A stretch of 51,129 bases of DNA from Bryobacterales bacterium (GTDB taxonomy: Bacteria > Acidobacteriota > Terriglobia > Bryobacterales > Bryobacteraceae), in contig PMTR01000080.1 of NCBI GenBank assembly GCA_003167255.1, forward strand, positions 1 through 51,129. The letters are read 5' to 3'. Of the stretch, positions 1 through 51,129 are shown one piece after another (position 1 is the first letter of the stretch; each line of letters opens with the position of its first letter). Below the pieces are notes generated by a model that was not told the origin of the DNA, ran no database searches, and was given only the letters and a program-made list of their open reading frames with translations. The position numbers and the translations under genes were made by a program.

Positions 1-78
1 GCGCCACGTCTGCCAGTCCGCCGATGGGAAACTATTTTTGCGCCGGCCCTTAGTACAGCGTTTCATAAATGCGGTGAC

Positions 79-183
79 GTATTGCGCGAAGATCGCTCCC
101 TTACGGTCGCGGCTCTGATCCGAGCCGCGCGCGTCAGCAAGCGCTCTTGGATACGTCAGCGAACTTCTGAAACCACGCACTTA
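79..183 (-). repeat. Interspersed repeat family A, copy 1
   Basis: About 105 bp that, read on the minus strand, matches 1868-1972 at roughly 90% by eye. The core is GAGCCGCGACCGTAAGGGAG. Shorter fragments of the same core occur at about 5276-5300 and 11264-11297. The two full copies are inverted relative to each other and flank the cytochrome c and outer-membrane genes. No ORF in it looks real. Nothing else is evident in bases 1-78. Confidence 0.85.
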
Positions 184-699
184 ATGGCTGAGTTCCGCCT
201 GTACCGCCGGGGAAAGCTTATCGGCGTGCGCCACCAGCGTTGTCAACTGCCAGCGCTCTGTGTCCGATAACGTGCTCCCAAATCCGGGCATGCCGGACAG
301 CCGAATGCCATGCGTCACCTTCCAGAAGGTTTCGCCTTCCGGATCGTCCGTCACCATGTCTTGCTTTTCGAGGAGTTGCGGCGGATCCGGAAACATCCCT
401 TTCGAGATCAAAGTGGGGGGGTGCCCTGGAATGCCGTGGCAGAGCGCGCAGTCTTGTTTGAATATCCGCGCCCCGGCCAGCATGGTGTCGTCATTGAACG
501 GAAGCGGATTCTTCTGATCCGCCGCGTGCCCCAGGCTCGCGCGCAACGCCATGCCGGCGACCGTCTTTTCGAGCGGCAGCGGCGGCGCCGTGGTCTCCAT
601 CGAAACTCCCCCTGCCTTCACGAACAAGTAAGCGGCGCCGGCGAGAACCACCAGCGTTATGACGATACCGAGAACAAACCACTTCAAGTGTGACGACAT
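181..699 (-). CDS. Membrane-anchored c-type cytochrome
   Basis: A 172-residue monohaem cytochrome c. An N-terminal hydrophobic segment (residues about 7-28) acts as an uncleaved anchor or signal and places the haem domain outside the cytoplasmic membrane. The haem motif is CALCH (C84, C87, H88), and a downstream SGMPGFG segment can supply the axial methionine. The start is supported by AGGAG about 6 bases upstream of the ATG. It probably transfers electrons in a respiratory or dehydrogenase chain, but no partner oxidase or dehydrogenase lies beside it, so the partner is unknown. The stop codon lies at the edge of repeat A copy 1. Confidence 0.85.
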   Translation of the reverse strand: MSSHLKWFVLGIVITLVVLAGAAYLFVKAGGVSMETTAPPLPLEKTVAGMALRASLGHAADQKNPLPFNDDTMLAGARIFKQDCALCHGIPGHPPTLISKGMFPDPPQLLEKQDMVTDDPEGETFWKVTHGIRLSGMPGFGSTLSDTERWQLTTLVAHADKLSPAVQAELSH

Positions 700-853
700 T
701 CATCGCTCCTGGGCCAAGTGGGCAGCGGGCTAGGGAAATCCGAGTACGGCGCTCCTTGCCGCTCTTGCGTGCCGCATCCTGTGCACTCTTAGTTTACGCG
801 ACGGGCAAACCAAATGGAGGGCGCGCGCGCATTGGCGGCCCCAAATTGCCGTA

Positions 854-1648
854 CTAAAACTTATACCCGAAGCCCAGGCGGAGCACCGGATAAAACTTGA
901 ACGGCCCCAGGCTGTTGTTGATCTTGGTTTGTTCCAATTGGATGTTGTTCTGCACCGCGGCATTGGCGCCGATCGGCAAACATCCGCTGATCGGATCGTT
1001 GGGGCACGTGCTGCCGGTCAGATTCAACTTGGCGTTGGCGGAGCCCTGGTAGACTACGCCAAGATCGAAATTGACCGTGAAATGCCGCACGCTGCGAGGG
1101 AGCAGGTTGCCGAACCCGATGAGCAGCTCGGGCGCGACTTTTCGGGAGGTGATGGATGCCGTGCCGCTGACCGAGCCGACGTTCGCGCTGTAGTAAGTGA
1201 CGCCGTTGAGCGTGAAGGTCTGGCCTCCCGAAACCGAGGCGCTCGCGGTCCCCTGGTTGCCATCGTAAACCATCACGCCGGGACTGATGTGGAAGCCCCC
1301 GGCGATGTACTGGTCATAGAGCACTTCGGCGGATTCCAACCGCAGTGTGCCATTGTAAGCGATGTTGTCGCTGGTTATGCTGCCGCTGTACCTGAAATAG
1401 TTGACACCAAACCGCACGTTCGAACGGCGCGTCACGGCGGTGGCGGCCTGAATGCCCGCGCCCAGCGATCCGGCGCTGACCTGGATGCCGAATCGGGGCA
1501 ACCCTTGACCGGCGGCGGGGCTTGGGCTGGGACTGCCGGCGGAGGTGTCGGTAGCGCCTTGGGAAGTATCCTGGCCGAAGCACAAAGCAGGCAACAGCCC
1601 AGCGACACAAACCGCCAACGAGGCGGCCAATGCGGATCGTTTTAGCAT
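854..1648 (-). CDS. Predicted outer-membrane beta-barrel protein
   Basis: About 264 residues. From the chosen start (MLKRSALA) there is a clear Sec signal peptide with a basic n-region, a hydrophobic core and a likely cleavage after CFGQ. A Ser/Pro-rich stretch follows, then alternating polar/hydrophobic segments rich in Gly, Asn and Tyr, ending in the aromatic terminus FGYKF. A C-terminal aromatic residue is typical of barrel proteins inserted by BamA. A GTG start 30 bases upstream (position 1678) is also open, but it would put a charged extension before the signal peptide. No specific function is recognised; a porin or surface-structural role is inferred. Confidence 0.65.
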   Translation of the reverse strand: MLKRSALAASLAVCVAGLLPALCFGQDTSQGATDTSAGSPSPSPAAGQGLPRFGIQVSAGSLGAGIQAATAVTRRSNVRFGVNYFRYSGSITSDNIAYNGTLRLESAEVLYDQYIAGGFHISPGVMVYDGNQGTASASVSGGQTFTLNGVTYYSANVGSVSGTASITSRKVAPELLIGFGNLLPRSVRHFTVNFDLGVVYQGSANAKLNLTGSTCPNDPISGCLPIGANAAVQNNIQLEQTKINNSLGPFKFYPVLRLGFGYKF

Positions 1649-1867
1649 AGTGTTAACCGGAGTTTTCCTTTTGACCACCGGGTCCTATTCAGTCAGTATT
1701 TCCGTTTTGGCATCCCGGCCAACATCGATTGTACATCCAACCGGCCGTTTCGGACCTGCGTTTCTCGCCGGGCAGGTCCAGGCAATCGATGGCGGTCTTA
1801 TCGCTATTACTCCCGCCACAACAAGAATTTTGTTTTCGTACAAGCCGCAGCAGAACTCTGCGGCGGG

Positions 1868-1972
1868 TAAGTACGTGGTTTCAGAAGTTCGCTCACGTAT
1901 CGCCAGATCGCTTGCTAACGCGCGCGGCTCCGATCCGAGCCGCGACCGTGAGGGAGCGATCTTCGCAATACG
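1868..1972 (+). repeat. Interspersed repeat family A, copy 2
   Basis: Second full copy of the ~105-bp repeat, inverted relative to 79-183. It occupies most of the gene-free stretch 1679-2047 between the outer-membrane protein and the histidine kinase. The remaining ~190 bp of that gap (1679-1867) shows no gene and presumably carries the promoter of the outer-membrane gene. Confidence 0.85.
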
Positions 1973-2047
1973 AGAGTGCATTATTGAAACGGCTTAAGCG
2001 AACAGCACTGCGGGTTAACCACCGGCGCGCGCCACTATACTAAGACT

Positions 2048-3907
2048 GTGGAACAGCGACGCTGGCGAAGGACAGCATCGTACGCCGGGCTCCTGGCGGC
2101 GGCCTTCATTGTAGGCGTGCTGGGCAGTTGGAAATTCGGCACGCAGATGGATAATTCCGCCTACGATCACATGTTCCGCCTCTACCAGCCCAAATCCTGG
2201 CAACCGCAATCCGCCATCCTCGCCGTCGATGAAGCCACCCTCGCCGGGATCGGCGGCATGCGCCGCATTCGCCGTCCGCTGGCTGACGGATTGCTCCTGG
2301 TGACGGCTGCCCACCCGAAGGCCGTCGCAGTCGACGTCATCCTCACCGACCAGGGAGACGACCCGAAGGAAGACCTGGACCTCGCCAACGCCTTCTGCCA
2401 GACACCCAACCTGGTGCTTTCTGCGCTGCTGATGGACAAGCCCGTCCAGTGGGAAGATCCCAAACCCGAGTTCAAACGCTGTGCCGCCAAGATCGGCCAC
2501 GTCCACGCCGAGCCCGACGATTACGACTCCATCACCCGCTCCATTTCACTCGAAAAGATCGCCGGACACGACCGCCGCTGGGCCCTGGCGTTGGAAGCTT
2601 TCGCCCTCAGCCGCGGCGCCCCCATCATGGAAACCCAGAGCGATCTCCAGGTGGGCGACACGGTGATTCCCACCCGCCGGACGGATGACGGCAGGCTCAT
2701 GCGGGTCCGCTACATGCCGCCCGGCATGAGCATTCCCAAGGTGTCGCTGGCGCGCCTGCTGGAGAATCCCACGCTGGCGTCGCAATTCACCGGCAAGGCC
2801 GTCTTCGTGGGCGTCACCGCCGACACCGAAGTGCGCGACCGCCTCTTCACCCCGTACGCCTTCGGCCAGAGCACTACCGGAATCGAAATCAACGCCGCCG
2901 CGTTCGAAACCATGGCGCAGTCTCTCTTCATTACGGATGCAGGCGAGCAGTGGGTGCTGTTGATCAGCCTCGGCCTGGTAGTGGCCGCGGGCCTCTCTTT
3001 CCGCTACCTGCCCGGCTGGTGGGCTTATGCCGGCGGCGCGGCGGTAGTAGCGGCTTCCATGATTGCGCCTTATCTTTTCTTCATCCACCAAAGCGTGTTA
3101 TCGTTCTCGACACCCGTATCGGCCGCCGTGATCTCGACCCTCGCCGCCGCCGGCTACTATCACCTGGTGGTGCGGCGCGATTGGCACATCGAGCAATCCG
3201 CGCGCCAGCGCTACCAGCAGGCCATGCACTTCGTCACCCACGAAATGCGCACGCCGCTTTCGGCCATCCAGGGATCGAGCGAGTTGATTTCGAAATACTC
3301 CCTCACCGAAGAAAAACGCAAACAGGTGGCCGACCTCATCAACTCCGAATCCAAACGCCTCGCCCGCATGGTGGAAGTCTTCCTCCACGTCGAGCGCCTC
3401 ACCGCCGGGCAAATGGAACTGAAGCGCGAGCCCATTCCGGCCGGGCCCCTGATCGATGTCTGCGTCACGCGCGTGCGTCCCGTGGCGGAGCGCAAACGCA
3501 TCGCCATCTCCGTCGCTCCCGCGCCCGAAGAATTACAATTCAATGGCGACCGCGAGCTCATCGAGTATGCCTGTTACAATTTACTCACCAACGCTGTGAA
3601 ATACTCTCCCCAGCGTACCGAGGTCACGGTGGCTGTGTCGAAAGACCAGGGCTTTGTGCGGATCGCCGTGCGGGACCAGGGCATCGGCATGGACCCGAAA
3701 GAAGTCAAACAGATCTTTCAAAAGTTTTACCGCACCAAAAAAGCGGAAGAATCCGGAGAAGCGGGCACCGGAATCGGGCTTTCCATCGTCCAACAGATCG
3801 TAGAACAGCACGGCGGACAAATCGAAGTAATCAGCCAGCCCGGCGCTGGTTCCTGCTTTACCCTGGTGCTGCCGGCGGCCGTGCCCACGGCGGCGGAACG
3901 AAACTGA
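2048..3907 (+). CDS. CHASE2-domain sensor histidine kinase
   Basis: A 619-residue membrane sensor starting at GTG. Domain order: an N-terminal TM (about 11-27), an extracytoplasmic CHASE2 domain (about 30-280), three closely spaced TM helices (about 300-375), a HisKA dimerisation domain with the phosphoacceptor in VTHEMRTPLS (H398), and a HATPase_c domain with N-box NLLTNAVKYS, G1 box DQGIGMD and G2 box GTGIGLS. CHASE2 is a known extracellular sensing domain whose ligands are mostly undefined. The stop is directly abutted by the start of the sigma-54 regulator (TGAATG), so the two are translationally coupled and form a cognate pair. The signal sensed cannot be read from the sequence. Confidence 0.93.
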   Translation: MEQRRWRRTASYAGLLAAAFIVGVLGSWKFGTQMDNSAYDHMFRLYQPKSWQPQSAILAVDEATLAGIGGMRRIRRPLADGLLLVTAAHPKAVAVDVILTDQGDDPKEDLDLANAFCQTPNLVLSALLMDKPVQWEDPKPEFKRCAAKIGHVHAEPDDYDSITRSISLEKIAGHDRRWALALEAFALSRGAPIMETQSDLQVGDTVIPTRRTDDGRLMRVRYMPPGMSIPKVSLARLLENPTLASQFTGKAVFVGVTADTEVRDRLFTPYAFGQSTTGIEINAAAFETMAQSLFITDAGEQWVLLISLGLVVAAGLSFRYLPGWWAYAGGAAVVAASMIAPYLFFIHQSVLSFSTPVSAAVISTLAAAGYYHLVVRRDWHIEQSARQRYQQAMHFVTHEMRTPLSAIQGSSELISKYSLTEEKRKQVADLINSESKRLARMVEVFLHVERLTAGQMELKREPIPAGPLIDVCVTRVRPVAERKRIAISVAPAPEELQFNGDRELIEYACYNLLTNAVKYSPQRTEVTVAVSKDQGFVRIAVRDQGIGMDPKEVKQIFQKFYRTKKAEESGEAGTGIGLSIVQQIVEQHGGQIEVISQPGAGSCFTLVLPAAVPTAAERN

Positions 3908-5218
3908 ATGCCGAAAATACTACTAGTCGAAGACGATCCCGCGCTCCAGTTCACCATCCAGACGGCTTTGGAAGCCAACGGCTATTCCGTGGATGCCGTC
4001 TCCACCACCGGCGACGCCATCGAGCGCCTTGCCGGTCAGGCTTACCCCATCGTAGTCACCGATATCTACATCGACGAACGCACCGGCCTCGACGTGCTGG
4101 ATGCCGCCAAGCGCAAAGATGCCCTCTGCTGCGTGATTTTGATGACTGGCCGCGGAACCATTGAAACCGTCATGGCCGCCACGCGCGGCGGGGCCTTCGA
4201 CTACATCGCCAAGCCATTTGAACTGGATGTGCTGCTGGACGCAATCAGCAGGGCCGAAGATGCGCGTAACCAGGACGAAGATGAATCTGCAGAAGAGGAA
4301 CCGCTCGAAACCGAGATGATCGGCACTTCGGCAGCCATGGTGGAAGTGTACAAGACCGTGTCTAAGACCGCTTCTACTGACGCGACCGTCATCATCGAAG
4401 GCGAGACCGGCACCGGCAAGGACCTGGTGGCGCGCATGATCCACCGCTTCAGCCGCCGCAAGGATCAGCCCTTCGTGCCGGTGGATTGCGGCTCCATCGC
4501 GCCCTCGCTGCTCGAAAGCGAATTGTTCGGCGCCATGCGCGGCGCTTTTACCGGCGCCGACCGCGACCGCATCGGCGTGTTCGAAGCGGCCAACCGCGGG
4601 ACCGTCTTCCTCGACGAAATCGGCGATATCGAACAGAATTTCCAATTGGCGCTGCTGCGTTTCCTGGAAAGCCACGAGATCCGCCCGGTGGGCGCTTCCC
4701 GCTCCAAAACCGTGGATGTGCGCGTGCTGGCCGCCACCAACCGCGACCTGCAGCGGATGGTGAATGAAAGCAAGTTCCGCGAGGACCTCTGGCATCGTCT
4801 CAACGTCGTGCGCATCGTCATGCCGCCCTTGAGAGAACGCCGCAGTGACATTCTCCTGCTAAGCCAACACTTCGTCAGGAAATACAACCAGCGCTATCAC
4901 CGCGACGTGAAACTGATGGACTCCGGCGCCGAAGAACTACAGGACCAGACCTGGCCCGGCAACGTCCGGCAGTTGCAGCACGTGATCGAGCGGATGGTCA
5001 TTCTGGCCGACCGCATCGACCAGGACGCCGTCGATGATGCGCTCACGGTCATGGAATCGCGCGAAAAGCCGGCCGAGACCCTGGCGGACGCCGAAGGGGA
5101 ACAGATCCGCAAGATGCTGGTTGCGATGGGCGGCAACAAAAGCAAGACCGCAAAGAAATTGGGGATCGAACGCAAGACCCTCTACCGCAAGCTCGAGCGC
5201 ATGAAGCCGCAAGCGTAG
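3908..5218 (+). CDS. NtrC-family sigma-54-dependent response regulator
   Basis: 436 residues. The receiver domain (1-115) has the acidic pocket EDD (8-10), phosphoacceptor D52 (VVTDIYID) and K102 (AKPF). The AAA+ domain (about 137-360) has Walker A GETGTGKD (165-172), the sigma-54 contact loop GAFTGA (212-217) and Walker B FLDEIGD. A Fis-type HTH lies at the C terminus (KTAKKLGIERKTLYRKL). When phosphorylated by the upstream kinase it should activate sigma-54 promoters as an oligomer. No convincing -24/-12 promoter was found in the window, so its targets are probably elsewhere. The loop preceding GAFTGA reads FGAMR rather than the more usual FGHEK. Confidence 0.95.
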   Translation: MPKILLVEDDPALQFTIQTALEANGYSVDAVSTTGDAIERLAGQAYPIVVTDIYIDERTGLDVLDAAKRKDALCCVILMTGRGTIETVMAATRGGAFDYIAKPFELDVLLDAISRAEDARNQDEDESAEEEPLETEMIGTSAAMVEVYKTVSKTASTDATVIIEGETGTGKDLVARMIHRFSRRKDQPFVPVDCGSIAPSLLESELFGAMRGAFTGADRDRIGVFEAANRGTVFLDEIGDIEQNFQLALLRFLESHEIRPVGASRSKTVDVRVLAATNRDLQRMVNESKFREDLWHRLNVVRIVMPPLRERRSDILLLSQHFVRKYNQRYHRDVKLMDSGAEELQDQTWPGNVRQLQHVIERMVILADRIDQDAVDDALTVMESREKPAETLADAEGEQIRKMLVAMGGNKSKTAKKLGIERKTLYRKLERMKPQA

Positions 5219-5275
5219 CTTTCTGACCGCCTGATATGGCGCTCTTGCGGAACGCCCTGCTCTCACCCGCGAACG

Positions 5276-5412
5276 CCTCCGCACCGAGCCGCGACCGTCA
5301 GAAGCTGTGAAAGAGTCCTGCCCCACAACCTATGCCGAACCTCACCGTTACGAAAACTAAGTGACATTGCGCACCCATGCGTGCCGCGTCGACACTCTTG
5401 TCGACGCCAGGC
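5276..5412. repeat. Fragments of repeat families A and D
   Basis: The 200-bp gap after the response regulator holds a short family-A core (about 5276-5300, GAGCCGCGACCGTCAGAAG) and, at 5361-5412, a half-element matching the left arm of the family-D palindrome at 14488-14612 (GTGCCGCGTCGACACTCTTG against GTGCCGCGTCGGCACTCTTG). No gene is visible between them. Confidence 0.65.
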
Positions 5413-5419
5413 TCACACC

Positions 5420-5719
5420 TCACGGCCGCCCGTCCTTCCAGTTCCACCACTTCAACATCTCCGGGTGAGGCTTCGGTTCCGAGGCGAAATAGACGGCGCA
5501 CCGGAATACATACAGCACGCACCGGTCCACGTGCCGGCCGGTCTCCCGGCAAAGTTCCGAATAGAGAGCCTCGGGACTTCGCCCTCTCAACCCGGCCACT
5601 TCTTGCACCCCGAGCAAGTAGAGATCGGAGGCGATGGACGGCCCCACTCCGGGAATGCGTGCGAGATCGGCGACTGCCCTCTTCTTTCCAGTCAGAGTGG
5701 CTGCTCTCATTCCGACCAC
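5420..5719 (-). CDS. Cdd1-like helix-hairpin-helix protein
   Basis: 99 residues. An HhH-type motif IPGVGPSIASDLYLLGV (about 22-38) is followed by an Arg- and Cys-containing segment, DRCVLYVFRCAVYFAS. This arrangement matches the family annotated as pathogenicity locus Cdd1 (from memory). HhH motifs usually bind DNA backbone, but no enzymatic role is established. The C terminus is Trp/Lys rich (WWNWKDG). The start at 5719 overlaps the end of the VOC gene at 5707 by 13 bases, so the two are co-transcribed. Function remains unknown beyond likely nucleic-acid binding. Confidence 0.75.
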   Translation of the reverse strand: MVGMRAATLTGKKRAVADLARIPGVGPSIASDLYLLGVQEVAGLRGRSPEALYSELCRETGRHVDRCVLYVFRCAVYFASEPKPHPEMLKWWNWKDGRP

Positions 5720-6087
5720 ACCGCCAGCTCGTTCCCGCTCGGATCGGTGAAGTGAAACCGCCGCCCGCCAGGAAACGAGAAAGTCTCTTTGACGATCGCG
5801 CCTCCCGATGCCCGTACCGCGGCCTCTATCGCGGCTAAATCAGCCGCGTAGATCACAACCAGCGGTCCGCCGCGAGTCACCCCATCGGTTTTCGCAAACC
5901 CTCCCGAGAGCCGGCCGTCTTCAAAGCTGGTATAGTCCGGGCCGTAATCGGTGAACTTCCAGCCGAAGACCCCGGCATAGAAGGCCTTCGTACGGGCGAC
6001 GTCGGCCGCCGGGAATTCAATGTAGTCGATGCGTCGATCGTTCATTTTTGTTTCCATGATCTGAGTATGCCGCATGCCTCCTGACAC
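5707..6087 (-). CDS. VOC-family (glyoxalase/bleomycin-resistance fold) protein
   Basis: 126 residues at most; the start may be the internal MNDRRIDY, which follows a short leader. It shows the paired beta-alpha-beta-beta-beta modules of the vicinal-oxygen-chelate fold: IDYIEFPAADVARTKAFYAGVFGW at the N terminus (split here as IDYIEFPAADVARTK and AFYAGVFGW) and FTDPSGNELAVW near the C terminus, the usual signature of stand-alone VOC proteins. The metal ligands of true glyoxalases are not clearly complete, so the substrate cannot be assigned. It is the first gene of a two-gene minus-strand unit with the Cdd1-like protein. Confidence 0.82.
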   Translation of the reverse strand: MSGGMRHTQIMETKMNDRRIDYIEFPAADVARTKAFYAGVFGWKFTDYGPDYTSFEDGRLSGGFAKTDGVTRGGPLVVIYAADLAAIEAAVRASGGAIVKETFSFPGGRRFHFTDPSGNELAVWSE

Positions 6088-6183
6088 CGTTATGTCAGGA
6101 GGCTCAACGTATTACTATTCCCTGTTTTCTTAGCGGGCCGCGACGATTCTTCCGCGACCCAAGTCCGAAGGACGCAAGAGCAT

Positions 6184-6362
6184 AGCCCAGTGCGTCAGCA
6201 CTGGGAACCGCGCGCAGGACGCGTTAGCCCCGGAACGGGGCGTAAGAATCCGGGCTCAGGTGCATCTTTCGCCCCGTTCCGGGGCTGGTTTAATTGGCGA
6301 CCCGGACCCAGGGCTCTGCGCCCTGGGCTAAGATCTTTCGCCCTGACGGGCTCTGAGCGGAG
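6184..6362. repeat. REP-like palindrome cluster (family J)
   Basis: A run of short palindromes: CCCAGTGCGTCAGCACTGGG, then CCCCGGAACGGGG, a second GCCCCGTTCCGGGGC copy, and CCCAGGGCTCTGCGCCCTGGG. Such strings resemble REP elements mobilised in trans by RAYT (TnpA-REP) transposases, but no RAYT gene is present here. The cluster fills most of the gap 6088-6479 upstream of the WYL regulator. The rest of that gap shows no gene. Confidence 0.7.
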
Positions 6363-6479
6363 TATGCTGTTTGCGGCTTGCCGCAATGGTGGGCATCCTT
6401 GCGCATCCTTGCCTGTCGTGCCAGGCGACGCTGGCCGGGCGCCATCGCATCCTGCCGCGGCGCGCGTTACGCTGGCAAT

Positions 6480-7199
6480 ATGCGCCGCGCCGGCCGCCTG
6501 TTCCAGATCGTGCAGTACCTGCGCTCCCGCCGCCTCACCACCGCCGCGCAGCTTGCCGGCTGGTTGCAGGTCTCCGAGCGCACGGTGTACCGCGACATCC
6601 AGGACCTTTCCCTTTCCGGCGTTCCCGTCCAAGGGGAAGCCGGCATCGGCTACCGGCTGAGCACCGGCTTCGACCTCACACCCATCATGTTCACGACCGA
6701 TGAAGTCGAAGCCCTCGTAGCCGGAGCGCGTATTATCGAGGCCTGGGGAGGCCCCGCCCTGGGCGGCCACGCGCGCACCGCGCTCTCGAAAATCGCCCTG
6801 GTGCTTCCCAAGACCCGCCGCGAAGAGATCGACCGCGCCCGCCTGTTCGCCGTCGATTTTCACATCCCGCAAGGCGCGGCCGCCGGCCTGGACACGGTGC
6901 GGCAGGCGATTGTCGAACACCGCAAGCTCCAGATCGAGTACAGCGACTCCGCCAGCCGGGTATCCATGCGGGTGGTGCATCCCCTGGCGCTCTACTTTTG
7001 GGGCACGACCTGGTCTTTGGCGGCGTGGTGCGAATCCCGCAAGGACTTCCGGAATTTCCGGCTCGACCGCATCCGAAAGCTGGAGATCGGCGTCACGAAG
7101 TTCGAGGAACTCCCCGGCCGCACCCTCGAAGACTTTCTCAAGAAAGTGAACGCCGAAAGCCACACGAATTCCGCCACCTCCCAGATGGGACGGGCGTAA
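6480..7199 (+). CDS. YafY/DeoR-like transcriptional regulator with WYL domain
   Basis: 239 residues from the ATG at 6480 (MRRAGRLFQIVQYLRSRR), the canonical N terminus of this family. A longer open frame to 6378 exists but runs into the repeat cluster. An HTH_11 winged helix (about 5-60; LAGWLQVSERTVYRDIQDL) is followed by a linker and a WYL domain (about 140-215) with IEYSDSASR, HPLALYFWGTTWSLAAWC and FRNFRLDRI. WYL domains bind nucleotide or other small ligands, and the proteins often act as repressors. No obviously controlled neighbour is present. Confidence 0.9.
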   Translation: MRRAGRLFQIVQYLRSRRLTTAAQLAGWLQVSERTVYRDIQDLSLSGVPVQGEAGIGYRLSTGFDLTPIMFTTDEVEALVAGARIIEAWGGPALGGHARTALSKIALVLPKTRREEIDRARLFAVDFHIPQGAAAGLDTVRQAIVEHRKLQIEYSDSASRVSMRVVHPLALYFWGTTWSLAAWCESRKDFRNFRLDRIRKLEIGVTKFEELPGRTLEDFLKKVNAESHTNSATSQMGRA

Positions 7200-7504
7200 T
7201 ACGGTCAACTGACGTGACAGGGACATATCAGGATGAATCGAGAAGAAGACGGTTATAGGTCGGCTAATCAGCAGATTGAGTGGTACCTTGGTTGGGGCGT
7301 CACCTCTCCGCGGCAGGCGGAATTTACATAGGATCGGATTATCGGAAGCGGAGCAGCAAAGCTGTGTTCGCAGCGGCTCGTAGGGCAGAACAGGGAACAT
7401 GGTCATCCGAACCCAGAAAACCCTCGGCTTTCCCTTTTTGCGCACGACGGACGAGGTACACTGTAACGGACATGGGGACGGGCCGCAGGGAAACGCACGC
7501 TTCG
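7200..7504. other. Gene-free stretch
   Basis: About 305 bases between the WYL regulator and the convergent zinc-ribbon membrane protein. I see no convincing coding frame, RNA gene or long palindrome. It must contain the 3' ends of both transcripts. Confidence 0.5.
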
Positions 7505-7855
7505 CTAGCGGAGTAGAAGTTTTATGGTTCCACCCAAGGCCGCTATCAAGAAACCCCACTTAATGAGAGCCTGCTGCTTACTCAGGGCTCCAAAGCCGAA
7601 GATTGCTATGCCTATTGCTGCAACCCCGTAGCATAAGCTGCCCAGGCCGAACCCCGTCTTTTGGATTTCTTCGATCGTAGCTGTAATCGCAGCGCACAAG
7701 AAAAGACCAGCTACGACGAGGGCAACTACGATTGCTTCCTTTCGCCTAGCCTGATTGAACGGGACAGCATCAGAATTTCCCTTGCAAATTGGACAGATAC
7801 CGTCATCACCGACCCAAACCCTGTGTTGGCACTTTGGGCACTCTTGGAGGGGCAT
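7505..7855 (-). CDS. Small zinc-ribbon membrane protein
   Basis: 116 residues. The N-terminal zinc ribbon is formed by CPKC (6-9) and CPIC (21-24). A short linker is followed by three predicted TM helices (about 41-60, 73-92 and 97-114), ending LLLR. Zinc-ribbon plus multi-TM proteins of this size are common and uncharacterised. The ribbon would be cytoplasmic if the first helix exits normally. It has no operon partner. Base composition looks more AT-rich than the neighbours, which may indicate transfer. Confidence 0.65.
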   Translation of the reverse strand: MPLQECPKCQHRVWVGDDGICPICKGNSDAVPFNQARRKEAIVVALVVAGLFLCAAITATIEEIQKTGFGLGSLCYGVAAIGIAIFGFGALSKQQALIKWGFLIAALGGTIKLLLR

Positions 7856-8405
7856 AGCAGCCTAATTTTATCACTCGTCGAGCAGTAGCGTCGAAATGGC
7901 GACGCATCGACGCCTCCCGTCACCCCCGCTTTGGGCTTTTTGGTAGACGATAAAGTATGATGCCGTCTAGCAGACGAGGCGCGCTGGCTGGGGCTCCGAA
8001 TTCCGCTTGCTTATGTCCGATAAAATCTGTTATCAGACGTGGGGCCGATCGCCACTGACGCAAGGCAGAGTTCGGGCGGCCGAAACGAAATGCCGGGCGC
8101 CTCTACAGGACTCCCGGCGGGCCGGAGACACCTCTTCAGCTCCCTGCGCACCTGGAAGATTACGTTAAGAACTGAAGCACGCATCACTCAACTTACGAGC
8201 CATCTGGTAGATCCTGGTAAACGCCGTCCGCATCATCAACGCAGCGCATCCCCCGCCACTCCTCACAACCTCAGCAAATTTATTTCTCCCTAATTCTTCA
8301 ATCACTTACGATTTTAAAACCCTGAACTCCGCACTCCCGCCTGCTACCCTGAAACCGGGATGGACCCTCACCCGGGCCCGTCCCATTTCCATTTAAGGAG
8401 CCTTT
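7856..8405. other. Gene-free intergenic region
   Basis: About 550 bases between divergent genes, AT-richer than average. I find no credible gene, tRNA or long inverted repeat. It ends with a good ribosome-binding site (TTTAAGGAGCC) for the gene at 8406. A small RNA or decayed gene cannot be excluded by eye. Confidence 0.5.
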
Positions 8406-9134
8406 ATGGCAACTCCCCAACAAATCGCCGCCAACCGTCAGAACGCACAAAAATCCACGGGTCCTCGCACCCCAGAAGGCAAAGCCGCCTCTTCCCAGAA
8501 CGCTTTCCAATCCGGCCTCGACGCCGATTCCCAATTCTGCTACGGCGAGCAGCGCGCCGATTTCTACCGCCTCCAGGTCGAATACTTCACCCGTTTTTCG
8601 CCCCAGTCGCCCGAAGAGCGCTTTCACGTCGACACCCTCATCCGCAACGAATGGTCGCTCCGCCGCCTCTTCCGCGCCGAAGCCCACCTCTGGGAATTCA
8701 ACACCACCCACTCCTCCCGCCGCGACGGCGCCCCCCTCGGCGAAGGCTTCAACAACTCCAGCCAGGTCTTCATGCGCCTCCACCGCCGCATCGCCCTTTT
8801 CGAGAAATCCTACGAGGCTTCCCTTACCAAATTGAAGGAACTGCAGGAGGCCCGCATCGCCTCGGGCGAAGTCCCGGCGCGAGCCACCGAAGAGGAACTC
8901 ACTTACCCCGGCCACACCGTCCATATTTTCGACGATCCCGGTCAGCCCCCCGAAATCATCTCCGTTCCTGAAGACACGGAAACAGTAGGACAAGCGCTCT
9001 CGCCTGGGCCGAACCGCCTCGTTCGCCTCCCTCTATTTTCCACACAACCCGCTGAATCGACAACTGTTACCCCAGAAATTGGCTTCGTTCCTTCTATCAC
9101 CTCCAAACCCACCACAGGCACCCATGCCCTCTGA
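8406..9134 (+). CDS. Orphan protein with NAQKSTGPRTPEGK N-terminal motif
   Basis: 242 residues of unknown function. The N terminus carries a basic motif (ANRQNAQKSTGPRTPEGKA, then SSQNAFQSGL) that I recognise from many unannotated proteins in Acidobacteria and Planctomycetes. A predicted alpha-helical middle region follows (about 60-170), rich in Arg, Glu and Phe, and then a Pro/Thr-rich, probably disordered tail. There is no signal peptide or TM helix. The start is well supported by AAGGAG seven bases upstream. It is a single gene, and the mutasome promoter lies just downstream. No activity can be assigned. Confidence 0.75.
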   Translation: MATPQQIAANRQNAQKSTGPRTPEGKAASSQNAFQSGLDADSQFCYGEQRADFYRLQVEYFTRFSPQSPEERFHVDTLIRNEWSLRRLFRAEAHLWEFNTTHSSRRDGAPLGEGFNNSSQVFMRLHRRIALFEKSYEASLTKLKELQEARIASGEVPARATEEELTYPGHTVHIFDDPGQPPEIISVPEDTETVGQALSPGPNRLVRLPLFSTQPAESTTVTPEIGFVPSITSKPTTGTHAL

Positions 9135-9167
9135 TCGCGCCGCCGTCGATTTGCTTGGTCGATAGCC

Positions 9168-9197
9168 TTGACATCCATATCCCAACTCCTGTAAAAA
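9168..9197 (+). promoter_or_regulatory. Candidate imuA promoter
   Basis: TTGACA at 9168-9173 is followed after 18 bases by TAAAAA (9192-9197), about 30 bases before the imuA ATG. The putative -10 lies inside the palindrome at 9188-9208, a geometry consistent with repression by occlusion. A better-looking TATAGT at 9198 is 24 bases from TTGACA, too far for sigma-70. Confidence 0.4.
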
Positions 9198-9208
9198 TAT
9201 AGTACAGG
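9188..9208. promoter_or_regulatory. Palindromic operator candidate (SOS-type) upstream of imuA
   Basis: A 21-bp palindrome with 7-base arms CCTGTAA and (A)GTACAGG around an A/T core, giving CCTGTA-N9-TACAGG with mismatches only in the centre. It sits 20 bases before the imuA start. It resembles, but does not match, the gammaproteobacterial LexA box CTGT-N8-ACAG: the spacing here is N11. imuA-imuB-dnaE2 operons are normally LexA-controlled, so a lineage-specific LexA site is inferred. Confidence 0.55.
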
Positions 9209-9227
9209 CGAATAAAAAGCGAAAATA

Positions 9228-9899
9228 ATGATAGCGGCGGCGCTCAAAAAACAGTTCGAATCCGTCCTGGGCGGCCCCTTGGAATGGCAGGCGCGACCGG
9301 CGCCGGAGATGCTCCCCTCGGGGATTCGCGAGGTCGATGACGCCACCGGCGGGCTGCCGCGCGGGTGCCTCACCGAGATCGTCGGGCCGGCTTCTTCGGG
9401 CCGCACCAGCCTGCTGCTTTCGATTTTGGCCCAAGCCACCGCGCGCGAAGAAATTTGCGCGCTGGTGGATGCCGAGGACGCCTTTGACCCGGCGTCGGCC
9501 GCTGCGGCCGGGGTGCAGTTGGAGCGGTTGATTTGGGTTCGTTCCCGCGGCGCCGAGCGAGCCCTCAAAGCCGCCGACCTGCTGATCCAGGGCGGCGGTT
9601 TCGGCGTGGTCGTGCTGGACCTGGGCGACACCCCGCCCGCGGCCGCACGGCGCATTTCGCTCACCTCGTGGTTTCGCCTGCGCCGCGCCGTGGAACATAC
9701 CCCCACCGTGCTGGTCGCGGTGGCCAGGCAATCCAACGCCAGAACCTGTGCGTCTCTGATGCTGGAATGCGCGCGCGAGCGGGCCGAATGGAGCGGCGCG
9801 CGGCGCGCCTCGCGCCTGCTGCGCGGCATGCGAGCGCGGGCAACATCCACGAAGCGGAATATGATATGTTCGCCTGTCTTCACGGCAGTGGCGCTCTAA
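9228..9899 (+). CDS. imuA: ImuA, RecA-like mutasome accessory protein
   Basis: 223 residues. A RecA-like core starts after PSGIREVDDATGGLPRGCLTE; the P-loop region reads EIVGPASSGRTSLLLS (about 46-60). The segment GGGFGVVVLDLGD fits the Walker-B strand. ImuA is a diverged RecA/SulA-type protein that supports the ImuB-DnaE2 translesion polymerase complex in bacteria lacking UmuDC. It is the first gene of the operon, with the SOS-like palindrome directly upstream, and its 3' end overlaps imuB by 34 bases. The last ~25 residues, which lie in that overlap, are of low similarity to anything I recognise. Confidence 0.85.
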   Translation: MIAAALKKQFESVLGGPLEWQARPAPEMLPSGIREVDDATGGLPRGCLTEIVGPASSGRTSLLLSILAQATAREEICALVDAEDAFDPASAAAAGVQLERLIWVRSRGAERALKAADLLIQGGGFGVVVLDLGDTPPAAARRISLTSWFRLRRAVEHTPTVLVAVARQSNARTCASLMLECARERAEWSGARRASRLLRGMRARATSTKRNMICSPVFTAVAL

Positions 9900-11125
9900 C
9901 CGCGCTGGCCTTCGAGTTTTCGCCAGTGGTGGAGCAGACCGCTCCCCACACCGTCACGCTGGACGCTTCCGGCCTCGATCGTCTCTTTGGCCTGCCGCAG
10001 GATGTCGCCGTCGCCATCGCGCGGCGCGCTTCGGAAGTGGGCGTCGCAGCCAGTCTCGCGCTGGCCCCCAACCCGGATGCGGCCATCTGCGCGGCGCGCG
10101 GCTTTCCCGGCGTCAGCATTATTCCTTATGGCGATGAGGCGAAGTTCCTGGGCGCGCTGCCGCTGGCCCTGCTCGGCCCGTCACAGGAATTGCGGGAAAC
10201 CCTGGAGCGCTGGGGCATCCGCCGCTTCGACGACATGGCGGCTTTGCCGCCGTTGGGCATCGCCGAGCGCCTGGGCCCGGAAGGTCTGCATCTGCGCGAA
10301 CTGGCGCGCGGCGAAGCGGAGCGCAAGCTGGTACCGCTCGCCGAGCCGCTCTGTTTCGAAGACGAACTGGAGCTGGAGTATCCGGTGGATCTGCTGGAAC
10401 CGTTGGCCTTCGTGTTGGCGCGGCTCATCAACGGCCTCGTCACGCGCCTGGCCACGCGCGGCCTGGCCACCAATGAGCTGCGGCTGCGGCTGAAGCTGGA
10501 AACCCGCGCCACGCATGAGCGCACGCTGCGGCTGCCTGTGCCGTCGCTCGATACCAAAGCCTTTTTGAAGCTGCTGCAACTCGATCTGGCGGCGCATGCG
10601 CCGGCCGCGCCCGTCGTGCATGTGCGGCTCGCCGTGGAGCCGGTGAAGCCGCAGGCCGCGCAGAGCGGCCTGTTTGTGCCGGTGACGCCTGAGCCGGTGA
10701 AACTGGAGCTGACGCTGGCGCGCATCCAGGCGATCGTGGGCGAAGGACGCGTGGGCTCGCCGGAGCTGGTGGATACCCATCGGCCGGATGCGTTCCGCCT
10801 CAAAAAGGGGACAGACGCATTTATTGCGGCGCGGCCGAAAAATGCGTCCGTCCCCTTTTTGGCGCTCACCAAGCTGTCCATGCGCATTTTTCGTCCCCCG
10901 CGCGCGGCCCGTGTGGCCCTGACTTCCGGCCAGCCCAGCTTCGTTGCCGCCGATGGCATTCGCGGCAAGATCCTCGATCTCGCCGGCCCCTGGCGCACGT
11001 CCGGCGACTGGTGGACCGCCGACCCGTGGCTCCGCGACGAATGGGACATCGCTCTCTCCGACGGTGCGCTCTACCGCCTCTACTGCTGCCCGCGCGGCTG
11101 GTTCCTGGAAGGCAGCTATGACTAG
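9866..11125 (+). CDS. imuB: ImuB, Y-family polymerase-like mutasome protein
   Basis: 419 residues from the ATG at 9866 (MFACLHGSGALTALAFEFSP); the frame is open further upstream, but that part is a shadow of imuA. It has Y-family palm/finger-like sequence (VTLDASGLDRLFGLPQ), an HhH-type segment (ELRETLERWGIRRFDDMAALP) and the typical C terminus GPWRTSGDWW...DEWDIALSDGALYRLY. ImuB lacks polymerase catalytic acids and acts as a scaffold between the beta clamp and DnaE2. At about 4.4 kb-equivalent of family alignments it looks slightly short at the N terminus. Bases 10802-10860, a palindromic repeat, are translated in frame as about 20 extra residues. It overlaps dnaE2 by 8 bases. Confidence 0.88.
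   Translation: MFACLHGSGALTALAFEFSPVVEQTAPHTVTLDASGLDRLFGLPQDVAVAIARRASEVGVAASLALAPNPDAAICAARGFPGVSIIPYGDEAKFLGALPLALLGPSQELRETLERWGIRRFDDMAALPPLGIAERLGPEGLHLRELARGEAERKLVPLAEPLCFEDELELEYPVDLLEPLAFVLARLINGLVTRLATRGLATNELRLRLKLETRATHERTLRLPVPSLDTKAFLKLLQLDLAAHAPAAPVVHVRLAVEPVKPQAAQSGLFVPVTPEPVKLELTLARIQAIVGEGRVGSPELVDTHRPDAFRLKKGTDAFIAARPKNASVPFLALTKLSMRIFRPPRAARVALTSGQPSFVAADGIRGKILDLAGPWRTSGDWWTADPWLRDEWDIALSDGALYRLYCCPRGWFLEGSYD
10802..10860. repeat. Palindromic repeat inserted inside imuB
   Basis: Near-perfect inverted arms AAAAAGGGGACAGACGCATT and AATGCGTCCGTCCCCTTTTT around a GC-rich loop. The element is in frame within imuB and encodes roughly KKGTDAFIAARPKNASVPFL. It separates two conserved ImuB segments, HRPDAFRL and SMRIFRPP. 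GGGGACAGACGCATTTTT-type palindromes occur as intergenic repeats in many genomes (from memory), so an insertion into coding sequence is the natural reading. Confidence 0.8.
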
Positions 11126-14100
11126 TGAACCGAGTGACAAAAGTGGGGCAGGCGCTTCCGCCTGCCAACTCTCCGCCGCTAGTGGGGCAGACCCCCTGGT
11201 CTGCGCGCGACCCCCTGGTCGCGCTCTTGCACCTCTTGCCAACTCCCCCACCAACGCACCCGTCTCCGCACCGAGCCGCGACCGTAAGGGAGCGTTGTCT
11301 TCCGGCTACATCGAACTTCACGCCCGCTCCGCCTTCAGCTTTCTCGAAGGCGCCGCCGTCCCCGAAGACATGGCCGGCGCCTGCGCCCAATTCGGCATGC
11401 CAGCCATGGCCCTCATGGACCGCAATGGCCTCTACGGCGCCCCGCGCTTCCACATGGCCGCGCGCAAAGCCGGCGTGCGCGCGCACATCGGCTCGGAAAT
11501 CACCTGCACCAACGGCCTCACGTATCCCTTATTAGTAGAGACGCGCGAAGGCTACCGGAACCTGTGCCGCCTGGTCACGCGCATGAAGCTGCGCGCCAAA
11601 AAAGGCGAAGGCGCCGCCTCGCTCGATGAGATCGCGGAATTTTCGCGCGGCCTCATCTGTCTCACGCGGCACCCCGACGCGCGCCTGCTCGAAATTTTCG
11701 GACGCCGCCACCTCTACGCCGAACTGCAGCGCCACTACCATCGCGAAGAGGAAGCGCACAACCAGGCCATCGTCGAACGCGCACGCCGCCTCGGAATTCT
11801 CATCGTGGCCACCAACGGGGTGGCCTACGCCGCGCCGGCGCAGCGCGAGTTGCTGGACGTGTTCACCTGCATCCGTAACCACGTCACGCTCATGGATGCC
11901 GGGCGCCTGCTCGAACGCAACTCCGAGCGCCACGTGAAAACTCCCGCTGAGATGGCGCGCCTCTTTGCCGACCTGCCGGAGGCCATCGCTCACACCCGCG
12001 CCATTTCCGAGCGGCTCGAATTCACCCTCGATGACCTCGGCTACCGCTTCCCGCGCTATCCCGTGCCGGATGGCGAAACCCAGATGTCGTTTCTGCGCCA
12101 ACGCGTGGACGAAGGCGCGCGGCGCCGTTACCAGCCGTATCACGAGCGCGCCCGCCGGCAGATCGAGCGCGAGCTGGCGCTCATCGAAAAATTGGATCTG
12201 TCCGGATATTTTTTGGTTGTCTGGGACATTGTGCGCTTCTGCCAGGAGAACCACATCCTGGCGCAGGGCCGCGGCTCAGCCGCCAACAGCGCCGTCTGTT
12301 ATTCGCTCGAAATCACCGCGGTCGACCCCGTCGGCATGGACCTGCTGTTCGAGCGCTTCCTCTCCGAAGAGCGCGGCGAGTGGCCCGATATCGATATCGA
12401 CCTGCCCAGCGGCGACCAGCGCGAGCGCGTCATCCAGCACGTCTACCAGCGCTTCGGCAAACTGGGTGCGGCCATGACCGCCAACGTCATCACCTATCGC
12501 GGCCGCTCCGCCGCGCGCGAAGTGGGCAAGGCGCTGGGCTTCGAAATCACAACGCTCGAAAAGCTTTCCAGCCTGGCGCGCACCTGGGAATGGAAAGACC
12601 CCAAGGACACCACCGAGAGCCAGTTCCGCGATGCCGGCCTCGACATCAGCCAGCCGCGCGTGCGCAAATTTTTCGAGCTCTATCGCATGGCGCAGGACCT
12701 GCCGCGCCACCTGGGCCAGCATTCCGGCGGCATGGTGATCTGCCAGGATCAGCTCGATTCCGTCGTCCCGCTCGAACCGGCCGCCATGCCCGGCCGCGTG
12801 GTGGTGCAGTGGGATAAAGAAGACTGCGCCGACATGAAGATCATCAAGGTCGACCTGCTCGGCCTCGGCATGATGGCCGTGATTGAAGAGTGCCTCGTGC
12901 TGATCCCGCAGTCTTATGGCGAGCAGGTCGATCTGGCGCATCTGCCGCCTGACGATCCGGCGGTCTTCGCGGCATTGCAGAAGGCCGATACCGTGGGCAT
13001 GTTCCAGGTGGAGAGCCGCGCGCAGATGTCCGCGCTACCGCGCATGCGGCCGGCGCGGTTTTACGACATCGTGGTGCAGGTGGCCATCATCCGCCCGGGC
13101 CCCATCGTCGGCAAGATGGTGCATCCGTATCTCAACCGCCGGCAGGGCAGGGAAGCCGTGGATTGTTTGCATCCTTCGCTCGAACCGGTGCTGCGGCGCA
13201 CGCTGGGCGTGCCGCTCTTCCAGGAGCAGTTGTTGCGTATGGCGATGATCGCGGCCGGATTCACCGGCGGCGAAGCCGAAGAACTGCGCCGCGCCATGGG
13301 TTTCAAACGGTCGGAAAGACGCATGGCGGAAATCGAAGTGAAGCTGCGCGCGGGCATGACCCGCAATGGCATCCAGCCGAAAGCGCAGGAAGATATCGTG
13401 CGCTCCATCACGTCGTTCGCGCTATACGGCTTTCCGGAATCGCACGCCGCCAGCTTTGCGCTGCTGGCCTATGCCAGCGCGTATTTGAAGTGCCATTACC
13501 TGGCGGCCTTCACCTGCGCCATGCTCAACAACCAGCCCATGGGTTTTTATGCGCCGGCCATTCTCATCAAAGACGCGCAGCGCCACGGCCTGCGCGTCCT
13601 TCCGGTAGACGTGACCAAATCCGAATGGCTCTGCACCATCGAGCCCTCCAGTGGGGCAGACCCCCTGGTCTGCGCGGGTCCCCCTGGACCCGCTGCTGAA
13701 GCTTCGCACGAATCGTGGGGCAGGCGCTTCCGCCTGCCAACCCTCCACCTGCGCCTCGGTCTTCGCTACGCCCGCGGCCTGCGCGAACAAGCCTCCCAAG
13801 CCATTCTGCGCGCACGCGCAACGCGCCCGTTCAGCAGCGTCGACGACCTGACTCTGCGCGTCCCCGACCTCCGCAAGGACGAGCTCAACCGTCTGGCCGA
13901 AATCGGCGCGCTCAACCCGCTCGATCAAGCCCACCGCCGCGACGCGCTCTGGCAGGCGCAGCGATCGATTCTGCCGGTGGGCCCGCTGCTCGCGCCGCTC
14001 GAAGAAACCGGCCAACCTTCGCCGCTCGCCCGCATGAATACCGATGAGCGCCTGTACGCCGATTATCACGGCACCGGCCTGACCATCGGCAAGCACCCCA

Positions 14101-14447
14101 TGGCCTACCGCCGCCCGGAGATGAATGCGTTGCGCGTGACGCGCGCCATCGACCTGGCGCAAATTCCCAACGGCCGCCTGGTGCGCATCGCCGGATCGGT
14201 GGTAGTGCGCCAGCGCCCCGGCACCGCCAAAGGCTTCGTCTTCCTCAGCATGGAAGACGAGACCGGCATCATGAACGCGATCATCACCCCGCCCACCTTC
14301 GACCGCTACAAGTTCGCCGTTCTGGGCGAGCGTTTCCTGCTGATCGATGGCGTGCTGCAGAACCAGGATGGCGTGATCTCCGTAAAAGCCGCCCGGATTG
14401 AAGGCTTGGCAGTGGGCGCCGCCGCCGAGTCGCACGATTTTTATTGA
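11118..14447 (+). CDS. dnaE2: DnaE2, error-prone DNA polymerase III alpha
   Basis: 1109 residues from the ATG at 11118, which overlaps the imuB stop. A TTG at 11295 just before conserved sequence (SSGYIELHARSAFSFLEG) is an alternative start. The PHP domain comes first, then the C-family polymerase core with GRGSAANSAVCY and catalytic acids in WPDIDIDLPSGDQ, the finger region, an HhH region, and an OB domain (LVRIAGSVVVRQRPGTAKG). It is the translesion polymerase of the ImuABC mutasome and is needed for damage-induced mutagenesis. Two repeat-derived stretches are in frame: residues about 9-59, and about 31 residues at 13651-13743. The C terminus ends normally at SHDFY. It is the third gene of the operon. 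Confidence 0.95.
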   Translation: MTSEPSDKSGAGASACQLSAASGADPLVCARPPGRALAPLANSPTNAPVSAPSRDRKGALSSGYIELHARSAFSFLEGAAVPEDMAGACAQFGMPAMALMDRNGLYGAPRFHMAARKAGVRAHIGSEITCTNGLTYPLLVETREGYRNLCRLVTRMKLRAKKGEGAASLDEIAEFSRGLICLTRHPDARLLEIFGRRHLYAELQRHYHREEEAHNQAIVERARRLGILIVATNGVAYAAPAQRELLDVFTCIRNHVTLMDAGRLLERNSERHVKTPAEMARLFADLPEAIAHTRAISERLEFTLDDLGYRFPRYPVPDGETQMSFLRQRVDEGARRRYQPYHERARRQIERELALIEKLDLSGYFLVVWDIVRFCQENHILAQGRGSAANSAVCYSLEITAVDPVGMDLLFERFLSEERGEWPDIDIDLPSGDQRERVIQHVYQRFGKLGAAMTANVITYRGRSAAREVGKALGFEITTLEKLSSLARTWEWKDPKDTTESQFRDAGLDISQPRVRKFFELYRMAQDLPRHLGQHSGGMVICQDQLDSVVPLEPAAMPGRVVVQWDKEDCADMKIIKVDLLGLGMMAVIEECLVLIPQSYGEQVDLAHLPPDDPAVFAALQKADTVGMFQVESRAQMSALPRMRPARFYDIVVQVAIIRPGPIVGKMVHPYLNRRQGREAVDCLHPSLEPVLRRTLGVPLFQEQLLRMAMIAAGFTGGEAEELRRAMGFKRSERRMAEIEVKLRAGMTRNGIQPKAQEDIVRSITSFALYGFPESHAASFALLAYASAYLKCHYLAAFTCAMLNNQPMGFYAPAILIKDAQRHGLRVLPVDVTKSEWLCTIEPSSGADPLVCAGPPGPAAEASHESWGRRFRLPTLHLRLGLRYARGLREQASQAILRARATRPFSSVDDLTLRVPDLRKDELNRLAEIGALNPLDQAHRRDALWQAQRSILPVGPLLAPLEETGQPSPLARMNTDERLYADYHGTGLTIGKHPMAYRRPEMNALRVTRAIDLAQIPNGRLVRIAGSVVVRQRPGTAKGFVFLSMEDETGIMNAIITPPTFDRYKFAVLGERFLLIDGVLQNQDGVISVKAARIEGLAVGAAAESHDFY
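11143..11297. repeat. Composite repeat (families B, C and A) at the dnaE2 5' end
   Basis: Three repeats in tandem between the overlapping imuB stop and the conserved start of DnaE2: family B (11143-11170, GTGGGGCAGGCGCTTCCGCC), family C (11182-11243, GTGGGGCAGACCCCCTGGTC) and a family-A core (11264-11297). The reading frame from the ATG at 11118 passes through all three without a stop. Whether this region is translated or is a leader before a TTG start at 11295 is not decided by sequence alone. Confidence 0.85.
13651..13743. repeat. Repeat families C and B inserted inside dnaE2
   Basis: A 93-bp block composed of a family-C unit (13651-13697) and a family-B unit (13715-13743). It encodes 31 residues between the conserved DnaE2 segments SEWLCTIEP and LRLGLRYARGL. 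The length is an exact multiple of three, and no stop occurs in this frame. The same units occur at 11143-11243 in the same gene and in gaps near 38.5 and 47.3 kb. Confidence 0.88.
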
Positions 14448-14487
14448 GCAATGCCACCCGCATACCTCACAGACGTTCGGTGGTGAT

Positions 14488-14612
14488 GTGGCGCACGCAC
14501 TCGTGCGTGCCGCGTCGGCACTCTTGCCGACGCCCGGCCCCGGCAGACGATTCGCACCTCGCCAGCGTGTCGAGAAGAGTCTCGACACGGCACGCATGAG
14601 TGCGTGCGCCAC
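14488..14612. repeat. Long palindromic repeat, family D
   Basis: Inverted arms GTGGCGCACGCACTCGTGCG and its complement near 14593-14612 (GCATGAGTGCGTGCGCCAC), with nested hairpins GTCGGCACTCTTGCCGAC and GTGTCGAGAAGAGTCTCGACAC inside. It lies between the convergent dnaE2 and homoserine dehydrogenase genes and could act as a bidirectional transcription stop. A half-copy is at 5361-5412. Confidence 0.8.
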
Positions 14613-14623
14613 CCCACCGCGCA

Positions 14624-15583
14624 CTAAACCGTCGCCAGATCCGCCAGGTCGCTGAACACGCCATACGCGGTCTGCTCCACTTGCGGATCGATCGAGACGG
14701 TGCCGAAAGTGCCCATCAGATCCGTGTGAAACAGGATGATGTTGGATGTGCCCGGCGTCGAGGCGAGGATGTCGCAGCGGTCCAGCACTTCGGCGCGCAC
14801 GCGCAGGGAGAGCTTCGAGCCGGTGCGGCGGCCGCGGCTGATCAGCCGCACGGTCTTGCCCTTCGTGGCGAGCGACTGCACGCGCGCCGGCGTCAGACGC
14901 GCGATGCCGCGCGTCGAAACCTGCTGCGGGGTGGTGCGCGCGTCCATCAGGACGTTGGCCAGCGCGGCGGTCTTGGCGGCGGAGTCCCAGCCTTCGATGT
15001 CGTAGGCGCCATCGGCTTCCGTGATCCCCATAGAACGCGCACGGGCGAGGCCCTCGTCGAATGAGCCGCCTTGCTCCATGGTCTGGATCACTACCTTGGA
15101 CGTGGAATTGAGGGCGCCGGTAAAGCCCAGCACCTTCACGCCGGGCATGGTGTAGCGCCACAGGTTGAAGACCGGAGCGCCATCCATCACGGCCGATTCG
15201 AAACGGAAGCCCAGGCTCCGGCGCGCCGCTTCCTCGCGGAGGTCGGCGAAGGCGTGCGCGATAGGGCCTTTGTTCGCCGTCACGACGTGCATGCCGCGGG
15301 CGAAGGCCGCGCGGATGTGCGCAATGGCCGGCTGCCCGCTGGTGGGATCGAGCGTCGTCAGCTCGACCGCGATCTGCGCGCGGGCGGCGTCCAGGAACTC
15401 TTCGATGGACGCCGACCGCGGCCGCATCGGCGGATCTTCGGCGAGGCCGGCCGGGTCCACCGCGGTGCCGTGCCGCAGGGTGTGGATGCCGGTAATGGTG
15501 AACGGGAATTCGCGGCGCTTCTGCCGCAGCAGGCGCGCCAGGGCGCGGCCCACGTTGCCGTATCCGATGATCGCGAGCTTCAC
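14624..15583 (-). CDS. hom: Homoserine dehydrogenase
   Basis: 319 residues. The N-terminal Rossmann fold starts with the dinucleotide-binding GYGNVGRALARLL (8-20). The catalytic domain has VVTANKGPIA (the conserved Lys next to NAD), ESAVMDGAPVFNL and GALNSTSKVVIQTM, with GWDSAAKTAALANVLMD carrying the catalytic Asp and Lys. It reduces aspartate semialdehyde to homoserine in Thr/Met synthesis. There is no C-terminal ACT domain, so threonine feedback through ACT is unlikely. It is a stand-alone gene not flanked by thrB, thrC or aspartokinase. Confidence 0.88.
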   Translation of the reverse strand: MKLAIIGYGNVGRALARLLRQKRREFPFTITGIHTLRHGTAVDPAGLAEDPPMRPRSASIEEFLDAARAQIAVELTTLDPTSGQPAIAHIRAAFARGMHVVTANKGPIAHAFADLREEAARRSLGFRFESAVMDGAPVFNLWRYTMPGVKVLGFTGALNSTSKVVIQTMEQGGSFDEGLARARSMGITEADGAYDIEGWDSAAKTAALANVLMDARTTPQQVSTRGIARLTPARVQSLATKGKTVRLISRGRRTGSKLSLRVRAEVLDRCDILASTPGTSNIILFHTDLMGTFGTVSIDPQVEQTAYGVFSDLADLATV

Positions 15584-15713
15584 AGTGGCTTATGCCACTG
15601 TACTAGAAGAAGGAGTCAGAAGTCAGGAGACAGAAGTCAGAATTGAATAGCACCGCAGGCCGGGGCCTCCTTCTGGCCTGTGACTTCCGGTAACCGGCGA
15701 CGGCATCGCAGAG

Positions 15714-15743
15714 GCACCGGCGGCAAAGACCGCCGGCGCTACA
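15714..15743. repeat. Short palindrome, family G
   Basis: CACCGGCGGCAAAGACCGCC followed by GGCGCTACAA; the same unit forms both arms of the element at 34356-34455. It is located in the gap between the start of homoserine dehydrogenase and the end of the DUF4139 gene. Confidence 0.7.
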
Positions 15744-15758
15744 AGTTTAATTTTCATT

Positions 15759-17816
15759 TCAAAATGCGAGGGCTTCGATCAGCTTGTCGAGATCGCTCTG
15801 CAGTGCGGTCCTCTTCTTCTGCAGATCCGACTGGTGGTCGCGCAGTTGCGCGAGTTGCTGCTCGTGGGCATCCAACTGCTTGGCGTAATTCTGCACGAGC
15901 TGCTGCTGGCTGCTGACATTGTTCAGGCTGTTGATGTTCTGCCGGATGCGGTCTTCGTCACGGGTCAAATCGTTGACCTGATTCTGAGCATCCTGCAACG
16001 CTCGGTCGTTCTCGGCGATTTGAGATTTCTCGTCGGCGATGCGTTGCAACTGGCGGCGCGCCGCATCGCTGAGCGTGAGGTTGCGGTTCTGCACGTAGGT
16101 CAGCAGGAAGTCGGGACCCATGTTGCTGACCTGGTATGTCTGGTCGAATACGCGCTCCTCGGTGACGGGAAATTCCTGCGTGGCTCCAGCGGCGAGTTGG
16201 ATCTCGAAGCGGTAGGCGCTGGCCGTCTTCTCCGCGGGCTTGGCACTGAGCAGCGTGTAACCGCCCCGCAGCGGATGCTCGAGGATCAGGGTCTTGGCTT
16301 TCTGATCCACGTTGCGAATGGTGTAAGTGCGGGTCTCTTCCATGGCGGATTTGGTCGTGATGACGCCGCGCGTCGCGTGGATCTCGCGGATCACGGCGTT
16401 TTTGGAATTGAAGGCGTCGGTGATGCGCGTGCCCAGATCGACGGCGTAGCTGATGAGGCGCTTATCGCCGGCCTTAAGCGTTTCCATCAGCGCTTCGCCG
16501 CCGTAAGCGCCGCCATCGTAGACAGTGATGGGGCCGCCATCGAGCGTCTTGCCGCTGGAGTTAGTCAGCTCGGCGGCGTTGGTGGGATGTTGCGAGCTGT
16601 GGTCGGAGTAAATCAGCAGCTTGCGGCCCTCGATGGCCTGTTGCAGGAAGGGCAGCATGGCCGATTCGTCCTTGCGGATGGTGACGGGTTGGGCGATGCG
16701 GTATTCGAACAGCTCTCCCAACTCGCCGGCTGAAGCGCTGGCGACGATGGTGCTGGGGGAGACATTGACCTGGTCGGTTTTTTCCGCGAAAAATGCCGAC
16801 GGGGCAAGCACCCTCGGACTCGGTGGTGGAGCTGGCGCAGCCATAACCCCGCCGATCACGCCGGATCTGGCGGCGGCGCCTCCGCGGCCACCACCGCCCA
16901 TGGCAACCGCACCCATTGAGGACTGAAACGCCTCGTCATGCACCACCGGCCGCGCGGCGGTGTCGTCCGCCAGTTCCGCGCTGGGCCGTTGCACGTACTT
17001 CGGAGCGTAGAGCTGGCTCACAAACGAAATCGGCCGGCCGGAGACCAGCGAGAGCTGCACTTTGTTCCAATCCTCGCCGGTCGTGTTATCGACGATCGCC
17101 CAGCCTTCGAGAACCGGCTGGCCCTTGTCGCCCAGTATCAGACGGTAGCTCGACTTCCAGACAGCCGCGGGAATCGTGTAGCTGGCGATGATCTCGCGCT
17201 GCCGCGCGTCGGTGGAATCGATGTAGACGCTGCGTTTGTCCTTGGATCGCGCGGCGGCCACCGCGGCCAGGTAGTCTTTGAAGTTGGCTTGCAGCTTGGC
17301 ATCGGTGAAGCGGATGCCGGAGGCGGCGGCCAGATCGAGCGTGCGTATGTCGCCGCTATCGAGCAGCAGCGTGACGAACTCGCGTTCCGCCTGCTTATCG
17401 GTGCCGGCCACCACGCGTCCGCCGACGATGGCGCCGGCGACGGTATCGTTGCCGAACTTCAATTCCACGCGCGACCCTTGCAGCCGGCCGAAGATGGCGG
17501 CCAGCGACTGGTCATCGCCGATCTCGAAGGGAAAATCCGCCAGGCGGTGGCTGAGCGGGTCCATGGAATCGTAGCGCAGGCCGGAGATCTTGCCGCCGCC
17601 GCGTTCTTCGAGAGTCAGCGATTTCAGGACGTCGTTCATGTCCGACGAGTTGAAATCGAGGCGCGCCGATTCGCCGGGTCCGAGCGTTCCGGATCGCTCG
17701 AAAAATCCAATGCCGTGCTTGTAGAGAATCACCTGCTTCACCGGCAGGTCGGCCGCTTGCGCCATAATGGCTCCTAATAACACGCTCAGAAACAAGGAAA
17801 CGAATACGCGTTTCAT
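15759..17816 (-). CDS. Secreted DUF4139-family protein with C-terminal coiled coil
   Basis: 685 residues. A clean signal peptide (1-21, cut near AQAAD) is followed by a beta-rich region opening with VKQVILYKHGIGFFERSG, typical of DUF4139 proteins. A Gly/Arg linker (MGGGGRGGAAARSG, about 300-315) and a Pro-rich segment precede the DUF4139 core (about 350-570; YRIAQPVTIRKDESAMLPFL). A long coiled coil (about 585-680) rich in Gln, Asp and Leu ends the protein. The start has an excellent ribosome-binding site (GGAGG, 4 bases upstream). The family has no established function; a periplasmic or cell-surface role is inferred. Confidence 0.85.
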   Translation of the reverse strand: MKRVFVSLFLSVLLGAIMAQAADLPVKQVILYKHGIGFFERSGTLGPGESARLDFNSSDMNDVLKSLTLEERGGGKISGLRYDSMDPLSHRLADFPFEIGDDQSLAAIFGRLQGSRVELKFGNDTVAGAIVGGRVVAGTDKQAEREFVTLLLDSGDIRTLDLAAASGIRFTDAKLQANFKDYLAAVAAARSKDKRSVYIDSTDARQREIIASYTIPAAVWKSSYRLILGDKGQPVLEGWAIVDNTTGEDWNKVQLSLVSGRPISFVSQLYAPKYVQRPSAELADDTAARPVVHDEAFQSSMGAVAMGGGGRGGAAARSGVIGGVMAAPAPPPSPRVLAPSAFFAEKTDQVNVSPSTIVASASAGELGELFEYRIAQPVTIRKDESAMLPFLQQAIEGRKLLIYSDHSSQHPTNAAELTNSSGKTLDGGPITVYDGGAYGGEALMETLKAGDKRLISYAVDLGTRITDAFNSKNAVIREIHATRGVITTKSAMEETRTYTIRNVDQKAKTLILEHPLRGGYTLLSAKPAEKTASAYRFEIQLAAGATQEFPVTEERVFDQTYQVSNMGPDFLLTYVQNRNLTLSDAARRQLQRIADEKSQIAENDRALQDAQNQVNDLTRDEDRIRQNINSLNNVSSQQQLVQNYAKQLDAHEQQLAQLRDHQSDLQKKRTALQSDLDKLIEALAF

Positions 17817-17961
17817 GATACCTCCATCCAGGAAATGCCGCAGTGGGCGGTTCCCTTTCAGGCGAAATGCCCATCACTCTCATCATGACGCTTTTGCGGC
17901 GCTGGCGCAGAAACTATCCCAGGCGGCATTTCTTATGGAAATGATATAGCTTATATGAGAT

Positions 17962-18354
17962 ATGCTTTCCGCCCCCGGAAGACTTCTGGTGGTAGACGAC
18001 GAGCCGCAGTTGCTCCGCATGCTGAGCCTGTATCTGGGCCGCCTCGGTTACTCGGTCACTACGGCGGAAACCACGGATGCAGCCTGGCGGCTGGTGGAAG
18101 CCGATCCGGCGGCCTTTGCTGTTGCAGTGCTGGACGGCAGCATGTCTGGAATGAGCATGAACGATCTGGCATTGCGCATGCTTCGGGCCAACCCGGCGCT
18201 GCGCGTGCTGGCGGCGAGCGGTTATCCGGTAGATATGACGGCATTGTCGGAGGCCGCTCCGGGGCGGGTGGACTTTCTGCAAAAGCCATTTACACCGGAA
18301 ATGCTGGCTGCCGCGTTGCGGGGGTTGCTTGGCGCGCAAGAAGAAAAGCTTTGA
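17962..18354 (+). CDS. Single-domain response regulator
   Basis: 130 residues that form only a receiver domain. It has acidic pocket VVDDE (10-14), phosphoacceptor D58 (VAVLDGSM), an Ala-Ser switch (LAASG) in place of the usual Thr/Ser context, and the conserved Lys in FLQKPF. With no output domain it probably acts by protein contact, or is an intermediate in a phosphorelay. No kinase is adjacent; the CHASE2 kinase 14 kb upstream already has its own partner. Little or no ribosome-binding site is visible. It overlaps a tiny basic ORF by 26 bases. Confidence 0.88.
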   Translation: MLSAPGRLLVVDDEPQLLRMLSLYLGRLGYSVTTAETTDAAWRLVEADPAAFAVAVLDGSMSGMSMNDLALRMLRANPALRVLAASGYPVDMTALSEAAPGRVDFLQKPFTPEMLAAALRGLLGAQEEKL

Positions 18355-18478
18355 GCTGGGCAAAGAGATAAGAGCCATCGCGCGCGAGCGCGTCGGGCGC
18401 ATTCCCTCGGCCAAGACCATTCAGCCGAAGGCTCTGCGCAAGAAGCCCAAACACAAGAAGCCACCGGAGGAAGAGTAG
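18329..18478 (+). CDS. Small Lys/Arg-rich protein (49 aa)
   Basis: A 50-codon frame from TTG at 18329 to TAG at 18478. The product is strongly basic: it begins ARKKKSFELGKEIRAIARER, continues VGRIPSAKTIQPKALRKK and ends PKHKKPPEEE. It overlaps the response regulator by 26 bases, and its stop is followed one base later by the GTG start of the next gene. The pattern RERVG-x-IP-(x)n-IQPKALRKKPKHKK looks conserved rather than random (recognised from Acidobacteria, from memory). The charge suggests nucleic-acid or ribosome binding, which is inference. It is too short for most gene finders. Confidence 0.6.
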   Translation: MARKKKSFELGKEIRAIARERVGRIPSAKTIQPKALRKKPKHKKPPEEE

Positions 18479-18479
18479 C

Positions 18480-21419
18480 GTGGGAGGCCGAGGTCGAACC
18501 TGGACTCGCGTGGCGGCGCCGCTGTTGTGCCTGGTAGCGGTGGCGGGAGCGCAGACGGCGATCGATTTTTCTTACGCGGGATATGGCGGCGGAGGCGTGG
18601 CCCCACCGGCGGTGGCCGCGGCGATCGCGGTGAGGCCGAGCGGCGGGGATGACACGCTGCTGTTGCAGGGCGCCATCGATCATGTAGCGGCGCTGCCCCT
18701 GCGGGCAGATGGCTTCCGCGGCGCGGTGCTGCTGCGCGCGGGGCGCTACCAGGTGGGCGGACGGCTGCAGATCCGATCGAGCGGTGTGGTGCTGCGCGGC
18801 CAGGGCGAGGCCACGATTGTGGCGGCGGGCCAGGGACGCCGAACGCTGATTGAAGCCGGCGCCGCAGCGGACCCGGCGACCGGACCAGCGGCGAACATCA
18901 TCGATGAGGCGGTGCCGGCGGGCGGGCGCCGGCTCACTCTGGACAACCTCGGCGGATTGCGAGCCGGCGACCGCGTGGTGATCACCCGGCCGAGCACCGC
19001 GGCCTGGATTGCGGCGCTGAAGATGACCGGGCTCCCCGGCACGTACGCGAATCAAAGGTTGGACTGGGCGCCGGGCTCCCGCAATCTGGTTTGGGACCGC
19101 ACCGTGACCGCGGTGGATGCGGAGCGGAAGCAGATTACAGTGGATACGCCGGTGACCACCGCGCTCGAACGGCGGTACGGCGGCGGCACGGTCGCCAGGT
19201 GGACCGCGGCTGTGCCGGTGGCGCATATCGGGATTGAAGGGCTCACGCTCGAAAGCGAGTTCGATGCCGGCAATCCGCGCGATGAAGCGCATTCGTGGAT
19301 CGCGGTGATGCTGGACCGCGTGGAAGATGCCTGGGTGCGCCGCGTAGTGGTACAGCACTTCGCCGGCTCGGCGGTGCGTGTGGGCGCGCGGGCGCGGCGC
19401 ATCACCATCGAAGCCTGCCGCAGCGAGAAGCCGGTTTCGGAACCGGGTGGCTACCGGCGGCAGAGCTTTCTGGTGGAGGGCCAGCAGGTGCTGGTGCGCC
19501 AATCGACGAGCGAGCAGGGCATGAACGATTTCGCCATCGGGATGCTGGCCGGCGGCCCCAACGTCTTTCTGGATTCGACGGCACAGAGCGCGCTGGGGCC
19601 AAGCGGGTCGTTCGAGAGTTGGGCCTCGGGCGTTCTCTACGAGCGCGTGAAAATCGAGGGCTCTGGAATCCGGTTGGCCAATGACAGCACGCGGGCGCAA
19701 GGGGCCGGATGGACGGCGGCCAACTCCGTGATATGGAACTGCGATGCCAAGGGGATTGAGGCGCGCGGGCCGGAAGGAGCGGAGAACGTGGTGGAGCGTT
19801 CGGCCGATCCGCTCTACGAAGCGCAGTTGGCGAAGCGAACGGGAGCGAGGCTCGCGCCGGTAGCGGCTTTGACCGATGATGCGCCGCGCCTGGCGGAGTT
19901 CCATGCGCCGAAGAGCGCGGCTGCGGCGACGCCCGCGGCCCATGCAGTCGAGATCATACATGGGCGATTCGTCGTAGACGGGAAGACGCTGTGGGGCGGC
20001 GTGGTGAATGAAGGCTGGTGGCGGGGACAGGAAGTTCCGGCGGAAGCGCTCGAAGTGGGCGGCGTCTCAGTGACGCGCTTCGTGCCCGGACGGACCGGCC
20101 CGGGGCTCACGGAAGACCTGGCGGCTTTGGCGGAGCGCATGGTGTCGGAGGGAACTCCGTTCTACCAGTCGATTCCGGGGCTCTGGTACGACCGCCGGCG
20201 CGACGAACACTCGACGGCGATGCGCGAAGACGGCAACGTGTGGGCGCCGTTCTATGAAATGCCGTGGGCGCGCAGCGGAAAGGAAACGGCTTCGGATGGG
20301 TTGAGCCGGTTCGACCTCTCGCGCTTCAACCCCTGGTATTACGAGCGGACGAGCGAGTTCGCAAAGCTCTGCGACGCGCGCGGCCTGGTCTTCTATCACA
20401 ACATCTATAACACGCATAACCTGCTCGAAATCCCGCCGCACTGGGTGGATTATCCGTGGCGGCCCGCCAACAATATCAATGACACGGGCCTCGCGGAGCC
20501 GCCGCCCATCGAGCCCGGAAATCACATCCACGTCGCCAACCAGGTCTACGACATCTCGAAGCCGGCGAGGCGCGCGCTGCACCGCGCCTTCATCCTGCAT
20601 GAGCTGGATGAGCTGGCGGGCACGCACAACCTGTTCTTCTCACTCGGGGCGCAGTTCGCGGGTCCCCTTTCGTTCCAGGAGTTCTTTCAGGACACGGTGG
20701 CGGAATGGACGAAGAAGACCGGCCGCGCGGTGCGCATCGAACTGGCCACCAGCAAAGACATCACCGACGCGATTCTGGCCAACCTGGCGCGCGCGCGGCA
20801 AGTCGCGGTGATCGACATGCGGTATTGGCAATACCGGCCGGATGGCTCGTTGTGGGCGCCGCCGGGCGGGAAGAACCTGGCGTTCCGAGAAGCCATCACC
20901 GCGGATTTCAACCGGGGCGCGGGCGATGCTCCTCCGGACACCACGCCGCGGCAGGTGTACCGGCAGGTGCGCGAATACCACGACCGGTATCCGGACAAGG
21001 CCATCGTGGCCTGGAATAGCGGCGCGGGGCCGATTCCCGTTCTGATGGCAGGTGGCGCGGAAGCGCTGATGCGCAATCCGTCGGCGGGGCAAGGACAGGG
21101 AAAGACGGTGGACCGCACGCCGCTGGACGCCTTCGTGCGCGAACACCTGGCGCGCAGCCTCATGAACATGCAGCCGCGCGATGGCATGATGGAAGACCCG
21201 GAGACGACGTGGTGCCTGGCGGACGATCGCAGCGAGACGATGCTGGTGTACTCGCTCGCGGGAACGGCGGTGAAGTTCGCGCAAGCGCTGCCGCGGGAAG
21301 GCTACACGGGGCTGTGGTTCGATCCGCAGACAGGAAAGACGCAGCCGGCGGAAGCGGTGGCGCCGGTGATGACGAAGCCGAGGGCGGAAGCCTGGTTATT
21401 GCTGCTGCGGGCGAAGTAG
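18480..21419 (+). CDS. Large secreted beta-helix protein, DUF6298-like
   Basis: 979 residues from GTG, with a signal peptide (about 8-25, cut after VAGAQ). The N-terminal half (about 30-440) is a right-handed parallel beta-helix of the pectate-lyase type, with repeated strands such as GVVLRGQGEATIVAAGQG and IGIEGLTLESEFDAG. The second half (about 480-975) contains conserved aromatic/acidic motifs (PWARSGKETASDGLSRFDL, FYHNIYNTHNLLEIPPHW, VIDMRYWQYRPDGSLWAPPG) and matches, from memory, proteins labelled DUF6298. A role in plant or microbial polysaccharide breakdown is likely, but no catalytic residues can be named. The GTG start is adjacent to the preceding small ORF. Confidence 0.8.
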   Translation: MGGRGRTWTRVAAPLLCLVAVAGAQTAIDFSYAGYGGGGVAPPAVAAAIAVRPSGGDDTLLLQGAIDHVAALPLRADGFRGAVLLRAGRYQVGGRLQIRSSGVVLRGQGEATIVAAGQGRRTLIEAGAAADPATGPAANIIDEAVPAGGRRLTLDNLGGLRAGDRVVITRPSTAAWIAALKMTGLPGTYANQRLDWAPGSRNLVWDRTVTAVDAERKQITVDTPVTTALERRYGGGTVARWTAAVPVAHIGIEGLTLESEFDAGNPRDEAHSWIAVMLDRVEDAWVRRVVVQHFAGSAVRVGARARRITIEACRSEKPVSEPGGYRRQSFLVEGQQVLVRQSTSEQGMNDFAIGMLAGGPNVFLDSTAQSALGPSGSFESWASGVLYERVKIEGSGIRLANDSTRAQGAGWTAANSVIWNCDAKGIEARGPEGAENVVERSADPLYEAQLAKRTGARLAPVAALTDDAPRLAEFHAPKSAAAATPAAHAVEIIHGRFVVDGKTLWGGVVNEGWWRGQEVPAEALEVGGVSVTRFVPGRTGPGLTEDLAALAERMVSEGTPFYQSIPGLWYDRRRDEHSTAMREDGNVWAPFYEMPWARSGKETASDGLSRFDLSRFNPWYYERTSEFAKLCDARGLVFYHNIYNTHNLLEIPPHWVDYPWRPANNINDTGLAEPPPIEPGNHIHVANQVYDISKPARRALHRAFILHELDELAGTHNLFFSLGAQFAGPLSFQEFFQDTVAEWTKKTGRAVRIELATSKDITDAILANLARARQVAVIDMRYWQYRPDGSLWAPPGGKNLAFREAITADFNRGAGDAPPDTTPRQVYRQVREYHDRYPDKAIVAWNSGAGPIPVLMAGGAEALMRNPSAGQGQGKTVDRTPLDAFVREHLARSLMNMQPRDGMMEDPETTWCLADDRSETMLVYSLAGTAVKFAQALPREGYTGLWFDPQTGKTQPAEAVAPVMTKPRAEAWLLLLRAK

Positions 21420-21423
21420 GACG

Positions 21424-21741
21424 GGCTGGGCAGGCGGCACCGCCTGCCCCACCCACTGAAGGAAGCTTGACCAGCGATTGAAGTCCGAAGAGCCGGCTGA
21501 AGCCGGCTGCGGCCAGGATTGGCCGCCCCACAAAGCGGCGGAGCCGCAACCAAAATGGGTGCTTGGAAGCCCGCTCCACGAGGGCTGTGAAATCTTCGCG
21601 TGCTGCGAAGAATTTGAAGAGGTGTAATACAGAGCAGCGGAGCCTGCGCGGTTGGTGGGACAGACGATCGGTTTTTGTCGTCTGTCGGGCGCTGTGCTTG
21701 CCGAGACAAGACAGGCCACAAAAGACGATGGCCTGACCCAC
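21424..21741. repeat. Repeat cluster: families B, F and E
   Basis: The 339-bp gap between two convergent genes is largely repeats. A family-B-like palindrome lies at 21424-21453 (GGGCAGGCGGCACCGCCTGCC with flanks). Family F is at 21491-21552, containing GGCTGCGGCCAGGATTGGCC and shared with 51058-51122. A family-E inverted repeat spans 21655-21741, with arms GTGGGACAGACGATCGG and CCTGACCCAC. No gene is visible. Confidence 0.75.
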
Positions 21742-21758
21742 TCGGCATATAAGGAAGA

Positions 21759-24116
21759 TCAAAATCCTGTCTGCTCGGTGCGCGTGATGATCTCGTTTTG
21801 CAGGGCGGGGGTCAGGTCGCAGAAATAGTCGCTGTAGCCGGCGACGCGCACGATCAGGTCGCGGTGCTTTTCGGGATCGGCTTGCGCTTCGCGCAGGGTT
21901 TCGGCGGTCACTACGTTGAACTGGATGTGGTGGCCGTCGAGCTTGAAATAAGCGCGGACCAGGTGCGCCATATTATCGAGGCCTTCAGGGCCTTCCACAA
22001 GTTTGGGCGTGAACTTCTGGTTTAAGAGGGTGCCGCCGGTGCGGGCATGATCCATCTTGGCGGCGGACTTGATGACCGCGGTAGGGCCATGGCGGTCGGC
22101 GCCTTGGGCGGGCGAGATGCCGTCGGAGTGCGGCTCCCAGGCCTTGCGGCCGTCGGGCGTGGCGCCGGTCACCGAGCCGAAATAGACGTGGCAGGTGGTG
22201 CTCAAGTAGTTCACGCGGTAATGGCCGCCTTTGGTATTGGGGCGGCCGTTGATTTCATCGAAGAAGAGGTTGAAGACCTGCACCAGGATTTCGTCTGCGT
22301 AGGGATCGTCGTTGCCGTACTTGGGAGTCTTGTTCCAAAGCATCAGACGGGTCTTCTCACAGCCTTCGAAATTGACGCGCAAGGCCGCAAGTAGCTCGTC
22401 CATGGAAAGATGGCGGTGATCGAAGACGTGATACTTGATGGCCGCCAGACTGTCGGTCGCCGTGCCGGGCGCCACGGCCATGATGTAAGTGGAATTGTAG
22501 CGCGGGCCGCCGCCGTTATAGTCGCCGCCCTTGGAGATACAATCGTCGACCAGCAGGGAGAGATACGGCGCGGGCATGTTGCGGGCGTAGAGGCGCTCGA
22601 TAACATTGTTGCCGCGGATCTTGACATCTACCAGGTAATGTAACTGCCGGCGGAATGCGGCCAGCAGGTCGTCATAAGTCTGGAAGGTGCGCGGGTCACC
22701 GGATTCGATGCCGACTTGTTTGCCGGTGCGCGCGTCGAAACCGTTGGTGAGAGTGAGCTCGAGAACTTTGGGCAGGTTGAAGTAGCCCGTGAGGATATAG
22801 GCTTCCTTCCCGAAGGCGCCGGTTTCCACACAGCCGGAAATGCCGCCGGCGCGCGCGTCTTCAATGGACTTACCCTGCCGCAACAGTTCTTCCACCACCA
22901 TGTCGGCGTTGAAAATGGAGGGCTGGCCCCAACCCTTGCGCACGATTTCCAGGCCGCGCTTCAGGAAGCGGTCCGGACTCTTCTTACTCAGTTGCAGATT
23001 GGAAGAGGGCTGCAGCAGGCGCATCTCATCGATGACGTCGAGGACCAAGTAGGTAAGATCGTTGACGGCCGAGGAGCCATCGGGTTTCAGACCGCCGGTA
23101 TTGATGTTACAGAAATCGGTGTAAGTGCCGCTTTCGGCGGCGGTGACTCCCACTTTGGGCGGAGCCGGCTGGTTGTTGAACTTCACCCAGAAACAGCCGA
23201 GAAGCTCGCGCGCCTCCTCGCGGGTAAGCGCGCCGGCGTCGAGATCGCGCTGGTAGAAGGGATAGAGATGCTGGTCGAGATGGCCGGGGCTGAAGGAGTC
23301 CCAGGTGTTCAGTTCGGTGATGACGCTCAGGTGCGTGAACCAGTAAGCCTGCAGCGCTTCCCAGAAATTGCGCGGGGCGTGCGCGGGCACGTGGCGGCAG
23401 ACGGTCGAAATCTTTTCGAGCTCGGCCTTGCGCCGCGGATTGGTTTCGGCGGCGGCGAGCGATTCGGCCTTTTCGGCGTGGCGCTCGGCGAAGCGGATGA
23501 CGGCATCGGCGGCGATCGACATGGCGCGCAGTTGCTGCTGCTTGTCGTAAGCGAGAGGGTCGTTGAAGAAATCGAGGCGGGCGAGACTTTCGGCGACTTC
23601 GCGTTTGAGATCCAGCAGGCCTTTGCGGTAAATGACGTCGCCCAAAACGGTGTGGCCCGGCGCGCGCTGCTCCATGAATTCGGTGAAGATGCCGGCCGCG
23701 TAGGCGTCCTTCCATTCGGGCGTCATCTCGGCGAACATGCGGTCGCGCATGCTATGACCTTGCCAGTAGGGGATAATCTCTTCCTGCTGGACGCGGCGGG
23801 CCTCTTCGCCGACGGAGTAGGAAATCTTCTCGCGCGTGTGGAGGATCTGGAAGTCTTCGAGCGAGTGGCAGCACAGCTCGGGATAAGTGGGCGTGCCTTT
23901 GGGACGGGGTCCGCGCTCGCCGACGATCAGCTCTTCGGGACCGATGTAGATTGTGCGGCGTTCGAGGATGTACTGGAACGAGCCGGCGCGCAGCATGGGC
24001 GGGGAGAGCGGACCGGCCTGCCGGTAAAACTCGGTAAGTAGCGCGGCGCGTTCGAGCGAGAGCCACGGCTTGGTGTCCAGGCTCGCCTGGCGCAATTGAG
24101 CGACTCGTTCCGTCAT
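21759..24116 (-). CDS. hypD: Glycyl radical enzyme, trans-4-hydroxy-L-proline dehydratase type
   Basis: 785 residues from the ATG at 24116, preceded by AGGAG; a longer upstream frame is a shadow of the activase. The thiyl-radical site is GCVETGAFG (C429, with the general base E431), and the glycyl loop is RVAGYSDYF (G760). Remembered Clostridioides HypD residues C434, E436, G765, Y450, F340 and H160 all map here at a constant offset of five (C429, E431, G760, Y445, F335, H155), which supports conversion of trans-4-hydroxyproline to pyrroline-5-carboxylate. The enzyme is oxygen sensitive and must be activated by the adjacent radical-SAM protein two bases upstream. No proC is nearby. A relative with another substrate remains possible. 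Confidence 0.87.
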   Translation of the reverse strand: MTERVAQLRQASLDTKPWLSLERAALLTEFYRQAGPLSPPMLRAGSFQYILERRTIYIGPEELIVGERGPRPKGTPTYPELCCHSLEDFQILHTREKISYSVGEEARRVQQEEIIPYWQGHSMRDRMFAEMTPEWKDAYAAGIFTEFMEQRAPGHTVLGDVIYRKGLLDLKREVAESLARLDFFNDPLAYDKQQQLRAMSIAADAVIRFAERHAEKAESLAAAETNPRRKAELEKISTVCRHVPAHAPRNFWEALQAYWFTHLSVITELNTWDSFSPGHLDQHLYPFYQRDLDAGALTREEARELLGCFWVKFNNQPAPPKVGVTAAESGTYTDFCNINTGGLKPDGSSAVNDLTYLVLDVIDEMRLLQPSSNLQLSKKSPDRFLKRGLEIVRKGWGQPSIFNADMVVEELLRQGKSIEDARAGGISGCVETGAFGKEAYILTGYFNLPKVLELTLTNGFDARTGKQVGIESGDPRTFQTYDDLLAAFRRQLHYLVDVKIRGNNVIERLYARNMPAPYLSLLVDDCISKGGDYNGGGPRYNSTYIMAVAPGTATDSLAAIKYHVFDHRHLSMDELLAALRVNFEGCEKTRLMLWNKTPKYGNDDPYADEILVQVFNLFFDEINGRPNTKGGHYRVNYLSTTCHVYFGSVTGATPDGRKAWEPHSDGISPAQGADRHGPTAVIKSAAKMDHARTGGTLLNQKFTPKLVEGPEGLDNMAHLVRAYFKLDGHHIQFNVVTAETLREAQADPEKHRDLIVRVAGYSDYFCDLTPALQNEIITRTEQTGF

Positions 24117-24118
24117 AA

Positions 24119-25072
24119 TCAAACTCCTGGGGTCAATAGAGCCACATTCAATCCGGCTTCCGTCAGAGCATCGCGAAACGGTGCGAGATCCGCCGCTGCC
24201 GGTTGCGGCGTGTGAGGCAGCTTGTAGGGCAAACCCAGGCGCCGGTACTTGTCGGCGCCGATGCGGTGGTACGGAAGCAACTCGATGGCCGGGGGCCGCA
24301 GGCGGCTCAAGTATTCCACGAATCCGCCGATGTCTTCTGTGGAATCGTTGATGCCGGGGATTACCGGGATGCGCACGGTGAGCGGACGCTGGCGGGCCAC
24401 CAGTTGTTCGAGGTTGCGCAGGATCAAATCGCTGGAGACGCCGGTGTACTGGCGATGCTTGGCCGGGTCGACGAATTTGAGATCGAAGAGCACCAGGTCG
24501 GCCTGGAGCGCGACTTGCTGGAAGACGTCGGGCTGGGCAAAGCCGCAGGTTTCCAGGGTGGTGAAGATACCCCGCTCGCGGCAGGCCGCCAGGAAGAGAG
24601 TGACGAAGACCGGCTGAGACAGGGGCTCGCCGCCGGAGAGTGTGACACCGCCGCCGGATTCGTCGAAGAAGACGACGTCCTTTTCGACCTCCGCGATCAA
24701 TTCCTCCACGGTGTAGCGCTGGCCGGCGATCTGGCGGGCCTCGGCCATGCAGACGGTGGTGCAAGTGCCGCACAAGGTGCAGGCGTCGGAAGTGTGTACC
24801 ACGCCCTCGATTTCGCTGATGGCATGTTCGGGGCAGATGGCGCCGCATTCCAGGCAGTGGCGGCAGCGCTCCGTGAAGTAGAGGCGGTCAGGCAGGAAGC
24901 TCTGGCCTTCGGGGTTGTGGCACCACCAGCAGGACAGGGGACAACCTTTGAAGAAGACGACGGTGCGGATGCCCGGCCCGTCATGCGTAGCGAAGCGCAT
25001 GATGTTGAAAACGAGCGCGGTGCTCTCGTCAACCCCGCAAGTCTCTCGCCGTTCTGGTGTCAGAGAAGTCAC
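24119..25072 (-). CDS. hypE: Glycyl radical enzyme activase (radical SAM)
   Basis: 317 residues from GTG (position 25072). The radical-SAM cluster motif is CPLSCWWC (CX3CX2C), preceded by THDGPGIRTVVFFKG. A two-cluster ferredoxin insert follows (CRHCLECGAICP and CTLCGTCTTVC), as in activases of the dehydratase class. GGVTLSGGEPL is the SAM-binding GGE motif. It abstracts hydrogen from the glycine of its partner enzyme. It is the first gene of the operon; the dehydratase starts two bases after its stop. A TTG start inside (before DESTALVF) is an alternative. The name HypE here means the activase, not the hydrogenase-maturation protein. Confidence 0.93.
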   Translation of the reverse strand: MTSLTPERRETCGVDESTALVFNIMRFATHDGPGIRTVVFFKGCPLSCWWCHNPEGQSFLPDRLYFTERCRHCLECGAICPEHAISEIEGVVHTSDACTLCGTCTTVCMAEARQIAGQRYTVEELIAEVEKDVVFFDESGGGVTLSGGEPLSQPVFVTLFLAACRERGIFTTLETCGFAQPDVFQQVALQADLVLFDLKFVDPAKHRQYTGVSSDLILRNLEQLVARQRPLTVRIPVIPGINDSTEDIGGFVEYLSRLRPPAIELLPYHRIGADKYRRLGLPYKLPHTPQPAAADLAPFRDALTEAGLNVALLTPGV

Positions 25073-25202
25073 AATTTGGATATAAACAGGTCTAAAATGC
25101 TGTAATTAGTATCTCATCCTGCCTCGGACAGGCACAAGGGGCCGGGATGTGATTGAGGGGCCGGGAGTTACGGGCTGAAGCCGATCTTACCCGATGACCG
25201 GT

Positions 25203-26765
25203 TCAAGTGAACATGGGAAGTTGCTCCTCGATCCGCACATACGTCTCAACGCTGTCGAGCACACCGCGTGCAGGAATCTGGGCTAATTCCTTTGGCTCCA
25301 CCTTGTGCAGCCCACCGCCGTAGACGCGGCCTTCGGAAAGCATCTGCGAGGGAGTGATGCGCTGTAGCGCTTCGAAGACGCGCACATGAAGTTCGGGGTG
25401 CGCTTTTAGGGCGGCGCGCAAAGGGCCGGTCGGATAAAGCATCAAATACACATTGTGGGCGGTCGCCTGGGAACGGTTCCAAATGAACCGGAAAGGATGC
25501 TTCCCATTGCGGGAACGGCCCATATAGGTGCAAAGGAACGGTGCGGGCGGGCGCTGTTCCTGGGAGTACCACGGGGCGCGGTGGCTGGTCAGATACGCTT
25601 CGTGAGTCTTCTGTGCCTTGCCGGCCTTGAGGTACTCAAAGAAACGCGGCCAGGTGGCCTTGATGCGATCCTCCGGCTCGTTGCAGTCGAGCAGGTAAAG
25701 GCGCGGTGACACATCGGGCGCGCCATTTGGCAAGGCGTCGATGATGTCACAGGTCAAGTGGCGAGGACCTGGCAGGATGGGCTTCATGAACTGGTGTGGA
25801 ATGTGCCGGTCGTTGATGTCTTCTTCCGTAAGGATGAAAAAGCTATTGGAGCCGGTCGCAAGGCCGCGCTTAATCGCGAATATATCTCCTAACGTCAACT
25901 CGCCGGTGTGGTTCACCGTAGGGGTGCCCGGAAACTGCGTCCATTTGCGTGACCGGCGCAGCGTCTCCAGCGGAACCTGCGCTTCCGTCTGCGGGTGCTC
26001 TATCGGTCCTGCAAATGAGAATCGAGCGGCATGGGCCGCCGGAGGCGGCGCTTTGCGGAACACCACGACGGCGGAGGATACCAGCGCATCTGTGAACTGC
26101 ACATCCGTGGGACAAAAGCGGTGAATGTGTAGTAACGTTACGTGCTCGGTGAGATAACGGCGAAGGGTGACGCCGTAATTCACGTCCATGAATTCCGAAG
26201 GGATCAGCCAGATCGCAAGCCCCTGCTGTTCCATCCAGTCGTGGCACAGCAGCAGAAAATAGCAGTACAGTCCGGCAAGACCGCTGATATCAAGTTGCAG
26301 CGAGCGCATGAGTTGCGCCTTCAGGCGGTCCTTATCCTCTGCGGCCAGGTGGTGGTGGCGGACATAGGGCGGGTTGGTGAGCACGAGATTGAACGGCTGC
26401 ACCGGTGGGTGCTGCTTTGTGAAGTCACCCTTAATGACATGGAGCCCCCGCCCTTCCCACAAGGTCGCAGCAGTTTGCGCAAACAGCGGGTCAAGCTCGA
26501 TGCCGGTGGCGGCGGTGATGTCCTTCGGCCCAAACGCCTGCGAGAGAGCCGAGAAGAAGGAACCTGTGCCGATGGCGGGATCAAGAAAACGCACTGGCGT
26601 ATTGCCCATGAGCGTGTGCGCGTATTGGGCAAGGCTGAGCGCCAACTCGGGCGGCGTTGCGAACTGCCCCCACTTGTTTCGTTCCGCCGGGGTCTTCAGG
26701 CTATCGAGGCGGGTTTGCTCCTGCTGGCGGCGTTCTTCGATGCTGTGTGAGGCGGTGATTCCCAT
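25203..26765 (-). CDS. Type II N6-adenine DNA methyltransferase
   Basis: 520 residues from the ATG at 26765 (MGITASHSIEERRQQEQ), which has AAGG upstream and follows the nuclease stop by 8 bases. Class gamma order: SAM-binding motif I LDPAIGTGSFFSAL (about 76-90), motif IV NPPYVRHH (catalytic, N6-adenine type), then a C-terminal target-recognition region (about 280-520). It should protect the host from the adjacent nuclease; if the pair is XamI-like, the target is GTCGAC (inference). GC content seems lower than in neighbouring genes, which suggests acquisition by transfer. Confidence 0.9.
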   Translation of the reverse strand: MGITASHSIEERRQQEQTRLDSLKTPAERNKWGQFATPPELALSLAQYAHTLMGNTPVRFLDPAIGTGSFFSALSQAFGPKDITAATGIELDPLFAQTAATLWEGRGLHVIKGDFTKQHPPVQPFNLVLTNPPYVRHHHLAAEDKDRLKAQLMRSLQLDISGLAGLYCYFLLLCHDWMEQQGLAIWLIPSEFMDVNYGVTLRRYLTEHVTLLHIHRFCPTDVQFTDALVSSAVVVFRKAPPPAAHAARFSFAGPIEHPQTEAQVPLETLRRSRKWTQFPGTPTVNHTGELTLGDIFAIKRGLATGSNSFFILTEEDINDRHIPHQFMKPILPGPRHLTCDIIDALPNGAPDVSPRLYLLDCNEPEDRIKATWPRFFEYLKAGKAQKTHEAYLTSHRAPWYSQEQRPPAPFLCTYMGRSRNGKHPFRFIWNRSQATAHNVYLMLYPTGPLRAALKAHPELHVRVFEALQRITPSQMLSEGRVYGGGLHKVEPKELAQIPARGVLDSVETYVRIEEQLPMFT

Positions 26766-26773
26766 ACGTACCT

Positions 26774-27736
26774 TCAGAGTCCGAGCTGAGTGAGGTCCTC
26801 GGTACGATGTTCCCATATCCAGTCGATTCCTTCAGCGGCTTCGTAGCCCAGGTAAGCCGCATCGAAATACCCGCACAGAAACAACACAAAGACCACCTGC
26901 TCGCCATAAGTGGCCTTGAGGTAGTTAATCTTGATGGCTTCCTCTTTACGGCGCTTATTCACGTTTGTGAAATCCCCTGCGGACTTCGCTTCAATGAGCA
27001 CCGGCAGATGCGGTAGTTTGGCCTTCTTCGGCTGGATCACCGCGTCGATGGGAATTTTCACGCCCTTGGCTTCCGCCTTCGAAAGCTTCACCAGGACGTT
27101 GAGCCGGATGGAATATGTGCCTGGCTCCATTTCCGTGAGCGGAGTGGCGACGGGATGCGGTTTCAGCTTGTAGCCGCGCTCGGTCAGATACTTCTGGATG
27201 AGCGCGAGTTGGCGCTTCTCCTGTGCGTTGCGCACAATCGGCTCGGCAACGGCACCGCAGAGCCGGTCGGCCACAATGGTGGACGAGCGGTAGCGCTCTT
27301 CCTCGGTGGGACGACGCTTCTCCGCAAGCCACGGGAAAATATCCACGTCGAGCATCCGCGAGATGATTCCGGTAATCTTGCCCAAATGTTCTTTGAGCAA
27401 TGCCGGGGATAGCAGCCGGGGAAGTTTGCCCTCTTCGAGACGGCCGACGAAGTTCTTGGTTGAATCGGCAAGGCCGATAAGCCGATCACGCGCCAATGGC
27501 GGGCACGTAGACATGCGCAGCGTCGGCAGAATACCGGGATTCGCTTTGATCACACCAGGGGTGACGGTGGTGAGGTCTTTGGTCAGCGCAAGCCCCTGCT
27601 CTACGCTCTCAATGGTTTTCCTTCGCGTATCGCGGTACGCCTTCGGCGCGAACTTCATGAACCATTGATTGAACTGGTCAACCGATGCGCGGGTGTCAGT
27701 CTTCCACAGATGCGGCTTATCGGCGTTTATGGGCAT
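26774..27736 (-). CDS. Type II restriction endonuclease, XamI-like
   Basis: 320 residues. Near the C terminus is a PD-(D/E)XK-type site: PIDAVIQ (Asp) and, after a short loop, PVLIEAKSAGD (E-x-K). The full-length pattern (KTDTRASVDQFNQWFMKFAP at the start and a final IDWIWEHRTEDLTQL) resembles the XamI restriction family from memory. It would cleave unmethylated DNA; XamI recognises GTCGAC. It precedes the methyltransferase, an order that requires control of expression, yet no C-protein gene is seen. TTGCAA-N16-TACATT just upstream of the ATG is a weak promoter candidate. Confidence 0.78.
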   Translation of the reverse strand: MPINADKPHLWKTDTRASVDQFNQWFMKFAPKAYRDTRRKTIESVEQGLALTKDLTTVTPGVIKANPGILPTLRMSTCPPLARDRLIGLADSTKNFVGRLEEGKLPRLLSPALLKEHLGKITGIISRMLDVDIFPWLAEKRRPTEEERYRSSTIVADRLCGAVAEPIVRNAQEKRQLALIQKYLTERGYKLKPHPVATPLTEMEPGTYSIRLNVLVKLSKAEAKGVKIPIDAVIQPKKAKLPHLPVLIEAKSAGDFTNVNKRRKEEAIKINYLKATYGEQVVFVLFLCGYFDAAYLGYEAAEGIDWIWEHRTEDLTQLGL

Positions 27737-27868
27737 GCGCTAATGTAGCAGTCGTACCAGAGATTGCAACTCCGCAACCCTTTGCAAAATCGGTCTGAAT
27801 CTGCATTGTAGTCCCATTCAGATCCGCTTCGTCAGAGCGAGCAGTCGCGCGGAAAAGCGCCTGATCAA

Positions 27869-29581
27869 CTACTCCACGCGCAGCATTACGACGCCGTGTG
27901 AGGGCACGTTGACGGAGTACTCGGTGGCGGCGTTGGCGATGTCGCGGTGATTCCAGAGGTCGCGGACCTTGGGGTTCTCGCCGGTGATGCCGACGTCGGA
28001 CCACTTCACCGTGATTCGGGCGGTGTCCAGACTGCGATTGAAGAGGCCGACCGCGACGCCTTTGGCTAGCGGCTTCTTCCAAACTTCCAGGGTGTAGCCC
28101 TCGGGGCCGATCTGGCTGACGCGCGTGCCTTGAATGCCGGCGGGGTCCTGGTCGATCGCGATCACTTCCTTGTTGAGCAGGATGTCCGCGATGTAATCGG
28201 GCATGGTGCGGACATCATGGCCTGCCAGCAGCGGGGCGGCCAGGATGGACCAGAGGCTCATGTGAGTCTGGTACTCGGTCTTGGTCATGCCGCCGTTGCC
28301 GATTTCGAGCATATCGGGATCGTTCCAGTGGCCGGGGCCGGCGAATTTCTCGCGGCCGACCTGCTGATCGAAGCCGATGCGCGACATGGAATTCCAGTTG
28401 TCGCTGATATCGCCGGTGGTGCGCCAGAGGTTGCCGCCGGCAGCGGCGCCCCATTCGCCCACGTCGAGCCAGCCGTACTGGCAGAGGCTGAAAATGATGT
28501 CGCGGCCGGTCGAGCGCAGGGCCAGCGCCATCTTTTGATACGCGGAAGCGTGCTCAGCGCCCTGGTAGACCTGGTTGCCGCTGCACCAATCGTATTTCAG
28601 GTAGTCGATGCCCCATTGGGCCCAAGTCTTGGCATCCTGTTCTTCGTGACCGTAGCTGGCTTCATATCCGGCGCAGGTCCTGGGACCGGGTCCGGAATAG
28701 ATGCCGAGCTTGAGGCCCTTGGAGTGGACATAGTCGGCCAGGGCTTTCATGTCGGGGAATTTTTCGTTGGTGAGGATGTTGCCGTCTTTATCGCGGCCGG
28801 GCACCCAGGCGCCTTCGACTACGCGGCCCTGTTCCCAGGTGTCGTCGATGTTGACGTAGATGTAGCCGGCATCGCGCATGCCGGAGGAAGCGATGGCGTC
28901 GGCCATTCCGCGGACTGATTTGTCATCGACGCGACCGGCGAACTTGTTCCAACTGTTCCAACCCATGGGCGGTGTTTTGGCAAGACCGTTGGGCGGGACG
29001 GGCTTGAACGGCGGGAATGGGGCATGCGGGTTGGCGGCCTTGAAGACTGTGTCCGAGCTGATCTTCTTGAGGATCATGGGCGCGGGCGCGCCGCCGCGTC
29101 CACCGCCGCCACGTCCGCCACGGCCTGCTTGCGCCGCGGCCGCGATGGCTTCATCCAGGGCGGCCTGCTCGGGGCTGGTGACGCGAGTGGCTTGCGCGGT
29201 GGAGGATGTTTGAGGTCCGCGGCCGCCGCCACGGGCGGCTTGCTGGCCCATCACAAGGGTGAGAGTCAACTGATCCCCTTCGAGAGTGCCCGTGTAGTTG
29301 GCGATGCGCGGAGCAGTGGTGCTGTGATCGTCGGAGGTCTGGAACGTAATCTCGCCGCCATTGATGGAGCCGTTGACGATGTCGAGAACTTGTTGCGGCG
29401 TGATCCAGGAGCCGGTGAACCTGGCGCCGTCCACCTTGAAGACGAAAGTGTTGACGATGGGGGGGCCGGGTTGCCCATTGCGTCCGCCGCGGCCGGCTTG
29501 CTCGAACTGCCAGGTGCCGGTGAGCGAGGCGGCAGAGGCGAGGGCGGAGAGAAGAAGCACGCAGGATGCGAGTTTGAACAT
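27869..29581 (-). CDS. Secreted GH27 alpha-galactosidase-like enzyme
   Basis: 570 residues. A signal peptide (1-18) is followed by a small beta-rich domain (about 20-112; TGTWQF...FVFKVDGARFTGSW) common in Acidobacteria, then a Gly/Arg linker (AGRGGRGGGGRGGAPAP, about 152-168). The GH27 (beta/alpha)8 barrel runs from about 200 to 480: TPPMGWNSWNKF, nucleophile D331 in YLKYDWC, acid/base D391 in WRTTGDISDNW, and GHWNDPDMLEIGN. A C-terminal beta domain follows. It should release terminal alpha-galactose (or, in some members, beta-arabinopyranose). A single gene, preceded by AGGA. Confidence 0.92.
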   Translation of the reverse strand: MFKLASCVLLLSALASAASLTGTWQFEQAGRGGRNGQPGPPIVNTFVFKVDGARFTGSWITPQQVLDIVNGSINGGEITFQTSDDHSTTAPRIANYTGTLEGDQLTLTLVMGQQAARGGGRGPQTSSTAQATRVTSPEQAALDEAIAAAAQAGRGGRGGGGRGGAPAPMILKKISSDTVFKAANPHAPFPPFKPVPPNGLAKTPPMGWNSWNKFAGRVDDKSVRGMADAIASSGMRDAGYIYVNIDDTWEQGRVVEGAWVPGRDKDGNILTNEKFPDMKALADYVHSKGLKLGIYSGPGPRTCAGYEASYGHEEQDAKTWAQWGIDYLKYDWCSGNQVYQGAEHASAYQKMALALRSTGRDIIFSLCQYGWLDVGEWGAAAGGNLWRTTGDISDNWNSMSRIGFDQQVGREKFAGPGHWNDPDMLEIGNGGMTKTEYQTHMSLWSILAAPLLAGHDVRTMPDYIADILLNKEVIAIDQDPAGIQGTRVSQIGPEGYTLEVWKKPLAKGVAVGLFNRSLDTARITVKWSDVGITGENPKVRDLWNHRDIANAATEYSVNVPSHGVVMLRVE

Positions 29582-29656
29582 GGCTGATCCTAAGAGTGGT
29601 TTGAGAAACGCCTACAGTTTATCACCCGGTGCGGGCTGCTGAAAAAACCAATTTCA

Positions 29657-29730
29657 GCCGCCGATGAACGCCGATAAACGCGGATAAGTTTTTTGTTTTC
29701 AATCTGCGTTAATCTGCGTTCCTCGGCGGC
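29657..29730. repeat. Interspersed inverted repeat, family H
   Basis: Arms GCCGCCGATGAACGCCGATA and AATCTGCGTTCCTCGGCGGC surround a central AT-rich loop with GTTTTC. This type of CGCCGATAAACGCGGAT / ATCTGCGTT element is scattered through many bacterial genomes (from memory). It lies between the starts and ends of the GH27 and aldo/keto reductase genes. Confidence 0.7.
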
Positions 29731-29762
29731 TAGGCCTTTTTCATCAACCTCTAAAGCTTGCC

Positions 29763-30746
29763 CTACCAGCGCTGATGAACCAGCGGGCGGATCTTCACGT
29801 TGTACAGAGTCTCGATGGCGGCCATGGCGGCGGCGGAGAGCGGCGGCAGATCGGAGGCCGCGCAGTTGTCGGCGGCTTGCGACGGGCGTTTGGCGCCGGG
29901 AATGGCACACGTCACGGCATCGAACATCAGAATCCAACGCAGCGCGAATTGCGCCATGGTCACGCCGGCCGGCACCTGGCGGCGGATTTCTTCCACGGCG
30001 CGGAGCGCGGTCTCGTAGTCGACGCCGGAGAAAGTTTCGCCGACGTCGAAACTCTCGCCGTGACGGTTGAAGTTGCGATGATCGTCGGCGGCAAATTGCG
30101 AATGGTGCGTCATCTTGCCGGTCAGCATGCCGCTCGCCAGCGGAACGCGTGCCAGGATGCCAACGTGCTTTTTCAGGGCCTGCTCGAAGAACAGCGCGGC
30201 CGGCCGCAGGCGGAAGCAGTTGAAGACGATCTGCACCGTCTGCACGCCCGGGAACTCGATGGCCTTGAGAGCTTCCTCGACGCGCTCCACGCTGACGCCG
30301 TAATAGCGGATCTTGCCGGCCTCCACCAGGCGGTCGAGCGCGCCGAAGACTTCGGGCTGGTAATAGACATCGGTGGGCGGGCAGTGGAGTTGCACCAGGT
30401 CGAGCGAATCGGTCGCCAGGTTCTTGAGACTGTCCTCCACAAAGCCGGTGAGGTTCTGCTGGTTGTAGCCCGCGGCGGTGTGCGGCGAGAGGCGGCGGCC
30501 GGCCTTGGTGGCGACCACGATTTCATCCTTGCGCTCGCGCTTGAGCTGGGCGATGAGGCGCTCGCTGTGGCCCATGCCGTAGACGTCGGCGGTATCGATG
30601 AAGTTGACGCCGCCATCGATGGCCTTGTGCAGCGCGGCGAGCGATTCGGAATCGTCGACGGGCCCCCAGGCGCTGCCGATGGCCCACGCGCCAAAGCTGA
30701 TCTCGGAAACCTTCCAGGGGGTACGGCCTAATGATCGATATTTCAT
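29763..30746 (-). CDS. Aldo/keto reductase
   Basis: 327 residues. A TIM-barrel oxidoreductase with the family tetrad visible: Asp in FIDTADVYG, Tyr in the same motif, Lys in VVATKAG and His in LVQLHCPP. The C-terminal NADP-binding segment reads CAIPGAKRPSQA. N-terminal sequence MKYRSLGRTPWKVSEISFG is typical of the AKR11/AKR12-type group. It reduces aldehydes or ketones with NADPH; the substrate is unknown. It is likely a single-gene unit between two repeats; the following GH27 gene runs the same way and could be distantly co-expressed. Confidence 0.92.
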   Translation of the reverse strand: MKYRSLGRTPWKVSEISFGAWAIGSAWGPVDDSESLAALHKAIDGGVNFIDTADVYGMGHSERLIAQLKRERKDEIVVATKAGRRLSPHTAAGYNQQNLTGFVEDSLKNLATDSLDLVQLHCPPTDVYYQPEVFGALDRLVEAGKIRYYGVSVERVEEALKAIEFPGVQTVQIVFNCFRLRPAALFFEQALKKHVGILARVPLASGMLTGKMTHHSQFAADDHRNFNRHGESFDVGETFSGVDYETALRAVEEIRRQVPAGVTMAQFALRWILMFDAVTCAIPGAKRPSQAADNCAASDLPPLSAAAMAAIETLYNVKIRPLVHQRW

Positions 30747-30777
30747 GGATTCTCTCTTGATGATGCGGTCGGAATTT

Positions 30778-30914
30778 CACCGCGGAGACGCTGAGACGCG
30801 GAGAAAAACCGAGGAACCGGAGAGTCATTCTCCGCTTGTTCCGAGAGCAACCCGCGGGAATCGAGATGCTTGTTTCTCTCTCTGTTTTCTCCGCGTCTCA
30901 GCGTCTCTGCGGTG
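30778..30914. repeat. Interspersed inverted repeat, family I
   Basis: A 137-bp element with long arms: CACCGCGGAGACGCTGAGAC (then GCGGAGAAAA) and its complement ending GTCTCTGCGGTG. The arms are about 30 bp with few mismatches. It occupies most of the gap 30747-30999. Similar GCGTCTCAGCGTCTCCGCGG units occur widely in soil bacteria. Confidence 0.75.
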
Positions 30915-30999
30915 AAGCTCTTCTCTTCCGTATTTTCTCACGCCACCTGCAGGGTCACGGCGGCCACCGACAGCGCCGGCAGCGCGATTTTGACGCCGC

Positions 31000-31323
31000 T
31001 TAGGAACCGGTGGCAGTTTCCGCGGTGCCCCAGGTGCGGTAAGAGCCCTTGCCGTCGGCCGTTCGGGCCGAACCGGCCTCCCCGGGAGTGGTTTGACGGA
31101 AGTACAGAGCCAGAATCACGCCTTCGTCATAGTCGATGGCGCGGGCATACTGACGGATGTAGCTGGTAGCGTAAATGCCGCCGGGCAGCTTGCGAAACTC
31201 GCCCTGCTCGATGGCTTCAAGGGCGCGAATCCCGATTTTCGTCGAATCGGAAATCTGTTTCAGTGAGATGCCACGATTGCTGCGGACCGTAGCCAAGCCT
31301 AGTACGCTGTTATCGTCAGTCAT
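31000..31323 (-). CDS. RodZ-like HTH_25 domain protein without membrane anchor
   Basis: 107 residues. The N-terminal HTH_25 fold (about 8-85) has RGISLKQISDSTKIGIRALEAIEQ and the diagnostic LPGGIYATSYIRQYARAIDYD, the signature of RodZ N-terminal domains. Full RodZ continues with a TM helix and a periplasmic domain; here the protein ends after ~20 polar residues, so it cannot anchor MreB in the same way. It may be a soluble DNA-binding relative. It is divergent from the phosphatase-like gene at 31419, with 95 bases between them. Confidence 0.8.
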   Translation of the reverse strand: MTDDNSVLGLATVRSNRGISLKQISDSTKIGIRALEAIEQGEFRKLPGGIYATSYIRQYARAIDYDEGVILALYFRQTTPGEAGSARTADGKGSYRTWGTAETATGS

Positions 31324-31358
31324 GTGCCAATCCGTTTGGCTCGCCAGCCGAAAATTCT

Positions 31359-31387
31359 TTGGCCAGCATTGAAGGATACACTATAAC
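31359..31387 (+). promoter_or_regulatory. Candidate promoter of the pseudophosphatase-pyrD unit
   Basis: TTGGCC (31359-31364), a 17-base spacer, then TATAAC (31382-31387), ending 31 bases before the ATG at 31419. The surrounding bases are unusually AT-rich. It is the best sigma-70 match in the short divergent gap. Confidence 0.4.
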
Positions 31388-31418
31388 ATTACTTACGCCT
31401 CTGATAAACTCTTTTTTT

Positions 31419-32885
31419 ATGGGCATTTGCCGTCGAGAGTTCGGCGCGTGTATGCTGGGTGGCGTGGCCGCCCGGTGGCTGCCGGCCGCTTACCCCCGTA
31501 CTCGATTGATAGTACTGGTACTTGCGGAAAATATGCGGGCCGATGCCCTAAATCCGGGCAACCCCCAACTCGCGCCCGGCGGGTTTCGCCGGTTGCTCGA
31601 AAAGGGCGCCTGGTTTCCCGATTGCCGCCACCTTTCGAGCACCTTCTCGGCCTGCGGCATCGCCAACCTGGCGACCGGCGCGTGGCCTTCGCAACACGGC
31701 ATCGTCGCCGATTCCTGGTATGATCGCGCCGCCGGGCGGGCCGTCGCGGCCTCCGACGAAGATCTGCTGGCAACTACTCTCGGCGCGCAAGCGGTGGCGG
31801 CCGGGGCGCGCGTCTCGGTAGTGGCCCTCACGCGCGCTCACGCCGCGCTGTTCGCCGGCACGCGCGACGCGCGCTTATTCTTCCTCGACGAGAGCGGCCG
31901 GTTTCGGGCGGCGGGTGCTGCGCCCGACTGGCTCGATTCCTACAACCAATCCAAACCGCCGGAGGGTGCGCGCGGAGCCGCCTGGATGGCCGTCAATGCC
32001 GCGCCCGACGCGCCGCCGCTGCGCACACTGACTTTCGATGGCGAGCGGCCGCAGGAGTTCCTCTCGCTGTACCAGGCTTCCCCATTCGGCCAGACGGCGC
32101 TCTTCGATTTCGCCGGTGAACTGGTGGCGCACGACAAGCTGGGACAGGGAGACGACCCCGATCTGCTGTGCATCATGGACGGCTCCGCCGCGCTGCTCGG
32201 TTATGAGACCGGCGGACGTTCGCCGCTGATGAGCCAGATGGTGTTGCAACTCGATCGCCGCCTGGAGACGCTGCTGAATCAACTTTCACACGCCGTCGGA
32301 GAAAACGGTTTCAACCTGGTGCTGTGCGCGGCGCATGGCGCTCCGCCGGAGCCTCCGCCTGCGGCGCGGCCTCGCATGGCAGTGGCCGGCGAAGCCATCG
32401 CGCAGGCGGTGGAAAGCGCCATCAAGAGCTTCGGCAGCCACGTCGAGAAGTACGTGTATCCGTTCCTTTATTTGCGCGGCGGCGAAGGCGACCCGGAAAA
32501 CTCTCGTCTGCTGGCCGCGCGCGCGGCCATGGAACAACCCGCCGTGGCCGGCTTCTATACCGCGCGGGGCGCCTGCTCCACGCACGACGAATGGGAGAAA
32601 CGCTTCCGCAACAGCTTCCACATGAAGCGCTCGGGAGACGTGATGCTGAGTTACCGGCCGGAATACGTGGAGGATTTCGGAGCCGGCCGCGGCGTCTCCT
32701 ACGGCTCGCTCTACAACTACGACGCGCGCGTGCCGCTGTGCTTCTACGGCCCGCAGTTCCGCGCCGGCGTGTTCGAATCCGCGGTGGAGGCGGTGGACGT
32801 GGCGCCCACGCTGGCGCGAATGATGGGGATCGCCGAGCCATCGTCGGGGGCCGGCCGCGTGCTGGGCGAGGCGCTGGCTCTATGA
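31419..32885 (+). CDS. Alkaline-phosphatase-superfamily protein, probable pseudoenzyme
   Basis: 488 residues from the ATG at 31419, with a weak N-terminal hydrophobic region. The fold is recognisable: VLVLAENMRADAL, FSACGIANLATGAWPSQHGI and YDARVPLCFYGPQFRAG align with PafA/NPP-type phosphatases. By alignment from memory, the usual metal residues are altered: Asp of VDxMRAD is Glu37, the nucleophile Thr is Ser77, the SxDxxGH motif reads GSAALLGY (Asp and His lost), SADHG reads CAAHG (Asp lost) and the late GTHG reads GVSYG (His lost). It probably has no ordinary phosphatase activity. Its stop overlaps pyrD (ATGA), so the two are coupled. A binding or regulatory role is inferred. Confidence 0.72.
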   Translation: MGICRREFGACMLGGVAARWLPAAYPRTRLIVLVLAENMRADALNPGNPQLAPGGFRRLLEKGAWFPDCRHLSSTFSACGIANLATGAWPSQHGIVADSWYDRAAGRAVAASDEDLLATTLGAQAVAAGARVSVVALTRAHAALFAGTRDARLFFLDESGRFRAAGAAPDWLDSYNQSKPPEGARGAAWMAVNAAPDAPPLRTLTFDGERPQEFLSLYQASPFGQTALFDFAGELVAHDKLGQGDDPDLLCIMDGSAALLGYETGGRSPLMSQMVLQLDRRLETLLNQLSHAVGENGFNLVLCAAHGAPPEPPPAARPRMAVAGEAIAQAVESAIKSFGSHVEKYVYPFLYLRGGEGDPENSRLLAARAAMEQPAVAGFYTARGACSTHDEWEKRFRNSFHMKRSGDVMLSYRPEYVEDFGAGRGVSYGSLYNYDARVPLCFYGPQFRAGVFESAVEAVDVAPTLARMMGIAEPSSGAGRVLGEALAL

Positions 32886-33793
32886 GCAGGCTCGCGACCT
32901 CCTTCTGCGGCATCGCGCTGCGCAACCCCGTGATCGCGGCCTCCGGCACCTTCGGTTATGGCATGGAGTTTGAGAAGCAAGTGGACCTCAACTCGCTCGG
33001 CGGCTTGGTGGTGAAGGGCCTGTCGCGAGAACCCATCGAAGGCAACCCCGCGCCGCGCCTCTATGAAACCGCCGCCGGCATGATCAACTCCATCGGTCTG
33101 CAAAACGTGGGAGTGCGCGCCTTCGTCGCCGAGAAACTGCCCGCGCTGGCAAAACTGCGGACGGCGGTCTTTGCCAACGTTTTCGGATACCAGACGGAAG
33201 ACTACGTGGAAGTGGCGCGCGTGTTGGAAGATCATGAGGGCCTGGCCGCGTACGAACTCAACGTTTCCTGCCCCAACACCAAACACGGCGGCATCTACTT
33301 TTCGAGCGACCCGGCTTTGCTGGGCGAAGTGGTCTCCGCGGTGAAGCGGGTGGTGCGCCGGCCGCTGATGGTAAAACTATCGCCCAACGTGGGCGCCATC
33401 GAGCCGCTGGCGCGCGCGGCCGCAGAGAGCGGCGCCGACGCTCTCTCGCTGGTGAATACTTTCGTGGCGCTGGCGATTGACGCGCACACACGCCGGCCGC
33501 GCATCGGTGCGGGCTTTGGCGGGCTCTCCGGGCCGGCCATCAAACCCATCGCGCTGCGGCTGGTGTGCCAGGCGGCGCGGGCGGTCAAGATCCCCGTCAT
33601 GGGCCTCGGCGGCATTGCTACCGGGGAAGACGCCGCCGAGTTTCTGATCGCCGGAGCTAGCGCCGTGCAGGTGGGGACGGCTACGTTCTGGGACCCGCAA
33701 TCGCCGGCGCGGATTGCGCGGGAGTTGGGCGAGTTTCTGGAGCGCGAGGGGATCGGGAACGTGGGGGAGATCGTCGGGACGTTGCAGATGTAA
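32882..33793 (+). CDS. pyrD: Dihydroorotate dehydrogenase, class 1B catalytic subunit
   Basis: 303 residues from the ATG at 32882, inside the preceding stop (ATGA overlap). It has the class-1 FMN barrel with catalytic Cys130 in NVSCPNTKHGG (class 1 uses Cys, class 2 Ser), substrate/FMN motifs VKLSPNVG and VNTF, and the phosphate-binding GLGGIATGEDAAEFL plus GASAVQVGTATF. It oxidises dihydroorotate to orotate in pyrimidine synthesis. Class 1B enzymes normally pair with the Fe-S/FAD subunit PyrK, and no pyrK is in the window. A repeat begins immediately after the TAA. Confidence 0.95.
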   Translation: MSRLATSFCGIALRNPVIAASGTFGYGMEFEKQVDLNSLGGLVVKGLSREPIEGNPAPRLYETAAGMINSIGLQNVGVRAFVAEKLPALAKLRTAVFANVFGYQTEDYVEVARVLEDHEGLAAYELNVSCPNTKHGGIYFSSDPALLGEVVSAVKRVVRRPLMVKLSPNVGAIEPLARAAAESGADALSLVNTFVALAIDAHTRRPRIGAGFGGLSGPAIKPIALRLVCQAARAVKIPVMGLGGIATGEDAAEFLIAGASAVQVGTATFWDPQSPARIARELGEFLEREGIGNVGEIVGTLQM

Positions 33794-33882
33794 GTGGGAC
33801 AGACCATCGGGTTTCGTGGTCTGTCATGTCTCTCCAAGCCCCAACTGCCTGACAGACGACAAAACCCGATCGTCTGTCCCAC
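33794..33882. repeat. Inverted repeat, family E, abutting the pyrD stop
   Basis: Outer arms GTGGGACAGACCATCGGG and CCCGATCGTCTGTCCCAC, with an inner GGTCTGTCATG / GACAGACG pairing. The first base follows the pyrD TAA directly, and the element lies between two convergent genes, so it could stop transcription from both sides. A diverged copy is at 21655-21741. Confidence 0.8.
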
Positions 33883-33895
33883 TGTGATTCGCTGC

Positions 33896-34309
33896 TCAGT
33901 CGACGCTGTAGACGCCGTCGAAATCGCAGAAGAAACACTGCACCGCGAGAGTTGGCTCAGCGCCTTGCAGTACTTGAGTGGCGGTCTGCAGGTCGGCGGT
34001 CTGCGTTTCCACCGGCGCGCCCGGGTAAGCGCCGCAATCGCTGTGGGCGAACATCCAGAGGCGCGTGGAGTGGTGCAGGCGCATCGAGGTGCGGACCATG
34101 CGGAGCACGAAATCGCGGTCGGCCTCGGTATCGGGAGTGGCCAGGGCTTTGGCGGAGCCGGGGATCTTGATCTGGTCGTAGGTGAGGATGCCGCGGCGCT
34201 TCAGAAACTTGCGCAGGGCCAAATCGAAGCGGGCGTCGAAGCAAGAAATGATGCAGGCGTCGGCCTGGTACACTTCCCGTGCGCAGTCGAAGTGGAAGAG
34301 CTTCTGCAT
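33896..34309 (-). CDS. Beta-carbonic-anhydrase-like protein
   Basis: 137 residues. The zinc-site motifs of beta-class carbonic anhydrases are present in short form: CFDARF (C-x-D-x-R) near the N terminus and HSDCGAY (H-x-x-C) about 60 residues later. IPGSAKALA follows, in the place where classic enzymes have the RNAG loop. The protein is much shorter than a classic enzyme (about 200 residues). It could be a minimal anhydrase or a zinc protein of different function. It is last in the minus-strand stress operon, 168 bases after pspA, with repeat G in between, so co-transcription is probable but not certain. Confidence 0.65.
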   Translation of the reverse strand: MQKLFHFDCAREVYQADACIISCFDARFDLALRKFLKRRGILTYDQIKIPGSAKALATPDTEADRDFVLRMVRTSMRLHHSTRLWMFAHSDCGAYPGAPVETQTADLQTATQVLQGAEPTLAVQCFFCDFDGVYSVD

Positions 34310-34355
34310 GGAATTCCGCGTGGGGCAGGCAATTCTGGCTGCCGCTACTCCCTAC

Positions 34356-34455
34356 TGGTAGCGCCGGCGGTCTTTGCCGCCGGTGCTTTGTCGCGCTTCA
34401 CAATCATCGCTCTTTGGGATCAGCGAACCGGCGGCGGAGACCGCCGGCGCTACCA
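34356..34455. repeat. Inverted repeat, family G
   Basis: Arms TGGTAGCGCCGGCGGTCTTT (34356 on) and AGACCGCCGGCGCTACCA (ending 34455), enclosing a ~40-base loop. A single arm is also at 15714-15743. It lies between pspA and the carbonic-anhydrase-like gene and could reduce read-through between them. Confidence 0.75.
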
Positions 34456-34477
34456 GTCGGCGGGAAGCCTCCACAGG

Positions 34478-35140
34478 CTATCCGGCTTTGCGCTTGGCTT
34501 TGAGGTCGTTCAGCAGGCGGTCGATTTCATCCTGCTTTTCCATTGCGGCGAACTTGTCGTCCACGTTGTCGGCCAGCAGCTCGGACTTGGCCTGCGCGGT
34601 GGCTTCGGTGTGCCGCACTTTGGTCTTCATGCGGTCGAAGGCCGCGGCGTTCGACGATTCACCCATGTTCAGGCCGGCCTCGTTGGCTTTGTTCAGAGCC
34701 CGCGAGCGCCGGTGCTGGGCGATCAGCATGTCGCTTTTGGATTGCGCCTCCACCAGCTTCTGTTGCAGTTTGAGCAGCGCACCCTTGAGGTTTTCCACTT
34801 GCGTCTTCTGGTCTTCCACCTGCTGCTTGAAACTCTCGGCGGTGGATTGGTAGCTCATGGAACGCTCCACGGCCGCGCGCGCCAGCGTATCGTCTTTCTT
34901 GTCGACGGCCATTTCCGCTCGGCGCATCCATTGGCGCCCGCTCTCTTCGCTTTCGGAGAGTTTCTTGTCGAGCACGTGCTGGTCGGCAATCGAGATCGCC
35001 ACCTGGGTCTTCACCTGGAGCAACTGGTTCTGCATGTCCAGGATGACTTGCTTGATCATCTTTTCGGGGTCTTCGGCCTTATCTACCAGGTCGTTGATAT
35101 TGGCCCGAACCAAAGTTGAGACTCGCTCTAAGAGTGCCAT
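34478..35140 (-). CDS. pspA: PspA/IM30-family membrane-stress protein
   Basis: 220 residues, almost entirely alpha-helical coiled coil (about 25-190), with the family start MALLERVSTLVRANINDLVDKAEDPEKM: an amphipathic membrane-binding helix followed by the conserved DP-x-K-M. The segment MIKQVILDMQNQLLQVKTQVA is typical. PspA/Vipp1 proteins are ESCRT-III relatives that assemble on damaged inner membranes. AAGGAG precedes the start. It sits 15 bases after the flotillin stop, in one operon with flotillin and NfeD-like proteins, which supports a membrane-repair or membrane-domain role. Confidence 0.93.
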   Translation of the reverse strand: MALLERVSTLVRANINDLVDKAEDPEKMIKQVILDMQNQLLQVKTQVAISIADQHVLDKKLSESEESGRQWMRRAEMAVDKKDDTLARAAVERSMSYQSTAESFKQQVEDQKTQVENLKGALLKLQQKLVEAQSKSDMLIAQHRRSRALNKANEAGLNMGESSNAAAFDRMKTKVRHTEATAQAKSELLADNVDDKFAAMEKQDEIDRLLNDLKAKRKAG

Positions 35141-35155
35141 GGAATTCTCCTTGGG

Positions 35156-36598
35156 TTATGGTTTCGTTTCCGTGCCCTGTGCCGTGTCCCCTGGCTTGGG
35201 CGTCTTGTCGCCGATCATCCGCACTTTCGCGAAGAGTTCGCTCATGGGCATGCCCGAGAGGGTCTCGAACAGTGCGGGGATCTGCGCCGCCATTTGTGTG
35301 ATGTCTCCCGTGATCTTGTGGAGACCCGCGGTATCGCCGCTGCCGGTGGAGACGATGGTGATCTTGTCCACGTTGGCGAGCGGTGCGGCCAGGGCCCTGA
35401 CGATCTCGGGCATGTTGGTGATCAGCTTGTCGACGATGGCCGCCTGGTTGAACTGCTGGTAGGCCTCGGCCTTCACGTTCATGGCTCTGGCTTCGGCGTC
35501 GCCCTTTTTGAAGATGATTTCGGCTTCGGCTTCACCCTGCGTGCGGATAGCCGCGGCATGGCCTTCGGCCTCCATGGTAAGGCGCTGCTTCTCGGCTTCC
35601 GCCAGGGTCTCGATGCGCTTGCGCTCATACTCGGCGGCTTTGTACACGGTGGCGGTGAGCTCGCGGTCGCGGCGCAGAATTTCGGCGTCCTGCACCTTGA
35701 CCTCGTGCTCCTTCTCGACCTGGTGGATGGTGACTTCCTCGGCGCGCACCTGCTGCTGCATGATGTTGCCTTGGATTTCGTAAGCCTTGTCGGCGATGGC
35801 CTGCTGTTTCTTGACCATCTCCAGATACTCGGCCTTCTTGACTTCCAGATCGCGCTGCGCCTCGGCCTGCTTGGCCTGCGAAAGCGTCTCCGCGAGCACC
35901 CGTTCCTGGTCGGCCTGGGCCTTGGCGACGGCGGCTTCGCGGGAGGCCACGGCGCGCCTGATAGCCGTGTCGCGATCGGCTTCCGCGGTTGCCACGTCGG
36001 CATCGCGCTTGATGCGCGCCACGTCTGGCCGGCCCATGTTGCTGATGTAATCGTTCTTGTCGCGGACTTCCTTGATGGTAAAGGAAATCACTTCGAGACC
36101 CATCTTGTTCATGTCGTCGGCGCAGGTGGAGCGCATGCGGTCGCCCACCATTTCGGGCTGCTTGACGATCTCTTCCACCGTGAGCTGGCCGATGATGCCG
36201 CGCAGGTGGCCTTCCATCACCAGGCGGATCAAACCCTCGCGCTCCTCGGGCGGCTTGGTGAGGAACTGTTCGGCCGCCGTCAGAATGCTCTCCGGGTCCG
36301 ACTTCACTTTGATCTGCGCCACCGCTTCCACCGTGACGGCAACACCCTGGCGGGTGTAGAGGTCCTGTTTCGGTGCGACGTCGAACGACATCAGCTCGAG
36401 CGACAGCCCACGGCACGACTGCACCATGGGGTAAATGACGGTGCCACGGCCCTTGATGACGCGCGTGCCGCCGAAACCGTAGACAATCAGCGCTTCGTGC
36501 GGGCCGGCTTTGCGGTACAGCTTGGCGAAGACCGCCATGATGAACATCAGCGCCAGCAGGCAGATGCCGGCGATTATAATGGGAGTTGTGTAATCCAT
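35156..36598 (-). CDS. floT: Flotillin-like SPFH protein
   Basis: 480 residues. An N-terminal hydrophobic hairpin (about 6-26) is followed by the SPFH/Band-7 domain (about 28-190) with VYGFGGTRVIKGRGTVIYP and QDLYTRQGVAVTVEAVAQIK. A long coiled coil rich in Ala/Glu repeats (about 200-370), the flotillin domain, follows. The C terminus is polar. Flotillins scaffold membrane microdomains and pair with NfeD proteins; the NfeD-like gene lies 19 bases upstream in the operon. Length and order match YuaG/FloT and YqiK. No clear ribosome-binding site is visible before the start. Confidence 0.93.
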   Translation of the reverse strand: MDYTTPIIIAGICLLALMFIMAVFAKLYRKAGPHEALIVYGFGGTRVIKGRGTVIYPMVQSCRGLSLELMSFDVAPKQDLYTRQGVAVTVEAVAQIKVKSDPESILTAAEQFLTKPPEEREGLIRLVMEGHLRGIIGQLTVEEIVKQPEMVGDRMRSTCADDMNKMGLEVISFTIKEVRDKNDYISNMGRPDVARIKRDADVATAEADRDTAIRRAVASREAAVAKAQADQERVLAETLSQAKQAEAQRDLEVKKAEYLEMVKKQQAIADKAYEIQGNIMQQQVRAEEVTIHQVEKEHEVKVQDAEILRRDRELTATVYKAAEYERKRIETLAEAEKQRLTMEAEGHAAAIRTQGEAEAEIIFKKGDAEARAMNVKAEAYQQFNQAAIVDKLITNMPEIVRALAAPLANVDKITIVSTGSGDTAGLHKITGDITQMAAQIPALFETLSGMPMSELFAKVRMIGDKTPKPGDTAQGTETKP

Positions 36599-36617
36599 AA
36601 AAGGTGACGCCTCTCTT

Positions 36618-37199
36618 CTAGCTCTTGGGCTGTGGTTCCTCCGCCGGGTCTTCCCAGCGGCGCACGTACGCCAGCCCCTTCTCGTAGCGTGTCACAATCA
36701 CTTCGGCGCCTTTGGCGATGGCCGCGCCATCTTCGCTGCGGGCCCCCGCGACATGGCGCGTGCCGCCCTGCGAGTAAACCACTTCTCCGGTGCCCCCGGG
36801 ACGGATTGGAATGGAGGTGCGGCCCAGCACCCCGACCATGTCATAGTCGGCCGGATCGAGCGGCTGCTCATCGGCCATCAGCACTTTGACCAAAAAAAGG
36901 AATACCAGCGAGGCGGCGCCCAGGCCGCTCAACGTAGCCACTACAATCGCGACGACCACCCAGACGTGGAAATAGTGCTCGAGCAGATAACCGGTGCCGC
37001 CGAACCAGGCCAGAAACGCGGCGATGGTGCCGAAATTGAACCATGGCATCTGGCTGCCGCGCGCGCTGCCGGGAATATGAATGCCGTGATGCAGGTGCAG
37101 ATGCGGCAGATGCAAATGAGTCGTACCGGCCACCAGCGCCAGCGCGCTGAGGCCGAAGCCCACCAGGAACGAGGTGAGATAGAAATCGGACCACGTCAT
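36618..37199 (-). CDS. NfeD-like membrane protein with OB-fold tail
   Basis: 193 residues from the ATG at 37199 (MTWSDFYLTSFLVGFG), which overlaps the stop of the regulator gene by four bases. It has an N-terminal TM, a His-rich loop (THLHLPHLHLHHGIHIP, about 27-43), two more TM helices (about 58-75 and 82-108), then an NfeD-type C-terminal OB-fold (about 120-185; VGVLGRTSIPIRPGGTGEV and AIAKGAEVIVTRYEKGLAYVR). NfeD proteins are flotillin partners. The His-rich stretch, eight His in 17 residues, is unusual and may bind metal. A longer upstream frame is a shadow of the XRE gene. Confidence 0.85.
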   Translation of the reverse strand: MTWSDFYLTSFLVGFGLSALALVAGTTHLHLPHLHLHHGIHIPGSARGSQMPWFNFGTIAAFLAWFGGTGYLLEHYFHVWVVVAIVVATLSGLGAASLVFLFLVKVLMADEQPLDPADYDMVGVLGRTSIPIRPGGTGEVVYSQGGTRHVAGARSEDGAAIAKGAEVIVTRYEKGLAYVRRWEDPAEEPQPKS

Positions 37200-37693
37200 G
37201 AACGTCTCCTCGTCTTGCGCGCCGAAGCCAATGGCTTGAGCACTTCCATCAATCGCTCGGCCAGCCCCGGGTTTTCGAGCACCGTGCCCAACAGCACGAT
37301 GCACATGCGCGAATCGGCGTGGCGCGCCACCGCCAGCAATGCGTGGTGCAGTTCCGGGTCTTTGCGGAAACGCTCCGCGCCGCTCACCAGCCACAAGTCA
37401 AGCTTGTCTTCGAGCGCGCCCACGTCGGAGATCAGCTCGTTCTGAAACCCTTCGGGGTCGTCCACCAGGTAGCCCGGATGCACTTTGAAGAACCGCGCCA
37501 GCAGCATGCGCGTCGAATTGGTAAGGTGCGGACGCGCGCCGCTCTCGATTTGCGAGAGGTAGCTCTGGCTGATGGACTTTCCCAGCTCTTTTTGGATCAG
37601 CCGGGCCATCTCGAGTTGAGAGAGCTCACGGTCGAACCCGCGGAGCGTGCCTTCCACTTCGCGGAGGTAGCGGAGCTTTTCGCCGAGCTTCAT
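37196..37693 (-). CDS. XRE-family transcriptional regulator of the stress operon
   Basis: 165 residues from the ATG at 37693 (MKLGEKLRYLREVEG); an upstream ATG-like start at 37738 would lie in the -35 element and is rejected. The HTH_3 domain (about 1-75) contains LSQLEMARLIQKELGKSISQSYLSQIESG (recognition helix region SQSYLSQIE). The C-terminal half (about 90-165) is a helical domain of unknown ligand. It opens a minus-strand operon with the NfeD-like, flotillin and PspA genes and probably autoregulates it from the repeated half-sites in its promoter. No ribosome-binding site is seen before the start. Confidence 0.88.
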   Translation of the reverse strand: MKLGEKLRYLREVEGTLRGFDRELSQLEMARLIQKELGKSISQSYLSQIESGARPHLTNSTRMLLARFFKVHPGYLVDDPEGFQNELISDVGALEDKLDLWLVSGAERFRKDPELHHALLAVARHADSRMCIVLLGTVLENPGLAERLMEVLKPLASARKTRRRS

Positions 37694-37738
37694 ATGGCAA
37701 TCTGTGATTACTATATTGCAAATTGCGATGGATGTCAA
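37694..37738 (-). promoter_or_regulatory. Strong near-leaderless promoter of the stress operon
   Basis: On the minus strand TTGACA (37733-37738), a 17-base spacer and TATAGT (37710-37715) match sigma-70 consensus closely. Transcription should start about 7 bases after the -10, leaving fewer than ~10 bases before the ATG and no Shine-Dalgarno. Two imperfect copies of a TCGCAATTTGCAAT / TCACAGATTGCCAT unit overlap the spacer, the -10 and the start, and are operator candidates for the XRE regulator. Confidence 0.65.
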
Positions 37739-37777
37739 GAAGAAAAGGGAGGGGAAATCAGCCGCTACTCCGATTGG

Positions 37778-38506
37778 TCATTTCTGACTCAGGCCGCCAT
37801 CGATCGCCAGGATTTGTCCCGTGACGAAGTTGGAGGATTTCAGGAAATAGACCACGGCATCGGCGATTTCGGCGGGGGTGCCGCCGCGGCCGGCGGGCGT
37901 GGCTTCGATCATGCGCTCGCCGCGCTTGTCGACGTCTTCAAACGGAATCACGCCGGGCGCCACCGAGTTCACCGTGATCTCCGGCGCGAAGGCTCTGGAC
38001 AGCGCGCGGGTCAGCATGATGACGCCGGCTTTCGACGCGCAGTAGTGCGCGTGCTCGGCCCAGGGACGGATTCCGCCCAGCGAGCTGATGTTGACGATGC
38101 GGCCGCCGCCGGTCTTGCGCATCAGGCGCGCGGCGTTCTGGCAGCAGAAGAAGACCGCCTTGAGGTTGACCGAGTGGATGTAGTCCCAGTCCTTCTCGGT
38201 GATGTCGAGGGGGTCGAAGCGCGCGAAGCGGGCGGCGTTGTTGACCAGCCCGTCCAGGCGGCCCAGGCGGGCTTCGACATCGGCGAACATGCGGGCAATG
38301 GCGTCGACGCTTTCCAGATCGGCGCGGAACAACTCAGCGCCGCCGCACTCTTCGGCGGTGTGGCGGGCTTCCTTTTCGGAACGGCTGTAATGGATGGCTA
38401 CGCTCGCGCCTTCCGCGGCCAGGCGTAGGGCGATGCCGCGTCCAATGCGTTTGGCGGCGCCGGTCACCAGGACGACTTTGCCCGCGAGGCTATTGGATTC
38501 GCTCAT
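37778..38506 (-). CDS. Short-chain dehydrogenase/reductase
   Basis: 242 residues from the ATG at 38506 (MSESNSLAGKVVLVTG). A classical SDR: cofactor motif TGAAKRIGRGIA (about 16-27), NNAARFARF, catalytic Ser in NISSLGG and Tyr/Lys in HYCASK (Y-x3-K), then APGVIPFEDVD. The pattern, including TGAAKRIG, suits FabG-like or pteridine/aldehyde reductases with NADPH (Arg near the Rossmann end; IHYSRSEKEA). The upstream MFS exporter lies 170 bases away across a repeat, so it may belong to the same transcript. Confidence 0.92.
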   Translation of the reverse strand: MSESNSLAGKVVLVTGAAKRIGRGIALRLAAEGASVAIHYSRSEKEARHTAEECGGAELFRADLESVDAIARMFADVEARLGRLDGLVNNAARFARFDPLDITEKDWDYIHSVNLKAVFFCCQNAARLMRKTGGGRIVNISSLGGIRPWAEHAHYCASKAGVIMLTRALSRAFAPEITVNSVAPGVIPFEDVDKRGERMIEATPAGRGGTPAEIADAVVYFLKSSNFVTGQILAIDGGLSQK

Positions 38507-38520
38507 GCGAGTGCTCCCAT

Positions 38521-38648
38521 GGTGGGGCGGACCCCCTGGTCCGCGGCCGACGCCCCCGTCGGCCTGTTCGTGTTTTGCGGGATGCCGATCTCGTTGTTCG
38601 GGATGCGGGACGAGGGCGTCCCGCGCAGACCGGGGGGTCTGCCCCACC
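38521..38648. repeat. Composite palindromic repeat, families C/B
   Basis: Outer arms GGTGGGGCGGACCCCCTGGT and GACCGGGGGGTCTGCCCCACC (split over 38628-38648), with inner palindromes such as GGGACGAGGGCGTCCC. It fills the gap between the SDR start and the MFS stop. The family-C unit is the same as that inside dnaE2. Confidence 0.8.
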
Positions 38649-38676
38649 AATGCGTTGACGGGCGATTTCTTCGCAG

Positions 38677-39969
38677 CTACACTGTCGGCTCGCCATGGAT
38701 CTCGATCTCCTCCGGGTCCACGCCTTCGCGCGCCGGTTCGGGCAACCGGCCGGTGACATGGGCCCAGCCCCAGAATATCGCGGTGGTGGAACTGAGCGCA
38801 CCGGCGACGGTGCCAATGGTGCGCGGATCCCAGTATTGGGATGTCACGCCGGCGCCCAGCATCGACAGCATCATCACACTCCACGTGGTGGTCTCCATGG
38901 TGGCGAAGACGCGGCCGCGGAAAGCGTCGGGCACGCAGCGCAACAGGTACGACATGTTCATCACCGAGCTGAAACCCACGCCGGCGCGCGAAAGCGCGAT
39001 CAAGACCAGCGCCGCGTAGAAATTGCGCATCTGGCTGAAGAGGATGTACGATCCGCCATGCACGATGTAGCAGATGACAATCGAGCGCTTGTAATTCTGA
39101 AAGGTCAGGCGGCGGCCGAAGCGGTAGGCGCAGGCTCCGCCGCACAGCAGGCCGACGCCGGCGCAGCCCCAGATGAGGCCCAGGCCAAAAGGTCCGCGGT
39201 TGAAGACCAGCTCGCCGAAAATGCTGAACAGGATCTGCGCGGCGCCGCCGCCGGTGGCCCAGCCGACGTTGACCATGGCGAGCCCGAGGATCAGCGGGAC
39301 GGAGCGCATGTAGCGCAGTCCTTCGGTATATTCGTGCCACGGACGCACCACGTCGCTTTCGGTGAGCGAGCGGCGGGCCGGACGGAAACCGCGGCCCGGC
39401 AGGAAGAGACGCGAAATGCACAACGCCGAAAAGACAAAGGAAAGCGAGTTGAAGAGGAACGCCAGGGGATAGCCGAATTGCGCCATGATGCCGCCGAGGA
39501 AAGCGCCGGCGGCGAGCGTGGTCCACTGGGTGGTCTGGGTGAGGGAATTGGCGGTGTGCAGCTCTTCCTTGGTGGCAATGGAGGGCAGGATGGACGAGCG
39601 CCCGCTGGTGAAGAACGGCGAGGCCACCATCAACAGGGCGCTGAGCGCGTAGAGCAGCCAGGTGGCATGGCCTTTGACGGTGACGATGAATCCGAGCGCC
39701 ACCACGGCGCGGATGAGGTCGCTCGCGATCATGATGCGCTTGCGATCGAAGCGATCGAGCGTGACGCCGGCGAGCGGGCCGGCCAGCGCCGCGGGGATGG
39801 CGCGGGCCAGCAGCACGCCGCTGACCACCAGTCCGGATTTGGTAGTGGCGACCGCCAGGCTGAAGACCGCGATGTTGTTGAAGTGGTCGCCGATTTCGCT
39901 GACCACCTGGCCCATCCAGAGGTTGCGATAGTTGCGATTGTTGCGGAGCAGCGATACGAAGGCGTTCAT
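38677..39969 (-). CDS. MFS exporter (EntS/DHA3-like)
   Basis: 430 residues with about 12 predicted TM helices. MFS_3-type features: a start FVSLLRNNRNYRNLWMGQVVSEIGDHF, the loop 2-3 motif GPLAGVTLDRFDRKRIMI, and PDAFRGRVFATMETT in the second half. Members export siderophores, drugs or other small molecules by proton antiport. The start overlaps the stop of the DMT gene by four bases (ATGA), as part of a coupled set from the GNAT to this gene. The substrate is unknown. Confidence 0.9.
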   Translation of the reverse strand: MNAFVSLLRNNRNYRNLWMGQVVSEIGDHFNNIAVFSLAVATTKSGLVVSGVLLARAIPAALAGPLAGVTLDRFDRKRIMIASDLIRAVVALGFIVTVKGHATWLLYALSALLMVASPFFTSGRSSILPSIATKEELHTANSLTQTTQWTTLAAGAFLGGIMAQFGYPLAFLFNSLSFVFSALCISRLFLPGRGFRPARRSLTESDVVRPWHEYTEGLRYMRSVPLILGLAMVNVGWATGGGAAQILFSIFGELVFNRGPFGLGLIWGCAGVGLLCGGACAYRFGRRLTFQNYKRSIVICYIVHGGSYILFSQMRNFYAALVLIALSRAGVGFSSVMNMSYLLRCVPDAFRGRVFATMETTTWSVMMLSMLGAGVTSQYWDPRTIGTVAGALSSTTAIFWGWAHVTGRLPEPAREGVDPEEIEIHGEPTV

Positions 39970-40850
39970 CGCGCCCGCTCCGTGATGTACACGCCCCCAA
40001 AGATCACGAGGCCCGAGACCACCAACGCGGGCGTGACGTGCTCATGGAGGATGAAGATTCCGAAGACGGTGGCCAGCAACGGCTGCAGGTACGAAAAGGC
40101 CGCCAGGCGCGAGGCTTCCATGCGGGCCAGCGCATAGTAATAGATGAGGTAGCAGATCACCGACGGCAGCAGCGCCATGTAAAAGACGGCGGCCCAGGCC
40201 GAAAACGGAACCGCGCGGAAGTCGAACCCGGCCGATTGCCACAGCGTGACCGGCGACATCAGCAGCGCGCCGCCGGCGTATGCGAAGGTGTTCACGGTGA
40301 TGGTGCCGTACCGTTTGGTCGCGGGCTTTCCCAGGACCGTGAAGATGGAGAAGGCCAGCGCACCGCACAGCGTGATGACGTCTCCCGCCAGGGTGGCTTC
40401 CCCTTGCGGGCCGGCATCGAGCGTGCGGAGCAACACCACTCCCGCCAGCGCGACCATCACGCCCACCAGTTTCCACCCGGTGAGCCGTTCCAGGCCCCGC
40501 ATGCTGGCCAGCAGCAGAACCAGGATGGGCGACAGGTTGGCGAAGATCGAGGAATGGGCAACGCTGGTGCGGCTCAGACCGACCACGAACAAAAACTGGT
40601 TGAGGGCCACGCCGAACAGACCCAGCGTGACCAGTTGCGGAACGTCCCGGAGCGTCCATGAGCGCGCGGTGAGCCGCTGCCGCTCCCACCAGTAGACCGG
40701 CAGAATCAGGACGCCGGCCATCGAAATGCGCATGCCGTAAAGCAGCACCGGCGGAAACGCGCGGAGGGCGATCTTGCCGGCGATATAGTTTCCGGTCCAG
40801 CCGGCAATCATCAGGGCGATGAGCGAGTACAGGCCGGCGCTGCCTTTCAA
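39966..40850 (-). CDS. EamA/DMT-family permease
   Basis: 294 residues from a TTG at 40850 that overlaps the upstream stop (TTGA). The ATG at 40811 would remove most of the first helix. About ten TM helices form two EamA repeats (about 5-135 and 150-285). It carries typical sequences: GWTGNYIAGKIAL near the start, VGLSRTSVAHSSIFANLSPILVLLLA and FSYLQPLLATVFGIFILHEHV in the second half. EamA proteins mostly export amino acids or related metabolites. Placement directly after the amino-acid racemase-like gene suggests amino-acid export (inference). Confidence 0.88.
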   Translation of the reverse strand: MKGSAGLYSLIALMIAGWTGNYIAGKIALRAFPPVLLYGMRISMAGVLILPVYWWERQRLTARSWTLRDVPQLVTLGLFGVALNQFLFVVGLSRTSVAHSSIFANLSPILVLLLASMRGLERLTGWKLVGVMVALAGVVLLRTLDAGPQGEATLAGDVITLCGALAFSIFTVLGKPATKRYGTITVNTFAYAGGALLMSPVTLWQSAGFDFRAVPFSAWAAVFYMALLPSVICYLIYYYALARMEASRLAAFSYLQPLLATVFGIFILHEHVTPALVVSGLVIFGGVYITERAR

Positions 40851-41956
40851 CCGATGGACTCCTCGCGCACCGTGATGCTGCGGATGAAATCGCGGTCGAG
40901 CGCGTAGCCGAAGCCGGGCTCGTCGCGGATGGCGATGGTGCCCTGCGGAGTGGTTTCGACGGCGGGCTGGATGATGTCCTGTTTCCAGTAACGCCGGCTG
41001 GCCGAAACGTCGCCCGGCAGCACGAAGTTGGGCAGCGTGGCCAGCGCGATATTGTGAGCGCGGCCGATACCGGCTTCCAACATGCCGCCGCACCAGACGG
41101 GAATGGCGGCGGCCTGGGCCAGGTCGTGCACGCGTTTGGCTTCCGCAAAGCCCGCCACGCGGCCGAGCTTGATGTTGATGATGCCGCAAGCGCGCAACTT
41201 GACGGCCTGCTCGGCGTGGTGCGCGGTGCGGATGCATTCGTCGAGGCAGATGGGAGTCTGGAGCTTGGACTGGAGCTCGGCGTGATCGATGATGTCGTCG
41301 TGGCTGAGCGGCTGCTCGATCATCATCAGGTAGAAATCGTCCAGCTTCTTCAAGTGGGCGGTGTCGGCCAGGGTGTAGGCGGAGTTGGCATCGACCATCA
41401 GCTTGATGGAGGGAAAGCGCTCGCGCACGCGGCGGACGTCGTCCACGTCGCGGCCGGGCTTAATCTTCATCTTGATGCGCTGGTACCCGGCGGCCAGTTC
41501 ACGCTCGATCTTCTCGATGAGCTGCTCCACCGAATCCTGAATGCCCATGGAAACGCCGCAGGGAATTTCGCGGCGCGCGCCGCCGCCGATTTTCCGCCAC
41601 AGCGGCACGCCTTCAAGCCGGGCTTCGAGATCCCAGATGGCGGTCTCGAGGCCCCCGCGCGCCATGTTGTGGCCGCGGATGTGGGCGGTGAGCGGGTACA
41701 CGTCTTCGGCGCTGCGCAGCTCGCGGCCGAGCACGCGCGGCGCGGCGTAATCGCGGAGGATCATCCAGGCGGACGCGGTCCACTCCTCGTTATAGAAGGG
41801 GTTCTCGCCGGCAGTGACTTCGCCCCAGCCGGACGCGCCATCGCCCTGCGCTTCCACCAGGATCATGTGGCGTTCGTAGGTGCGGCCGAAGCTGGTTTCG
41901 AAGAAGTGCACCAGCGGCATGCGAATCTGGCGGAGGGTGATGCGTTCGAGTTTCAC
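40847..41956 (-). CDS. N-succinylamino acid racemase / o-succinylbenzoate synthase family
   Basis: 369 residues of the enolase superfamily. Capping domain (1-130), then a barrel with catalytic Lys in IKMKIKPG (K162/K164), metal ligands D189 (MVDANSAY), E214 (MIEQPL) and D239 (ICLDE), and the opposite Lys263 in NIKLGRVAGF. This is the class called menC2/NSAR. The overlapping COG3375 GNAT upstream is typical of the D-amino-acid succinylation pathway, in which NSAR converts N-succinyl-D- to -L-amino acids. A menaquinone role is less likely, since no other men gene is present, but the two activities share this family. Confidence 0.88.
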   Translation of the reverse strand: MKLERITLRQIRMPLVHFFETSFGRTYERHMILVEAQGDGASGWGEVTAGENPFYNEEWTASAWMILRDYAAPRVLGRELRSAEDVYPLTAHIRGHNMARGGLETAIWDLEARLEGVPLWRKIGGGARREIPCGVSMGIQDSVEQLIEKIERELAAGYQRIKMKIKPGRDVDDVRRVRERFPSIKLMVDANSAYTLADTAHLKKLDDFYLMMIEQPLSHDDIIDHAELQSKLQTPICLDECIRTAHHAEQAVKLRACGIINIKLGRVAGFAEAKRVHDLAQAAAIPVWCGGMLEAGIGRAHNIALATLPNFVLPGDVSASRRYWKQDIIQPAVETTPQGTIAIRDEPGFGYALDRDFIRSITVREESIG

Positions 41957-42696
41957 GACCAGGGCTCCAAGAGGTAAGTTCCTTCGGCTTCTCCGCGTTC
42001 GAATCCGGTAGCGGCGAGACCCAGCTCAAACGCTCGGCGGAATCTTTCGCCGTTGGCTTTCTGAATAGCGCGAGCTTCCACCGGTTCGTCGCGGCGCATC
42101 CGCGCGATGTCGGCTGGATAGCTGACGCGCTCCACGGCATTGCTCGGGTGGGTCTCGCCGGCCAGAATCTTTTTAACCCGGGGCGAGTCGATCCACCACT
42201 CCGCATAGCAGCGGTCGGTCGGCAGGCCGCCGTGCAGCGGGCTGGCTGTGTGGCCATACTGGTTCTGGTTGTAGCGGCGCACAATCGCGCCCAGCTTCTC
42301 GATGTTCAGAAAAGCGTTCTTCAGCTCCATGGGATCGAAGGTCCACTCGATCAACTCGATGCCGCGCGCGAGCGCGTCGTCGCGCTGCCGCAGCTTGAGG
42401 CGGCGCCCGATGCCGGCATTGTGATACGCCGGCAGCACGCCCAGCATGTGGCTGTGCAGGTAACTCTTGCCGGTTGGCTTGATGCCGGGAATCGCGAAAC
42501 AAAATGCGATCATTTCCGCGCCGTCGTACGCGCCGAAGACGTGGCCGCCAATCCTGCTGACCACAACCAGAAAGCGCACCGGCAGCAGTTCGATATCGTT
42601 GAAGCCCCAGATGATCTGCTGCAAATGGAGCACTTGTTCGAATTCCGCGAGCTGGTGGAGCTGGCGAATCTCGATTACAGCTTGGCTTGCTGCCAT
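41953..42696 (-). CDS. COG3375-type GNAT acyltransferase
   Basis: 247 residues from the ATG at 42696, overlapping the MazG gene by 22 bases. GNAT features: IRQLHQLAEFEQVLHLQQIIWG (helix), LPVRFLVVVSRIGGHVFGAYDG, the acyl-CoA motif MLGVLPAYHNAGIGRRLKLRQR (split here: MLGVLPAYHNAG and IGRRLKLRQR) and LIEWTFDPMELKNAFLNIEKLGA. COG3375 proteins are found beside NSAR genes; known relatives are succinyl-CoA:D-amino acid N-succinyltransferases. Its stop overlaps the racemase start by four bases. Acyl donor and substrate are inferred. Confidence 0.88.
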   Translation of the reverse strand: MAASQAVIEIRQLHQLAEFEQVLHLQQIIWGFNDIELLPVRFLVVVSRIGGHVFGAYDGAEMIAFCFAIPGIKPTGKSYLHSHMLGVLPAYHNAGIGRRLKLRQRDDALARGIELIEWTFDPMELKNAFLNIEKLGAIVRRYNQNQYGHTASPLHGGLPTDRCYAEWWIDSPRVKKILAGETHPSNAVERVSYPADIARMRRDEPVEARAIQKANGERFRRAFELGLAATGFERGEAEGTYLLEPWS

Positions 42697-43469
42697 AGCT
42701 CCTCCATTTCGGCGATGTTGGAATCTTCCAGTTTGCGGCCGCGTTCGGCGAGCTTGCGTTCGATGTAGCCGAAGCGCTCGCGGAACTTGGCGTTGGTGCG
42801 GCGCAGCGCTTGTTCGGGATCCACTTTGACAAAGCGCGCCAGGTTCACCAGCACGAAGAGCATGTCGCCGAGCTCGTCTTCCATTTCCTCCCGAGACGCA
42901 TTTTGACGCGCCAACTGGAATTCCGCCAGCTCTTCGTGGAGCTTGGCGAGCACCTGTTCGGGATTCTCCCAATCGAAGCCCACGCCGGCGGCGCGCGAGG
43001 CGATCTGCTGCGCTTCCACCAGGGCGGGCAGCGCGCGGGGCACCGGGGCCAGCAGGCTTTCGCTGTGCTTGCCCTGGTCCTCCTTCTCGGCGGCTTTGAC
43101 CTGGCCCCAGATGCGCTTCACATCGCTCGCGGTCTCGGCGGACTGCTCTCCGAACACGTGAGGATGGCGGCGGATGAGCTTTTCGTTGATGGCATCGAGC
43201 GCGTCGTCGATGCTGAATAAGTTCTGCTCGGCGCCTATTTCCGCGTAGAAGACTGCCTGCAGAATGAAGTCGCCGAGTTCTTCCGCGAGTTCCCCCCACG
43301 CGCGGCGATCGATGGCGTCGAGCACCTCGTAGGTCTCTTCCAGGGTGAAGGGCTTGATGGTGTCGAAGGTCTGCTCGCGGTCCCAGGGGCAGCCGCCGGG
43401 CGCGCGCAAGCGGGCCATGATGTCGACCAGTTTCTGAAATTTCTCGCCTGTGGAGCCTTGAGTTTCCAT
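42675..43469 (-). CDS. mazG: MazG nucleoside triphosphate pyrophosphohydrolase
   Basis: 264 residues from the ATG at 43469 (METQGSTGEKF); a longer form from 43493 would include the upstream hairpin. Two MazG repeats: N-terminal (about 15-110), with CPWDREQTF, LEETYEVLDAI and EELGDFILQAVF (the EExxE/ExxD metal site), and C-terminal (about 150-260), with GFDWENPEQV, KLHEELAEFQLA and EDELGDMLFVLVNLAR. It hydrolyses (d)NTPs to NMP and PPi, a house-cleaning role. It opens the minus-strand run with the GNAT and racemase genes. Confidence 0.95.
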   Translation of the reverse strand: METQGSTGEKFQKLVDIMARLRAPGGCPWDREQTFDTIKPFTLEETYEVLDAIDRRAWGELAEELGDFILQAVFYAEIGAEQNLFSIDDALDAINEKLIRRHPHVFGEQSAETASDVKRIWGQVKAAEKEDQGKHSESLLAPVPRALPALVEAQQIASRAAGVGFDWENPEQVLAKLHEELAEFQLARQNASREEMEDELGDMLFVLVNLARFVKVDPEQALRRTNAKFRERFGYIERKLAERGRKLEDSNIAEMEELWQQAKL

Positions 43470-43472
43470 TAT

Positions 43473-43491
43473 GAGGGGAGCGTTTCCCCTC
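43473..43491 (-). promoter_or_regulatory. Hairpin just upstream of mazG
   Basis: On the minus strand GAGGGGA-AACGC-TCCCCTC forms a perfect 7-bp stem with a 5-base loop. It ends three bases before the mazG ATG and begins at the stop of the truncated PIN gene. No U-tract follows, so it is not a standard terminator. It may limit translation of mazG or stop transcripts from the toxin remnant. Confidence 0.4.
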
Positions 43492-43717
43492 AATTTAGCA
43501 CACGGTCACGGGCGAAGCCGCCGGGACAATGGCAGATCAGAGCCAGTTGTGCTTCCCGCCTCTGCGCTCGCAGCGCACCATAGTGGAGTTCGCTCAGGAC
43601 TACCCACGGCACGTAAGTAGCAGGGGTGGCTCTCAGGCGCGCGGTGAGGTCCGGATCGTTTCGGAGGTGCGCGACAACGACGTTCGTGTCCAGCAGGACA
43701 CTACCAGCCGCGTTCAT
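43490..43717 (-). pseudogene. Truncated VapC/PIN-domain toxin
   Basis: 75 residues from the ATG at 43717 (MNAAGSVLLDTNVVVAHLRN). The first PIN acidic motif, LLDTNVVV (Asp10), and the helix with WVVLSELHYGALRA (the conserved Glu) are intact. The remaining ~60 residues of a VapC, which carry the other catalytic acids (DLLIAA-type region), are missing: after the ALI of LALI the frame reads CHCPGG and stops. It overlaps the antitoxin-like gene by 17 bases. The toxin should be inactive. Confidence 0.75.
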
Positions 43718-43919
43718 CGATCTTCTCGCAGCCTTCCTCGATAACCCGCTCCAACTCGTCGGCTTCTTCCGGCGAAAGTGCACCGGCCGTGCGAGTGAAA
43801 ATCGCTTGACGCTCTTCCTCGCTGGTCCGCTTGAGCCGGTGTACGAAGTCGGCGGCCACTTCCAGCTTGGCCGGTGGCAGCGCCTTTAGGTCCTCGACGA
43901 TGTTTTCGAGCGGGCTCAC
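43701..43919 (-). CDS. Antitoxin-like protein paired with the truncated PIN toxin
   Basis: 72 residues from GTG at 43919 (SPLENIVEDLKALPPAKLEV). A short, mostly helical, acidic protein with the pattern LPPAKLEVAADFVHRLKRTSEEERQAI and a C terminus RVIEEGCEKIDERGW, like the non-DNA-binding halves of DUF2281-type antitoxins. The DNA-binding N terminus typical of VapB is not seen. It ends inside the PIN gene (17-base overlap), the usual antitoxin-then-toxin order. The partner is truncated, so it may be a leftover. Confidence 0.6.
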   Translation of the reverse strand: MSPLENIVEDLKALPPAKLEVAADFVHRLKRTSEEERQAIFTRTAGALSPEEADELERVIEEGCEKIDERGW

Positions 43920-43924
43920 AACCT

Positions 43925-44029
43925 TTAAGGTACACCGGCTTGACTCCGCTGACAATGGCGGCCCGCACATGGCGGCCCGCACAACCCTCCCAGCGCTTTC
44001 CTTGCACGTGGCAAGTAATCAATTCTCAT
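43925..44029 (-). pseudogene. Remnant of a RelE/ParE-type toxin
   Basis: A 34-codon frame from an ATG that overlaps the preceding antitoxin stop (ATGA at 44026-44029). The first ~16 residues (MRIDYLPRARKALGGL) look like the start of a RelE/ParE toxin, in which a strand is followed by a helix with Ala/Lys. After that the sequence loses similarity and stops at 43925. The four-base overlap is the normal antitoxin-toxin junction, so this is best read as a deleted toxin. Confidence 0.5.
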
Positions 44030-44374
44030 CGGGAGCGGCTGGCTCTTCGGCTCGCGGCGTTCTTCCGGGGACCGCGTTTCATGTGGGCGATCATCTCGTC
44101 AGCGGTATCGAAAGGGCCAAACGTACGACCGGCTTTAATGTCGGCCAAACCCTCGGCCAGTCGGGCGTCAATGACGCGCCGCTGCTCCGGGGTGTACCCG
44201 TCGTCGGCCGTGGGGAATTTCGAGCGGTCAATCACCATATTGGGGGTGATGACAATTTTGCCACGCTGGAAAGCGAAGCTGACCAGATCGCCCTTGGATA
44301 CGCCGGCCCGGCGCCGTATGCTCGTGGGGATGGTAACTTGGCCTTTGCTTTGGACTTTCCCTGATGGTGTTCAT
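44026..44374 (-). pseudogene. AbrB-type antitoxin gene with N-terminal frameshift
   Basis: Read on the minus strand, the frame that ends at 44026 extends upstream as VQSKGQVTIPTSIRRRAGVS and KGDLVSFAFQRGKIVITP, a clear AbrB/SpoVT DNA-binding domain. It continues with MVIDRSKFPTADDGYTPEQ and ends KNAASRRASRSR. No start codon exists in that frame before a stop at about 44371-44373. The +1 frame supplies ATG (44374) with MNTIRE, so one inserted base near the GGGAAAG run would explain it. Only a 70-residue form without the DNA-binding domain (start 44238) is directly open. Confidence 0.72.
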
Positions 44375-44521
44375 GAAAAGGTACAGTCGACTTTGGACAG
44401 TCGCCAATCTAAACTTCCGTTTTCCGCCAGTTCCCAGAATAGCAATCATGAGGACCAAAGAAAAACGGCATCGAGCGAGAGCTTCCCACCACGCTCCGCT
44501 TCCCACGCCGGGTGATATGCT

Positions 44522-47299
44522 TTGAAAACGATGCGACGCTTCCTATTGTTTCTGATCTGCTTCCTGACGGTGGTTACCGCGCAGAATTTCGATCCAAAAT
44601 ATTACTCCGGACTCCAGTGGCGCATGATCGGGCCTTTCCGCGGCGGGCGCACGGTGGGCGCCGCGGGCATTGCCGACCAGCCCAACGTCTTCTTCATCGG
44701 CGTCAACAACGGTGGCGTGTGGAAGACTGACGACTTCGGCATGACCTGGAAGCCCATCTTCGACGACCAGCCCACCGGATCTGTCGGCGCCATCGCGGTG
44801 GCGCCCTCCGACGCGAACGTGCTCTATGTGGGCAGCGGCGAAGGGCTGCCGCAGAGGCCCGATCTCTCCGTCGGCGACGGCATGTACAAGTCCGTCGATG
44901 GCGGCAGGACGTGGCGGCACCTCGGGCTGCGCGATGCCCAGCAGATTGGCGCCATCCTGGTTGATCCCAAGGACGCGAACCGCGTCTTCGTTGCGGCCGT
45001 GGGCCACCCGTTCGGGCCAAACACCGAGCGCGGCGTCTTTCGCTCCATTGATGGCGGCGAGAATTGGAGCAAGGTTCTTTACAAGGACGAGCACACCGGC
45101 GCGATTGATCTGGCCTTCGATCCCGCCAACCCGCGAAACGTGTACGCGGTGCTGTGGCAGACGCGCTCCGGGCCATGGGAGAACGGCACTTTCTCCGGCC
45201 CGAATAGTGGCCTGTTCAAGTCCACCGACGGCGGCGACAACTGGAGCCAACTGACTGGGGGCTTGCCCACGGCCGCGCAGGGGCTGGGCCGCATCGGTAT
45301 CGGCATCGCGCCCAGCGACGGCAACCGCATGTATGCTCTGGTCGAAACCACCGGTGGCGGCGGACGCGGCGGCCGAGGTGGGCGTGGCGCCCTGGGCGGC
45401 GCGAGTGCCGCCCGTCGAGGCGCGGGTGGCGCGGGTCCGGCTGAAGCCGCGCCGGGTGGCCCCGGCCTCTATCGTTCCGATGACGCCGGCGCTACCTGGA
45501 AGAAGGTCAACAGCGAGAATCGCATCTCCGGGCGCGGATCGGATTTCGCCTGCGTGCGCGTCGACCCCAAGAACAAAGACGTGATTTACATTGCCAACAC
45601 CACCACTTATCGATCCACCGACGCCGGCGCCAGCTTCACGGCCATCAAGGGCGCGCCCGGCGGCGACGACTATCACACCGTCTGGATCAACCCGAAAAAC
45701 CCCAACATCATTCTGCTGGCTCTCGACCAGGGCGCCACCATCAGCGTGAATTACGGCCGCACCTGGAGTTCCTGGTACAACCAGCCGACGGCGCAGTTTT
45801 ATCACGTGAGCACCGACAACCAGGTGCCCTACTGGGTTTATGGCGGCCAGCAGGAAAGTGGATCGGCCATGGTGGCGAGCCGCGGCAACGACGGAGAGGT
45901 CACGTTCCGCGAATTCCATCCGGTGGGGGCGGCCGAGTACGCCTATGTCGCGCCAGACCCGCTGAATCCGAAGCTGATTTACGGCGGCGACATGCCGGGC
46001 GAGGGCGCCGTTACGCGATACAACACCGTCACGGGCGAAGTGGAGCACCTCGGGAAACCGGGACGCCATCTGCGCACGTATCCGGTTTTGTTTTCGCCCA
46101 AGGATCCGCACATCCTCTACGTCGGCATGGAAAACGTCATGAAGACCAGCGATGGCGGCAAGACCTGGGAGACCATCAGCCCGGATCTTTCGCGCGAGTC
46201 CTACGACGTGCCAGAGAGCGTCGCATCTTACGGTGACGCCGCCAAGGCCCAAGCGACTCGCCGCGGCGTGGTGTACGCCATCGGTCCCTCGCCGCTGGAC
46301 GTCAATGTCATTTGGGCGGGCACCGACGACGGGCTGATCCAGGCCACTCGCGACGGCGGCAAGAATTGGAAGAACGTCACGCCGCCGGCCCTGAAGCCCT
46401 GGAGCAAAGTGTCGCAACTGGATGCTTCGCACTTCGATGGCCAGACCGTCTACGCGGCCATCAATAGCATTCGCCTGGACGATATGAAGCCGCACATTTT
46501 CCGCACGCACGATGGCGGCGCTACCTGGCAAGAAATCGTACGAGGGTTACCGGCGAGCCCCATCAACGTGGTGCGCGAGGACCCGATCCGCAAGGGCCTG
46601 CTCTATGCCGGCAGCGAGACCGCGGTTTCGGTTTCATTCAACGACGGCGACGATTGGCAGCCGCTGCGCCTGAACATGCCGGCCACTTCGATTCGCGACC
46701 TGGTGGTTCACGAAGAAGACCTGGTGGTGGGGACGCACGGGCGCAGCTTCTGGATTCTCGACGACATTTCCCCGCTGCGCGAGCTGACGGCTACCATCGC
46801 CGGCGCCGATGCGCATTTGTTTGCGCCGCGCCCCACCTGGCGGTTTTCGCGCGATGCCAACACCGACACGCCGCTGCCGCCCGAAGAGCCCGCCGGGAAA
46901 AACCCGCCGGACGGAGCGATCCTCTATTACTATCTGAAGACCGCGGCGACGGCGGAGGTGACGCTCGCGATCTTCGACTCGACCGGCAAATCGGTCCGGC
47001 GCTTCTCGAGTGCGGATAAAGCGCCGCCGGCGCCAGTGGACCTCAATGTACCGACCTACTGGCTGCGGCCGTTCCAACCGCTTTCGAGCGAAGCGGGCAC
47101 GCACCGTTTCGTATGGGACCTTCATGGCCCGGCCGCTGGCAGCGGACGGGGCGGCGAGCCGCCCATCTCGGCGATTTACATGGATACGCCCAACGGTGAG
47201 GGCCCGTGGCTCCCCGCAGGCAGTTATACGGTAAAACTAACAGTGGGCGGGCAAGCTTACACGCAGCCGCTGGTGGTGAAAGCGGACCCGCGCAAGTAA
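44522..47299 (+). CDS. Secreted BNR-repeat / sortilin-like (VPS10) protein
   Basis: 925 residues starting at TTG (44522), with ATG at 44531 equally possible. A signal peptide (to about 20) is followed by at least eight BNR/Asp-box motifs of the type S-x-D-x-G-x-T-W (for example KTDDFGMTW, KSVDGGRTW, KSTDGGDNW, KTSDGGKTW, RTHDGGATW), giving two seven-to-ten-bladed beta-propellers as in exo-xyloglucanase or VPS10 proteins. A Gly/Arg insert (about 280-320; GGGRGGRGGRG) splits the first propeller. The C-terminal domain (about 760-925) is beta-rich, with a T9SS-like fold not certain. No catalytic residues are assigned; carbohydrate or peptide binding on the cell surface is likely. Confidence 0.87.
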   Translation: MKTMRRFLLFLICFLTVVTAQNFDPKYYSGLQWRMIGPFRGGRTVGAAGIADQPNVFFIGVNNGGVWKTDDFGMTWKPIFDDQPTGSVGAIAVAPSDANVLYVGSGEGLPQRPDLSVGDGMYKSVDGGRTWRHLGLRDAQQIGAILVDPKDANRVFVAAVGHPFGPNTERGVFRSIDGGENWSKVLYKDEHTGAIDLAFDPANPRNVYAVLWQTRSGPWENGTFSGPNSGLFKSTDGGDNWSQLTGGLPTAAQGLGRIGIGIAPSDGNRMYALVETTGGGGRGGRGGRGALGGASAARRGAGGAGPAEAAPGGPGLYRSDDAGATWKKVNSENRISGRGSDFACVRVDPKNKDVIYIANTTTYRSTDAGASFTAIKGAPGGDDYHTVWINPKNPNIILLALDQGATISVNYGRTWSSWYNQPTAQFYHVSTDNQVPYWVYGGQQESGSAMVASRGNDGEVTFREFHPVGAAEYAYVAPDPLNPKLIYGGDMPGEGAVTRYNTVTGEVEHLGKPGRHLRTYPVLFSPKDPHILYVGMENVMKTSDGGKTWETISPDLSRESYDVPESVASYGDAAKAQATRRGVVYAIGPSPLDVNVIWAGTDDGLIQATRDGGKNWKNVTPPALKPWSKVSQLDASHFDGQTVYAAINSIRLDDMKPHIFRTHDGGATWQEIVRGLPASPINVVREDPIRKGLLYAGSETAVSVSFNDGDDWQPLRLNMPATSIRDLVVHEEDLVVGTHGRSFWILDDISPLRELTATIAGADAHLFAPRPTWRFSRDANTDTPLPPEEPAGKNPPDGAILYYYLKTAATAEVTLAIFDSTGKSVRRFSSADKAPPAPVDLNVPTYWLRPFQPLSSEAGTHRFVWDLHGPAAGSGRGGEPPISAIYMDTPNGEGPWLPAGSYTVKLTVGGQAYTQPLVVKADPRK

Positions 47300-47305
47300 T
47301 GTCTG

Positions 47306-47388
47306 GTGGGGCAGGCGCTTCCGCCGGCGCTTCCGCCTGCCAAACTCTCACTCGGCCGAAGGTTGGCAGGCGAAAGCGCCTGCCCCAC
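47306..47388. repeat. Palindromic repeat, family B (full length)
   Basis: Arms GTGGGGCAGGCGCTTCCGCC and GGCGAAAGCGCCTGCCCCAC, with an internal duplication of GGCGCTTCCGCC in the left arm. It lies between the convergent BNR and S53 genes and may terminate both. It is the same unit that sits in dnaE2 at 11143 and 13715. Confidence 0.85.
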
Positions 47389-47405
47389 TCAATGTGACGC
47401 AGTAC

Positions 47406-49595
47406 TTACTGGCCGGTGATCCAGTTAGTCACCAGATTATAAGCGTTCACCGTTCCTATGCCTGTGGCGAAGTTCCAGCCGACGGCAGCGCCATACGCCG
47501 GTGCAAAGGAATCGTTGGCGGTAGAGAGCGCGCCGGTGGCGGATACCACGGAGCGGCGCCCCCTGGTTGTCGAGGCTGTGGAGCCGAAGCAGCTCTGGTT
47601 TCCGGCGCAATTGACGGCATTGTCGCCTTGGGTGACGTTGTAGAAAACGCAGCCGCTGTCCACGGCACTTCCGTTGCTCGAGTTACAAATGGAAGAGCCG
47701 GCGGCGCCATATTCATTGGCTGCAAGCCGGTAGTAGACGTAGTTGGGGTTGCCTTGCGCGCTGCCTGTTTGCTGGTTGACCAGCGCTTGAATGCCGGCCA
47801 TGATGGGGGAGGCGAACGACGTTCCACCGGCGCCTGCCCACGTGCTGGGATCGCCCGTGCAGCGGGCTCCGCCGTTGCGCACGTCGGACCAGCACATCAC
47901 GTAGTAGTGGCCCCACATGCCGTCGCCCGCGAACAGGGAAACGTCGGGGAGATCGCGAACGCCGTCGTTCGGAATGCCCGTCACGGCGGTTTGCCAGTCC
48001 GGTTTGGCATAGCCCTGGCACGTGCCGCTTACTACGCCGGAGGCGGAGGGCGTGCCGGTGGCGCAGCCGCTGGGACCTCCGCTGCCACCCACCACCCCTT
48101 GCAAGCCGTACTGGCGCGCCGCATTACTGGCGCAGAAGCCGGCGGCGCCATAACTGACGGAATAGCCGAAGTAACCGCTCAGGAGCGAGCCGGCGCAGGA
48201 GTCATTCCAAGGAATCTCGGGGATATATGACACCGCCGAACCATAAGTGGCGGAGTTAGTAGAATTCCAATAGGAGCTATTAGTGTTAGCAACCGAGTCG
48301 CCGAAATCAGTACCACCAACAGCGACATTATAGGGCGTGGAGGCAAAAGCACTCACACCGATTCCGTGGGTTGCCCCGGTGGCCCCGGCATCGCAACTGG
48401 CGGCGCCTTCATCGCCTGCCGCCACGAAGACGGAGACGCCTTCGGCCACCGCCTGCTGGAAGACGGAGTTGTAGGCGGCGTTGGCCGACGCGCCGTTTCC
48501 GGCTTCGCATTCGCCATAGCTGATGCTCATGATGGCGGGCGGGCCGGCGGCGGAGTTCAGGAGATTCTGCATGGCGATCAGTCCGCCAAAGGTGGTCCGC
48601 GTACTGGCACAGGCGGCCACCATGATGTTGGCGGCCGGTGCGGCGGCACTGGCCCATTCGGCGTCCAGGATGGCTTCCCCGTCGTCGCCGGCCACTAAGC
48701 CGGGGGCGAAGCAGTTGTTGGCGCCGCTGGCCGGAGCCGGGTGAACGGTAGTGAGTGCGCCGGATGCGTATTGCGAAAGGCCGAAAGTGGAGCGGAACGT
48801 GTCCCAATCGGCGGTGCTATAGAGGTCGCTGTCTTCGATCACCGCGATGGTCTGACCTTGTCCGGCGGTGCCGGCGGCGAATAGCGGGTTGAGGTTGTAG
48901 ATGGTAGCGAGATCGGCTGGGGACAAAGCCTGGAAGGGGCTGCCGCCGGAAGAGAAGGTGAAGTCGGCGTGCGCTCTCTTCATGGCGCGCGGCTGGAAGT
49001 CGTGAAGGGAAACCACACCAGCGACGGCGGGCGCGAGGGCTTCGGGGATCTGCGGATCGCTCATGTTGGCCACATGGCGGCTACCATTGACGTCGAGATA
49101 GTGAATGGCCGTATGGAAGGCGGAGCGTACCTGGCCGGCAGTGCCGGAGAAATCGATCACCATTCCGCTCGGATAGACCACGTTGATCTGGAAACCGTGC
49201 GATTGGAGCCAATCGGTGACGGTGGTGACGTCCTCCTGCGCGGGACCAAAGGCCTGTCCCAATTCCGCTGCCTTGAGCCAGTGATGGTAGTTGGCAGACT
49301 GGGGATTGTGCAGCGAGTCGATCAACTGGCGGAGGGCCGCTTCCTGCTCGGCAGGCCGTTGCATCTGGAGCAGTATATGCTCCATGGAGAGGCTGTCGGG
49401 AACCGGGCCGGCGTCGTTTTCCGCGGTGGCTTGCGGCCGGGTATTGCCTGCCAGACGGTGCAACACGTTCTCACTGATCCGTTGCGTGATGAGCGAGCGC
49501 TGGCCGCGGCTCTGTGGCGTGAGGCTGACCGGGAAGGCGAGCAGAAAAACCAATACGGGGACGGTGAGGGCGGCGATGCCCAATCTCTTGCGCAT
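47406..49595 (-). CDS. Secreted S53 family serine-carboxyl peptidase (sedolisin/kumamolisin type)
   Basis: 729 residues. Signal peptide (1-27), pro-kumamolisin activation domain (about 65-205; QPQAT...SANYHHWLK, GMVIDFSGTAGQVRSAFHT) and catalytic domain (about 225-729). The triad is visible: E307 and D311 in DGEAILDAEW, Ser593 in GGTSFASP, with oxyanion Asp395 in AAGDEGAAS. Such enzymes self-activate and work in acid conditions outside the cell. The C terminus has GWNFATGIGTVNAYNLV, the usual Ca-site area. AGGAG precedes the start. Role: extracellular protein degradation, in line with an acidic soil habitat. Confidence 0.93.
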   Translation of the reverse strand: MRKRLGIAALTVPVLVFLLAFPVSLTPQSRGQRSLITQRISENVLHRLAGNTRPQATAENDAGPVPDSLSMEHILLQMQRPAEQEAALRQLIDSLHNPQSANYHHWLKAAELGQAFGPAQEDVTTVTDWLQSHGFQINVVYPSGMVIDFSGTAGQVRSAFHTAIHYLDVNGSRHVANMSDPQIPEALAPAVAGVVSLHDFQPRAMKRAHADFTFSSGGSPFQALSPADLATIYNLNPLFAAGTAGQGQTIAVIEDSDLYSTADWDTFRSTFGLSQYASGALTTVHPAPASGANNCFAPGLVAGDDGEAILDAEWASAAAPAANIMVAACASTRTTFGGLIAMQNLLNSAAGPPAIMSISYGECEAGNGASANAAYNSVFQQAVAEGVSVFVAAGDEGAASCDAGATGATHGIGVSAFASTPYNVAVGGTDFGDSVANTNSSYWNSTNSATYGSAVSYIPEIPWNDSCAGSLLSGYFGYSVSYGAAGFCASNAARQYGLQGVVGGSGGPSGCATGTPSASGVVSGTCQGYAKPDWQTAVTGIPNDGVRDLPDVSLFAGDGMWGHYYVMCWSDVRNGGARCTGDPSTWAGAGGTSFASPIMAGIQALVNQQTGSAQGNPNYVYYRLAANEYGAAGSSICNSSNGSAVDSGCVFYNVTQGDNAVNCAGNQSCFGSTASTTRGRRSVVSATGALSTANDSFAPAYGAAVGWNFATGIGTVNAYNLVTNWITGQ

Positions 49596-49726
49596 AAGTC
49601 TCCTATTTGCTTATAGTGCTCCTGCAGGACGTCAGGCGCTCTTAAGTATTACAGACGCGGGAGGTCTGCTCCGGGTTTACAACGATTTTCGGCAAAGCGT
49701 ACGTGGTATGATGGCGCGCGAAACGT
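49596..49726. other. Divergent intergenic region between S53 peptidase and amidohydrolase
   Basis: 131 bases with no gene, AT-rich around 49603-49615 and containing GCTTATAG and CTCCTGCAGGA (a palindrome). It must carry the two promoters, but no good sigma-70 pair could be fixed by eye. Confidence 0.4.
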
Positions 49727-51007
49727 ATGCGGCGACACCTGAGGTTTACGATCCTTCCGATTCTCTGTTGGAGTGCGGCAACCCAGCCGCAGCCGGCCGT
49801 CCGGCCTGTCGTGCTGCATGCCGCGCGGCTGCTGGATGTGGAGACCGGACGAATGCTCGCGCCCGGCGAAGTCCTGGTGGTGGGCGAACGCATCTCCGAA
49901 GCCGGCACTTCGGTAACCCATCCCGCGGGAGCGGAGATCATCGACTTAGGCGACCGGACATTGCTGCCCGGATTGATCGATGCCCACATCCATCTGTTCC
50001 TGCATCCCGGCGCGGAGGATTTGCAGACCGTGCAGGAGTCCGTGCCGCAGCGAACCCTGACGGCGGTCCTGGCGGCGCGCGACGATCTAATGGCGGGCTT
50101 CACGGCGGAGCGCGACATGGGAACGGAAGGCGCGGGTTCAGCCGACACGGCGGTGCGGAATGCGATCGACCAGGGGCTGTTTCCAGGGCCGCGGCTGCGC
50201 ATCAGCGGCAACACCATCGACATTCTGGGCGGGCATGAAGATGCCATCGGTTACAATCCCGAGCAGCGCGTGCTTCCCAACGCCACGCGGGCCAACAATG
50301 CGGTTGAACTGGTGGCCGCGATTCGCCAGCAAATCAAGGAAGGCGCCGATTTCATCAAGATCTACGAAACGGGGAAGGATTCACTGGTGGGCGGCCGTTT
50401 CTCGACGCCGTTCCAGTTCACCGCGGAGGAGATGGCGACCGCCGTGCGCGAGGCGGCTCGCATGGGGAAACGTGTGGCCGTGCATGCCACCGGCGAGCCG
50501 GGAACGCTTTACGCGGCGCAGGCGGGAGTCGGATCGATCGACCACGCGTTTCAACTTAGCGATGCGACCATGAAGCTGATGCGCGAGAAGCAGATTTTCG
50601 CGGTTCCCACTTTCACCATCTTCGAGTATTTCGCGGAGCATCCAGCGACGCCCGCCGAAGGCGTACTGGAACGCCTGATGCTGGACTACCACGCGGAGGA
50701 GTTTCGAAAGCAGATCGCGGCGGGTGTGCCTGTCGCCATGGGCTCCGACGTAGGTCCTTTCCCGCACGGCACGCAGGCGCGGGAGTTCGTGCTGATGGTG
50801 CGGTTCGGCATGACGCCGCTCGGGGCGATCCAAGCCGGCACCGTGAACGGCGCAAAACTGCTGGGTTGGGACGGGCAGATCGGCGTGCTCAAGGCCGGCT
50901 GTCTGGCGGATATCGTAGCGGTATCCGGGAACCCTTTGCAGGACATCGCAACGTTACAGAAGGTGTCGTTTGTGATGAAGGGCGGCGCAATCTACCGGCG
51001 GCCCTGA
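49727..51007 (+). CDS. Secreted amidohydrolase-family protein
   Basis: 426 residues. A signal peptide (about 1-20; LRFTILPILCWSAATQ) is followed by the metal-dependent hydrolase TIM-barrel: DAHIHLFLH (H-x-H), the Lys in FIKIYETG, His in VAVHATGEPG, His in SIDHAFQLS and the metal Asp in AMGSDVGPFPHG. A composite beta-sandwich formed by the N- and C-terminal strands (GRMLAPGEVLVVGERI; LKAGCLADIVAVSGNPL) completes the imidazolonepropionase-like subtype that includes Xaa-Pro/prolidase-like peptidases. Periplasmic cleavage of peptides or cyclic amides is inferred. The start follows GCGAAACGT with no strong ribosome-binding site. Confidence 0.9.
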   Translation: MRRHLRFTILPILCWSAATQPQPAVRPVVLHAARLLDVETGRMLAPGEVLVVGERISEAGTSVTHPAGAEIIDLGDRTLLPGLIDAHIHLFLHPGAEDLQTVQESVPQRTLTAVLAARDDLMAGFTAERDMGTEGAGSADTAVRNAIDQGLFPGPRLRISGNTIDILGGHEDAIGYNPEQRVLPNATRANNAVELVAAIRQQIKEGADFIKIYETGKDSLVGGRFSTPFQFTAEEMATAVREAARMGKRVAVHATGEPGTLYAAQAGVGSIDHAFQLSDATMKLMREKQIFAVPTFTIFEYFAEHPATPAEGVLERLMLDYHAEEFRKQIAAGVPVAMGSDVGPFPHGTQAREFVLMVRFGMTPLGAIQAGTVNGAKLLGWDGQIGVLKAGCLADIVAVSGNPLQDIATLQKVSFVMKGGAIYRRP

Positions 51008-51057
51008 GGTTGCTACTAATGCAAGGTCCAAGACATGGATGGACAGTCCAGCGGATG

Positions 51058-51122
51058 AGAGCCGCCTAAAGGCGGCTGCGGCCAGGATTGGCCGCCCCAC
51101 AGAGCAGCGGAGCCGCAACCAA
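51058..51122. repeat. Interspersed repeat, family F
   Basis: The 65-bp unit contains AGCCGCCTAAAGGCGGCT, then GCGGCCAGGATTGGCCGC and a matching GCGGAGCCGCAACC end. It matches 21491-21552 closely. It lies at the end of the window, after the amidohydrolase stop. Confidence 0.8.
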
Positions 51123-51129
51123 TGTGAGA

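Follow-up and report, generated by a model that had tools for sequence, protein, structure and literature searches.

The window, by which we mean the whole analysed stretch of 51,129 nucleotides, comes from a soil bacterium of an acidobacterial group and carries a set of five genes, all on the minus strand. They encode an XRE-family helix-turn-helix (HTH) regulator of 165 aa (37196..37693), an NfeD/YuaF-like membrane protein of 193 aa (36618..37199), a flotillin of 480 aa (35156..36598), a PspA/IM30 family protein of 220 aa (34478..35140) and a Pro_CA_2 minimal beta-carbonic-anhydrase-like (CA-like) protein of 137 aa (33896..34309). All five genes named in the original prediction are present in the predicted set, which confirms that observation as a whole; the tight packing described there holds for the XRE, NfeD-like, flotillin and PspA genes but not for the CA gene, which is 168 bp away from PspA. 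Beyond the CA gene lies a convergent plus-strand gene, identified by eye as pyrD.

The XRE protein has an HTH domain of the Cro/C1 kind (HTH_3, 25.8 bits against a cut-off of 23), and its closest solved relative is EspR (E 5e-4). The NfeD-like protein scores 13.4 bits as a single sequence, under the Pfam cut-off of 29.1, while six of seven orthologues hit NfeD with E values no higher than 0.1, the lowest being 0.0095, and a profile of orthologues (n=7) finds YuaF (2k14, E 0.0029). Both domains expected of a flotillin, SPFH/Band_7 (105.2 bits, cut-off 23.6) and the Flot C-terminal domain (35 bits, cut-off 27), are above their cut-offs; against the FloT model the protein scores 333 bits, under the equivalog cut-off of 700. 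The PspA_IM30 domain by which the Psp system is recognized is found at 138.9 bits (cut-off 33.9). A role in anti-phage defence was considered and set aside, as PADLOC gave no useful match; its sole hit was that of the XRE protein to HTH_VI (E 0.0018). The order XRE-NfeD-flotillin-PspA is kept in relatives and constitutes the core, present in 43 of 150 sampled genomes; these are the genomes with flotillin matches of at least 65% identity among at most ten candidates scored per genome, the weak matches being listed only in part. The sampled genomes are related, and the counts given here are therefore not counts of independent events.

A sigma-70-type promoter with boxes TTGACA and TATAGT and a spacer of 17 (11/12 matches in the promoter scan) occupies 37738..37710 on the minus strand. 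The alternative XRE start at TTG 37738 was dropped because this TTG opens the -35 box, and ATG 37693 was taken instead. Since this ATG comes 16 nt after the -10 box, the leader is probably about 10 nt long, which bears out the near-leaderless promoter of the original prediction. The operator-like repeated units also noticed there proved to be real and form a conserved 36-bp site (37694..37729, minus strand; consensus and pattern searches) that consists of two 15-bp palindromes of the ATNGCANNTTGCNAT type with centres 21 bp apart. The -10 box sits between the two palindromes, the second of which abuts the XRE ATG, so that the operator overlies the promoter spacer and extends to the XRE start. 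The site is found in 34 of 40 XRE loci (at least 23/36 consensus matches), in 28 of those 34 at 0-2 nt from the start. Allowing up to three mismatches, the operator pattern occurs in 37 of 40 core genomes versus 0 of 40 non-core genomes (reversed-pattern control 0/80), a count that leaves out core genomes G100, G147 and G142; the strict pattern occurs in 14/43 core versus 0/37 non-core genomes. The core genomes lacking a match are G136 and G008 (in both, by eye, a spacer one base longer) and G131 (XRE gene cut at a contig end). A position weight matrix used 30 of the 34 sites for training, after one duplicate had been collapsed and L130, L133 and L144, whose sites are over 40 bp away from the annotated start, had been excluded; in the window it scores 57 bits at the operator, 31 bits at the next match, taken as the opposite-strand reading of that site, and then -0.5. 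The operator is therefore real as a conserved sequence element, and its binding by the XRE protein is putative. A palindromic operator at the regulator's own promoter, conserved together with the XRE gene, is what would be expected of an autoregulator, and the XRE protein is likely an autorepressor, the direction of regulation being read solely from the operator position.

An XRE orthologue is present in 41 of the 150 sampled genomes, every one of them within the 43 genomes with a flotillin orthologue; in G092 it is a single gene divided between two overlapping contig ends, not a second copy, and the distant flotillin loci L150, L168 and L169 (38-39% identity) gave no XRE match. The genome under study has three operators, one at this locus, one upstream of a second PspA operon and one upstream of a short hairpin-ended stretch. 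The second operon has the order 139 aa-PspA2-188 aa-secreted. The operator lies within 400 bp upstream of it in 6 of 30 genomes having that operon, and all six carry XRE, compared to 0 of 7 genomes with the operon but without XRE; among testable XRE genomes having the second operon, the trans target is seen in 6 of 22. The first gene thus appears to control its own set and a second membrane-repair set elsewhere in the genome via a conserved, putative DNA switch. Further operator sites were observed in G064 (contigs C96 and C106, close to contig ends) and in G126 (C443). The 139-aa and 188-aa proteins have no Pfam match at E 1, and scanning the second operon against NCBI families returned PspA models only, below their cut-offs. 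The labels 'CesT' and 'DUF4178' for this operon, which would agree with a survey of PSP systems, were not confirmed by Pfam and PDB profile searches: eight orthologues of the 139-aa type of small protein gave only three unrelated weak Pfam matches and none to a CesT/Tir domain, and the PDB profile search with the small protein found no CesT chain. At the third operator site there is a small frame of eight codons plus stop. A conserved RNA at this site was rejected: the 161-bp query has matches in 13 of 20 genomes, yet those listed, save the self match and another of 30 bp, span query positions 18-75, which are the promoter and operator, and an Rfam scan gave only matches far under the family cut-offs.

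The CA-like protein passes the curated cut-off of Pro_CA_2 (PF20393; 58 versus 30 bits). The zinc motif of beta-carbonic anhydrases (beta-CAs) is Cys-x-Asp-x-Arg ... His-x-x-Cys, and the corresponding residues, Cys23-x-Asp25-x-Arg27 and His89-x-x-Cys92, are present; all five (C23, D25, R27, H89, C92) are invariant, in 62 of 62 aligned rows. The predicted structural model has the beta-CA fold, which COS and CS2 hydrolases share. A phmmer search of the single protein against the PDB gave cytochrome matches only, judged spurious, while a profile search yields beta-CAs; a search for a phage origin found no match among 50,697 phage records. The protein can thus be described as having a predicted beta-CA fold and an intact zinc motif, and as a putative enzyme.

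According to the original prediction, the link to the CA-like gene would be accidental if relatives kept the four-gene core but never that gene. The survey of gene order proposed there found that part of the relatives do keep it. The CA gene is located downstream of PspA in 7 of the 43 core genomes, and it is within 2.5 kb of PspA, in two orders, in 19 of 65 loci from a wider, partly overlapping scan, in which six loci are the same records as genomes of the core sample and for which the alignment held 6/10 operon-type rows, so that this fraction is not an unbiased frequency. When only loci with 1 kb or more of upstream sequence are counted, the CA gene adjoins PspA in 18 of 59 and is not beside it in 41. 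In 36 of the 43 core genomes no CA gene was observed next to the operon, although in one of these, G134, both genes are at contig ends and linkage cannot be told, and the contigs of G110 and G060 end early; the CA figure of 16/43 omits G146, whose CA match has 27% identity (E 9e-5). Because of these 36 core genomes and 41 CA loci without adjacency, the CA gene is accessory and stands outside the core. Most CA-linked relatives have a sixth gene, for a small bacterial PH (bPH) protein, between PspA and CA; it is missing here. The 168-bp gap in the window instead holds an imperfect palindrome with 34-nt arms (34351-34384 / 34427-34460), an interspersed repeat (34351..34460, no strand assigned) of a genome-wide family, absent in the nearest sibling, L229, where the gap is 38 bp. 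A second interspersed palindromic repeat, also from a repeat family, occupies 33793..33883 (no strand assigned), beyond the CA gene and before the convergent gene on the plus strand. The possibility that these palindromes are operon-specific signals is ruled out by their membership in repeat families; of 195 and 207 candidates at first look, only 40 per family were scored, and the copy numbers are therefore minimum values. A terminator separating PspA from CA was set aside because no terminator-like site was called on the minus strand of the gap. Co-transcription of CA with PspA is putative here because the gap with its long palindrome lies between them.

The CA-like gene could be a passenger, that is, a stand-alone gene in a permissive spot behind PspA without a functional tie. 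Such an origin would agree with the 36 core genomes showing no CA gene beside the operon, with the repeats that flank the gene in the window, with L268, L270 and L275, where other frames separate PspA from CA, and with a large clade of the CA tree whose genes are stand-alone save one row. It is nonetheless quite unlikely in our estimate: CA adjoins PspA in 18 of the 59 loci that could be tested, the spacing is close in L253, L236, L277, L282 and L229 (4, 7, 17, 24 and 38 bp, respectively), and in G109 the gene stands beside a different PspA operon, that of PspA2. On the CA tree, for which 61 of the 65 loci scored high enough, the distribution of the PSP-linked label requires 5 events of gain or loss compared to 17 in shuffles, and four of the five are forced by supported branches; the count omits L248, L252, L264, L273 and L279 (less than 1 kb upstream) and retains L284, also short, as PspA was seen there. 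The dN/dS of the CA gene is 0.15 versus the sibling L229 (core genes 0.04-0.11), which indicates that the gene is under purifying selection though faster-evolving than the core genes. The link of CA to the Psp operon, which recurs in several lineages, is probably not accidental.

The protein might instead use its beta-CA fold to hydrolyse carbonyl sulfide or carbon disulfide, or might bind zinc without being an enzyme at all; we regard this reading as unlikely. No examined sequence feature tells the substrates apart, and in structure comparison the CS2 hydrolase 3ten (Z 13.4) and the COS hydrolase 3vqj (Z 13.0) come near the beta-CAs (Z up to 14.5); beta-CAs are at the top in both the sequence profile and Foldseek, and Z gaps below 1 are ties. 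As for the double operator, known from sequence only, it might be an activator site, or a protein different from the adjacent XRE regulator might use it. We consider this improbable, since the operator tracks the XRE core operon in the genome comparison above and its placement over the promoter spacer, around the -10 box and up to the start fits repression.

We conclude, with a probability of roughly 0.72, that the locus is a Psp-type (phage-shock) membrane-repair operon, putatively autoregulated by its own first gene, with an accessory beta-CA. Repression would come from XRE dimers that sit on both palindromes and block RNA polymerase, and membrane damage would free XRE, perhaps because PspA, flotillin or NfeD titrates it at the membrane. 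The inner leaflet would be scaffolded by flotillin together with NfeD, and PspA would coat the lesions. The small beta-CA, if co-produced, would interconvert CO2 and bicarbonate, or hydrolyse COS or CS2, and its action could aid pH or bicarbonate balance while the membrane leaks protons.

Sensing and control of Psp systems are mostly open outside a few model groups, and with a conserved operator and one presumed cognate regulator, a class-wide regulon could be read from sequence. The recurrent beta-CA by PspA is an unexpected lead, suggesting that membrane repair may include a proton/bicarbonate enzyme. It is conceivable, though we think it rather unlikely in its full extent, that the XRE repressor and its tandem operator define a Psp regulon in the acidobacterial class Terriglobia, comprising two PspA operons in trans, a small RNA or leader-peptide-like transcript (in this genome), and a minimal beta-CA with a PH-domain membrane protein at the damage site, which would bring bicarbonate/proton balance within membrane repair.

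Cab-type beta-CAs carry the CxDxR...HxxC zinc motif. The CA-like protein resembles them in fold (Z 14.5 for 1g5c and 13.8 for Rv1284, 1ylk) but has 137 aa compared to 155 and 163 residues in 1g5c and 1ylk, with 15-22% identity by two aligners. Among the matches listed in the open-licence literature, none reports a link of a beta-CA with flotillin/PspA, nor of CA with the Acidobacteria flotillin, PspA and XRE set; PF20393 was not found in these papers, other Pro_CA_2 matches were ProcA2-like words, and there was none for a small beta-CA in Acidobacteria.

The yuaF-floT operon of B. subtilis combines an NfeD-like protein with flotillin and is controlled by sigma factors, whereas the putative regulator here is an XRE protein encoded in the operon. 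In the same species an SPFH protein ties a phage-shock protein to the membrane (PMC8581546). A 2024 PSP survey (PMC11237479) describes CesT/Tir-PspA and band-7/flotillin/YuaF operons; its main text has no occurrence of 'carbonic' or 'bPH'. As here, PspA goes with band-7 plus flotillin and a YuaF-like membrane protein, and a small protein is separately paired with PspA, a dyad that in one group of the survey comes with a beta-rich DUF4178 protein. The sets there are combined in one operon or stand alone, whereas here two operons at separate places have a common operator. The closest precedent is an Acidobacteriota neighbourhood published in 2022 (PMC9239133), in which, like here, PspA occurs with band-7/FloT, NfeD and an HTH regulator that, according to its authors, potentially controls the operon. 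The original interpretation as a membrane-stress operon of known partners is supported, but the XRE regulator at the head, which it counted towards an unusual combination, is not unusual, since an HTH regulator beside PspA-band7/FloT-NfeD in this phylum had already been described. The operator, the trans target and the PH-domain gene are absent from that account, and 'carbonic anhydrase' has no occurrence in its main text. The core make-up in Acidobacteriota is therefore already known, and what goes beyond it, as far as that paper extends, is the probable CA link, the bPH gene and the operator with its putative trans target.

The operon comprises five genes, all on the minus strand of the window, in the order XRE (37196-37693), NfeD-like (36618-37199), flotillin (35156-36598), PspA (34478-35140) and a gene for a 137-aa carbonic-anhydrase-like (CA) protein (33896-34309). 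Matches exceed the Pfam cut-offs for HTH_3 (XRE), Band_7 and Flot (flotillin), PspA_IM30 (PspA) and Pro_CA_2 (CA protein). The operon is present as originally described, with the corrections that XRE starts at ATG 37693, the TTG at 37738 being the beginning of the -35 box, and that 168 bp separate the CA gene from PspA. The NfeD-like protein falls below the Pfam NfeD cut-off, and a profile of seven of its orthologues matches the B. subtilis NfeD-like protein YuaF at E 0.0029. Flotillin is found at 65% identity or more in 43 of the 150 genomes drawn from the order (henceforth core genomes), and an XRE orthologue in 41, every one among those 43; in the two flotillin genomes without an XRE match (G142, G147) the contig starts within flotillin. 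The order XRE, NfeD, flotillin, PspA on a single strand is kept in the fetched loci, the exceptions being cuts at contig ends. In G100 and G126 the flotillin gene is broken up over more than one frame, and a DUF1648 protein lies between NfeD and flotillin in the related operon L282 (extra frames 4549-5544). The four-gene core is conserved and already known: PMC9239133 reports genes for band-7/FloT, NfeD and an HTH regulator alongside PspA in Acidobacteriota, and places a band-7_Flot protein near 11 of 19 acidobacterial PspAs. An XRE gene leading the operon is hence expected from the literature. The original interpretation is supported in part.

The upstream regions of XRE in relatives share a common layout: TTGACA is followed by two 15-bp palindromes with the -10 box between them, the second palindrome being centred 21 bp beyond the first and ending at the XRE ATG. 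This 36-bp double operator matches the consensus at 23 or more of 36 positions in 34 of 40 XRE loci (loci lacking upstream sequence scored 18-19), and 28 of the 34 sites lie 0-2 nt from the start. XRE is cut by a contig end in three of the 40 loci, the spacer appears by eye one base longer in G008 and G136, and in G085 the operator lies about 2 kb up from XRE, ahead of an extra gene. That gene (L195 3558, G085:C114) looks by eye like a secreted, serine-hydrolase-like protein. A strict operator pattern occurs in 14 of 43 core genomes versus none of 37 others, and with up to three mismatches in 37 of 40 versus none of 40, where the 40 comparison genomes include seven with a second PspA operon but no XRE; the genomes are related and the events hence not independent. 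A reversed-pattern control gave no hits in 80 genomes. The absence of the operator from non-core genomes of the same family is nevertheless a strong control. Weaker recognisable sites (22-32 bits) lie near the XRE start in L256, L268, L270, L277, L282 and L288, and one of 12.8 bits in L283. Several of these records carry an Acidobacteriaceae label (order Terriglobales), so the arrangement probably predates Bryobacterales as an order.

The window's own genome (7.35 Mb) has one XRE gene of this kind and exactly three double-operator places. The second, on contig G000:C34, stands ahead of an operon whose products are a 139-aa protein, another PspA (142 bits for PspA_IM30), a 188-aa protein and a 519-aa secreted-looking protein. 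A search with the first of these proteins finds this second operon in 30 of the 150 genomes, 23 of them core genomes. Using a weight matrix trained on XRE promoters only, we find a double operator (42-59 bits) within 400 bp upstream in six of the 30 (G014, G138, G129, G000, G121, G086) and, over the same 400 bp, in none of the seven genomes without XRE; G088 has N bases upstream and hence no score. The six of 30 suggest that the second operon either joined the regulon in only some branches of the family or left it in the others. A further target would be a gene for a secreted-looking protein, preceded by a double operator in G014, G096 and G111 (L294 4065, L295 3928, L296 4029); the start of the G014 protein, the only one scanned, reaches 24 bits for CarboxypepD_reg, under the 32.3 cut-off. 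Other candidate targets are second XRE copies, one in G126 and one at the end of a contig in G110, and the contig-end sites of G086 and G092 belong to the 5' part of an XRE gene split over two contigs. At the third place (G000:C71:51274-51309; L175 5275-5388) the operator is followed by a frame of eight codons and a stop, and then by a strong hairpin (fold z -2.9) whose T run makes it resemble an intrinsic terminator. The sequence is not conserved in 19 relatives searched and has no Rfam match above cut-off; it may encode a small RNA or a leader peptide, which XRE would control.

A CA-like gene is present in 20 of the 150 genomes, i.e., in 16 of 43 core genomes versus 3 of 107 others when one weak match (G146) is omitted. 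It follows the core operon in seven of the 43 (G000, G111, G126, G096, G088, G129, G047) and lies elsewhere in the remaining nine, including G134, where both genes are at contig ends. The PspA and CA genes of G134 (starts of G134:C69 and G134:C723) are possibly true neighbours. Named genome contigs were also scanned, with an alignment of 10 rows of which 6 are of operon type, and gave 65 CA loci. In 19 of them a core-type PspA lies upstream on the CA strand at no more than 2.5 kb; of the 59 loci that have 1 kb or more of upstream sequence, 18 show this arrangement and 41 are not beside PspA. Six of the 19 repeat records of the first sample and 13 are new. Some relatives thus do carry the CA gene with the core, contrary to the outcome that would have made the link accidental, although the CA gene is accessory. 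The linked loci include ones labelled Bryobacterales, Acidobacteriaceae and, in one case each, Syntrophobacter (L253) and Gammaproteobacteria (L282); these last two contigs carry an acidobacterial-type operon with CA, possibly through mis-binning or transfer. PspA and CA are spaced by 4, 7, 17, 24 and 38 bp in L253, L236, L277, L282 and L229. Other frames intervene in L268, L270 and L275, and those in related operons encode a DUF4019 protein or an alpha/beta-hydrolase (L270 6915-7379, L268 6148-7899). In G109 (L242) the CA gene lies behind the second PspA operon instead of the core operon. Linkage to PspA requires five changes on the CA tree (gains or losses; four forced by supported branches) versus about 17 in shuffles.

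Judged by the CA gene, Bryobacterales bacterium isolate palsa_349 (L229, 88% identical) is the closest relative with a name, and we accordingly place the organism in Bryobacterales, Acidobacteriota. Between this sibling and the window the CA dN/dS is 0.15 over 117 codons, with 0.04-0.11 for the four core genes and 0.12-0.32 for CA in three other pairs; the CA gene is under purifying selection. In G047 one contig end carries its codons 2-107 (L116/L244, G047:C31 end) and another its codons 106-136 (L164, G047:C63 end), as if the gene were interrupted by a repeat or inserted element within the gene. All 62 aligned rows share the same Cys-x-Asp-x-Arg and His-x-x-Cys residues. An AF2 model from a 51-row alignment (pLDDT 95.8, pTM 0.88) matches only beta-CAs among the 15 Foldseek matches with E of at most 0.001. 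A second aligner, which re-aligns Foldseek's own matches only, gives beta-CAs, COS hydrolase or CS2 hydrolase for all 50 entries shown, the top score being that of Cab at Z 14.5 with an rmsd of 2.8 across 111 residues; the CA protein is shorter than every chain among these 50. The modelled beta-CA fold is shared by enzymes of CO2, COS and CS2, and does not separate these substrates.

A sixth gene, encoding a protein of about 125-140 aa, lies between PspA and CA in G111, G126, G096, G088, G047, L230 and L235; G014, G092 and G138 have it with no CA gene next to it, and in G110 the contig ends within it. By eye the protein shows two hydrophobic stretches. It also matches the bacterial PH-like domain bPH_4, with 26.2 bits in G047, above the 22.9 cut-off, and 22.2 in G088, just below. 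The gene is absent from the window, the sibling L229 and G129. The window's PspA-CA gap holds a long imperfect palindrome (34351-34460) of an interspersed repeat family of the genome. Since the 38-bp gap of the sibling lacks this palindrome, it would most simply have arrived after the loss of the sixth gene. Long imperfect palindromes that likewise belong to interspersed repeat families of the genome lie at 33793-33883 and 21655-21742, and another long imperfect palindrome at 38520-38649. Elsewhere in the window we observed an Acido-Lenti-1 RNA (Rfam, 6162-6205, minus strand, 45.5 bits, cut-off 37) and, by eye, frames resembling a glycyl-radical enzyme and its activating enzyme (21759-25072, minus strand).

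The most probable mechanism is autorepression, with XRE occupying both palindromes over the promoter and start; their 21-bp centre distance, two helical turns, would place them on one face of the DNA. Membrane stress might release XRE, possibly via PspA, flotillin or NfeD, by analogy with PspA-PspF. More tentatively, the CA protein might act on the proton/bicarbonate balance near a leaking membrane. In the portions of the literature covered by our searches we found no report of a dedicated operator, of a second PspA operon controlled in trans, of the gene with the PH domain or of a recurrent beta-CA. These four features, with the trans control a prediction, appear to be what this system adds to the known core.
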